A DNA stretch of 37,592 bases from Lachnospiraceae bacterium (lineage in GTDB: Bacteria; Bacillota; Clostridia; Lachnospirales; Lachnospiraceae). Positions 1 through 37,592 of this stretch are shown piece by piece. The notes under the pieces are model-generated. The model had not been told where the DNA came from and made no database searches. It was given only the letters and a program-made list of their open reading frames with translations. Position 1 is the stretch's first letter. Each line of letters starts with the position of its first letter. The position numbers and the translations under genes were made by a program. Location: the NCBI GenBank assembly GCA_016291405.1, contig JAEEXG010000022.1, positions 1 to 37,592 of the forward strand, written 5' to 3'.

Positions 1-1
1 T

Positions 2-82
2 TTTGTAGAGATGATGAAAATCCTAATTGAACAAAATCGCTGCGCGATGGCCTGCCAAGGCTGTGGCGCAGTCTTCATGTAA
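2..82 (+). other. Possible 3' end of an interrupted ORF
   Basis: This frame is open from the window edge to a TAA at 80-82 and would encode 26 residues ending in MACQGCGAVFM. It contains the left 14-bp inverted repeat of the mobile unit, so it could be the tail of a gene cut by insertion or simply a chance frame. No homology is recognised. Positions 83-184 show no gene or clear signal. Confidence 0.15.
22..35 (+). repeat. Left 14-bp inverted repeat of the mobile unit
   Basis: CCTAATTGAACAAA is the exact reverse complement of 2446-2459. It contains GAAC, the tetranucleotide associated with IS91-type target sites. Confidence 0.6.
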
Positions 83-184
83 TTTAAAAGGCAGTAGAAA
101 GTAAGTCCTAATAGTAGTATTGTTGTAGTCGCGAAACTTAACAATCAAACAGGATCATTACTAACACTGCCATGAAAAGAATAT

Positions 185-226
185 CATTTGCGTGTACAAA
201 GTACAAGCATCATTTTGATGCAAATG
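185..226 (+). repeat. Nested hairpins, possible three-way junction
   Basis: An outer stem CATTT/AAATG (185-189, 222-226) encloses two perfect short hairpins. These are TGTAC-aaa-GTACA (193-205) and GCATC-atttt-GATGC (207-221). IS91-like elements use structured single-stranded ends during rolling-circle transposition, so this may be part of the terminal recognition structure. That role is inference. Confidence 0.45.
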
Positions 227-227
227 C

Positions 228-276
228 ACCTCCGATAGTTTAGTTGTTCCTATCAATAACTATAACTCTCGGAGGT
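228..276 (+). promoter_or_regulatory. Hairpin sequestering the recombinase ribosome-binding site
   Basis: ACCTCCGA (228-235) pairs with TCGGAGGT (269-276). The stem continues inward through AGTT and AGTTGTT/AATAACTA segments with one mismatch, one bulge and a G-U pair, leaving a loop of about 6 nt. The 3' arm contains GGAGG, the Shine-Dalgarno sequence of the gene starting at 284. If transcripts begin upstream of the hairpin, translation of the recombinase would be blocked; this is a common safeguard against read-through expression of transposition genes. Confidence 0.55.
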
Positions 277-283
277 TTTTATT

Positions 284-1132
284 ATGTATGATGAATATTT
301 GAAAAAACTTGAAGAAGCTGGAAAAATCAGGAATCTTAAAGAGCGGTCCATTCACTGCTACCATAACTATGTTGCATATTTTCTGAATTATGTTGGCAAA
401 GATCCAAAAGATCTCACCTGTCAGGATGTTCGCGATTTTCTTCTGAAAAAGAAAGATGAAGGGGTAAAGGCTACCACCTTGAATCTGTACAACTCATCAA
501 TCCGCTTTTTTTATAAGTATGTCTTAGGTGTGCTTTGGGACGAGATATTAATACCACGTATGATAAAAGATCAGCCTTTACCAGTAGTTCTTACTTTAGA
601 TGAGGTTAACCTTTTTCTCGAGAATGTTGTGGACATAAAGTACCGGGCAATGTTTGCAACTATGTATTCTTCTGGTATGCGTGTGTCGGAAGTCATACAT
701 TTGCATTATGATGACATTTCCAGATCAAATATGCAGATCCATGTGCGGAATACAAAAAACCGCATGGATAGATATACTATTCTTTCAAAGAAAAATCTGG
801 ATATCCTCACCCAGTATTGGTTTGAGAGAAACCGTCCCACTGGCATACTGTTCCCCAACAGATTCACAGGAGAATATCTGACGGTAAGTACGCTGGAACA
901 GGTTATGCGCAGAGCTATTAAGAAATCAGGTATTACCTCTAAAGCAACACCGCACAGTCTTAGGCACAGCTTTGCGACGCATCTCTTGGAGCAAGGGGTG
1001 GATCAAAAATATATACAAGCTCTTCTCGGACACAGAGATCCAAAATCCACCGAAGTATATCTTCACAGAAGCAATAAGACTATTATGGGAATTCAGAGTC
1101 CTTTTGATAGAGAGGACCCTAAAAATGAATAA
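284..1132 (+). CDS. Tyrosine recombinase (XerC/XerD-like integrase)
   Basis: A 282-residue site-specific recombinase of the phage-integrase family. The N-terminal SAM-like core-binding domain spans about residues 1-90. The catalytic domain shows R133 (GMRVSE), H224-S-L-R227, H250 (LGH) and the nucleophile Y259 (EVYLH), so the active-site set looks complete. The ATG at 284 follows GGAGG with 8 nt spacing, inside a hairpin that may mask it. Its last 8 bases overlap the transposase start, implying coupled translation. The protein probably acts with the HUH transposase, for example in resolving or integrating the element; its exact role in IS91-like units is not established from sequence. Length is normal for the family. 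Confidence 0.9.
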   Translation: MYDEYLKKLEEAGKIRNLKERSIHCYHNYVAYFLNYVGKDPKDLTCQDVRDFLLKKKDEGVKATTLNLYNSSIRFFYKYVLGVLWDEILIPRMIKDQPLPVVLTLDEVNLFLENVVDIKYRAMFATMYSSGMRVSEVIHLHYDDISRSNMQIHVRNTKNRMDRYTILSKKNLDILTQYWFERNRPTGILFPNRFTGEYLTVSTLEQVMRRAIKKSGITSKATPHSLRHSFATHLLEQGVDQKYIQALLGHRDPKSTEVYLHRSNKTIMGIQSPFDREDPKNE

Positions 1133-2276
1133 GCCTACAGTACAGGATATATTTCTGAAGTTTTACCCTGATTACCTAGAAAAATACACACCATCTGTAG
1201 AACAGGCAAAAGTTGCTAATGCCATTATGAATTGTAAGACTTCACGTATGGGTGCTAATGTACAAGTATGTGAAGACTGTGGCTGTATTTCAATCCATTA
1301 TAATTCCTGCAGGAACAGGTGCTGCCCCATGTGTCAAGCTCTCCCGAAAGAAAAGTGGATGGATATGCGTAAGGAAGATGTCTTGGATGCCCCATATTTT
1401 CATCTTGTTTTTACCGTTCCTGCTGAATTGAATCCCATTATCTACAATAACCAAAAACTTCTTTATGATACGTTGTACCATGCTGCTTCAGCCACCATCA
1501 ACGATTTATCTGTACAGGATAAATACCTTGGTGCAAATGTTGGATATATCTGCATACTTCATACATGGGGATCTGAGCTGAACTATCATCCACACATACA
1601 CACGATACTCTTGGGAGGTGGACTGGATAAAAACAGGCATTGGAAAGATAAAGGTGATAAGTTCTTTATTCCGATACAGGTGATTTCAAAAGTCTTTCGC
1701 GGTAAGTACATGGAAGAACTAAAGAGTCTATGGGAAGCCGGAAAGCTTAAGTTTTTTGGTTCATCAGAAAGATATAAGAACAGATATGAATTTAAAGCGT
1801 TACTCGATACCTGCTATTCCAAAGAATGGATTCCACACTGCAAGAGAACCTTTAATGGTGCTCAATCTGTAATTAAATACCTGGGCAAGTACACTCATAG
1901 GATAGCTATAAGCAACCACAGAATAATCCTCATCAATGATGAAAGCGTTACATTTTCTGTTAAAGACTACCGTAATGCGGGTAAATGGAAGAATATCACT
2001 ATAAGCGGAGTTGAATTTATAAGACGCTTTCTCATGCATGTTCCGCCAAAGCGCTTTGTAAGAATACGGCATTTTGGGTTGCTTTGTAGTCGTAAAAAAA
2101 ACAGTAGCCTTACTCTATGCAGGAATCAGCTTGGTTGTAAGCGCTATATATCTGAGCTAAGAAACATGACATCAGCTCAGATACTGGAGCATTTATGGGG
2201 ATTCAAAGTCGAGGTATGTAAACATTGTGGTGGAAAAATCATAGATCACCATAGGCAGATGCCAATGCTTTGTTAA
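1125..2276 (+). CDS. IS91-family transposase (HUH, Y2)
   Basis: A 383-residue rolling-circle-type transposase. Near the N terminus a cysteine cluster (C49-x2-C52, C62, C66/C67, C70) matches the IS91 zinc-binding domain. The metal-binding HUH motif is HPHIH at about residues 155-159. The two catalytic tyrosines fit Y252 and Y256 in KYLGKYTHR, the Y-x3-Y spacing of IS91. The ATG at 1125 is chosen because an IS91-like N terminus (MNKPTVQDIF) begins there and overlaps the recombinase stop by 8 bp; an in-frame upstream start at 972 would bury the gene in its neighbour. All key residues are present, so the enzyme may be active. Confidence 0.9.
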   Translation: MNKPTVQDIFLKFYPDYLEKYTPSVEQAKVANAIMNCKTSRMGANVQVCEDCGCISIHYNSCRNRCCPMCQALPKEKWMDMRKEDVLDAPYFHLVFTVPAELNPIIYNNQKLLYDTLYHAASATINDLSVQDKYLGANVGYICILHTWGSELNYHPHIHTILLGGGLDKNRHWKDKGDKFFIPIQVISKVFRGKYMEELKSLWEAGKLKFFGSSERYKNRYEFKALLDTCYSKEWIPHCKRTFNGAQSVIKYLGKYTHRIAISNHRIILINDESVTFSVKDYRNAGKWKNITISGVEFIRRFLMHVPPKRFVRIRHFGLLCSRKKNSSLTLCRNQLGCKRYISELRNMTSAQILEHLWGFKVEVCKHCGGKIIDHHRQMPMLC

Positions 2277-2445
2277 GGAGAAAGGCTATATATTTCAAAG
2301 CCTCGCGAATGGGAGGTTTATTTTTGATGCCATAAAATAAAAAAAAATAAAGGTGATAAGGTATGTTATCATCTAATTATGGTAAAAAAACGGTAAGCTT
2401 CTTGGATTAAAACTCCATAGGGATATCGGCCCCACGGACGCTTAC

Positions 2446-2459
2446 TTTGTTCAATTAGG
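2446..2459 (-). repeat. Right 14-bp inverted repeat of the mobile unit
   Basis: TTTGTTCAATTAGG is the exact complement of 22-35. Its last five bases are shared with the outer end of the large dyad at 2455-2547. The rest of the gap at 2277-2445 holds only small hairpins, for example TGATAA/TTATCA near 2354-2371, and no convincing gene. Confidence 0.6.
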
Positions 2460-2547
2460 TTAAATCGCAATAAGATCAAACGAAAGGGCAGTTATTGGTA
2501 TAATTCAAGCTGCTTTTTCGTTTGATCTTACAGCGATTCTAACCTAA
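2455..2547. repeat. 93-bp dyad with about 31-bp arms
   Basis: The left arm (2455-2485) starts TTAGGTTAAATCGC and the right arm (2516-2547) ends GCGATTCTAACCTAA. The arms pair over about 31 positions with one gap and two mismatches, including a perfect inner stretch TAAGATCAAACGAAA. The central 30 nt are unpaired apart from a possible GCAG/CTGC. The element resembles a small inverted-repeat (MITE or REPIN-like) sequence or a target hairpin beside the IS. It does not look like an ordinary terminator because no T-run follows either arm. Confidence 0.6.
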
Positions 2548-2607
2548 AGAATTTGGTAGGCAGGATATCCGCTCTATTTAAGCACGATAATATTCCGATA
2601 TAACTCG

Positions 2608-3027
2608 CTATTCTATCGTGAAGCTTTCCGTCTTCAAATCACAATAGTATCTTCCGCCTTCAGCGGTAAACTTTAATACACAATAATCCGGATCAGTAAC
2701 CCCTCCCTTATAGAACATTGTGTCGCCTTTATGCCAGATCATATCTTTTGTCTCTTGATCAGTCAGCACTTCCATTTTGCCTTTCAGCATTACACCCACA
2801 TACTTAATCAAACCCTTATGATAGAAGTAAATACAGGCATTGGGGTTATTCATATACTGCTTTACTCTCATGGATGATGTGTTTGTCGAAAAATAAAAAC
2901 CATGTAAGCCTTCCATCTTTCTCGGCTTCAGCATCGCTTTTACATTTGGAAATCCATCTTCATCAATAGAACAGATAAAGGCAACATTCTGCTTTCTGAT
3001 AAAACTCTCAATAATACTATTATCCAT
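2608..3027 (-). CDS. Pyridoxamine 5'-phosphate oxidase-like (PPOX) family protein
   Basis: A 139-residue protein with the split-barrel FMN-binding fold of the general-stress-protein-26/PPOX-like group. Typical features are the opening AFICSIDEDGFPNVKAM strand pair, the FYFSTNTSSMRVKQY segment and the later strand VGVMLKGKMEVL. Members bind flavin or F420 and reduce small molecules, or are uncharacterised; the substrate cannot be read from the sequence. The gene lies 33 bp downstream of the alpha/beta hydrolase on the same strand and may be co-transcribed with it. A second, unrelated-looking member is present at 14972-15364. Confidence 0.8.
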   Translation of the reverse strand: MDNSIIESFIRKQNVAFICSIDEDGFPNVKAMLKPRKMEGLHGFYFSTNTSSMRVKQYMNNPNACIYFYHKGLIKYVGVMLKGKMEVLTDQETKDMIWHKGDTMFYKGGVTDPDYCVLKFTAEGGRYYCDLKTESFTIE

Positions 3028-3060
3028 AATGCTCCTCTATTATGCTGTAAGATATTCTCG

Positions 3061-3948
3061 TTAAGTATTCTCAAAGAACTCTATTGTTCGTTTACATACA
3101 TCAACCATAGTTTCATCTGATGGAAGATGTTTACTGTCTATTTCAACCATCGTGACCGGTCCTGCAAAGATTTTCCCTGCCTTGTTAAATACTCTGCCTG
3201 CCGGAAAAAAGATATCCTTTTCCGACGCAATTATCAGAAGCGGAGCTTTAAACGATATCATTTCCCTCTTCTTATATTCCCTGGGCGGTCTCATCTCCAT
3301 CTTGTATGAGGACATCATAATGTCGAAGAATTCTCTCCATATCGAATCCCCTTTTCCACCCATAGACTCAATCACTGCATCAAGTGTTTTCCCGGAAGGA
3401 CTAAAATAGTATTTCATAAACGGAACGACCATCTTGCCCAGCATAGGCAGGATCGAGCCATGTGCAATTCCTGACGGAACCAGAAGCAATGCACTTCTTA
3501 CATTCTCCGGATACATCCTGGCAAATGAAAGAAACATAGCGGAACTGTAGGAAGATACAACAAAGGATATCCGATCTTCTTTGTAATGATCCAGTACTTC
3601 CTTGATCCACAGTCCGTACTCATCCTTCTTGCTGCTTATATTTCTGTATGGATCACTTTTCCCCGGCATACCGATCACATCCGGTGCAATGATACAGTAT
3701 TCTTGAAGCAACGGAAGAAACAGTTTCAGATTCAACGTTGTGATCCCGTTTCCGCCATGTATTGTACATATCCTTGGCTTTTCAGGATCACCAACGAGAA
3801 GGCAATGGGTTTTGCCAAATGATGTATCAAAATAATCTTCCGAATATGGTACATCAAGAGATGCAAGGGTCTTATCGTAGAACTCATGCATCTTCTTCAT
3901 GCTTTCTTCATTTTTATATACGAACTTCCCGTTTTTCACATTGCTCAT
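3061..3948 (-). CDS. Alpha/beta hydrolase
   Basis: A 295-residue alpha/beta-hydrolase-fold protein without a signal peptide, so probably cytoplasmic. The oxyanion-hole segment HGGNG is at about residue 64. The nucleophile elbow reads S-Y-S-S-A at 133-137 instead of the usual GxSxG, with S135 in the catalytic position. The acid is probably the D of ASEKD and the histidine that of DSKHLPSDE near the C terminus. It is close in length to esterase or haloperoxidase-type hydrolases, but the substrate is unknown. It sits between the upstream acyltransferase, separated by one 34-bp repeat, and the PPOX gene. Confidence 0.8.
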   Translation of the reverse strand: MSNVKNGKFVYKNEESMKKMHEFYDKTLASLDVPYSEDYFDTSFGKTHCLLVGDPEKPRICTIHGGNGITTLNLKLFLPLLQEYCIIAPDVIGMPGKSDPYRNISSKKDEYGLWIKEVLDHYKEDRISFVVSSYSSAMFLSFARMYPENVRSALLLVPSGIAHGSILPMLGKMVVPFMKYYFSPSGKTLDAVIESMGGKGDSIWREFFDIMMSSYKMEMRPPREYKKREMISFKAPLLIIASEKDIFFPAGRVFNKAGKIFAGPVTMVEIDSKHLPSDETMVDVCKRTIEFFENT

Positions 3949-3982
3949 AATAGACCACTACCTCCGTCCCCTAGGGTCATTA
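3949..3982 (-). repeat. 34-bp dispersed repeat, copy 1
   Basis: Read on the minus strand it begins at the TAA stop of the acyltransferase and continues CCCTAGGGGACGGAGG-TAGTGG, ending right at the start codon of the hydrolase. The core is variant (GACGGAGGTAG instead of GACGGGGTTAG). See the other copies at 5093, 23944 and 27014. Confidence 0.75.
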
Positions 3983-5062
3983 CGACCTCTTCAGTTTTGC
4001 AGCAAGGTGCCTTTTAATGCGTTTATACATGGCACAAAATGTCAACGTTATCGAAACCGAAAGAAGTATTGCCACAAAGAAATTTACTGTGTGGTTCATT
4101 CCGATTTTGTCCAAAGCGTACTGCCAAAACACAAGTATCGGGAAATGGATTATGTAGTATAAATATGATATTTCCGAGAAGAATCCCGTAACATCATTTC
4201 TAAAGTCAAGCCATAGGGAACCTAGGCAGAATAAAGCCGGCACTCCTAAAATAAAAGCTAAATAATTACATACTGTAGTAAGTCGGTAGAAGCCCTCTGT
4301 GTATTCAACCAGATAGACATATAAAGCAGTTGATATTAGAAATAGCGGCACTATAAACCACTTCAATTTCTTTATCTTCTCGATGTAATTCTTGTCACTG
4401 TAGAAGTAGTATCCCAGCAGGAAGAGGAAGAAATACGTATGGACCGGTTCACCAAATAGTCTTATTTTAAATGTGGCTATTGACGCCAAAGTCAATGCGA
4501 TAAAGCAAATCAGGCCAAGGCCCTCTCTCTTCTTGACAGGTATAATTTCCACTATTTTGATTACTACACAAGCCTCAATAGAAATAATTATTAGGACCGG
4601 AAGGAACCACATGTGGGCCACTGCAAAGCCACCATCATTACCTGTTAAGTCAGTTATCCTCGTAAAAAAGACTTTGTAATGCTCAAAATAGTTGCCGATA
4701 TACCCATTATGTGTAACATCAGCAAAGTAACTAAGCACAGGATTTATCAACAAAAGGCCAAGAATAAATGCTATTCCCAATTTTTTTAATCGCTCTACTA
4801 TAAAGCCAAAGTATCCCCTCTTTTTCAAAGAAAAGCCGGCAGATACTCCTGCCAGAAGGAACAACAAGGGCATAAGCCAGGGTGCACAGGACAAAACAAG
4901 TGCTGCAATGGGTTTGCTTTGTTCAAAAAATATATAAAAGTCTTCTCCCCAGATGTTATACGACATTGCCGCATGATAAGGTATCAGCAGAAATACACAT
5001 ATCCACCTGAGATTATCTATGTAGTTAATTCTATTTCCGTGTGAAGTTGATTTAGTCACCAT
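3980..5062 (-). CDS. Membrane acyltransferase, acyltransferase-3 family
   Basis: A 360-residue polytopic protein with about ten hydrophobic segments. The family-typical N terminus reads YIDNLRWICVFLLIPYHA, in which the histidine is the likely catalytic residue in the first membrane segment. Acyltransferase-3 proteins O-acylate cell-surface carbohydrates, peptidoglycan or membrane glycolipids using cytoplasmic acyl-CoA. The acceptor cannot be inferred here because no glycan biosynthesis cluster surrounds it. A paralogue of nearly equal length is at 7492-8589. The ATG at 5062 follows a GGGGGAGAAATT ribosome-binding site. Confidence 0.85.
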   Translation of the reverse strand: MVTKSTSHGNRINYIDNLRWICVFLLIPYHAAMSYNIWGEDFYIFFEQSKPIAALVLSCAPWLMPLLFLLAGVSAGFSLKKRGYFGFIVERLKKLGIAFILGLLLINPVLSYFADVTHNGYIGNYFEHYKVFFTRITDLTGNDGGFAVAHMWFLPVLIIISIEACVVIKIVEIIPVKKREGLGLICFIALTLASIATFKIRLFGEPVHTYFFLFLLGYYFYSDKNYIEKIKKLKWFIVPLFLISTALYVYLVEYTEGFYRLTTVCNYLAFILGVPALFCLGSLWLDFRNDVTGFFSEISYLYYIIHFPILVFWQYALDKIGMNHTVNFFVAILLSVSITLTFCAMYKRIKRHLAAKLKRS

Positions 5063-5092
5063 AATTTCTCCCCCATAGTATATTATTTGGTT

Positions 5093-5126
5093 AATGAACC
5101 ACTAACCCCGTCCCCCAGGGCCACTA
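5093..5126 (-). repeat. 34-bp dispersed repeat, copy 2
   Basis: On the minus strand the repeat begins with the TAG stop codon of the M42 peptidase, followed by TGGCCCTGGGGGACGGGG and TTAGTGGTTCATT. It lies in the same orientation as the other three copies. Confidence 0.8.
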
Positions 5127-6170
5127 AAGTGTGTAGCCGATTAAGAGGCGAAGGGTGTTTTCTGCGCCGTCTCTGTGGCTTCTTTCATAGCCGTGAGAAG
5201 CGTATACGCCTGCACCGATAAGGCCGTGCTTTAAATCGTTTCCTGAGCGAAGTGTGGCTTCAACGTCGCTTCCGTAATGAGGATAAATATCTACTGCGTA
5301 GTCAGCGCCTGTGTTCTTTGCAGCCTCGGTAAGGGCCTTAACGATTTCATAGCTGTAAGGGCCACCACTGTCTTTTGCACAGATTGAAACCTGCCTTTCT
5401 GTACAGGTAAGGCCATCGCCCACACATCCCATATCAACGGAAATTGCTTCGGTGCAGTTATCGGGCACGCTTCCGCATCCGCCGTGACCTACTTCTTCAA
5501 ATACTGTTATGTGAGCGTAAAGCGCTCTTTTCGGAACTGCCTTTGTTTCTTTAATGTACTTAGCAAGGCCAAGTAAAATACCAACGCTTAACTTATCATC
5601 TAAGAATCTTGACTTAATATAGCCTGACTTAGTAACACGCACATTTGGCTCAAAGCACACGATGTCTCCAACCGAAATGCCAAGTTTCTCCGTATCTTCT
5701 TTTTTCTTTACATCCTCATCAAGAACCACTTCGCAAGTTTCCCATGTTCTTTTTTCTTCATCATATTTGCCATTAACGTGAATGGATGCGTTCTTTAACT
5801 GGAAGGTTCCTTCGTAGATTCCGTTAAACTTTGTGACAACTCTTACGTTCTCGGTTTCAGCGTTATTGGGGTTCATTCCTCCAAGATTTGTAAGCTGAAG
5901 CCTTCCGTTTTCTTTTATGGTAGCAACCATACCGCCGAGGGTATCCACGTGGGCTTCAAGTAAAAGACCGTTCTTTTTGTCTTTTCCGGTAAGGTCTACA
6001 ATCACGCCGCCTTTGTTTGTAAGGGTTGCCTTAAATCCGAGAGTTTCAAATTCTTTCTTTACCCAATCGGCCGCTTCTTTTGTGTAGCCTGTGGGGGAAT
6101 CTATATTAAGTAGTTCCTCAGTTTTTTTAACTATAAAGTCTGTATATTTTGTAAGTGATATCTTTTTCAT
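5124..6170 (-). CDS. M42 family metallopeptidase (aminopeptidase)
   Basis: A 348-residue cytoplasmic dinuclear zinc aminopeptidase of the tetrahedral (TET) M42 family, which trims peptides from the N terminus. Metal ligands and catalytic residues are visible in order: H74 and D76 (EAHVD), D191/D192 (SRFLDDKLS), E225-E226 (VFEEVGHGG), the VDMG motif near 246 and H326 (SHGYE). The set appears complete and the length is standard. The ATG at 6170 has AAGGAGAC upstream. A hairpin terminator (6200-6234) separates it from tcdA, so it probably has its own promoter in this short gap. Its stop codon is part of repeat copy 2. Confidence 0.92.
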   Translation of the reverse strand: MKKISLTKYTDFIVKKTEELLNIDSPTGYTKEAADWVKKEFETLGFKATLTNKGGVIVDLTGKDKKNGLLLEAHVDTLGGMVATIKENGRLQLTNLGGMNPNNAETENVRVVTKFNGIYEGTFQLKNASIHVNGKYDEEKRTWETCEVVLDEDVKKKEDTEKLGISVGDIVCFEPNVRVTKSGYIKSRFLDDKLSVGILLGLAKYIKETKAVPKRALYAHITVFEEVGHGGCGSVPDNCTEAISVDMGCVGDGLTCTERQVSICAKDSGGPYSYEIVKALTEAAKNTGADYAVDIYPHYGSDVEATLRSGNDLKHGLIGAGVYASHGYERSHRDGAENTLRLLIGYTL

Positions 6171-6199
6171 AATCTGTCTCCTTATGTTTTTTAATTAAA

Positions 6200-6234
6200 A
6201 AAGACTCTTTAGATATCGTATCTAAAAAGTCTTT
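6200..6234 (-). terminator. Intrinsic terminator downstream of tcdA
   Basis: Two stacked stems, AAAGACT/AGTCTTT and TAGATA/TATCTA, are separated by symmetrical 3-nt internal loops. On the minus strand the structure is followed by a run of six T. It lies 15 bp past the tcdA stop. Confidence 0.85.
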
Positions 6235-6248
6235 ATTCGTCAAAGATT

Positions 6249-6971
6249 TTAATGAATTTCCGTTAAGTCGTTGACTATTTCTCCCGCGATAATAAGGCCT
6301 GCAACGGAAGGGGTAAAGGCAGTGGAGCCGGGAATGCTTCTACGCTTTGTGTCTTTATCGATGTTTTCGGCACTCTCAGCAGGCTTTATGGGCTCTTCCT
6401 TTGAATATACTACCTTAAGTGACTCTATGCCTCTTTTCTTAAGTTCTTTCCTCATTACCTTTGCAAGAGGGCAAACTGAAGTCTCATAAATGTCTGCCAC
6501 CTCAAACATTGAAGGATTTACCTTATTTCCGGCACCCATAGCTGATATAACGGGCACATTTGCTTTCTTTGCCTTTTCTATTATTGAAAGCTTTCCCGTT
6601 ACGGTATCAATGGCATCCACCACATAATCATATTCTGTAAAGTCAAATTGATCTTCAGTTTCCGGAAGAAAGAAAACTTTGTATTCTCTTACAATACAAT
6701 CGGGATTTATATCAAGTACGCGTTCTTTGGCCGCATCCACCTTGTATTGCCCAATAGTTTTACGGGTAGCTATTATTTGCCTGTTTATGTTTGATTCACA
6801 AACCTTGTCATTGTCGATAAGGTCCAATGCTCCGACACCGCTTCTTGCAAGTGCTTCCACCACATATCCGCCTACGCCGCCTACGCCAAAGACTGCAACC
6901 CTTGAAGCTTTAAGCTTCTTCATCGCCTCTTCCCCGTACAGTAGTTGTGTCCTAGATAACCACTCAGGCAT
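6249..6971 (-). CDS. tcdA: tRNA threonylcarbamoyladenosine dehydratase
   Basis: A 240-residue ThiF/E1-like enzyme that converts t6A37 of tRNA to its cyclic form in an ATP-dependent dehydration. The N terminus MPEWLSRTQLLYGEEAM is typical of TcdA. The nucleotide-binding loop is FGVGGVGGYVVEAL and the adenylation-site residues are in DNDKVCESNINRQ. The conserved VVDAIDT follows, and the late cysteine of TSVCPLAKVMRKELKKRGI matches the family. ATG 6971 is preferred over an upstream in-frame GTG at 6995 because GGAGG lies 9 nt before it and the TcdA family starts there. The gene appears monocistronic with a terminator behind it. Confidence 0.92.
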   Translation of the reverse strand: MPEWLSRTQLLYGEEAMKKLKASRVAVFGVGGVGGYVVEALARSGVGALDLIDNDKVCESNINRQIIATRKTIGQYKVDAAKERVLDINPDCIVREYKVFFLPETEDQFDFTEYDYVVDAIDTVTGKLSIIEKAKKANVPVISAMGAGNKVNPSMFEVADIYETSVCPLAKVMRKELKKRGIESLKVVYSKEEPIKPAESAENIDKDTKRRSIPGSTAFTPSVAGLIIAGEIVNDLTEIH

Positions 6972-7071
6972 AAAATCTATCCTCCAACAAATCACTCCAT
7001 GCTAAAAAGTCGTTTAAACTAAATATCAATATCACACATTATTATAAGTCAAAACTCGGCCGTAACAACCC

Positions 7072-7491
7072 CTACTTTATCTTTTTAACCATGCCTGCCA
7101 AAGGAAGAAAACTATCCGCTTTTACAATCGCAATGCCCTGGCCCTCATCTCCAAGTACAAGCATCCTGTCCCCTGCGGAAATATCAAATATCTTTCTGGC
7201 CTTTGCAGGAATAACAATCTGTCCTTTATCTCCCACAGTAACAAGGCCGAATAAATGCTTTCCTTTAGGAGGCACTCCGAGGCCAAAGTTTTCATCAGAC
7301 TCATAGTTGGCAAGATCGTCCAAAGAAACCCCAAAGATATCTGCCAAAAGTTTACATTTATCAAGGTCAGGAACCGTCTCACCCGATTCCCACTTGGCAA
7401 CTGATTGCCTTGTGACGCCAAGCTTATCCGCAATATCTTCCTGAGTCAATTGAAGCGCCTTACGCATCTGAACGAGATTATCCTTAAACAT
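7072..7491 (-). CDS. HTH (XRE/Cro) - AbrB-like fusion regulator
   Basis: A 139-residue DNA-binding protein joining two domains. Residues about 5-60 are a Cro/CI helix-turn-helix (TQEDIADKLGVTRQSVAKWESGETVPDL). Residues about 83-125 are a SpoVT/AbrB swapped-hairpin domain (VTVGDKGQIVIPAKARKIFDISAGDRMLVL). Both can bind DNA, and AbrB domains also dimerise. The start codon directly abuts the stop of the upstream acyltransferase (TAA-ATG), with its GGAG lying inside that gene, so the two are translationally coupled. Targets are unknown; autoregulation of the pair is a natural guess. Confidence 0.85.
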   Translation of the reverse strand: MFKDNLVQMRKALQLTQEDIADKLGVTRQSVAKWESGETVPDLDKCKLLADIFGVSLDDLANYESDENFGLGVPPKGKHLFGLVTVGDKGQIVIPAKARKIFDISAGDRMLVLGDEGQGIAIVKADSFLPLAGMVKKIK

Positions 7492-8589
7492 TTATTTCTC
7501 CTTTTTCTTTTTAATTCCAAGTACCGCCCATCTAAAGAAAGGAATTCTTGAAATAACCGCATATAAGCCGTAGCCAAACAAGAAACCTGCAAGCAAGCTT
7601 AAAATGTAGCAGGGAAGTGCCGGCAAAAGTTTAGGCTTTGCAATAAAGTATCCAACCGATGATATTCCAAGATAATGGAAAATATACAATCCCCAGCTAT
7701 GCTTACTCATCCAAGAAGTAAAGTCAGTGCTATAATCCATAAACCTGGCCATTCCAAGAAGCATTGAAAGAGAGCCAAAGTAAGCGCATGCCGCAAACCA
7801 AGGGCCTCTGTTAATGGGCTTATCAGCGTAGTTTAATCCGCCCTTTATATAAAAGTAATATACAGCAAAACTTACGCAAAGAAGCACACCTAAAACAATT
7901 GAAGGCACCGCAAACTTTTTAAGCTTTTCAATAACTTCGTCATGTGAAAAAACAAAGTATCCAAGCATAAAGAAAACGAAGTAAAAACCGAATCTGTAAA
8001 CAGAAATTATGGGAGTGTTAAGTATCTGTCCCGCTCCCCATATAGGGAAAAAGAATAAAGGAATCATCCATAACGGAGTCTTCTTTCCAAGCTCTAAAAG
8101 TTTTCCTTTTTCTATCTTTTTAATAAGCACCAACAGCACACTAAATATCCAAAGCACATGAACAAACCAAAGAATGCCGCTTCCCGAAGCCACCATAATA
8201 AAATAAATAACCGGCTTGGGCAAACTCATCATTGATAAATCAGAGAAGGCTTCTCCTATGTGCATATTTATATAGCCTTGAAGAAACCAAAACACAAAAA
8301 GACCGATTGTGGAGGGCACCAAAAGCTTTGTGGTCCTTGTCCTTACAAATTCCTTATCCGTGTGGCTGTCTAAATAAATCTTTGAGCTTATGCCCGCAAT
8401 AAGAAAAAGAATTGGCATAAACCAAGGATAAACCAGATACTGGAATATATCATAATACTGTACCGGTAAATCCGTAATTCTACCTACGCCTCCAAGCACT
8501 CCTTCTGCATTGTACATGTAAAAAACATGGTAAACTAACACGATTACTACCGTAATCCATCTAATGTTGTCTATGTAGTGTTTTCTCAT
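7492..8589 (-). CDS. Membrane acyltransferase, acyltransferase-3 family
   Basis: A 365-residue polytopic membrane protein of the same family as 3980-5062. It has the hallmark start HYIDNLRWITVVIVLVYHV with the conserved histidine, the segment YLVYPWFMPILFLIAGIS, and about ten hydrophobic stretches. It probably transfers an acyl group to an extracytoplasmic glycan or lipid; the acceptor is unknown. It is immediately followed, with no intergenic base, by the HTH-AbrB regulator. The ATG at 8589 follows a GGTGGGA site. Confidence 0.85.
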   Translation of the reverse strand: MRKHYIDNIRWITVVIVLVYHVFYMYNAEGVLGGVGRITDLPVQYYDIFQYLVYPWFMPILFLIAGISSKIYLDSHTDKEFVRTRTTKLLVPSTIGLFVFWFLQGYINMHIGEAFSDLSMMSLPKPVIYFIMVASGSGILWFVHVLWIFSVLLVLIKKIEKGKLLELGKKTPLWMIPLFFFPIWGAGQILNTPIISVYRFGFYFVFFMLGYFVFSHDEVIEKLKKFAVPSIVLGVLLCVSFAVYYFYIKGGLNYADKPINRGPWFAACAYFGSLSMLLGMARFMDYSTDFTSWMSKHSWGLYIFHYLGISSVGYFIAKPKLLPALPCYILSLLAGFLFGYGLYAVISRIPFFRWAVLGIKKKKEK

Positions 8590-8716
8590 ATTTATCCCAC
8601 CTTTGCAATTTATTTTAACATCATTCTATTGCCAAATAAATAAAGAGTCCACCAACCAAACTTAACATTTGTCGGCTCTTTTTGTTAAAATGCGTTGCTT
8701 TTTCTTTGGGCATAAA

Positions 8717-8744
8717 AAAATCCCGGATAAAAATCCGGGATTTT
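8717..8744. terminator. Intrinsic terminator after the hydroxyacyl-CoA dehydrogenase gene
   Basis: A perfect 12-bp stem AAAATCCCGGAT/ATCCGGGATTTT with an AAAA loop, flanked by A and T runs that make it usable on both strands. It ends the minus-strand gene stopping at 8752. Confidence 0.92.
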
Positions 8745-8751
8745 AAATTGC

Positions 8752-9717
8752 TTATTTTTTGTAGTCGTAGAAACCTTTTCCTGTGTTGATACCTGTTTCG
8801 CCTTTATCAATCTTTTCTTTTAAAAGCTTACAGATTCTGTTTTCAAGGCTTCCTTCAACCTTTGATTCAGGCTTCATGATGTGAATGTTGTATGCTGTCT
8901 CAAGACCTACAATATCAAGGATTTCGAAAGGTCCCTTAGGAGCGCCTGTTGCAAGTCTCCATGTAAGGTCGATTGTTTGAGGATCTGATACTTCGTTTGC
9001 CCAAAGTGCCTGAGCTGCGCCTAAGAAAGGTACAAGCATTGAGTTAAGAATGTATCCGGGCTGCTCTTTATTAAGCCTTAAGGGCACCATGTTAATGTCA
9101 GCTGCAAAGGCAACTACCTTATCATAGATTGCCTTATCTGTTCCGGGATGTCCCATAACTTCGGCTGTATTGTTTTTCCAAATAGTGTTTGCAAAGTGAA
9201 GAGATAAATACTTTTCAGGTCTTCCTGTATATTCTGCAAATCTGCTTGGAAGCATTGTTGATGAGTTTGTAACAAGAATTGTCTTTTCAGGTAAAAGGTC
9301 TTTCATCTGCTTATAAACACCGATTTTTGCTTCGGGATCTTCAGACATTGATTCAATCACGATATCAGCGTCTGAAACAGCCTTTGCCATATCAAGCTCA
9401 ATCTTTATATTGTTTTTAAGGTTTTCTTTTCCGACTTTTACAAGTTCATCAATCTTTTCAGCGGTGATTCCGTCCCATGTCTTAATCATTCCTCTGGGAT
9501 AGAGCATCTTTCCGATGGGATTTGAAATAAGTGCTTTAGCAGCTTCCAAATCCTTAAGCATCATATCGGAATACATTTCAATCTTTGGAGTGGTACGTCC
9601 GATAGAGCTTTCGCTTCTGAGCCAAAATGTTACCTTGTGACCTGTGTATGCACACATAAGGCCGATCTGAGTGCCAAGGACACCGCCTCCGGCCACTACT
9701 ACGTTTTGTAATTCCAT
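8752..9717 (-). CDS. 3-hydroxyacyl-CoA dehydrogenase family protein
   Basis: A 321-residue NAD-dependent dehydrogenase with the two-domain structure of 3-hydroxybutyryl-CoA dehydrogenases. The Rossmann loop GGGVLGTQIG is at residues 10-19, and the acidic and serine-rich middle (ADIVIESMSED, TNSSTM) is typical. The catalytic-histidine strand reads LSLHFANTIWKNNTAEVMG, where most relatives have HFFNP, so the substrate may differ from hydroxybutyryl-CoA. The C-terminal helical domain ends in the conserved GKGFYDY. It is slightly longer than the usual 280-290 residues because of an insertion at about residues 30-85. It stands alone rather than in a butyrate operon. The start follows GGAGG. Confidence 0.85.
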   Translation of the reverse strand: MELQNVVVAGGGVLGTQIGLMCAYTGHKVTFWLRSESSIGRTTPKIEMYSDMMLKDLEAAKALISNPIGKMLYPRGMIKTWDGITAEKIDELVKVGKENLKNNIKIELDMAKAVSDADIVIESMSEDPEAKIGVYKQMKDLLPEKTILVTNSSTMLPSRFAEYTGRPEKYLSLHFANTIWKNNTAEVMGHPGTDKAIYDKVVAFAADINMVPLRLNKEQPGYILNSMLVPFLGAAQALWANEVSDPQTIDLTWRLATGAPKGPFEILDIVGLETAYNIHIMKPESKVEGSLENRICKLLKEKIDKGETGINTGKGFYDYKK

Positions 9718-9837
9718 AATAAAACCTCCAACTACATAAATTTTCCCATACAGCTATTTTTACATATTTAGAGGAAATAAACTATACTTTTTTTAGCTTC
9801 TTTTAGGAAATTTTTGTTAAAAGAAACCTTTCTTAGT

Positions 9838-11574
9838 TTAGCCTATCTTCCAGCTTACGGCTTTTCTTCTTCCTGTGATGAAGTTTTTGTATATTCCCTC
9901 CTGCTTCATAAGCTCGTCATGCTTACCCTTTTGAACGATTTTACCTTTATCTACCACAATAATCTGGTCTGCATGTCTTACAGTCTTAAGCCTGTGAGCA
10001 ATCATAATGATGGTCTTTTTCTTTGTAAGATTCTCAATAGCTTCAGTAAGTTCTTTTTCGTTTTCAGGGTCCACATTTGCCGTTGCTTCATCAAGAATGA
10101 TGATTGGCGCATCCTTCATAATGGCGCGGGCTATGGCGATTCTTTGACGTTCTCCTCCGGAAAGTGTGGCTCCGCCTTCACCGATAACCGTATCGTATCC
10201 GTTGGGAAGTGCTGATATAAAGTCATGGCAGGCTGCTTTCTTTGCAGCTTCAATCACTTCTTCCATGGAGGCATCGGGCTTACTGAATCGAATGTTGTTT
10301 GCAATCGTGTCTTCAAAAAGATAGACTCTTTGGAACACAAAGCTAAAGTTTTCCATTAAGGAATCAAAGCTATAGTCCTTAACGTTTCTTCCGCCCAAAG
10401 AAACACTTCCTTCATTTACATCCCAGAATCTTGCAATAAGGGAAGTGATGGTGGTCTTTCCTCCGCCTGAAGGGCCCACAATGGCGGTTGTTGTGTTTTC
10501 TTTTATGTCCAAAGAAACGTCATCGATTATCTTTCTGTTTTCATAAGCAAAGCTTACGTGTTCAAGATGTATGTCTCTGTTTTCAGGCTTGTAATCGACG
10601 CCGTCTATATCCATCTGCTCTATATCAAGTATCTCGTTTGCAAGGTCAACACCTTTACCTATTACCTTAAGTAAAGCCGTGAATGTTCCTGCGGTATCCA
10701 AGGCTTCGAATACCATAAAGGAGCAAAACAGCATTGTGATGGTGTATACGATATCCAAGGTGCCGTTAAAATAAAAGGAAAGAGAAGCACCCGCAATCAC
10801 AACGCCCATAAGCTTTACAAATAAGTTTTGCACGCCAACCGCGGGAATTGCCGAAAGTTCTGCGCTTATGTCGGCATTTTTCTTTCTGTCTATGGCCTTT
10901 TGAACTCTTGACTGATTTTGACCGATTATATTGTAATTTCTGATTTCTGCAATGCCTTGAATGTATTCAAGAATAATGCCCACCATGTTTTTGTCGGCTT
11001 CAATCTTTTCACCGGCAACCTTGGCCACGCATTTGTTGGTCCATCGATTAATCAAAACAAACAAGCCGATACCGATTACGGAAATGAGCCCGATTCTTAC
11101 GTCAAAAGTAAACATTAAAAGCGCCACAATAACCGTGGTAAGGCTTCCCTGAAGTACAAGCATTATGGCTCTTGTTGCTATATCTCCCACCTGTTCCATT
11201 GTGTTTGTGGTAACGGATGTGATGTGGCCTAAGCTTGTGTCGTTAAAATATCCCATGGGAAGGTATCTTAAGTGTTCACCGATTTCTATTCTCTTTAAAG
11301 CACAGGTATCGTATCCTGCTTCTGTTTGAAGCATGGATGAAAAACGGCTTATTGTCATTTTTCCGATTGTGCTAAGAAGCATAAGTCCCAAAACGGTAAG
11401 GATTGCTTTTGTATCTACGTTCTTTTCATATACGGCCTTTATTGCCACAAAAGCGGCAGGAATCTTTATGGCCGTAAACATTGCTTCAAGTACGCCTAAA
11501 AATACTGATTTATACAGTTTGTTTCTGTTCTTTTCACTGCAAAAATCAAAGAACTTTTTTATCATCTTAAACAT
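9838..11574 (-). CDS. ABC transporter, fused permease/ATPase (second subunit)
   Basis: A 578-residue half transporter: a type-I exporter-fold membrane domain (six predicted helices, about residues 15-320) followed by an ATPase domain. The ATPase shows Walker A GPSGGGKTT, signature LSGGERQR, Walker B IIILDEATA and the H-loop IAHRL, all canonical. It overlaps the upstream partner gene by 8 bp, and the two certainly form a heterodimer. The family includes multidrug and lipid exporters and the iron-siderophore importers YbtPQ and IrtAB, which share this fold, so direction of transport is not decided by sequence. Only a weak AAGAAA/TTTCTT dyad follows the stop. Confidence 0.88.
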   Translation of the reverse strand: MFKMIKKFFDFCSEKNRNKLYKSVFLGVLEAMFTAIKIPAAFVAIKAVYEKNVDTKAILTVLGLMLLSTIGKMTISRFSSMLQTEAGYDTCALKRIEIGEHLRYLPMGYFNDTSLGHITSVTTNTMEQVGDIATRAIMLVLQGSLTTVIVALLMFTFDVRIGLISVIGIGLFVLINRWTNKCVAKVAGEKIEADKNMVGIILEYIQGIAEIRNYNIIGQNQSRVQKAIDRKKNADISAELSAIPAVGVQNLFVKLMGVVIAGASLSFYFNGTLDIVYTITMLFCSFMVFEALDTAGTFTALLKVIGKGVDLANEILDIEQMDIDGVDYKPENRDIHLEHVSFAYENRKIIDDVSLDIKENTTTAIVGPSGGGKTTITSLIARFWDVNEGSVSLGGRNVKDYSFDSLMENFSFVFQRVYLFEDTIANNIRFSKPDASMEEVIEAAKKAACHDFISALPNGYDTVIGEGGATLSGGERQRIAIARAIMKDAPIIILDEATANVDPENEKELTEAIENLTKKKTIIMIAHRLKTVRHADQIIVVDKGKIVQKGKHDELMKQEGIYKNFITGRRKAVSWKIG

Positions 11575-13345
11575 TTGCGGCCTCCTTTAAAGAAACTGTT
11601 TTTGCTTCCTCATCTTCATCCTTTGCCATGCTGTGGGCTTCCCACATCTTTTTATAAAGTTCGCATGACTTAAGAAGCTCTTCCTGAGTGCCGCAAGCTT
11701 CAACGTTTCCGTCATTAATAACAAAAATCTTGTCTGCATCAACTATGGTTGATAATCTGTGGGCAATGACTATTAGGGTGCGACCCTTAATAAGCTTTGC
11801 TACGCTTTCCTGAACGATTGCCTCGTTTTCAGGGTCTGTATAAGCTGTAGCTTCATCAAGGATAACAACCGGTGCATCCTTAAGCATCGCTCTTGCAATA
11901 CAGATTCTTTGGCGTTCACCGCCCGATAAGTGGCCACCGGCTCCGCCTACTATGGTGTCATAGCCGTTTTCAAGGCCTAGGATAAATTCATGGCATCCTG
12001 TAGCTTTAGCCGCATTTATTACATCTTCATCCGTTGCGCCTTTCTTTCCAAGCCTTATGTTTTCTTTAACCGACATATCAAAAAGGAAATTATCCTGCGC
12101 TACATATGCTATTTGATTCATGTAGTAGTCAAGGGGAAGATTCTGAATGTTGATGCCTCCGAAGGTAATCATTCCCGAATCTACATCCCAAAGAGAATCG
12201 ATAAGTCTTGCAACGGTACTTTTACCAGATCCTGAAGGGCCAACGATTGCCACCACTTCACCCTGATTAATCTCCATATTTATGCCGTGAAGCACTTCGG
12301 TTTCTTTGTAGGTAAAGTGAACATCCTTTAAAGTGATGTCAGAGCCAACCGGAGCCTTTGTGATTTCTTTTGGCCTAACCATGTCTTTTCTTTCAAGAAT
12401 TTCCGTAGCTTCTCCAAAAATAGAGCCAACCTTCATAATGTCGTCCATGTATGTAAAGGCAACCACCAAAGGTGTAATAAGGCCTGCGGAAAGGATGATA
12501 CATGTGATAAAGTCACCTGCGGCCAAAGAACCGTTTTTAACTAAAAGAAGCCCTACGGGAAGCACTCCAAGGAAGGTCGCGGGGAGGAAAGCCATCATGC
12601 CCGACTGAGGCCAGATACATCTTCTCATCCAATTTATAAATACGTCAGCGCCCTCTCTTGCGGCTGTAACAAACTTTTCATAAGAGCTTCCTGTTTTACC
12701 GAAAGCCTTGATAACTTCGATACCGTTAATGTATTCAACCGCCGTATCGTTTAGCTTCTTTGTTTTTTCAACCGATAAAGCAAATCCGCCCTGGCTTCTT
12801 GCAAACATGATTACCATGAAAACAAGACCTATGATTGCTCCCACAAAGTTTGCAAGGCCCACTCTCCAATCGATTGAGATAATATAGATAAACATTGCAA
12901 TGGGAAGAAGGATGTTTGCTGTAAACTCAGGCACTATATGGGCCAACGTGGTTTCCATCGAATCCACTCTTTCAACAATTATGTTTTTGTAGCTTCCGCT
13001 GTTATCATCAAGCACCGAGCCCAAGGGAATCTTTGAAAGCTTTTCGCAAAGCTGAGTTCTTATTCCTCCAAGGACCGTAAAGGTAGCCACGTGAGAAAGG
13101 GATGTTGAAAATGAATGAAGTGTTGCTCTTATCACCCAAAACAATCCCATAAATAAAACTTCTTTTAAGTAAAAGCTAAAATCTTTGTTTCCAAGAAGCA
13201 ACTGCTCCACAATTTTAGCAATAATAACATATGGGATAAATGAAGCCGCAACGCCAAACATGGCAAGCACCACACTCCCCGCAAAGAAACTTTTCTTGCG
13301 TCCTGCAAATTCCAAAATCCAGGACAGCACACTCCTCTTCTTCAT
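11567..13345 (-). CDS. ABC transporter, fused permease/ATPase (first subunit)
   Basis: A 592-residue half transporter with an N-terminal membrane domain and a C-terminal ATPase: Walker A GPSGSGKST, signature LSGGERQR, Walker B VVILDEATA, H-loop IAHRL. Both nucleotide sites of the pair therefore look consensus, unlike many heterodimeric exporters where one is degenerate. ATG 13345 (MKKRSVLSW) is chosen because GGAG lies 7 nt before it; the upstream in-frame ATG at 13372 falls inside an operator and lacks a ribosome-binding site. The gene is driven by the promoter at 13454-13482 and has an approximately 100-nt leader with a hairpin and two operator-like palindromes, suggesting repression by a regulator not encoded in this window. 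Confidence 0.88.
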   Translation of the reverse strand: MKKRSVLSWILEFAGRKKSFFAGSVVLAMFGVAASFIPYVIIAKIVEQLLLGNKDFSFYLKEVLFMGLFWVIRATLHSFSTSLSHVATFTVLGGIRTQLCEKLSKIPLGSVLDDNSGSYKNIIVERVDSMETTLAHIVPEFTANILLPIAMFIYIISIDWRVGLANFVGAIIGLVFMVIMFARSQGGFALSVEKTKKLNDTAVEYINGIEVIKAFGKTGSSYEKFVTAAREGADVFINWMRRCIWPQSGMMAFLPATFLGVLPVGLLLVKNGSLAAGDFITCIILSAGLITPLVVAFTYMDDIMKVGSIFGEATEILERKDMVRPKEITKAPVGSDITLKDVHFTYKETEVLHGINMEINQGEVVAIVGPSGSGKSTVARLIDSLWDVDSGMITFGGINIQNLPLDYYMNQIAYVAQDNFLFDMSVKENIRLGKKGATDEDVINAAKATGCHEFILGLENGYDTIVGGAGGHLSGGERQRICIARAMLKDAPVVILDEATAYTDPENEAIVQESVAKLIKGRTLIVIAHRLSTIVDADKIFVINDGNVEACGTQEELLKSCELYKKMWEAHSMAKDEDEEAKTVSLKEAANV

Positions 13346-13364
13346 GTACATTCTCCTTTTTTGA

Positions 13365-13380
13365 GTTAGCATTTGCTAAC
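13365..13380. promoter_or_regulatory. Operator-like palindrome, proximal copy
   Basis: GTTAGCATTTGCTAAC is an inverted repeat with 7-bp arms (GTTAGCA/TGCTAAC), just upstream of the ribosome-binding site of the ABC pair. It shares the TTAG-N6-CTAA layout of DtxR/IdeR-type metal-repressor boxes and also resembles MarR/TetR operators. Confidence 0.65.
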
Positions 13381-13392
13381 CGTGTGATATTT

Positions 13393-13420
13393 TATTGCTC
13401 CGCCTTTTAGCGGAGCAATA
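13393..13420 (-). promoter_or_regulatory. Leader hairpin between the two operators
   Basis: A perfect 11-bp stem TATTGCTCCGC/GCGGAGCAATA with a 6-nt loop lies in the 5' leader of the ABC mRNA. No T-run follows on the minus strand, so it is not a simple terminator. It may stabilise the transcript or separate the two operators. Confidence 0.6.
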
Positions 13421-13432
13421 TATACCGTATGA

Positions 13433-13448
13433 GTTAGCATTACCTAAC
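13433..13448. promoter_or_regulatory. Operator-like palindrome over the transcription start
   Basis: GTTAGCATTACCTAAC matches the proximal copy at 13365 in its outer arms (GTTAG/CTAAC). It starts 5 bp downstream of the -10 box and so covers the predicted +1 (about 13447), the classic position for repression. Confidence 0.7.
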
Positions 13449-13453
13449 TATGG

Positions 13454-13482
13454 ATAGTAACACTTAAGCATTTTCCCGTCAA
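13454..13482 (-). promoter_or_regulatory. Promoter of the ABC transporter pair
   Basis: On the minus strand TTGACG (13482-13477) and TACTAT (13459-13454) are separated by exactly 17 bp. This is close to the sigma-A consensus. The -35 box lies directly beside the terminator of the small upstream unit. Confidence 0.8.
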
Positions 13483-13487
13483 GATAT

Positions 13488-13516
13488 AAAAAAAGAGCCG
13501 AAGATTTCTCTTCGGC
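13488..13516 (-). terminator. Intrinsic terminator of the small ORF unit
   Basis: On the minus strand GCCGAAGA-gaaa-TCTTCGGC is followed by TCTTTTTTT. It is a strong GNRA-capped hairpin plus T-run, 30 bp after the stop of the 17-codon ORF and immediately before the ABC promoter. Confidence 0.9.
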
Positions 13517-13546
13517 CTAATATATAAAGCGCTCACCGATTATGGG

Positions 13547-13600
13547 TTATGCGCTAATCGAGGTAGGGCATCCGATGGATGCAATTGAGGTAGTGTTCAT
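13547..13600 (-). CDS. 17-codon small ORF with strong ribosome-binding site
   Basis: The ORF encodes MNTTSIASIGCPTSISA. ATG 13600 lies 9 nt after AAAGGAGG; a second in-frame ATG at 13606 is only 3 nt from GGAGG and less likely. The peptide is hydroxyl-rich (four Ser, three Thr) with a single Cys in IGCPTS and no charged side chain. It has its own promoter (13629-13657) and terminator (13488-13516), giving an RNA of about 135 nt, so it is not simply a transcribed leader of the ABC genes. I do not recognise it. It could be a signalling or modified-peptide precursor, a ribosome-stalling ORF, or a reading frame inside a regulatory RNA. Proximity to a transporter makes a functional link plausible but unproven. 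Confidence 0.5.
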   Translation of the reverse strand: MNTTSIASIGCPTSISA

Positions 13601-13626
13601 AAGCATGTACCTCCTTTCCTCGATTA
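13555..13626 (-). promoter_or_regulatory. Mutually exclusive structures over the small ORF
   Basis: Several complementary segments compete. TAATCGAGG near the RNA 5' end pairs perfectly with CCTCGATTA at the ORF end (13618-13626 with 13555-13563). The Shine-Dalgarno segment GAGGTA (13613-13608) can pair with either of two TACCTC copies (13592-13587 and 13565-13560). Between these copies is a perfect GCATCC-atc-GGATGC hairpin (13568-13582). The layout would allow ribosome-binding-site masking, but folding was judged by eye. Confidence 0.5.
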
Positions 13627-13628
13627 AA

Positions 13629-13657
13629 ATTATCACACAATAAAAGCCTAAACGCAA
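13629..13657 (-). promoter_or_regulatory. Promoter of the small ORF unit
   Basis: On the minus strand TTGCGT (13657-13652) and GATAAT (13634-13629) are 17 bp apart, with an extended TGT just before the -10. The predicted start near 13622 leaves only about 20 nt before the start codon. Confidence 0.7.
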
Positions 13658-13687
13658 CTGTGTCGCCAAAAAACTATCCCTTGGCTC

Positions 13688-13706
13688 AAAGGACATATTA
13701 TCCTTT
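13688..13706. promoter_or_regulatory. Short dyad between divergent units
   Basis: AAAGGA-catatta-TCCTTT lies between the small-ORF promoter and the GGDEF gene. It could be an operator for either. A TATAAT at 13737-13742, without a clear -35, is the probable -10 of the GGDEF gene. A TTTGAAT/ATTCAAA hairpin at 13763-13779 sits just before that gene's ribosome-binding site. Confidence 0.3.
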
Positions 13707-13788
13707 AAATCTAATAATTCTTTAAAACCTTTGTTATATAATTATGAAAGTGTAGGGAATCATTTGAATTTGATTCAAAGGGGAAAAA

Positions 13789-14931
13789 ATGTTTAACGTA
13801 GTGATCACGGCCAATGCCATAACTTCACTATTCTTAATTGTTATAATCGTAGGTCTATATCACGTATCCGAATTGGCAGTCATAAACACCCGCTTTTTTA
13901 GATACTGTCTTTGGCTGTGCCTTTTGGGGCTTATTTGTGAAGCCTTATCTTTTTTACTTGAAGGGAAAGAAGAATATGCTTCTTATCTAACCTTAGTAAC
14001 GTTTCTTGGATACTTTTTCCTTCCTGTTTTAATCATCTTTTACAGTCTTTACACCTATCAGCTGTTAAAAGAAAAACGTGAAAGAAAATACTACAGATTT
14101 CCTATTTACATTCTGGTATTTTGTCTTATACAGATTGTGCTTGTGATTATCGGTACCCTTACAGGAAAGTTCTTCTTTGTAAAAGAGGGTATTCTTGTAT
14201 TTGGCCCTTGGAATAAGGTCATGATGCTTATACCTGCCCTTTGTTATCTCTTTTTGATTGTTCCTGTCCTCAAGGTTTATAAGCTATACGGAATATCAAG
14301 CATTCTTGTCTTACTAATGCTCTTTATTTTCCCGGGTTCATCCATTTTGATAGTCTCATTTTCAGACACACCCATAAGGCACTTTTACTCCGCCACCGCC
14401 CTTACCTTTGAAGTGGTTTATGTAATGCTTCAATCAAAGATAGTGGATGAGGCAAACATAAATGCAAGGATTTATAACGAGCTTTCCGTAAAAGACGTTT
14501 TGACGGGGCTTAGAAACAGAAGGGGCTATGAAAATTATATAAATGAGTTAAAAGAAACCGATTCAATCGGGGTGGTCTTTTGCGATGTAAATTCACTTAA
14601 AGCTGTAAATGACAACGAAGGCCATGCGGCTGGAGATCAAAGGATTAAAGATGTTGCCGATATTTTGACAAAGAATATTAAAGACGGGGCTGTTTGCAGG
14701 ATAAGCGGTGATGAATTTGTATGCGTGGTTAAGAATCAACGTGAAGAGTCGTTTATTGATATGATGACCATTCTTTCAAAGGCTTTGAGGGATCATGACA
14801 GGATAGCTTCTTTTGGATACGCTGTAGGAATCGGCAGCAACATACACGCTGTAGTCAACGAAGCCGAGCAAATGATGTACGCAGACAAAGCCCGCTACTA
14901 CAAAGAAACGGGAAAAGAAAGAAGACGATAA
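13789..14931 (+). CDS. Membrane-anchored GGDEF protein (diguanylate cyclase)
   Basis: A 380-residue protein that probably makes cyclic di-GMP from two GTP. Residues 1-215 form about seven membrane helices and act as an uncharacterised sensor module. The GGDEF domain occupies about 230-375 with the metal aspartate in FCDVNSLKAVND (D266) and the active-site loop ISGDEF (S306-F310). The first glycine is replaced by serine, which is tolerated in active cyclases. No RxxD inhibitory site precedes the loop, so product inhibition is probably absent. AAAGGGG is the ribosome-binding site. It is monocistronic and closed by the terminator at 14933-14965. Confidence 0.88.
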   Translation: MFNVVITANAITSLFLIVIIVGLYHVSELAVINTRFFRYCLWLCLLGLICEALSFLLEGKEEYASYLTLVTFLGYFFLPVLIIFYSLYTYQLLKEKRERKYYRFPIYILVFCLIQIVLVIIGTLTGKFFFVKEGILVFGPWNKVMMLIPALCYLFLIVPVLKVYKLYGISSILVLLMLFIFPGSSILIVSFSDTPIRHFYSATALTFEVVYVMLQSKIVDEANINARIYNELSVKDVLTGLRNRRGYENYINELKETDSIGVVFCDVNSLKAVNDNEGHAAGDQRIKDVADILTKNIKDGAVCRISGDEFVCVVKNQREESFIDMMTILSKALRDHDRIASFGYAVGIGSNIHAVVNEAEQMMYADKARYYKETGKERRR

Positions 14932-14932
14932 A

Positions 14933-14965
14933 AAAAGCCTGAAAGCAACTTACTTTCAGGCTTTT
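14933..14965. terminator. Bidirectional terminator
   Basis: A perfect 13-bp stem AAAAGCCTGAAAG/CTTTCAGGCTTTT with a 7-nt loop lies between the convergent GGDEF and PPOX genes. It can serve both strands. Confidence 0.92.
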
Positions 14966-14971
14966 AATAAT

Positions 14972-15364
14972 CTAGAATGTATAGGTTTCGGGACCGTGTG
15001 TAAAGGAACTGAATGATGCTGTAGCATTCTTAAAGTAGAATACTTCGGTGTTTGGATCATCTGCCGAATACATTTGCTTAAGATTAGGATAAGCATCAAG
15101 CATTGAAGCCTTTGCTTCCACTCTTTCATCTTCCACAAGTTCACCTGATAATCTTAACCAGTCTCCATCCTTAAAAGCACAGATTTCAACCTTGGGATTT
15201 TTGTGAATCTGTTTAGAAACATCCTTCATCTTTCCTGTCTGGATGTATAACTTTCCTTCGAAAATATGTATAGTGCCAAAGGGGCGAACTCTCGGCTGAT
15301 CTCCGTCAACTGTCGCAAGATAATATGTGCCTGCTTCTTTTAAAAATTTTTCAACTTTTTGCAT
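14972..15364 (-). CDS. Pyridoxamine 5'-phosphate oxidase-like (PPOX) family protein
   Basis: A 130-residue split-barrel flavin-type protein. The pattern YYLATVDGDQPRVRPFGTIHIFEGKLYIQTG and the following KQIHKNPKVEICAF and WLRLSGELVEDERVEAKASML are typical of Clostridia nitroreductase-associated PPOX proteins. Cofactor (FMN or F420) and substrate are not evident. It is convergent with the GGDEF gene and lies 27 bp downstream of the sensor kinase on the same strand, so it could be the last gene of that operon. Confidence 0.82.
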   Translation of the reverse strand: MQKVEKFLKEAGTYYLATVDGDQPRVRPFGTIHIFEGKLYIQTGKMKDVSKQIHKNPKVEICAFKDGDWLRLSGELVEDERVEAKASMLDAYPNLKQMYSADDPNTEVFYFKNATASFSSFTHGPETYTF

Positions 15365-15391
15365 TCCTTAGCCCTCCGTTTTCTTTTTATT

Positions 15392-16702
15392 TTACACTTT
15401 TCTAAGCAATAACTCCACAGAAAATCCGTTATCATTGTAAACTTCCATGCCGCCAAGCATCTTTGTCATGTAAAGGCGCACAAGATATAGGCCAAGGCCG
15501 TATCCGTTTTGCTCGGAAGAGTTTTTGCCTCTGTAATACTTTTCACAGATTAAAGGAAGGTCATCTTCCGATACCCCGGGACCAAAGTCTTTTATTACAA
15601 CACGCACAAAGCGGGCTTTTTTACCGTTTTCTAAGCTAATGGGGCCTGTTTCCGAGAAACTGATTTTTATGTCAGTGCCCGCATATTTATAAGAGTTTCC
15701 CACCACGTTATCAATGACCTGCTCCATCCTTAATTTATCAAGATAGATTAGGCAGGATGGAATGTGATTTTCAATTATCACCTTTCCGTAGTCTTCAAGA
15801 TTTTCAAAAAGCTTTTCCACAACCTGAGAGTTTTCTTCTTTAACGTTTACCTCTATGTGGTCAAGCTCATCCATTGTGGCATGCATCACGTTACTCATGA
15901 TAGAAGAAACCGTATCGGCCTTTTTTGAAACTACTTCTACCTTTTCAACAGCGTCCCAAAGATCTTCTCTCTCGCTACTATCTACTGAAAAATCACCCAT
16001 TCGCCGCTTTAGCTTTAAGTCCAAAACTTCGCAGGTAGCCTTTATTACCGCAAGGGGCGTCTTTATATCGTGGCTTAACTGGGCAATGATTTCTTTTCTT
16101 GCAATTTCAGCTTCCATTTCACGCTGCTTTGAAGCCTTAAGCTCTTCTCTCATAAGGTCAAAGGCTTCAACGAAGGTGCCAAAAAGATTGTGTTTATGAA
16201 TGGGAAGAGGTTCATCGAGATTGCCCTTTGCAAGCTTCTTTGAAAAGCCCACAAGCTCATTGATTGGTTTAATCAATGAGCTGTAAAGGTAATGGGCAAA
16301 CAAAGCTACGCCTATAAATATAAGGGTCCACATATAAATTGCCGCTCCAAAGAACTTGTCTTTGATGCTCTCAAAGTTTTCAAGCTCCGGAGTCCAAGCG
16401 ATTTTTCCAAGGTATTCACCATTCGGCGCAAAGTCTAAAACAAAGGCTGTGTTTGCATAAAGTTCTGTCAGTTCTTCGTCAACCAATTCTTTGGAAAAGA
16501 CAATACGACAGTCATAATTTCTCTCTATGGTTTCTTTCTTTACGCCATCTAAGTAGTCAGCCTCCGCTTTTCTGAGGAGGTCGTTATAGAAGACTACATC
16601 TCTTCCTTTATAGTTTAGGTGATTGTTTAGATACACAAATCCATAAAGCACAAGGCCCATGTAGAGCACAAATAAAATGAACGCTCTTATTATCTGCTTC
16701 AT
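15392..16702 (-). CDS. Sensor histidine kinase
   Basis: A 436-residue membrane sensor. A first helix (about residues 5-25), a short extracytoplasmic loop of about 90 residues, a second helix (about 117-138) and a HAMP linker precede the kinase core. The phospho-acceptor is H211 in LSHDIKTPLAVI. The ATP-binding lid shows the N box (VIDNVVGNSYKYA), G1 (DFGPGVSEDD) and G2 (GYGLGLYL). It starts 8 bp after the response regulator and forms a two-component pair with it. Because it lies downstream of an FtsX-type transporter operon, it probably senses a peptide antibiotic or envelope stress that the transporter handles. Confidence 0.92.
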   Translation of the reverse strand: MKQIIRAFILFVLYMGLVLYGFVYLNNHLNYKGRDVVFYNDLLRKAEADYLDGVKKETIERNYDCRIVFSKELVDEELTELYANTAFVLDFAPNGEYLGKIAWTPELENFESIKDKFFGAAIYMWTLIFIGVALFAHYLYSSLIKPINELVGFSKKLAKGNLDEPLPIHKHNLFGTFVEAFDLMREELKASKQREMEAEIARKEIIAQLSHDIKTPLAVIKATCEVLDLKLKRRMGDFSVDSSEREDLWDAVEKVEVVSKKADTVSSIMSNVMHATMDELDHIEVNVKEENSQVVEKLFENLEDYGKVIIENHIPSCLIYLDKLRMEQVIDNVVGNSYKYAGTDIKISFSETGPISLENGKKARFVRVVIKDFGPGVSEDDLPLICEKYYRGKNSSEQNGYGLGLYLVRLYMTKMLGGMEVYNDNGFSVELLLRKV

Positions 16703-16710
16703 AATCGCTC

Positions 16711-17415
16711 CTAAATCTCCAAATAATAGCCCGTGCCCCAGACGGTCTTAATAAGCTTTGGATTATTGGGGTCTTCTTCAAGCTTTTCCCGAAGCTTTCG
16801 AATGTGTACGTTTAAGGTGGAATCACTAAAAAATGCATCCCCCCACACTTCGTCAAACAGCACTTCTTTTTTTACAATGGTGTTTTTATGTCTGTAAAGG
16901 CACTCAAGAAGTGTATATTCCTTGGCCTTTAAGGGTATTTTCTTTCCGTTTAACATGACAGACAAGGTTGATTGGTCCAAAGAAAACTTTTCGGTTTCTT
17001 TTTCCGTATCTTTATTTCCGGGGGCTTTCGCCGAATCAGCGCTTGCCATAGAAAGCCTCTTTAACGTAACTTTAACTTTTGCAAGCAAAACCGACAAACT
17101 GTAAGGCTTTTTAACGTAATCGTCTCCGCCGATTGAAAGAGCAATAAGCACATCGTCGTCGCTTTGACGCGCACTTATAAAAAGGATGGGAATCTGGGTA
17201 TCTTCCCTAAGCTTTTTGCAAAGGTCAAAGCCCGATCCGTCCCCTAAATTAATATCCAAAAGTATGAGGTCAGCGGTGTTTCCCGCCTTAAAAAAAGCTT
17301 CGCAGGCATCGGCCGAGTCCACATACTCTGTGGATATATCAAACATTTTAAAATATTCTGCAGTCATCTTTGAAAGATCGACTTCGTCATCAACTATCAA
17401 ACAGTTGTAATGCAT
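16711..17415 (-). CDS. Response regulator, OmpR/PhoB family
   Basis: A 234-residue two-domain regulator. The receiver has the acidic pair DDE (9-11), phospho-acceptor D54 (LLDINLGDG) and the conserved lysine in VKKPYS (102-103). A C-terminal winged helix (about 135-234) includes the recognition segment DSTLNVHIRKLREKLEEDP. It pairs with the downstream kinase. The 11-bp-phased direct repeats at 22161-22179, upstream of the adaptor gene, are the best candidate for its binding site. A probable promoter lies at the end of the preceding permease gene, so the pair may be transcribed separately from the transporter. Confidence 0.92.
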   Translation of the reverse strand: MHYNCLIVDDEVDLSKMTAEYFKMFDISTEYVDSADACEAFFKAGNTADLILLDINLGDGSGFDLCKKLREDTQIPILFISARQSDDDVLIALSIGGDDYVKKPYSLSVLLAKVKVTLKRLSMASADSAKAPGNKDTEKETEKFSLDQSTLSVMLNGKKIPLKAKEYTLLECLYRHKNTIVKKEVLFDEVWGDAFFSDSTLNVHIRKLREKLEEDPNNPKLIKTVWGTGYYLEI

Positions 17416-17435
17416 TTAGCACCTCACTTATTTAA

Positions 17436-17448
17436 CTTACGTAGTAAG
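17436..17448. promoter_or_regulatory. Palindrome in the two-component promoter region
   Basis: CTTAC-GTA-GTAAG is a perfect 5-bp dyad with a 3-bp centre. It lies at the predicted transcription start of the response-regulator gene, where a repressor could bind. Confidence 0.35.
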
Positions 17449-17475
17449 TATAACACAGGGCTTATTCTTCGGTAA
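17447..17475 (-). promoter_or_regulatory. Possible promoter of the two-component pair
   Basis: On the minus strand TATACT (17452-17447) is 17 bp downstream of TTACCG (17475-17470). The -10 is good and the -35 weak, and the -35 lies within the last codons of the permease gene. Confidence 0.4.
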
Positions 17476-19849
17476 TCATCTTTACAGGCTCTAAGGTCTT
17501 AATTCGTTTTCCGATAAGGCCTGCAGTCAAAAGTGCAATTCCCAAAATCAAAAGGGTTGCCAAAATATATGAACTAAAGTTTACATAGAAAATCGACTTC
17601 TTAAATCCAAATACGGAGAAAAGAATACTCATAACTTTCTCTGAAGAGCCGGCTGCAACTATGATTCCAAGGACGCATCCAATTAAGACAGAGGGCATAT
17701 TTGAAAGCATTGTCTGGATTATTAACTGCTTTGAAGTATATCCCAAGGCTTTGCTTACGCCTAAGTCTCTCCAGCTTCTTGTAATCTGAGTCTTTATAAT
17801 CAAGGATTCAACAAAGGCCACAATAATTGCTGTAAGAAACGCAATCAAAACAGCCACAGCCTTTACCCCGCTCTTAACTACGCCTATTGTGCCTTCCGCA
17901 GCCTGCTTAAAATCTGTAACTTCCACATCCGGGTAGTCTTTTAAAAATACTTCCTTAAAGTCATCAATTGTATATCCGTCCTTTAAAAATACCATGTAGG
18001 AAAGCATATTTTGATGACCTGAAATCTTTTCAAAGCCTTCAAGGGACATGTATCCCATTTGGCCCATGTTGTTCATTACCTGACACAAACCGGTTACAAG
18101 ATAGGTTTCTTCGCTGTTTCCGTTCTTAGCACTAACCACATCTCCCACAGAAACCTTAAGCATTTTTGCCGCATTTGTGGCAAGCATTACTTCGTTATCG
18201 TGTATAGGCACTCTTCCTTCAATAGGAGAAAGGTTTTGGTTTTGTGTAATATCCGAAAATCCTCTGGTGTTAAAGTTTCTTTCTTTATTTACTTTCTTTG
18301 ATGTGTATAAAAATGAAGCGTTTGTTTCGCCGTAAAGCCTTTTAACCATCGGCATTGCGCTTACATACTGAGCCATTGCCTCATCGCAGTAAACCGAAAT
18401 GTCCGCATAGTCAAATCCCACCATCTTCATTAAGGCATCATTACTTGAAAAAGTATCCGCAGAGCCAAGGCTTAGGATTGTAGAAGCCATAAGCACCATC
18501 ATAATGAAAATGACACCGATATTACTTTTAAATCTTCCGAAGGTTTCTTTCAACGAAAGAGTTATGGCTACAGGGAAAGCACTCTTTTCAAAAGGGAAGA
18601 AATTCTTTTTAAAGTTATGAGCATTAACTCCACCCCTTAAGGCTTCCAAAACCGTAGTCTTTGAATAGTCGGAACCGATTAAAAATGTAAGGCCGGTAAC
18701 AATTAAGCAAAGTCCCAAAGCTACGCCCAAAGCCAAATCCATGCTTACCGCCTGATTCCATGAAAGTCCCATGGTTATAACAATGATGACTCCAAGCCTT
18801 CCGATAAGCAAAGCTCCTATCAATACGCCTACGGCACTTGCAACCAAGGCTACGGAAACAAGCTGCACCACCAATATGGCAATTAGTTCGTTTACCGTAT
18901 ATCCCGCCGCTTCCATGATTGCAGTGTTTTTCATGTTGGTGATGATAAAGTTTTTAACACTGAAATGAATAACCACCATCGCTATAATAAACATGATTAC
19001 AGCAAAGGCACAGATAATACCAAGAAACATATAGGGTAAAATCATGGCGCTTCCACGTAACATATCGTATGGCACGTCAACCATGATGCCACCCGTAGCA
19101 CCGGGATGATCGATTCTGTAGGTATCAAGCCAGGTGTTGTATTCAGAGGTTATTGAATCCATAATTCCCTGTATTTCATAGTTACGCCTGATGGCTTCTT
19201 TGGTAAGCTTTGCCTTAAACACTTTAACCGTAGCATATCCCGATGAATTGTTTTCAAAATCTATATCGTTATAAACAGAATCAGAAACGTAGCAAAGGGT
19301 TATTCCTAAGTTAAGGGGTGAACAATAAATCGAATCTTCGTTGTAGCCTGCAACCTTTAAGTCGTATACATTATCGTTAATCTTGATTCTGATTGTTTCT
19401 CCGATTTTATAGCTTGTGCTCATGCTTACCGGGAGCACAATGTCTTTTCCCCGAAGTCCCTTTGTATCTAAGCTTGGCTTTTCAACCTTAATATCCTGAT
19501 CGTAAGAAACAAACTGAAACGTGCTTTCCGTTAACTGCTTATCCTTTGTGTGTCCGTATTTTACGGATAAGCCCAAAGAATCCGTTGTTTCGATTTCGCT
19601 TATATAATTACTTCCTTTTAAAAGCTCTGTCATCTTCGCTTCGGCTTCTTCTCCCGAATAAAGCATGTAAAGAACTTCCGGTCCGTTTGTTTTTTCATGG
19701 ACGGAGTCAATTACATTGGGAATCCCCGAAATAAAGGACATACTTATAAAGATAAGCATGGCTGATAGCAAAATCATCACAAAGAAAGTCTTCATATCGC
19801 TTTTTTGTTTCTTCATGTTGTTTTTTGCGATAAAAAAGAATCTGTACAT
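17462..19849 (-). CDS. ABC transporter permease, FtsX/MacB type
   Basis: A 795-residue membrane protein with two FtsX repeats. One helix near residues 20-42 is followed by a large extracytoplasmic domain (about 45-265) and three helices. A second unit starts near residue 420 with another helix, an extracytoplasmic domain and three terminal helices. This is the design of BceB/MacB-like mechanotransmission permeases, which expel or disarm peptide antibiotics or move lipoproteins. It follows the ATPase gene by one base and the adaptor gene precedes both, giving an adaptor-ATPase-permease order like MacAB. Confidence 0.88.
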   Translation of the reverse strand: MYRFFFIAKNNMKKQKSDMKTFFVMILLSAMLIFISMSFISGIPNVIDSVHEKTNGPEVLYMLYSGEEAEAKMTELLKGSNYISEIETTDSLGLSVKYGHTKDKQLTESTFQFVSYDQDIKVEKPSLDTKGLRGKDIVLPVSMSTSYKIGETIRIKINDNVYDLKVAGYNEDSIYCSPLNLGITLCYVSDSVYNDIDFENNSSGYATVKVFKAKLTKEAIRRNYEIQGIMDSITSEYNTWLDTYRIDHPGATGGIMVDVPYDMLRGSAMILPYMFLGIICAFAVIMFIIAMVVIHFSVKNFIITNMKNTAIMEAAGYTVNELIAILVVQLVSVALVASAVGVLIGALLIGRLGVIIVITMGLSWNQAVSMDLALGVALGLCLIVTGLTFLIGSDYSKTTVLEALRGGVNAHNFKKNFFPFEKSAFPVAITLSLKETFGRFKSNIGVIFIMMVLMASTILSLGSADTFSSNDALMKMVGFDYADISVYCDEAMAQYVSAMPMVKRLYGETNASFLYTSKKVNKERNFNTRGFSDITQNQNLSPIEGRVPIHDNEVMLATNAAKMLKVSVGDVVSAKNGNSEETYLVTGLCQVMNNMGQMGYMSLEGFEKISGHQNMLSYMVFLKDGYTIDDFKEVFLKDYPDVEVTDFKQAAEGTIGVVKSGVKAVAVLIAFLTAIIVAFVESLIIKTQITRSWRDLGVSKALGYTSKQLIIQTMLSNMPSVLIGCVLGIIVAAGSSEKVMSILFSVFGFKKSIFYVNFSSYILATLLILGIALLTAGLIGKRIKTLEPVKMITEE

Positions 19850-19850
19850 A

Positions 19851-20672
19851 CTACCACCCCATATCCTGAAGGAAGGCCTTTAACTTGGCATGACGCTTCT
19901 TTGCTTCTTCCAAATTGGGATTACTCTCATCTTTGTAATCTCCAACGTAAGGTCCTAAGTTAATTTCATCGGAAATCACTCCGTCTGCCAAATATATGAT
20001 ACGGTTTCCTCTCTCTGCCGCTTTTATTGTGTGAGTTACCATTACAATGCTCTGACCTTCGTCATTTAAGTCAGATAAAATGTCCAATACGTTTTGAGTG
20101 TTTTGTGAGTTAAGTGCACCTGTAGGTTCGTCGGCATAAAGCACTTCGGGGCTGTTTATAACGCCTCTTACAACAGCCACTCTTTGCTGTTGGCCCCCCG
20201 ACATCTGAGTGGGAAACTTATTAAAGTCTTTTTCCGTAATCTCTACTTTCTTTAAAAGCTCCTTTGCCTTTTCCGAAAGAGCTTTTCTGTTTTTATTCTT
20301 TAAAAGCCCGCACACCATGATGTTATCAAGGGCGCTCATGCTGTCATTTAAGTAGTTTTGCTGAAACACAAATCCCACATGGTCTCTTCTGAATAAGGCA
20401 AGCTTATCGTTGTTAAATCCTGAGATTTCGGTTTCTTTTACATTGCCGTCTTTCCCTGTAAAATAGGTGATTGTTCCCATACTTGGGCGGTCCATTCCGG
20501 AAAGTGCATACAAGAGTGTGCTCTTACCGGAACCTGAGTTACCCATTATTACGGTGAAATCCCCTTTGTATATTGAAAGGTTCAGATTTTTAAGTACGTG
20601 CTGCTGAACCGATTCGTTTGAAAATGTTTTTGATAAATCCTTAACTGTAAGGATAGCCTGTTTTTCGCTCAT
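19851..20672 (-). CDS. ABC transporter ATPase, MacB/LolD type
   Basis: A 273-residue ATPase that energises the adjacent FtsX-type permease. Walker A is GNSGSGKST (about 44-52), the Q-loop lies in FVFQQNYL, the signature is MSGGQQQR, Walker B is VLYADEPTG and the H-loop is MVTHTIKAAERG. About 30 extra residues follow the usual end of the domain (SDEINLGPYVGDYK onward to LQDMGW). This tail is charged and of unknown role. The gene lies 15 bp after the adaptor gene and one base before the permease gene. Confidence 0.93.
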   Translation of the reverse strand: MSEKQAILTVKDLSKTFSNESVQQHVLKNLNLSIYKGDFTVIMGNSGSGKSTLLYALSGMDRPSMGTITYFTGKDGNVKETEISGFNNDKLALFRRDHVGFVFQQNYLNDSMSALDNIMVCGLLKNKNRKALSEKAKELLKKVEITEKDFNKFPTQMSGGQQQRVAVVRGVINSPEVLYADEPTGALNSQNTQNVLDILSDLNDEGQSIVMVTHTIKAAERGNRIIYLADGVISDEINLGPYVGDYKDESNPNLEEAKKRHAKLKAFLQDMGW

Positions 20673-20687
20673 TTTTCACCTCTTAGG

Positions 20688-22058
20688 TTACTGATTTACT
20701 TTAACGTCGCAGCCGTCCGTAAGCTCGATTGCGTCGTTCCATACCACAATATCGCCTTCTGAAAGGCCGGATATTACTTCAGCGTAGTCATCATTCTTAA
20801 CGCCGATTTCGATGTTTTTCTTAACTGCCTTTTTATTGTTGTAAACGTAAACATATTCTTCCGAGTCATCTCCCATTATTGCATCAAGAGGGATTCTAAG
20901 TACATTTTCTTTGGAAGCGGATGTAATCTTTACCTTTGCTTCAAGGCCTAAAATGATCTCATCATCGGGCTCATCCAAGGTCACTTCAACGCCTACACCC
21001 ACAGCGCCTTTATCAGTCATTCTGGCAATTCTTGATACTGTTCCCGTGTAATCTTTATTCTTTATTCTGACAGTCGCCTTCTGACCTTCTTCAACATTAA
21101 CTATATCATACTTATTCACACTAAGTTTAAGTATTATATTCTCGGTTGAATCAAGCGTCACAAGATCCGTGCCTTCCGCTACATTACTTCCTTCAGTTGC
21201 GGACACTGTTGTGACGATTCCGTCAAATTCTGCCACAATGCCCTTCTTGGCGGTTTCTAAATTTGCAACGTTATGAGCGCATACAAGTTCGCTTGTTTCT
21301 TTAGTAGCCTCTAAGTTTTCTTTCTGACCGCTTGTAAGAACCGCTGTCTGAGTGGCAGCTTTCTGGCTTGTCATTTCCGCTTTATATTCTTTGCAATATG
21401 CAAGATGTGTTGCAAGCTTGTTTAACTCTTTCTGAGTCTCGATAATGTCTCCCGAAAACTGCTGATTATAGGCATTTTCCCTTACCGCCTTTTCAAGGTT
21501 TTCATATTCGCTTGTGCCGGGAGTTGCTTTTGCAAGCTTATCCTGAAGATTTTCGCCTTCGTAAGATAAATCAACTCTTTTATCCACAAGGTATGTAGAC
21601 AATCTGTCATAGGCTGCCTGATAGTCCGCAATCTGCTGATTTAATATGGCAAGATTAACGTTTGCTTCATTGTTAAGGCTTGAAATCTTGCTGTTTTGCT
21701 GCATTGCATTATTGTATGCGCCTCTCTCAGCCTCAGCCTTAAGCTCTTCAAGCTTTAACATGTAATCGATTTCGTCTTGGTCAAAAGAAACCAGTACGTC
21801 GCCCTTCTTTACAAAGTCGCCTTCCTTTACGTTAACAGAACCGATTTTTGCATTAACCTTTGAGTAGTAGGTTTCTTTCTCCTGTGTTTCCACATTACCG
21901 TTTACTTCCAAAATTCTGTCTACGACTCCTCTTTCAACAGTGTAGGAGCTAACCTGTGTGGCTGCATTTGCACTAAGCCATGTGCCTCCTACTGCTGCCG
22001 CGGCAACGATTACGCCTGCCGCAATAATTACTTTCTTTTTGTTTTTTAAATTAAACAT
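20688..22058 (-). CDS. Membrane fusion/adaptor protein, HlyD/RND type
   Basis: A 456-residue envelope protein anchored by one N-terminal helix (KKVIIAAGVIVAAAAVGGTWL, about 9-29). It then shows a split lipoyl/barrel-sandwich domain (GSVNVKEGDFVKKGDVLVSFD and later GIVAEFDGIVTTVSATEG) around a long coiled coil (about 115-270), followed by beta-barrel strands. In Gram-positives such adaptors accompany MacB-like or bacteriocin exporters and help in substrate capture or signalling. It is the first gene of the transporter operon; a large dyad and a direct-repeat operator lie upstream. Confidence 0.87.
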   Translation of the reverse strand: MFNLKNKKKVIIAAGVIVAAAAVGGTWLSANAATQVSSYTVERGVVDRILEVNGNVETQEKETYYSKVNAKIGSVNVKEGDFVKKGDVLVSFDQDEIDYMLKLEELKAEAERGAYNNAMQQNSKISSLNNEANVNLAILNQQIADYQAAYDRLSTYLVDKRVDLSYEGENLQDKLAKATPGTSEYENLEKAVRENAYNQQFSGDIIETQKELNKLATHLAYCKEYKAEMTSQKAATQTAVLTSGQKENLEATKETSELVCAHNVANLETAKKGIVAEFDGIVTTVSATEGSNVAEGTDLVTLDSTENIILKLSVNKYDIVNVEEGQKATVRIKNKDYTGTVSRIARMTDKGAVGVGVEVTLDEPDDEIILGLEAKVKITSASKENVLRIPLDAIMGDDSEEYVYVYNNKKAVKKNIEIGVKNDDYAEVISGLSEGDIVVWNDAIELTDGCDVKVNQ

Positions 22059-22088
22059 ATCTCTGTCCCCTTATAGTGTGATAATTAA

Positions 22089-22143
22089 AAGACTTCCGTC
22101 TGTTGTCGGTATAAAATATACCAAAACAACTTACGGAAGTCTT
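22089..22143. promoter_or_regulatory. Nested perfect dyad upstream of the adaptor gene
   Basis: AAGACTTCCGT (22089-22099) and its exact complement (22133-22143) enclose GTTGT/ACAAC and GGTATA-aaa-TATACC, with near-symmetrical internal loops. On the minus strand TTTTAATTAT follows, so it could act as a weak terminator or attenuator in the leader of the transporter mRNA, or as a protein-binding dyad. I could not place a convincing minus-strand promoter around it. Confidence 0.55.
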
Positions 22144-22160
22144 AATCTAACTCTTGTTCA

Positions 22161-22179
22161 ATTCTTAACTGATTCTTAA
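22161..22179. promoter_or_regulatory. Direct repeats, probable response-regulator operator
   Basis: ATTCTTAA occurs at 22161-22168 and 22172-22179, an 11-bp phase (TTAAGAAT on the minus strand). Two half-sites one helical turn apart are typical of OmpR/PhoB regulators. They lie between the minus-strand transporter operon and a plus-strand TATAAT at 22216, so they could serve either direction. Confidence 0.55.
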
Positions 22180-22215
22180 ATGGAATTGCAATATGCATCC
22201 ACACCATGATTATAG

Positions 22216-22221
22216 TATAAT
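22216..22221 (+). promoter_or_regulatory. -10 box of the small membrane protein gene
   Basis: A perfect TATAAT lies 31 bp before the start codon at 22252, without a convincing -35. The absence suggests either a weak promoter or activation through the direct repeats upstream. Confidence 0.4.
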
Positions 22222-22251
22222 GTTTATCTAAGAAATAAAGGTGGTAAACAT

Positions 22252-22620
22252 ATGAAAAGCAACTTATTAAATCGCTGGATTATAAATTCAATAATCGTAT
22301 TTGCCCTGTTTTTTATTCTCGTTTTATTGTTGAGTTTTAAGGAAACCATGGATTTTGCCAAAGGAAACTCATATGCCGCAAAACATATCATGAGGAGTAT
22401 AGTTCACGGCTTATTACAAAGCATTGGCTACAGTTTCATCGGAACCTTAACCTTCGGGCAATTGGTCTTTTGGGTTACAGAATTACTAAGAAAGCTAAAT
22501 GTTATTTCTTTTAATACATCGGGAATCGGTCAATTTATTGTTATTCCGATTATTACATTGGTGTTCTCTATTATAGTAGTAGTTTTAACCATGCCGCTGT
22601 GGTTTAAGATTCCGTTTTAG
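22252..22620 (+). CDS. Small membrane protein of unknown function
   Basis: A 122-residue protein that I do not recognise. It has three hydrophobic segments (about residues 11-29, 56-75 and 94-116) separated by short polar loops. Positive charges at the N terminus (MKSNLLNR) suggest an inside start. AAAGGTGG provides a ribosome-binding site 7 nt before the ATG. It is the first gene of a plus-strand patch set between two long minus-strand operons. It could respond to the same regulator as the divergent transporter operon, but no sequence feature shows its job. Confidence 0.65.
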   Translation: MKSNLLNRWIINSIIVFALFFILVLLLSFKETMDFAKGNSYAAKHIMRSIVHGLLQSIGYSFIGTLTFGQLVFWVTELLRKLNVISFNTSGIGQFIVIPIITLVFSIIVVVLTMPLWFKIPF

Positions 22621-22643
22621 GTGAATAAAAAAGGAGGTGGCCT

Positions 22644-22853
22644 ATGGAAACTGTTAATGCTACTTTACGTATCGATGAGCAATTAAAAGGACAAGCAGTC
22701 CAAGCGTCAAAGATTCCATTTGCCCTAAGGTGTGATGTTCCTAATACTATCACTCTCAAGGCTATCAAAGAAGTTGAAGACATGAAGATAAATCCGTCAA
22801 AGCATCAATCTTACTCTGATGTAGATTCCATGATGGAGAATTTGCTCAAGTGA
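22644..22853 (+). pseudogene. Internally deleted RelB/DinJ-like antitoxin
   Basis: A 69-residue protein starting METVNATLRIDEQLKGQA like a RelB/DinJ antitoxin. It then jumps to SKIPFALRCDVPN and the usual tail (TLKAIKEVED, YSDVDSMMENLLK). Relatives are about 90-100 residues. The missing stretch of roughly 25 residues is the helical part of the ribbon-helix-helix domain, so DNA binding and dimerisation are probably lost although the frame is intact. The ribosome-binding site GGAGGTG is strong. No RelE/YafQ toxin follows; the next gene is RhuM. It is probably a decayed toxin-antitoxin remnant, though a shortened functional antitoxin cannot be excluded. Confidence 0.65.
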
Positions 22854-22914
22854 TGGACAATAGAAAGATGTTGATAGTTTTTTGAAAAGATATGTGGAGG
22901 AATAATAATAGCTA

Positions 22915-23901
22915 ATGAATAATAGAGGCGAAGTTATTATATATCAAACCGAAGATGGATTGAGCAAATTCGAAGTTAACCTTAAAAACGAGACGGTGTG
23001 GTTGTCTTTAGATCAAATGGCAGAACTGTTCCAAAGAGATAAGTCGACCATCTCAAGGCATATAAAAAACGTCTTTGAAGAAGGTGAATTGATTAGAGAT
23101 TCAGTTGTTGCAAATTTTGCAACAACTGCCACCGATGGAAAAACATATTATGTCGATTATTTCAACCTCGATGTAATCATTTCTGTGGGATATAGGGTTA
23201 AATCACAGCGAGGTACGCAATTTCGTATATGGGCTAATTCTGTCTTGAGGGAATATATCATCAAAGGTTTCGCTATGGATGATGAACGTCTAAAGGGTAA
23301 TGGCGGAGGAAATTACTGGAAAGAACTATTAGATAGAATTAGAGATATACGCTCGTCTGAAAAAGTTCTTTACAGACAGGTACTGGATTTGTATGCAACC
23401 AGTGTAGATTACAATCCTAAGAGCGATGAGTCAATCCAATTCTTTAAAATTGTCCAAAATAAACTTCATTATGCCGCCCATGGTCACACTGCGGCAGAGG
23501 TTATTTATGAAAGAGCAGATGCAGAGAAACCTTTTATGGGTCTAACTTCATTCACAGGGGAATTGCCGTCGCTTAAAGATATAAGTGTAGCTAAGAACTA
23601 TCTTACGGCAGATGAACTAAGAATTCTTAATAATCTTGTTTCCGGTTATTTTGATTTAGCTGAAATTAATGCTATTGAACATAAACCCATGTATATGAGT
23701 GACTATGTTGAGCAACTTGATTCGGTTCTTTCATCCGGAAATAGAAAATTGCTTGATGGGCCAGGTAAAGTAAGTCACGCTAAAGCAATCGAAAAGGCCA
23801 CGGATGAATATCGAAAATATCAAAAGATTACTCTTTCACCTGTGGAAGAAGAATACCTTAGAAGCATAAAGAGCATAGCAAAAACTGTAAAAAAACATTG
23901 A
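22915..23901 (+). CDS. RhuM family protein
   Basis: A 328-residue protein of the Virulence_RhuM family. Hallmarks are IYQTEDG at the N terminus, TVWLSLDQMAELFQRDKSTISRHIKNVF (a DNA-binding-like segment at about 30-57) and DVIISVGYRVKSQRGTQFRIWANSVLREYI (about 90-120). The C-terminal half contains AAHGHTAAEVIYERADAEKPFMGLTSF, also family-typical. The molecular function is unsettled; genes of this type often lie in variable islands with restriction or other defence genes. GGAGG is 14 nt from the ATG, unusually far, and no closer start was found. A terminator follows directly. Confidence 0.85.
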   Translation: MNNRGEVIIYQTEDGLSKFEVNLKNETVWLSLDQMAELFQRDKSTISRHIKNVFEEGELIRDSVVANFATTATDGKTYYVDYFNLDVIISVGYRVKSQRGTQFRIWANSVLREYIIKGFAMDDERLKGNGGGNYWKELLDRIRDIRSSEKVLYRQVLDLYATSVDYNPKSDESIQFFKIVQNKLHYAAHGHTAAEVIYERADAEKPFMGLTSFTGELPSLKDISVAKNYLTADELRILNNLVSGYFDLAEINAIEHKPMYMSDYVEQLDSVLSSGNRKLLDGPGKVSHAKAIEKATDEYRKYQKITLSPVEEEYLRSIKSIAKTVKKH

Positions 23902-23909
23902 ATAAAGTC

Positions 23910-23940
23910 AAACGATGGTCACTTTTTATGACCATCGTTT
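23910..23940. terminator. Terminator after the RhuM gene
   Basis: A perfect 12-bp stem AAACGATGGTCA/TGACCATCGTTT with a 7-nt loop, extended by T residues on the plus strand. It separates the convergent RhuM and GH13 genes. Confidence 0.9.
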
Positions 23941-23943
23941 TTT

Positions 23944-23977
23944 AATGAACCACTAACCCCGTCCCCTAGGTTCATTT
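23944..23977 (-). repeat. 34-bp dispersed repeat, copy 3
   Basis: Contains CCTAGGGGACGGGG followed by TTAGTGG, with perfect outer arms TGAACC/GGTTCA. On the minus strand it includes the TGA stop of the GH13 gene. Confidence 0.8.
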
Positions 23978-25669
23978 GGTTCGCTTCATTTTTATAACAA
24001 GGGCTTCATAAGGGGATAGCTTAAGGCCCATCTCAGGTAAGATTCTAATTTCTCCCGGCACCCGTTTCTTTGGATAATTTGAAAGCATTATCTTTGCGGT
24101 ATGATTTGCAAAGCCCTTAGGAAGCATAAAAAGAATCTTTTCCGGGGCAAAGGAGCAAATGATGAAATAAGAAATGTTTCCCCTTCTTCTTTCATACATA
24201 TACACAAATGCGTTTCCGTGCTCGTATTCTTTATACTTTCCGTATAATAAAACAGGATTGTTCTTTCTTAATCTAATGCACTCTCTGTAATAGTTTAAAA
24301 TGCTTTCTTTATCAGATTCCTGGTTCTTTACATTTATTTCTTTGTAATTTGGATTTACAAAAAACCAAGGCTTAACCCTCGAAAAGCCGGCGTTTTCAGA
24401 ATCATCCCACTGCACAGGTGTCCTTGCCGAATCCCTGCTTGATACGTGAATTCTGTGAAGCCTGTCTTCAATCGAATCCTTTAAGTGATATTTGTGGTAA
24501 TTGTTCTTTGATGACACATCCACGTATTGGTCGATGGAAGAAAGCTTAATGTTAGTCATGCCGATTTCCTGGCCTTGATAAATAAAGGGAGTTCCCTTTA
24601 AAAACATATAGGCAGTGGCAAGAGCCGTGCCGCTTTCTCTATGATACTTTTCGCTTCCGTATCGGCTTATGATTCTTGGATGGTCGTGATTTTCAAGGTA
24701 TAAAGAATTCCAAGCCTTGCCCGCAAGCTTATATTGCCATTTTGATAAGGCGTTCTTTAACCTTATTAATTTAAAGGGCCTGTGAAGATACTCTGTAAAT
24801 AAGCAGTCTGCGGTCATGTGGTCAAAAGAAAACATCATGTCCATGGACTTTGTATCTCCGCTTAAGTATTTAAGGGCGGTATTTACCGTGGTCATGGGGC
24901 CCTCGCCTATCTGAACCGCGCCGTACTCATCACAGACTTTTCTAAATTCTGCCAAATATTCATGAATGTGTGGGCCGTCTTTAAAGTTATGGATGCTACC
25001 GATAACAGGCAAGAAACCGATTCCGTTTGGAAGCCCTTCTTTTTTGGAAATAAAGTTAATGACATCTTCTCTGAATCCGTCAACTCCCATAGAAAGCCAG
25101 AATCTAAGGATGTTTTTAACCTCTTCTCTGACCTTTGGATTATCCATGTTTAAATCAGGCTGTTTCTTTGCAAATAAATGAAGGTAATATTGCCCTCTTA
25201 ATGAATCAAACTCCCAGGCTTTACCTTCAAAGAAAGAATCCCAGTTGTTTGGCTCATCTCTCCAAATGTAATAATCCTTATAAGGATTATCATCTCCGCC
25301 TTTTCTGCTTTCTTTAAACCACTTATGCTCATCCGAAGTGTGATTTATAACAAGGTCCATGATTACCTTCATGCCAAGCTCGTGAGCCTTATTAAGCACT
25401 TTTTTAAACTGATCCAAATCGCCGTAATCGGGATGGATGTCACAATAATCGGAAATATCGTATCCGTAGTCGGCATTGGGAGATGGATACAAGGGGTTAA
25501 ACCAAATGGCGTCTACTCCTAAGCTTTTTACGTATTCAAGCTTATCGTAAACTCCGTAAAGGTCACCGATTCCGTCCCCGTTTCCGTCGCAAAAGCTTCT
25601 GACCCAGATTTGATAAAATACAGCTTCTTTGTACCAATCTCTGCTTTCTTTTTTCTCACTCATTGCCAT
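23972..25669 (-). CDS. GH13 alpha-glucosidase (oligo-1,6-glucosidase-like)
   Basis: A 565-residue intracellular glucosidase with no signal peptide. The GH13 regions appear in order: DLVINHTSDEH (about 105-115), QPDLN (about 170), GFREDVINF with nucleophile D202, IGEGPM with acid/base E256, and ENHDHPR with D329. QPDLN and the overall length point to subfamily 31-type enzymes that hydrolyse isomaltose-like or short alpha-glucosides. Its start overlaps the glycosyltransferase stop by 10 bp; an alternative ATG two codons later overlaps that stop in an ATGA arrangement. It is the last gene of the carbohydrate locus. Confidence 0.9.
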   Translation of the reverse strand: MAMSEKKESRDWYKEAVFYQIWVRSFCDGNGDGIGDLYGVYDKLEYVKSLGVDAIWFNPLYPSPNADYGYDISDYCDIHPDYGDLDQFKKVLNKAHELGMKVIMDLVINHTSDEHKWFKESRKGGDDNPYKDYYIWRDEPNNWDSFFEGKAWEFDSLRGQYYLHLFAKKQPDLNMDNPKVREEVKNILRFWLSMGVDGFREDVINFISKKEGLPNGIGFLPVIGSIHNFKDGPHIHEYLAEFRKVCDEYGAVQIGEGPMTTVNTALKYLSGDTKSMDMMFSFDHMTADCLFTEYLHRPFKLIRLKNALSKWQYKLAGKAWNSLYLENHDHPRIISRYGSEKYHRESGTALATAYMFLKGTPFIYQGQEIGMTNIKLSSIDQYVDVSSKNNYHKYHLKDSIEDRLHRIHVSSRDSARTPVQWDDSENAGFSRVKPWFFVNPNYKEINVKNQESDKESILNYYRECIRLRKNNPVLLYGKYKEYEHGNAFVYMYERRRGNISYFIICSFAPEKILFMLPKGFANHTAKIMLSNYPKKRVPGEIRILPEMGLKLSPYEALVIKMKRTK

Positions 25670-26988
25670 AACTGTCCTTCCACGTAATCTTTCGCCACTT
25701 CGATGTCGTGGTGTATATGCGTTATGATATTTTTTGAAGCATCGCCGATTCTTTTAAATGCTTCGGCGGTATCTGCTGCCGCAGCAAGCAAAATGTCTGA
25801 AGGCTCTGTTTTCTTTACAAATTTTCCTTCCGCCGCAAGCTCTCTTATTTCCCCGTATCTTTCAAAGGCCAGTTTCACCGCATCATCCCAGGAAATATAG
25901 ATTTCATTCATTGCATTTTCGCCAACCCAAGAAACCTTTTCCATATCCTTACAGATTTCAAGCAAAAGCCCCGCCATAGACTCAGGCGTCTCATCGATTA
26001 AATATCCGTTTCTTAAATGGGTGATTCCTTCAGCAGCGCAAGAACCTTTAATAAGCACGGACGCAAGTCCGCATGCCGCCGCCTCTCTTACCACAATTCC
26101 GTTTGTATCGTATGTTGACGGAAAAAGAAACAGGTCTGCCCTTGTGTTTATGGCTCTTAAGACTTCTCTGTCTCTTATCGGGCCTGTGAATATGACCTTG
26201 TCGGATAAAAGCAATTTGTTTGTTGTTTCTTTTAACTCACTTTCATCGGGACCCGAACCCACCATTAGCATTCTAAAGTCCATGCCTTTTTCTTTTATTA
26301 TTTTTAATGCATCAAGAATAAGAGGCAAGCCTTTATACTTAACAAGGCGCCCCACAAACAAAAATACAGGAACGTCTTTAGGAAGATCGTAATCTTTTAC
26401 AGCTTCCCTAACGGCCGATTCGTTAGCTTTTCCTCTGGAAAAGTCTACTCCGTTTGGCATCACTCTGTAATCGCCTTCAAAACCTAAGCTTTTTAGGTTT
26501 TCTCCGGCGCCTTTTGATACGGTCCAGACTTCATCGCAGGCGGAAATGTTGTTTACCATAGTCTTAATGGTTTCTTTTTTCAAAAAGCCGTCTCCCACCG
26601 CTCTTGCTATGTCTATATCAAATTTTGTGTGATAGGTGAAAACAACAGGCGCACCTGTAGAATGGTGCAGAATTCTTGCCATTAATGTAGACGCTGCCGG
26701 GCAATGGGTGTGAATAATGTCAGGCCCAAACTCGGATATTCTGTCCACTTCATGCATAGACAAAGGCTGCCCGGCTCTGTAGCCTGCCACAATTTTCGAA
26801 GTATCGATGCTTCGGTAGGGCACAACCTCATAAGGATATCCCGAATAATCCGCATCGGGATATTTAGGCGTTGCCACAATCACATTTGCTCCGTGATTTT
26901 GCGTAAGGGCACGCCCGTAATTTAAAACTACATTTGCAACTCCGTCAATTATCGGCGGAAACGAATCATTGAGTAAACAAATATTCAT
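25660..26988 (-). CDS. GT4 family glycosyltransferase
   Basis: A 442-residue GT-B retaining glycosyltransferase. The N-terminal domain begins ICLLNDSFPPIIDGVANVV with the glycine-rich acceptor loop, and DIIHTHCPAAS and YHTKFD follow. The C-terminal donor domain shows FVGRLVKYKGLPLILDAL, GSGPDE and the E-x7-E-like segment VVREAAACGLASVL. It resembles glucosyltransferases that make alpha-glucosyl-diacylglycerol or other alpha-glycosides, but the acceptor is not determined. No membrane helix is present. It overlaps the GH13 gene by 10 bp, suggesting linked roles in building and trimming an alpha-glucoside. Repeat copy 4 separates it from the GH42 gene. Confidence 0.88.
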   Translation of the reverse strand: MNICLLNDSFPPIIDGVANVVLNYGRALTQNHGANVIVATPKYPDADYSGYPYEVVPYRSIDTSKIVAGYRAGQPLSMHEVDRISEFGPDIIHTHCPAASTLMARILHHSTGAPVVFTYHTKFDIDIARAVGDGFLKKETIKTMVNNISACDEVWTVSKGAGENLKSLGFEGDYRVMPNGVDFSRGKANESAVREAVKDYDLPKDVPVFLFVGRLVKYKGLPLILDALKIIKEKGMDFRMLMVGSGPDESELKETTNKLLLSDKVIFTGPIRDREVLRAINTRADLFLFPSTYDTNGIVVREAAACGLASVLIKGSCAAEGITHLRNGYLIDETPESMAGLLLEICKDMEKVSWVGENAMNEIYISWDDAVKLAFERYGEIRELAAEGKFVKKTEPSDILLAAAADTAEAFKRIGDASKNIITHIHHDIEVAKDYVEGQLWQ

Positions 26989-27013
26989 AAAATTCCCCCG
27001 CTATAAATTTTTA

Positions 27014-27047
27014 AATGGACCGCTAACCCCGTCCCTTAGGGCCACTA
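27014..27047 (-). repeat. 34-bp dispersed repeat, copy 4
   Basis: On the minus strand it begins with the TAG stop of the GH42 gene and runs through CCCTAAGGGACGGGG and TTAGCGGTCCATT. It lies in the intergenic gap before the glycosyltransferase. Confidence 0.8.
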
Positions 27048-29123
27048 TAGTTTCAATACAATTACACCATAGCCGGGGAGGATTATATCTCCGGCAACGG
27101 TTTCTTCGCTAATTAAATCATATGCTTTTTCTTTAACCTTGAATGTCTTTTCTTCCTTTTCGTAATTTAAGATAAAGGCAAATGTACCCTTAGAATTCTC
27201 TCTTACCGCAAGCTCGATTTCTTTGGGAAGGTCAAGGTATTTTCCGAAGGGAATGCTTACGCCTAACTTATCAAAGAAAACTTTGACTGACTCTTCATTA
27301 AAGGCGCTTCCGTAATAGTACACTTCGCCCTTTCCGATTTTATTTAAAGTAAGGGCTCCATAGCCTTTGTAATAGTCATCTTCGAAGGTAGCAAGAATTT
27401 TAGAGTCGGCGTTTTCTTTTATATCTCCATCTAAAGTAAGCTGGTCCACAAATACGCTAGCGGTAAATACATCATCGCCCCACTTAACGTGGACATCAGT
27501 CATATCGGGGGCTATATATGAATACTCAGGAATATCGCATCCCGTAAGGGCTTTAAGTTTCCCGGGAAGCTTTTCCATGGTGCACTTTCCCGTAACGTCT
27601 TTATAACCGCTTCGGCACGCAAACAAAAGCTTTCCGCCGTTTTCAACATACTTTCTAAGTGCAGGCAAAAAACTTTCGTTAACTATAGTCATATGAGGAT
27701 AGATTAAAAGATCGTATTTAGACAATCTTTCAAGTAATGAATCGCTTTGGCCTAAATAGTCGGTTAAATAAAGATAATCAATGGGCGTATGTGTCTTTTG
27801 AGACGCGGCAAAGATTGCCTTTTGGCTCTCAACTTCAACGCTTCTATGCCATACGTCATACTCTGAATCAAATATATTATCGTAGTCTTTTAAAACCGCT
27901 ACTTTGGCAACATACCTGCCATTGGAAACGGGCGATAGTTTTTTTACCTTACTATCAATGTCCCCTATTTCCTTAAGTCTTCTGTTGTCTCTTCCTGAAT
28001 AGTCCAGGATTCCGTGCCAGTACATTTCGGTTCCGAAGGTGGCTGTTCTCCATCTAAAGTAGCTTATAAAGTCTGCCCCGTGGGCAATCGATTGCATAGT
28101 CCATAATGTAATCTGTCCGGGCCTTGGAGTAGGGGCTGCCATTCTTGAATTCCAGCCGTTGGCGCCGGATTGTTGTTCCATGATTCCAAAAACAGGAGAT
28201 ATTGCCCTGGTTTCGGAAAGATTCATGCTCCATTTTCTGTCTCTTAAAGATGATTCGTTAGGGTCAAAGCCCTCAAATGTATATGCAAAGTTTGGATAAG
28301 AGTCGTAAGTTATAAAGTCTAAGCTTTCATCTCTCATCCTCTGATAATCCACATGGCCAAAGAGACCGTTTGTGGTGATGAAGTCATCTTCCTTTTTGTA
28401 CTTTCGGATTATATCCGCCTGCATTTTTACAAAATTGCAGGCACTGTCTGAAATAAATCTGTAATAATCAAGGGTCTGATGGGGATTTACGTTTTCATGT
28501 ACTGTGGTTCTTGGAATGTGAACTTCGCTCCACTCTGTGTAAGTCTGATTCCAAAAAACTGCTCCCCAGGCATCATTTAATGCATCAAGAGTTTTATACT
28601 TATTTTGCAAAAATAAGTTAAATGCTTTGTCATCGCTTTCAGAATAAAACTCTGCGATTTCACAGTTTATTTCATTGTCAATTTGCCAGCCTATTACGCT
28701 TTTTCTTTTTCCGTAATGCTCTGCAAATTTTTCAACTATTATTTTTGAAAGCCTTTTGTAATTTTCGGAATTATAATTGTAGTGCCTTCTTAGTCCGTGC
28801 CTAAAAAGTGTTCCGTCTTTCTTAGCATTTAACACATCCGGATATTTTTCCGTAAGCCATGCGGGAGGCGTTGCCGTAGGCGTTCCCATAATTACCTGCA
28901 TTCCAAGTTCATCTGTTAAATCAAGGAATTTATCAAAGAAATCAAAGTTAAACTGCCCTTCTTTTTCTTCCACCTTGCTCCATGCAAACTCTGCTATTCT
29001 CACAGTCTTTATGCCTACAGAAAACATTCTTTCAAGGTCTTCTCTCCATAAAGATTCATCCCAGTGTTCGGGATAATAGCATGTTCCTAAGGTTATAGCT
29101 TCTCCGTTTAATAGTTTACTCAT
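27045..29123 (-). CDS. GH42 beta-galactosidase
   Basis: A 692-residue intracellular beta-galactosidase. The GH42 barrel opens with LGTCYYPEHWDESLWREDLERM. The acid/base is E151 in GWQIDNEINCE and the nucleophile E316 in VFGIMEQQSG. A trimerisation-type domain (about 400-600) and a small beta domain follow. ATG 29123 is used because AGGA lies upstream and the family N terminus begins here; an in-frame TTG at 29150 has no ribosome-binding site. It releases galactose from short beta-galactosides, probably those imported by the ABC system encoded upstream, alongside the GH2 enzyme 36 bp before it. Confidence 0.93.
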   Translation of the reverse strand: MSKLLNGEAITLGTCYYPEHWDESLWREDLERMFSVGIKTVRIAEFAWSKVEEKEGQFNFDFFDKFLDLTDELGMQVIMGTPTATPPAWLTEKYPDVLNAKKDGTLFRHGLRRHYNYNSENYKRLSKIIVEKFAEHYGKRKSVIGWQIDNEINCEIAEFYSESDDKAFNLFLQNKYKTLDALNDAWGAVFWNQTYTEWSEVHIPRTTVHENVNPHQTLDYYRFISDSACNFVKMQADIIRKYKKEDDFITTNGLFGHVDYQRMRDESLDFITYDSYPNFAYTFEGFDPNESSLRDRKWSMNLSETRAISPVFGIMEQQSGANGWNSRMAAPTPRPGQITLWTMQSIAHGADFISYFRWRTATFGTEMYWHGILDYSGRDNRRLKEIGDIDSKVKKLSPVSNGRYVAKVAVLKDYDNIFDSEYDVWHRSVEVESQKAIFAASQKTHTPIDYLYLTDYLGQSDSLLERLSKYDLLIYPHMTIVNESFLPALRKYVENGGKLLFACRSGYKDVTGKCTMEKLPGKLKALTGCDIPEYSYIAPDMTDVHVKWGDDVFTASVFVDQLTLDGDIKENADSKILATFEDDYYKGYGALTLNKIGKGEVYYYGSAFNEESVKVFFDKLGVSIPFGKYLDLPKEIELAVRENSKGTFAFILNYEKEEKTFKVKEKAYDLISEETVAGDIILPGYGVIVLKL

Positions 29124-29159
29124 GGCTTTTCCTTTTTTGTTTTTTAGCAAATGCTTTAC

Positions 29160-31547
29160 TTATATTATATCAACTTTTAAGTCACTTATTCCCTCTGATT
29201 TAAATAAAACCGTTGATTTCTTTGCATTTTCTTTTTTCTTAAAGACAGCCAAAAGTTTTCCCGCAAGCATTGCTCTTTTTTCTTCTTTGTATCCTGTTAA
29301 ATCAAGCATATTGCCTGCATCCATTCCGATAAATTCAAGAGTATCGTCATACTCTGTAAAGATTACAGGATTTGCATTCGGAACTAAAGCGCCGTCTTTA
29401 TCAATAGCACTTAATTCAACAAAAGAAAACTCACCCACATTTTTAACGCTGGCTTCAAGCTTCGCAGTTTTCCCTGTAGTCTTTACTACGCATTCTTTTA
29501 CAAGCTTATCTCCGATATAGCCTTCGGCTCTAAGTTCGCCTTCTTTGAAGGGCACATCCCATGATAAATGAAGGTCTCCTGTCGTTGGCTGATGCCTTCT
29601 CGTTTCATCATCCCAGCTCTTTGTGGCTCCAAACCTGGGACACGGGGCACTTGACTTTTCGGATATAAATTCTCCGTTTAAATAAAGCTTAACTCTCTCA
29701 CAGTTTGTGTAGCAAAGTACCTGCTTAAAAGCGCCTTCCTCTCCTTCAAAATTCCAATGAGGAAGCAAATGCAATGTCACATCATCCTTATTCCAAATGG
29801 ATTTAAAGTAATAAAACGCATCCTTTTTAAATCCGGCAGTATCAATAGGTCCAAAGTTAGCTCCTCTTCTTGGCCAGAAAGCTTCTCCCAAGTAATCAAA
29901 TCCCGTCCAAATGTAGTCTCCCGCCACATAATCTCTGCTTTTTGTAAATCGCCAAAGAGCTTCATGGGTAAGAGAAGCGGTAATGTAATTGAAATTGTTT
30001 TCTTTATCTAAGCTGTAATCTCCTCTGTCACCGCTTACGGCAGGGTTTTCGGTTCCGATAAATAATCTGTCGGGATGAGCAATCTTATCATCCTCATAAA
30101 ACCTTTCCGCTCTCTCTCGCCATCTTCCCACGTAGTTGTATCCCACAACGTCTATTGAATCAAGAAACTCGTCCTTAGTTGAAAGCCCCGGGAGAGAAGC
30201 TATATTGTCGCAGGCACTTGTTGAAAGCCTTTTAGGGTCTTCTTCGTGAACAATGTTTGTAAGCGCTTTTGCAATTTTTCCTCCGCTTGCATATCCTTGT
30301 TCGGGAATCTCATTTCCGATACTCCACAAAACAATGCTTGGGTGATTGTAATCACGCCTTAGCATTGTTCTTATCTCATTCTCCGCATCACTTGAAAAGA
30401 ACTGACTAAAGCCATAGGAGGGTTTGTCGGAATAATAGTTTTCATTCTTGTTTTTTCCAAGTGTCCACTCATCAAATATTTCATCCATTACGATAAAGCC
30501 CATCTCATCGCAAAGATCCAAAAAAGCGGGAGCCGGAGGATTATGGGAGCACCTTATGCCGTTTACTCCCATTTCTTTAAGGGTTTCAAGTCTTTCTCTC
30601 CATACCTCTTTATGGAAAGCTGCGCCAAATAGTCCGCTGTCGTGGTGAAGGCACACTCCTTTTATCTTTATCCTCTCTCCGTTTAATAAAAAGCCTTTAT
30701 CCCTTGTAAACTCGGCACTTCTTATTCCTATTCTTTCAACTCGTGAATCTACCAATATTTCGCCCTCAAACACTTTAGTTTCAAGGCTGTATAGATAGGG
30801 ATTCTTAGTAGACCACAATTCAGGGTTCTTTACATACATCATGCTTGCGGCTTCGGCACTGTCATTAGCCTTTACCCATAATGATGCTCCCGTTGTGGCA
30901 ATTTCTTTTTCTTCTTTATCTTTTATAGTCCATCTGATAACTATGTCTTTGTCTTTATCAGAATAATTTTCTAATTTAGTCTTTAAATCAACAGTCGCAA
31001 AGCTTAAGTCGTCAGCAATCGTGTTTGTATCCGACTTTACTCCAAACAAGTCTATGCAAAGGTCTTTGGTTTTTCTTAAATAAACGTCTCTGTAAATTCC
31101 CGAACCTGTATACCATCTGCTGTTTGGCTGTTTGCTGTTATTTACTCTTACGGAAATAATATTTTCTCCCGTTTCAAGCTTATCTGTAATATCAACTGAA
31201 AATGTGGAATAACCGTAGTTTTTGCCACCGGCTTTCTTTCCGTTTACAAAAACAGTGCTTTCCATATAGATTCCTTCAAAGATAAGTTCATATCTGAAGC
31301 CATTAAGTTCATCTTTGTCAAAAGAAACCACTTTTCTGTACCAGCCTGTTCCGGCTTTTGCGTAGCCTCCGCCGGCACCGCTTAAATTGTCTTTATCAGG
31401 TGCAAAAAATGTATCCCAGTCATGCGGCAGTGTATGCACTTCCCATGAAGAATCATCGTATTCAGTTTTAGCAAAAATATTATCGCTACAATCTTCTAAA
31501 ATAAATTTCCAATTATCATTTATTAAAACGGTATCTTTTAAAATCAT
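29160..31547 (-). CDS. GH2 beta-galactosidase
   Basis: A 795-residue GH2 enzyme without a signal peptide. A sugar-binding jelly-roll domain (about 1-165, with GTGWYRK and SGIYRDVYL) is followed by an Ig-like domain and the TIM barrel from about 285. The barrel shows IKGVCLHHDSGLFGAA, IRCSHNPP, the acid/base E413 in WSIGNEIPEQG and the nucleophile E498 in FIGTENP. A C-terminal beta domain completes it. The architecture fits a beta-galactosidase, though beta-glucuronidase-like or other GH2 activity is possible. The start follows AGGAGA. A 9-bp hairpin separates it from the binding-protein gene, which may lower its expression relative to that gene. Confidence 0.9.
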   Translation of the reverse strand: MILKDTVLINDNWKFILEDCSDNIFAKTEYDDSSWEVHTLPHDWDTFFAPDKDNLSGAGGGYAKAGTGWYRKVVSFDKDELNGFRYELIFEGIYMESTVFVNGKKAGGKNYGYSTFSVDITDKLETGENIISVRVNNSKQPNSRWYTGSGIYRDVYLRKTKDLCIDLFGVKSDTNTIADDLSFATVDLKTKLENYSDKDKDIVIRWTIKDKEEKEIATTGASLWVKANDSAEAASMMYVKNPELWSTKNPYLYSLETKVFEGEILVDSRVERIGIRSAEFTRDKGFLLNGERIKIKGVCLHHDSGLFGAAFHKEVWRERLETLKEMGVNGIRCSHNPPAPAFLDLCDEMGFIVMDEIFDEWTLGKNKNENYYSDKPSYGFSQFFSSDAENEIRTMLRRDYNHPSIVLWSIGNEIPEQGYASGGKIAKALTNIVHEEDPKRLSTSACDNIASLPGLSTKDEFLDSIDVVGYNYVGRWRERAERFYEDDKIAHPDRLFIGTENPAVSGDRGDYSLDKENNFNYITASLTHEALWRFTKSRDYVAGDYIWTGFDYLGEAFWPRRGANFGPIDTAGFKKDAFYYFKSIWNKDDVTLHLLPHWNFEGEEGAFKQVLCYTNCERVKLYLNGEFISEKSSAPCPRFGATKSWDDETRRHQPTTGDLHLSWDVPFKEGELRAEGYIGDKLVKECVVKTTGKTAKLEASVKNVGEFSFVELSAIDKDGALVPNANPVIFTEYDDTLEFIGMDAGNMLDLTGYKEEKRAMLAGKLLAVFKKKENAKKSTVLFKSEGISDLKVDII

Positions 31548-31577
31548 TTTTTATCTCCTGATAAAGTTTATAAATAT

Positions 31578-31601
31578 GGGGAGCAGGTTTAGCTGCTCCC
31601 C
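31578..31601 (-). promoter_or_regulatory. Intercistronic stem-loop after the binding-protein gene
   Basis: A perfect 9-bp GC-rich stem GGGGAGCAG/CTGCTCCCC with a 6-nt loop lies 10 bp past the lipoprotein stop. No real T-run follows, only ATATTTAT. Hairpins in this position commonly stabilise or partly terminate binding-protein mRNA. Confidence 0.7.
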
Positions 31602-31611
31602 TTGAAAAAAA

Positions 31612-33258
31612 TTATCTTGTTTTATACCACGCATCGTACTGAGAGTAGAACTCATCAAGCACTTTCTGAAGTCCTGAATCGTAGCATTCCTTAATCATCT
31701 TATCAAGTGTAGCATCTACATCTTCAACAAGACCAAGTTCAAGCATAGGAACATATGAATTTAAAACAGTGTTAACTGCTGCTTTTTCGTTTGAAACATT
31801 TGCATCATCAAATACAAATGTGATTGTAGGATTGCTTACAACTCTTTCTGCCCAGCTGTCGGAAACTTCTTTTTCTCTTGGATCTCCGCCTGCCTCTGAC
31901 AATTCACCGTTCTTAATAGCCCATGATGCGGAAACTGTCATAGGGGGATAGTTTTCTGTTGCTCCGTCAACCTTTGTGTACTCATTGTTTTCGTTGATTG
32001 TGTAGTGCTTTCCTTCTTCACCAAGTAAGATTAAGCGGTTAACGTATGTATCCATCTTCATGATATCCAAAACCATAGCTGCTCTTTCAGGATTCTTTGA
32101 GCTTGCGGTAATAGCCATATCGTTGTTTGAATAAGCTTCGCAACCTACAAGATGGGGCTTTGTAATATCGTATGCAGCGCCTTTAACGCCTTCAGTCTGT
32201 TCAGCCTGTCTTATATATGTAAATACGGAAGCATTCCATGCAATTGATGCGCCCTGCAAAGCTCCGAATGCATCGTCATCGGTTACTGTATTTGTAAGAG
32301 CCGATCTGCTCCAGCAGCCTGCGTCAGCCATTTCCTTCATATCTTTTGCGTACTGACGGAAAGGTTCGTATTCGTATGCAAGCTTAATATCGTCCTTTGT
32401 GGGAAGTGAACCTTCTTTGTACTCATAAATCATGTCAAAGAAATCTGAATCAAGCGCAAGGAAAGTATCGTACTGTTCTCTGTAAACGTCCCAAAGTTCG
32501 TTGTTGTCTCCTGCAGCGGCAAGAGCATAAATACCTGACTGAGGGGTTTCTTTTTCCGCTACAGAAAGTGCGAATTTCTTGTAATCATCCCAGCTTGAAA
32601 GCGTTGAAAAACCAAGCTTGTCGGCAATATCCTGTCTTACTGCAACGATTTTTCCCATAGGCTGTGCAGTGTTTGAAGGAACTGCTATGGTCTTTCCTGC
32701 GAGTGTAGTCTCATCCCAGCTTTCCTTTGCCTGATATTTGTTTGTAAGAGGCATGCACTTTGCAATAAAGTCAGAGTCTATTGTGTAGAAAGAACCCTTT
32801 GCGGCTTCTGTGTACATATAGCACCAGGGAGCTGTGAAAATAAGATCCGCATCTCCGCCCTGAAGCACCAAAGAATACATTGTGGAGTAATCGCTCCAGC
32901 TTAAGAATGTCACCTTAAGGTCTGTGTTGAAAGGCTTAAGATAATCATTGATGAGCCCTAATACGTTATCCCAGTCATTTGGTGTGTCACCGATTAAATA
33001 CACCTGAACCGTATAGGGTTTGCTTAAGTCGATTCCTGAATACATTTCGGGAGTTGCCTTAACAACACCTTTTCCGATTGCTTCCGGTAAATCTGCCGGA
33101 AGTTCTGTCACTTCACTTGACGCCGTAGTTTCCGTCGTCTGATTTGCAGTCTGTGTTTTAGTTTCTGTGCTTCCTGTTTGTGAAGCACTGCCACAGCCTG
33201 CAAGTACCCCTGCTGTCATAACGACAGCCATAATGATTGATAATACCTTCTTTTTCAT
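31612..33258 (-). CDS. Sugar ABC transporter substrate-binding lipoprotein
   Basis: A 548-residue extracellular lipoprotein. The signal peptide (residues 1-21) ends in the lipobox LAGC, so C22 is lipidated. A Ser/Thr/Gln-rich linker (SQTGSTETKTQTANQTTET) follows. The mature part is a large family-1-type solute-binding protein of the LplA-like group, which feeds complex saccharides to LplB/LplC permeases. Ligand specificity cannot be read directly; the downstream beta-galactosidases suggest a galactoside. Its ribosome-binding site AAAGGAGG overlaps the end of the permease gene. No ATPase gene is linked, so it must use a shared ATPase. Confidence 0.9.
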   Translation of the reverse strand: MKKKVLSIIMAVVMTAGVLAGCGSASQTGSTETKTQTANQTTETTASSEVTELPADLPEAIGKGVVKATPEMYSGIDLSKPYTVQVYLIGDTPNDWDNVLGLINDYLKPFNTDLKVTFLSWSDYSTMYSLVLQGGDADLIFTAPWCYMYTEAAKGSFYTIDSDFIAKCMPLTNKYQAKESWDETTLAGKTIAVPSNTAQPMGKIVAVRQDIADKLGFSTLSSWDDYKKFALSVAEKETPQSGIYALAAAGDNNELWDVYREQYDTFLALDSDFFDMIYEYKEGSLPTKDDIKLAYEYEPFRQYAKDMKEMADAGCWSRSALTNTVTDDDAFGALQGASIAWNASVFTYIRQAEQTEGVKGAAYDITKPHLVGCEAYSNNDMAITASSKNPERAAMVLDIMKMDTYVNRLILLGEEGKHYTINENNEYTKVDGATENYPPMTVSASWAIKNGELSEAGGDPREKEVSDSWAERVVSNPTITFVFDDANVSNEKAAVNTVLNSYVPMLELGLVEDVDATLDKMIKECYDSGLQKVLDEFYSQYDAWYKTR

Positions 33259-33269
33259 ATTAACCTCCT

Positions 33270-34187
33270 TTATCCTTTTACTGCTCCTATAGTTAAACCC
33301 TTTACAAAGTATCTTTGTACAAAAGGGTAAAGCAATACGATGGGACCTGTAGCTATTACCGTCATAGACATCTTCATACTTTCAATAGGAATCGAGGGAA
33401 GCGCTATTCCGGACTTTTCGGCAACTATTCTCATAGCTTCCGCACTTCCGAGTATTCTTTGCAAATAGTATTGAAGAGTAAACATGTTTTCATCGGTAAT
33501 GTAGAGCATACAGTTATACCAGTCATTCCAATAAGCCAGTGCCGCAAAGAGCGAAAGTGTGGCAATTAAAGGCTTTGAAAGGGGAATGATAAGCCTTGCA
33601 AATATCACTAAATCATTTGCTCCGTCTATCTTTGCAGACTCCGTTATTTCCATGGGAAGTCCCGACATAAACGACTTTGCAATTATCATGTTCCAAACCG
33701 AAAACATTAAGGGCAAAATAAGTCCCACAATGTTGTTTTTAAAATTTAGGTATCTAACGCAAAGCAAATACCAGGGAACGAGTCCTCCGTTAAAAAGGGT
33801 TGTGAAGAAATAAAAGAACGCAAACTTATTTCTCCATGGGAAATCTTTTCTTGAAAGAACATATCCTGTCATTGTGGCAAGAAAAACAGAAAGAAATGTT
33901 CCTACCGCTGTAACTCCTATTGTGGTTCCGTAAGCTTTAAGTATGGCAACCGGGTTCTTTAGGCTTAATTTGTAGCTATCCAGGCTAAAATTTGCAAAAG
34001 ACGGTAAAAGTGGATAGCCGTTTCTTATAAGAGATGTCTCAGAGGTAAAAGAAGCTATTATGATAAGGTAAAAGGGAATTACGCAAATCAAAGCAAAAAT
34101 ACCTATTAAAACAATGCCCAGTATATTAACCGAAAGCTCGTCTTTGCTTAATCTTTTATGTGTGTTTAAGACTACTTGATCAGTCAT
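33270..34187 (-). CDS. Carbohydrate ABC transporter permease, LplC type
   Basis: A 305-residue inner-membrane permease with about six helices. The cytoplasmic EAA-like loop reads MEITESAKIDGANDLVIFARLIIPLSKP, with the conserved AxxDGA core. The C terminus ends FVQRYFVKGLTIGAVKG, typical of the LplC/YtcP group. It pairs with the LplB-type permease 12 bp upstream and lies 11 bp before the lipoprotein gene. Together these make the membrane channel and receptor of one importer. Confidence 0.92.
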   Translation of the reverse strand: MTDQVVLNTHKRLSKDELSVNILGIVLIGIFALICVIPFYLIIIASFTSETSLIRNGYPLLPSFANFSLDSYKLSLKNPVAILKAYGTTIGVTAVGTFLSVFLATMTGYVLSRKDFPWRNKFAFFYFFTTLFNGGLVPWYLLCVRYLNFKNNIVGLILPLMFSVWNMIIAKSFMSGLPMEITESAKIDGANDLVIFARLIIPLSKPLIATLSLFAALAYWNDWYNCMLYITDENMFTLQYYLQRILGSAEAMRIVAEKSGIALPSIPIESMKMSMTVIATGPIVLLYPFVQRYFVKGLTIGAVKG

Positions 34188-34199
34188 TTCTTCCTCCCA

Positions 34200-35132
34200 T
34201 CAATACAGTGCATAATCAGGATTGGCTTTTTTAACCAATGCATTCGATATCATAATCGTGACAAAGCAAAGCACTGACTGATACAAGCTTGCCGCCGCCG
34301 ATACTCCGATGTCACCGTTATCAATAAGAAGTCTGAACACATAAGTGTCGATAACATCAGTCGTGGGCTGGAGCAAAGCGCTGGACCTTACAGTCTGATA
34401 GAAAAGACCGAAATCTCCTCTAAAGATGTTTCCTATTCCCAAAAGAACCAATATCATCATAGTGGGCATTAAAGAAGGAATCGTAAGATACCTGATCTTT
34501 TGCCAAGCGCTTGCGCCATCTATTGATGCAGCCTCAAACATTTCCTGATCTAAACCTGTAATGGCCGCAAGATATACAACCGAACCATATCCTGTCTGTT
34601 TCCAGATCTTTAAAAAGATTATTACTATGATCCATGCGGAGGGGGTGTTGTATAAGTCAAATGCTTTACCTCCCAAAGCCGTAATAACATGGTTAAATAC
34701 GCCTTTTTCATAGTTAAAAATGTTGTACATTATTGCTCCTGCCACAACCCAGCTTATAAAGTAGGGCAAAAACATAAGTGACTGCGTAAACTTTTTAAAA
34801 AACTTAGAAATTATCTCGTTTAGCAAAATTGCGCTGCCCATTTCAAACAAAACACCAAGGGTTATAAACGCTATATTGTAAAGCAAGGTGTTTCTTGTAA
34901 CCATTCCAAGCTTTCCGGAAATCAAAAGAGCTTTGAAGTTATTAAGACCGTTCCAAGGTGAAAAATATATTCCGCCTGCGTACTGATACTTTTTAAATGC
35001 TAAGATTATTCCCGTCATCGGGACATAACTGAATATAATTACATAAATAAGACTCGGAAGCAGCATTAAAAGAAGCAGCCAATGCCTTCTTAATACTTTT
35101 AAAAACGGAGTCTTTGTCCTAGTCTTTTCCAT
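34200..35132 (-). CDS. Carbohydrate ABC transporter permease, LplB type
   Basis: A 310-residue permease, first gene of the carbohydrate operon. About six helices are predicted, starting with HWLLLLMLLPSLIYVIIFSYVPMTGIILAF. The EAA-like loop is QEMFEAASIDGASAWQKIRYLTIPSLMP. ATG 35132 (MEKTRTK) is chosen because GGGAGA lies just before it; an in-frame GTG at 35150 lacks a ribosome-binding site. The LacI-family regulator is transcribed divergently, with an approximately 225-bp intergenic region rich in operator-like motifs. Confidence 0.92.
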   Translation of the reverse strand: MEKTRTKTPFLKVLRRHWLLLLMLLPSLIYVIIFSYVPMTGIILAFKKYQYAGGIYFSPWNGLNNFKALLISGKLGMVTRNTLLYNIAFITLGVLFEMGSAILLNEIISKFFKKFTQSLMFLPYFISWVVAGAIMYNIFNYEKGVFNHVITALGGKAFDLYNTPSAWIIVIIFLKIWKQTGYGSVVYLAAITGLDQEMFEAASIDGASAWQKIRYLTIPSLMPTMMILVLLGIGNIFRGDFGLFYQTVRSSALLQPTTDVIDTYVFRLLIDNGDIGVSAAASLYQSVLCFVTIMISNALVKKANPDYALY

Positions 35133-35202
35133 ACTCTCTCCCACGTACACTATCCATAAGTTTCAAATCTATGATTTAATTGTAGGAACTATACCTAAAT
35201 GG

Positions 35203-35234
35203 CTCTAGATTAATAATTTTCAAATAATCTAAAG
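35203..35234. promoter_or_regulatory. Inverted repeat upstream of the permease operon
   Basis: CTCTAGATTA (35203-35212) and TAATCTAAAG (35225-35234) form 10-bp arms with one mismatch around a 12-bp AT-rich centre. It lies where the minus-strand promoter should be and may be an operator distinct from the TGCGCA motifs. Confidence 0.4.
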
Positions 35235-35270
35235 TTTTTTATATTAAGTGAACGAATAATTTACGATTCG

Positions 35271-35316
35271 TGCGCAATTTTGCGCATTATTAGCGCAATT
35301 TCTGCTTTTTTGCGCA
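35271..35316. promoter_or_regulatory. Phased TGCGCA operator cluster
   Basis: GCGCA motifs occur at 35272, 35282, 35293 and 35312, about 10, 11 and 19 bp apart, on one face of the helix. TTGCGC-attatta-GCGCAA (35280-35298) is a full inverted repeat. LacI-family proteins often bind such CG-centred palindromes. The cluster sits directly upstream of the LacI-gene promoter. Confidence 0.6.
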
Positions 35317-35323
35317 TTTTTTA

Positions 35324-35352
35324 TTGTTTTTCCCTTTTTTAAAAGCTATAAT
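35324..35352 (+). promoter_or_regulatory. Promoter of the LacI-family gene
   Basis: TTGTTT (35324-35329) and a perfect TATAAT (35347-35352) are separated by 17 bp. The start codon follows only 7 bp after the -10, so transcription should begin at or within a base of the ATG. Confidence 0.75.
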
Positions 35353-35359
35353 TGGTCTC

Positions 35360-36373
35360 ATGGGAAAAGAAATTAGATTAAATGAACTATCAAAAGAACT
35401 GAATTTGTCGGCTACGACGATTTCAAGAGCCTTATCCGGAAACGGACGAGTATCTGAAGAAACAAGGAAAAAGGTTACGGAAGTTGCCCTAAGACTTGGA
35501 TACATTTCCCCTTCGCAGAAAAAACAAAGTGACAGCATTATTTCGGGTCGAAAAAGCGGAAACGTAGGCGTGGTGCTGTCAAGAGACCTGTTATATGAGT
35601 CGGATTTTTTCCACCTTTGCTTACTTGGTGCTGCCGGAGCTTTGGCCGATCACGGCTATGAAACTCTTCTCATTTTGTGTAACACGGACGAGTATGAGCC
35701 TCTTATTCCCGCCGTTGAAAAGGGGGCTCTTGACGGAGTTATATTTACAAGAGCAATTTCAGGTGAAAAGAGCCACTCTTACCTTAAGAAAAAGGGGATT
35801 CCCGTAGTGGTGGTGGGCTCAGGTATTAAAGACGCGGTTATGGTTGATTCAAATACCGCTCTTGCCTGCAGAGAGCTTGCATCAAGCCTTATGAACAGCG
35901 GTTGCAAGCGCATAGCATTCATAGCGGGAAATATGAATTATAACGTAAACATAAAAAGGCTTGAAGGCGCAATGATGGGAGTTTCCGATTACTCCGTCAA
36001 TCCGGATCCAAACCTTATATTCAGAGATATATCTAATTATAATTCCTGTAAAGTTGCGGTTGAAACCGCAATTACCAGACGTTGTGACGGCATCATTTGC
36101 TGTGACGATGTAATTGCAGGATGGTCTTATGAAGTGCTCACAAGACTTGGGCTCTCGGTCCCTAAGGACGTTTTGCTTGCTTCTTGCTTTGACAGTAATG
36201 AATTGGCCCGCCACACACCACCCATAACCGCTGCCCACATCGATGCAAGGCAAATGGGATTCTATGCAGGCGAAGCAATGATTGGTCTTTTGGAAGGCAC
36301 TGAAAAAAGACAGTTTATTCCGGTTGAACATACTATTCACTTAAGAGCTTCCACAAGACATTTTAGTGTCTGA
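35360..36373 (+). CDS. LacI family transcriptional regulator
   Basis: A 337-residue repressor. The N-terminal helix-turn-helix reads RLNELSKELNLSATTISRALSGNGRVSEETRKKV, followed by the hinge and a periplasmic-binding-protein-like sensor (about 60-337). The sensor includes VGVVLSRD, GVIFTRA, and CDGIICCDDVIAGWSYEVLTRLG. ATG 35360 is chosen because the helix-turn-helix starts there and a promoter ends 7 bp before it; an in-frame TTG at 35324 is the -35 box itself. No ribosome-binding site is visible, so the message is probably leaderless. It probably controls the divergent galactoside operon and itself, with a sugar as inducer. Confidence 0.92.
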   Translation: MGKEIRLNELSKELNLSATTISRALSGNGRVSEETRKKVTEVALRLGYISPSQKKQSDSIISGRKSGNVGVVLSRDLLYESDFFHLCLLGAAGALADHGYETLLILCNTDEYEPLIPAVEKGALDGVIFTRAISGEKSHSYLKKKGIPVVVVGSGIKDAVMVDSNTALACRELASSLMNSGCKRIAFIAGNMNYNVNIKRLEGAMMGVSDYSVNPDPNLIFRDISNYNSCKVAVETAITRRCDGIICCDDVIAGWSYEVLTRLGLSVPKDVLLASCFDSNELARHTPPITAAHIDARQMGFYAGEAMIGLLEGTEKRQFIPVEHTIHLRASTRHFSV

Positions 36374-36409
36374 TGGTTTCTTTAAAATTTCACGTAAAGG
36401 AGACGGTAT

Positions 36410-37592
36410 ATGGGACTTAAAGAAAGACCTTTGGTGCATGCAATTGCCGGGGGCAAATATTGGGAAAATAAATATAAGTCTTTTTATGCGAAAGTGTTTG
36501 TGCCGAACAATGATTTAGAGGGGCAGGTAAATAATTATGGATTTAGAGCGCCTCTCTTACTAATATTTGAAGAGCACAAAATGGATATAGAAGAAGCCTT
36601 GAAGTTTGCAACCCTAAGGGGCTTTACAAGAATTGCTGCAAAATATGATGCCCCTGTAGTTTTTGTTTATCCTACCTGTGAGGGCGGATGGGCATATGCT
36701 GATGAGTCTTTATATCAAGAGCTTATTTCGGAAGTTAGTCTTTATCCTGATTATGAAGACGGTGTAGTTGCCTGGGATAATTTCTTTTCTAAGCGTTTTG
36801 AGGGCTATTTTATAAGGGGCGCCAAGCACAGAGCTTACCTCTACGGTTTTGGAAGGTCGGCAGATTATATAGCGACCAAACTATTAAAGGCCATCCAGGG
36901 CGAATACCTTTGGGGCCCGGGTGAAATCACTCCCGCGGTTTGCTCCTTAGAACGCCTTACCACTCTTCCGGATCTTCAAAGAAAAGACATTGCCATAATC
37001 AGCGTGTTGAATGAATCCGTGATTAATATGCCCCTTGAAGAGAGCGAACATTTCTATAGGTCGGATGGGCTTTACGAAGAGGACTTTGAAAAGTTTGCAA
37101 GGAAATTTAAAAGATGGTGCGGAAACCTTGAAATCGAACCTACTTCGGAAGACTTAGGCATGGTGGAAGAAACCGGAATCGTGGAAGTTAAGACTTCCCC
37201 TGATAACCAAAGTAAATACAAAGACCTTCCCACTCACAAAGCAGGGTATTTTGCATTTTACAATAAAGGTGCCTTTGACAATGGCCCCATCCCTTTGGTG
37301 CTTGCCTTTCACGGAGGCGGAGACACCGCTTTACACATAACCTATGTGCCGGGCTGGATTGATATCTGTCACAGAGACGGATTTTTACTTGTAGCAATAG
37401 ATGACCATTTATCCTTAAGAGCTACGGAAATAATGGAAATTCTTGATAGTATAAAGAAGCGCTACAACATAGATGAAAAAAGAATCTATGCAACAGGCTT
37501 TTCAATGGGAAGCGGAAAGACCTTTGATTTGTTTATGGAGTATCCCGATGCCTTTGCAGGCTTTATGCCATGCTCTGCTCTATTCCCCATTA
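36410..37592 (+). CDS. Two-domain alpha/beta-hydrolase esterase, 3' truncated by window edge
   Basis: An ORF of at least 394 codons running off the window, with AAAGGAGA 7 nt before the ATG and 36 bp after the LacI gene. Residues about 255-394 carry a PHB-depolymerase or feruloyl-esterase-like (CE1/ESTHER-type) fold with oxyanion loop HGGGD (301-305) and nucleophile S365 in GFSMG. The catalytic acid and His lie beyond the edge. Residues 45-200 look like a second, related unit: VVFVYPTCEGGW mirrors the first strand and loop, and RAYLYGFGRSADYIATKLL mirrors RIYATGFSMGSGKTFDLFM. Glycine replaces the nucleophile there (GFGRS). No signal peptide is seen, so it acts inside the cell, probably on acylated sugars. 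Confidence 0.75.
   Translation, partial: MGLKERPLVHAIAGGKYWENKYKSFYAKVFVPNNDLEGQVNNYGFRAPLLLIFEEHKMDIEEALKFATLRGFTRIAAKYDAPVVFVYPTCEGGWAYADESLYQELISEVSLYPDYEDGVVAWDNFFSKRFEGYFIRGAKHRAYLYGFGRSADYIATKLLKAIQGEYLWGPGEITPAVCSLERLTTLPDLQRKDIAIISVLNESVINMPLEESEHFYRSDGLYEEDFEKFARKFKRWCGNLEIEPTSEDLGMVEETGIVEVKTSPDNQSKYKDLPTHKAGYFAFYNKGAFDNGPIPLVLAFHGGGDTALHITYVPGWIDICHRDGFLLVAIDDHLSLRATEIMEILDSIKKRYNIDEKRIYATGFSMGSGKTFDLFMEYPDAFAGFMPCSALFPI

Follow-up and report, generated by a model that had tools for sequence, protein, structure and literature searches.

The minus strand of positions 13488-13657 in the window, by which we mean the whole 37,592-nucleotide stretch of DNA that was analysed, from a member of the Lachnospiraceae, a bacterial family common in guts, appears to encode a structured small RNA, accessory in nature and about 135 nt long. 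We propose, with moderate confidence, that its mini-ORF matters by being translated and not by its product, so that no peptide factor would be made. A first-pass annotation of the same DNA was partly borne out: the unit and its candidacy as a small RNA stood, while a peptide precursor and a link to the adjacent ABC transporter pair did not.

Parts of the unit

All the parts that had been ascribed to a self-contained tiny transcription unit, an extended -10 promoter, a strong Shine-Dalgarno (SD) sequence, a 17-codon ORF and a terminator, are present at 13488-13657 (minus strand, as are the coordinates in this section), at the places given by the annotation. The promoter (13629-13657) consists of the -35 element TTGCGT (13657-13652), a 17-nt spacer and the extended -10 element TGT-GATAAT (13637-13629), with the hexamer GATAAT at 13634-13629 preceded by TGT. 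When the best-scoring promoter pair was taken in each copy of the unit, TG occupied the extended -10 position in 15 of the 19 copies that keep their 5' end, in a run that gave TG a scoring bonus and left out G862. Between the extended -10 and the start codon sits the stretch AAAGGAGG, and the transcript is expected to begin near the 5' strand of helix P1 (AATCGAGG, 13618-13625).

The SD stretch AAAGGAGGTA follows (13608-13617); it matches the complement of the anti-SD sequence over 10 nt (GAAAGGAGGT) and contains the 5' strand of helix P2 (GAGGTA, 13613-13608). The mini-ORF (13547-13600) runs from ATG at 13600-13598, in the P2 loop, to TAA at 13549-13547, and its 17 codons read MNTTSIASIGCPTSISA. 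Fold and covariation place the 3' strand of P2 (TACCTC) at 13587-13592 and that of P1 (CCTCGATT) at 13556-13563, on either side of the sequence-variable P3 hairpin (GCATCC-ATC-GGATGC, 13568-13582). Behind them come the P4 hairpin (GCGC..GCGC, 13529-13554), an AU-rich linker (TTTATATATTAG, 13517-13528), which reads (A/T)TTACATATAT in most relatives in the alignments, and an intrinsic terminator, GCCGAAGA-GAAA-TCTTCGGC plus T7 (13488-13516; arms 13516-13509 and 13504-13497, T-run 13494-13488), whose sequence is not kept between loci.

Fold of the transcript

The 139-nt transcript folded at -48.5 kcal/mol (z = -5.67), and none of 200 shuffled sequences was equally stable. In a scan of minimum free energies over both strands, 6 of 1874 windows of the same length folded as well, one of which overlaps the unit itself. 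The predicted fold is a three-way junction of P1 (AAUCGAGG/CCUCGAUU), P2 (GAGGUA/UACCUC) and P3 (GCAUCC/GGAUGC), succeeded by the P4 hairpin (GCGC/GCGC), the AU-rich linker and the terminator. The SD is predicted to lie within the P2 stem and the AUG in its loop, with the mini-ORF largely inside the folded domain; this junction was absent from the first-pass annotation. Other species, too, have the unit with this structure. When relatives were folded singly, z was below -3 in 12 of 14, the others being L057 (-2.26) and the damaged L062 (-0.83).

Like the families of Rfam 15, the unit is a compact intergenic structured RNA, yet it matches none of them: neither the window's own unit nor those of L004, L005, L006, L008 and L009 gave a match above the gathering score, and the best loose match overlapping the unit was STnc240, at 19.6 bits against a cutoff of 55. 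Among the papers listed by a search of mainly open-access literature, no description of such an RNA was met.

Distribution of the unit

In total we found 24 copies, 23 in sampled Lachnospiraceae genomes and one in a viral contig (L091, 112.5 bits). Both halves are present in 19, and five are fragments. The 19-copy set keeps the damaged G447 and G475; G443 (5' half only), two damaged G323 copies and two G861 3' halves were left out before ORFs were counted. G323 and G861 have two copies each, and every other positive genome has one.

A DNA search of 18 genomes of the genus found the unit in eight, the window's own genome included; a match in G007 and a second one in G000 comprised the terminator only. 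A first covariance model, built from the 8 genus copies, detected it in 8 of 397 sampled family genomes, again including its own, and in 1 of 31, 4 of 7 and 2 of 35 genomes of the groups g117, g42 and g5. With a second model, it was recovered in 8 of the 18 genus genomes (one copy each), in 7 of 397 when the family was searched again (each already matched in the first run), in 3 of 10 genomes of g81, one of which has 3' halves only, and in 1 of 391 genomes of the class, which was its own. Copy numbers from searches of more than 40 genomes are lower bounds, because the filters there were stricter and only a few candidates were scored in each genome. The distribution is patchy (8 of 397 family genomes), which is odd for a housekeeping regulator and counts against the explanation we favour.

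A phage or plasmid element was considered and rejected: blastn searches of phages and plasmids with the unit as query gave no match, and pattern scans of IMG/VR gave L091 as the only accepted copy. Two other pattern matches there, L092 and L093, had no model match and were taken as chance, as were the weak model matches L096, L097, L098, L100 and L101.

Covariation of the helices

The copies form a structured RNA family with compensatory changes beyond chance. In the alignment of 19 copies, which was fitted to the model, 92.7% of the cells at 26 pairs were paired, and 69 two-sided changes stood against 19.0 in shuffles, a number reached by none of 500. The covariation score was 0.391 against 0.137, slid controls stayed at or below 0.084, and on every measure 0 of 500 shuffles did as well. 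A plain MAFFT alignment of 13 copies had 90.7% of its cells paired and 36 two-sided changes against 12.5 (0 of 500); two weaker measures gave 11 pairs with a two-sided change against 7.1 (2 of 500) and 24 further pair types against 21.0 (43 of 500).

Among the 19 copies, two-sided changes occurred at 6 of 6 pairs in P3, 5 of 8 in P4, 2 of 6 in P1 and 1 of 6 in P2. Covariation supports P1, P3 and P4. P2 hardly varies, which would be expected of a stem whose SD is itself required. G000 and G012 show a single difference within the unit, compared with 14 in the 55 nt upstream of it and with 29 of 263 fourfold sites in the aligned ABC gene. These covarying folds, along with the unit's own promoter and terminator, support the small-RNA candidate among the options that the annotation had listed.

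The mini-ORF keeps its translation signals

The gap between SD and AUG is 8-9 nt in 19 of 19 copies. In the P2 loop, UAUG is the sole invariant run, with one further single position invariant. An in-frame stop lies 36-66 nt after the AUG in 19 of 19 copies, and at 36-51 nt in 17 of them, whereas the first stop of the two other frames, read from the sixth codon, falls at 36-51 nt in 1 and 5 of 19, counts that are not independent because the copies are related. The mini-ORF thus ranges from 12 to 22 codons, with its stop at the foot of P1 or in P4, and the stop position is kept by different stop codons in different registers; the 19 copies have the P1'-P4 stretch, where the stops lie, in common. 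Using the general anti-SD sequence (no 16S end was found in this assembly), we counted matches of 10 nt in 13 of 19 copies and of at least 8 nt in 18. The corresponding figures for comparison genes, taken from genomes of the genus with a minimum ORF length of 150 aa, were 1 and 19 of 167, with the best start picked for each gene, which favours the genes.

The peptide behaves differently. Cys-containing 17-mers like that of the window recur in G012, G003 (MNTTSFAPNRCPTSISA), G133 (MKNTSIAPIRCLTSTSA) and two G323 fragments. Other copies depart from the window's frame, either within P3 or behind it, and their last residues are VPYLD, APNLE, TDN, GVRT or GAFLN; the P2 stem accounts for the peptide start M-x-x-T-S that most copies have in common. 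The sum over four same-frame pairs gave a pN of 0.12 and a pS of 0.10. Within the frame class of the window, pN was about half of pS on few changes, with 0.10 and 0.23 for G000-G003, and with 0.16 and 0.31, likewise on few changes, for G000-G133, a comparison kept out of the sum because it shares G000. By this measure the encoded peptide seems to have no clear conservation, and a sign of selection on it was seen neither in the sum nor across frames. The first-pass annotation had proposed to look at codon substitution patterns; in these, the summed pN is not below pS, and pN is the lower of the two in the window's own frame class.

The annotation had also listed a pheromone or modified-peptide precursor, and we considered such a product with the adjacent ABC pair as its possible exporter. 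A strong SD, a start and a stop, the recurring Cys-containing 17-mers and the lower pN in the window's frame class would agree with such a product, but the different frames, the unrelated end residues, the summed pN and the lack of a link with the ABC pair make it highly improbable. The combination of a conserved core with a dedicated export or modification gene, which would mark a peptide pheromone or RiPP, was not found.

Conservation of structure without conservation of the reading frame, which the annotation had named as telling against its own reading, is essentially what the copies display; SD, AUG, spacing and stop position are nonetheless kept. Lying within conserved RNA sequence, AUG and SD could owe their conservation to a role as RNA. 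A trans-acting small RNA of purely non-coding nature, whose SD-like sequence and AUG would serve as RNA, for example by binding 16S rRNA or a protein, and whose ORF would be incidental, agrees with the covarying helices, with an SD wholly or partly paired in the folds made and with a peptide under no clear constraint. We consider it possible though rather unlikely, given an invariant UAUG in an otherwise variable loop, the fixed SD-AUG spacing and a stop that is confined in frame and not in the other frames. That translation signals and stop position are kept while the peptide is not suggests that the ORF is not meaningless.

The terminator and attenuation

Most copies appear, by their sequence, to have a promoter and a terminator of their own and so not to depend on the gene next to them. 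A stand-alone RNA of uniform kind is contradicted by the weak terminators of G003, G373, G446 and G447, in which no run of four T follows the hairpin, and G475, in which neither P4 nor a terminator was found.

We also considered a leader attenuator, in which translation of the mini-ORF or stalling on it would set read-through into the downstream gene. The unit does combine a short ORF, hairpins and a terminator, the gene downstream is often co-directional, and in G373 and G446 a gene stands close behind a terminator hairpin that lacks a U-run. When 5' parts of the RNA were removed stepwise, however, the pairing probability of the terminator stem stayed at or above 0.79 in 17 of 19 copies, and attenuation is disfavoured for this reason: an alternative structure that would remove the terminator was not found in these 17. 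The two others were G475, which has no terminator-like hairpin, and the viral copy, which was measured on the wrong hairpin. In an earlier, cruder run, the viral copy stayed at 0.95 throughout, and values fell in G000, G003, G015 and G097, for which pairs outside the stem had been counted in. Moreover, the downstream gene converges on the unit at L067, L068, L070 and L091, and the ABC genes of the window have a promoter-like site of their own, a TTGACG-17-TACTAT pair that starts at 13482. Attenuation is therefore improbable.

Neighbouring genes

A connection between the unit and the substrate of the ABC transporter had been suggested, together with a search for the ORF upstream of homologous ABC pairs. 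Among 39 relatives of the ABC protein, 36 of which have at least 600 nt upstream, only one has the unit. This is L030, a contig of the near relative G012, in which ORFs of 235 and 854 aa separate the unit from the ABC pair. Neighbours elsewhere are mostly unrelated as well, and the link was rejected. Both MAGs and isolates supplied the relatives of the ABC protein; they belong to Lachnospiraceae, other Clostridia and Treponema, and many have the label rumen or omasum. Neighbourhoods are in common between G000 and G012, between G009 and G017, and among G373, G446 and G447, where XRE-like and methyltransferase-like ORFs (by eye) recur beside the unit.

Two 16-bp near-palindromes, GTTAGGTAATGCTAAC and GTTAGCAAATGCTAAC, at 13448-13433 and 13380-13365 on the minus strand, flank a GC-rich hairpin before the ABC pair, and in G012 (L003) a stretch like them, GTTAGCGAGAGCTAAC, stands before the next ORF. 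They look like operators of one regulator, perhaps a DtxR-like one. The ABC gene probably starts at ATG 13345 and not at 13372. Elsewhere in the window, 22915-23901 on the plus strand encodes a RhuM-family protein (Pfam PF13310).

At other loci, a SAM riboswitch (RF00162, 49.8 bits; L005, 843-928, plus strand) is situated upstream of the G015 copy, and in L075 an 880-aa EF-G-like ORF, by eye like ribosome-protection proteins, is found about 1.1 to 3.7 kb downstream of the unit. In the viral contig L091, the gene upstream of the unit (603-1151, minus strand) encodes an HTH_38 protein with an AbrB-like C-terminus by eye; gene and unit are both oriented against an adjoining gene that by eye is DNA-polymerase-like.

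3' modules at the ends of other genes

In some genomes, the 3' part of the unit occurs on its own at the end of another gene. In G066 (L076, reverse complement, 10954-11000), a 93-aa ORF ends in a stop codon at which a 3' module without a 5' part starts, and in G351 (L077, 6730-6767), a 310-aa ORF has such a module, again lacking the 5' half, that starts one base before its stop codon. G861 has two direct 85-bp copies of the 3' half (L095, 807-891 and 1530-1614), 96% identical and 723 bp apart; a frame that is dprA-like by eye enters the first copy and stops inside it. The insert between these copies has a 53-bp tandem repeat, and its flanks are, by eye, the dprA-like gene and a serine-recombinase-like remnant.

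These modules raise a reading that we consider improbable, in which modules are exchanged much as at an integron leader: promoter, SD and mini-ORF would be joined to a 3' module with stop and terminator, and genes would be swapped in front of the latter. Besides the modules at ORF stops in G066 and G351 and the stop supplied to the dprA-like frame in G861, it would fit a 1.86-kb extra segment behind the unit in G009 relative to G017, flanked by a 32-bp copy of the terminator stretch. The relaxase (Pfam) adjoining the unit in G133, the integrase-like remnant (by eye) adjoining a damaged copy in G323, the recombinase-like remnant of G861 and a 42-nt copy of the promoter (88%) 10 kb away in G066 point the same way. 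Against it, no conserved recombinase was seen, most examined loci are without an extra 3' module, and, besides the unit, a single 3'-module copy was found in 160 kb of G351 and a single one in 120 kb of G066.

The promoter copy of G066 follows a palindrome at 15434 in L113. This is one of ten 79-nt palindromes (GGGACGGGGTTAG..CTAACCCCGTCCC) that stand about 0.4-2 kb apart between single genes of that contig (reverse complement, 9066-19302). We rejected them as cassettes and read them, by eye, as a REP-like array with a RAYT-like ORF. An integron attC-like core in the 3' module, sought by eye only, was not consistent and was likewise dropped. In L066, a repeated TTTTTTCTTTGTRCCGTA-like stretch lies between single genes in mixed orientation, at 186, 1454, 2722, 3803 and 4435.

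In PMC8876359, the integron attI1 frames ORF-11, ORF-17 and ORF-18 are described as 11-18 codons long, with an SD 8 bp before the ATG, and as part of every transcript that the array promoter drives; changing the amino acids had a slight effect only, and the stop codon may come from the inserted cassette. That last feature resembles the 3' modules at ORF stops in G066, G351 and G861 (PMC8876359). By analogy, though we think it improbable, the unit may be a gene-exchange platform outside integrons, in which a leader of promoter, exceptionally strong SD and mini-ORF, folded into a three-way junction, is joined at the stop to a 3' module of stop, P4, AU linker and terminator; genes could be exchanged before this module, and the mini-ORF would recruit ribosomes and keep the site occupied, like ORF-11 of attI1. 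Unlike in attI1, the ORF here is embedded in a covarying three-way junction with a terminator at its end; no integrase, attI or attC was identified, the remnants seen by eye being those of other recombinases, and no recombinase is tied to the 3' modules.

A proposed role for translation

Returning to the structured small RNA with a mini-ORF that is translated for its own sake, we suggest the following course of events. A ribosome would load during transcription, before P2 and P1 close. While translating, it would open P2, P3 and the 3' strand of P1, and its release would come at the P1 foot or where P4 starts; the linker and terminator, and P4 after release, would stay folded. The RNA could thus adopt two states, one open and ribosome-bound, the other closed with its SD hidden. 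Translation would set the state and with it the life span or activity of the RNA, and the balance of states may report translation. P2 hides the SD, which would lower translation and counts against this proposal.

Action in trans on targets is favoured, since most loci have neighbours of their own and converging genes stand opposite some copies. An AU-rich stretch before a U-tailed terminator has the look of the protein-binding 3' end of trans-acting small RNAs, and the likeness of the linker to such an end also favours action in trans.

Comparison with known systems

Small RNAs with ORFs are usually judged on peptide conservation; here the act of translation, together with an RNA fold around it, appears to be kept while the peptide drifts across frames. 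To our knowledge, it is unusual for translation signals within a covarying domain to be conserved in a way that depends little on the peptide. If translation proves to be the switch, the unit would offer a simple natural system for ribosome-gated RNA, in an RNA family that is unmatched in Rfam 15, has one viral copy and is linked to gene ends.

Leader attenuators of antibiotic-resistance genes, of the ermBL type, have hairpins. Like the unit, they hold a short ORF in a leader (PMC9178857). The unit differs from this type in having no alternative to the terminator stem, no common downstream gene among those seen, and converging genes behind some copies. Dual-function small RNAs, of which SgrS/SgrT, RNAIII/delta-haemolysin and SR1/SR1P are examples named in PMC5521070, resemble the unit in being short independent RNAs with a short ORF. 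In those RNAs the encoded protein is functional, whereas in the unit the signals for translation are kept and the peptide is not clearly so.
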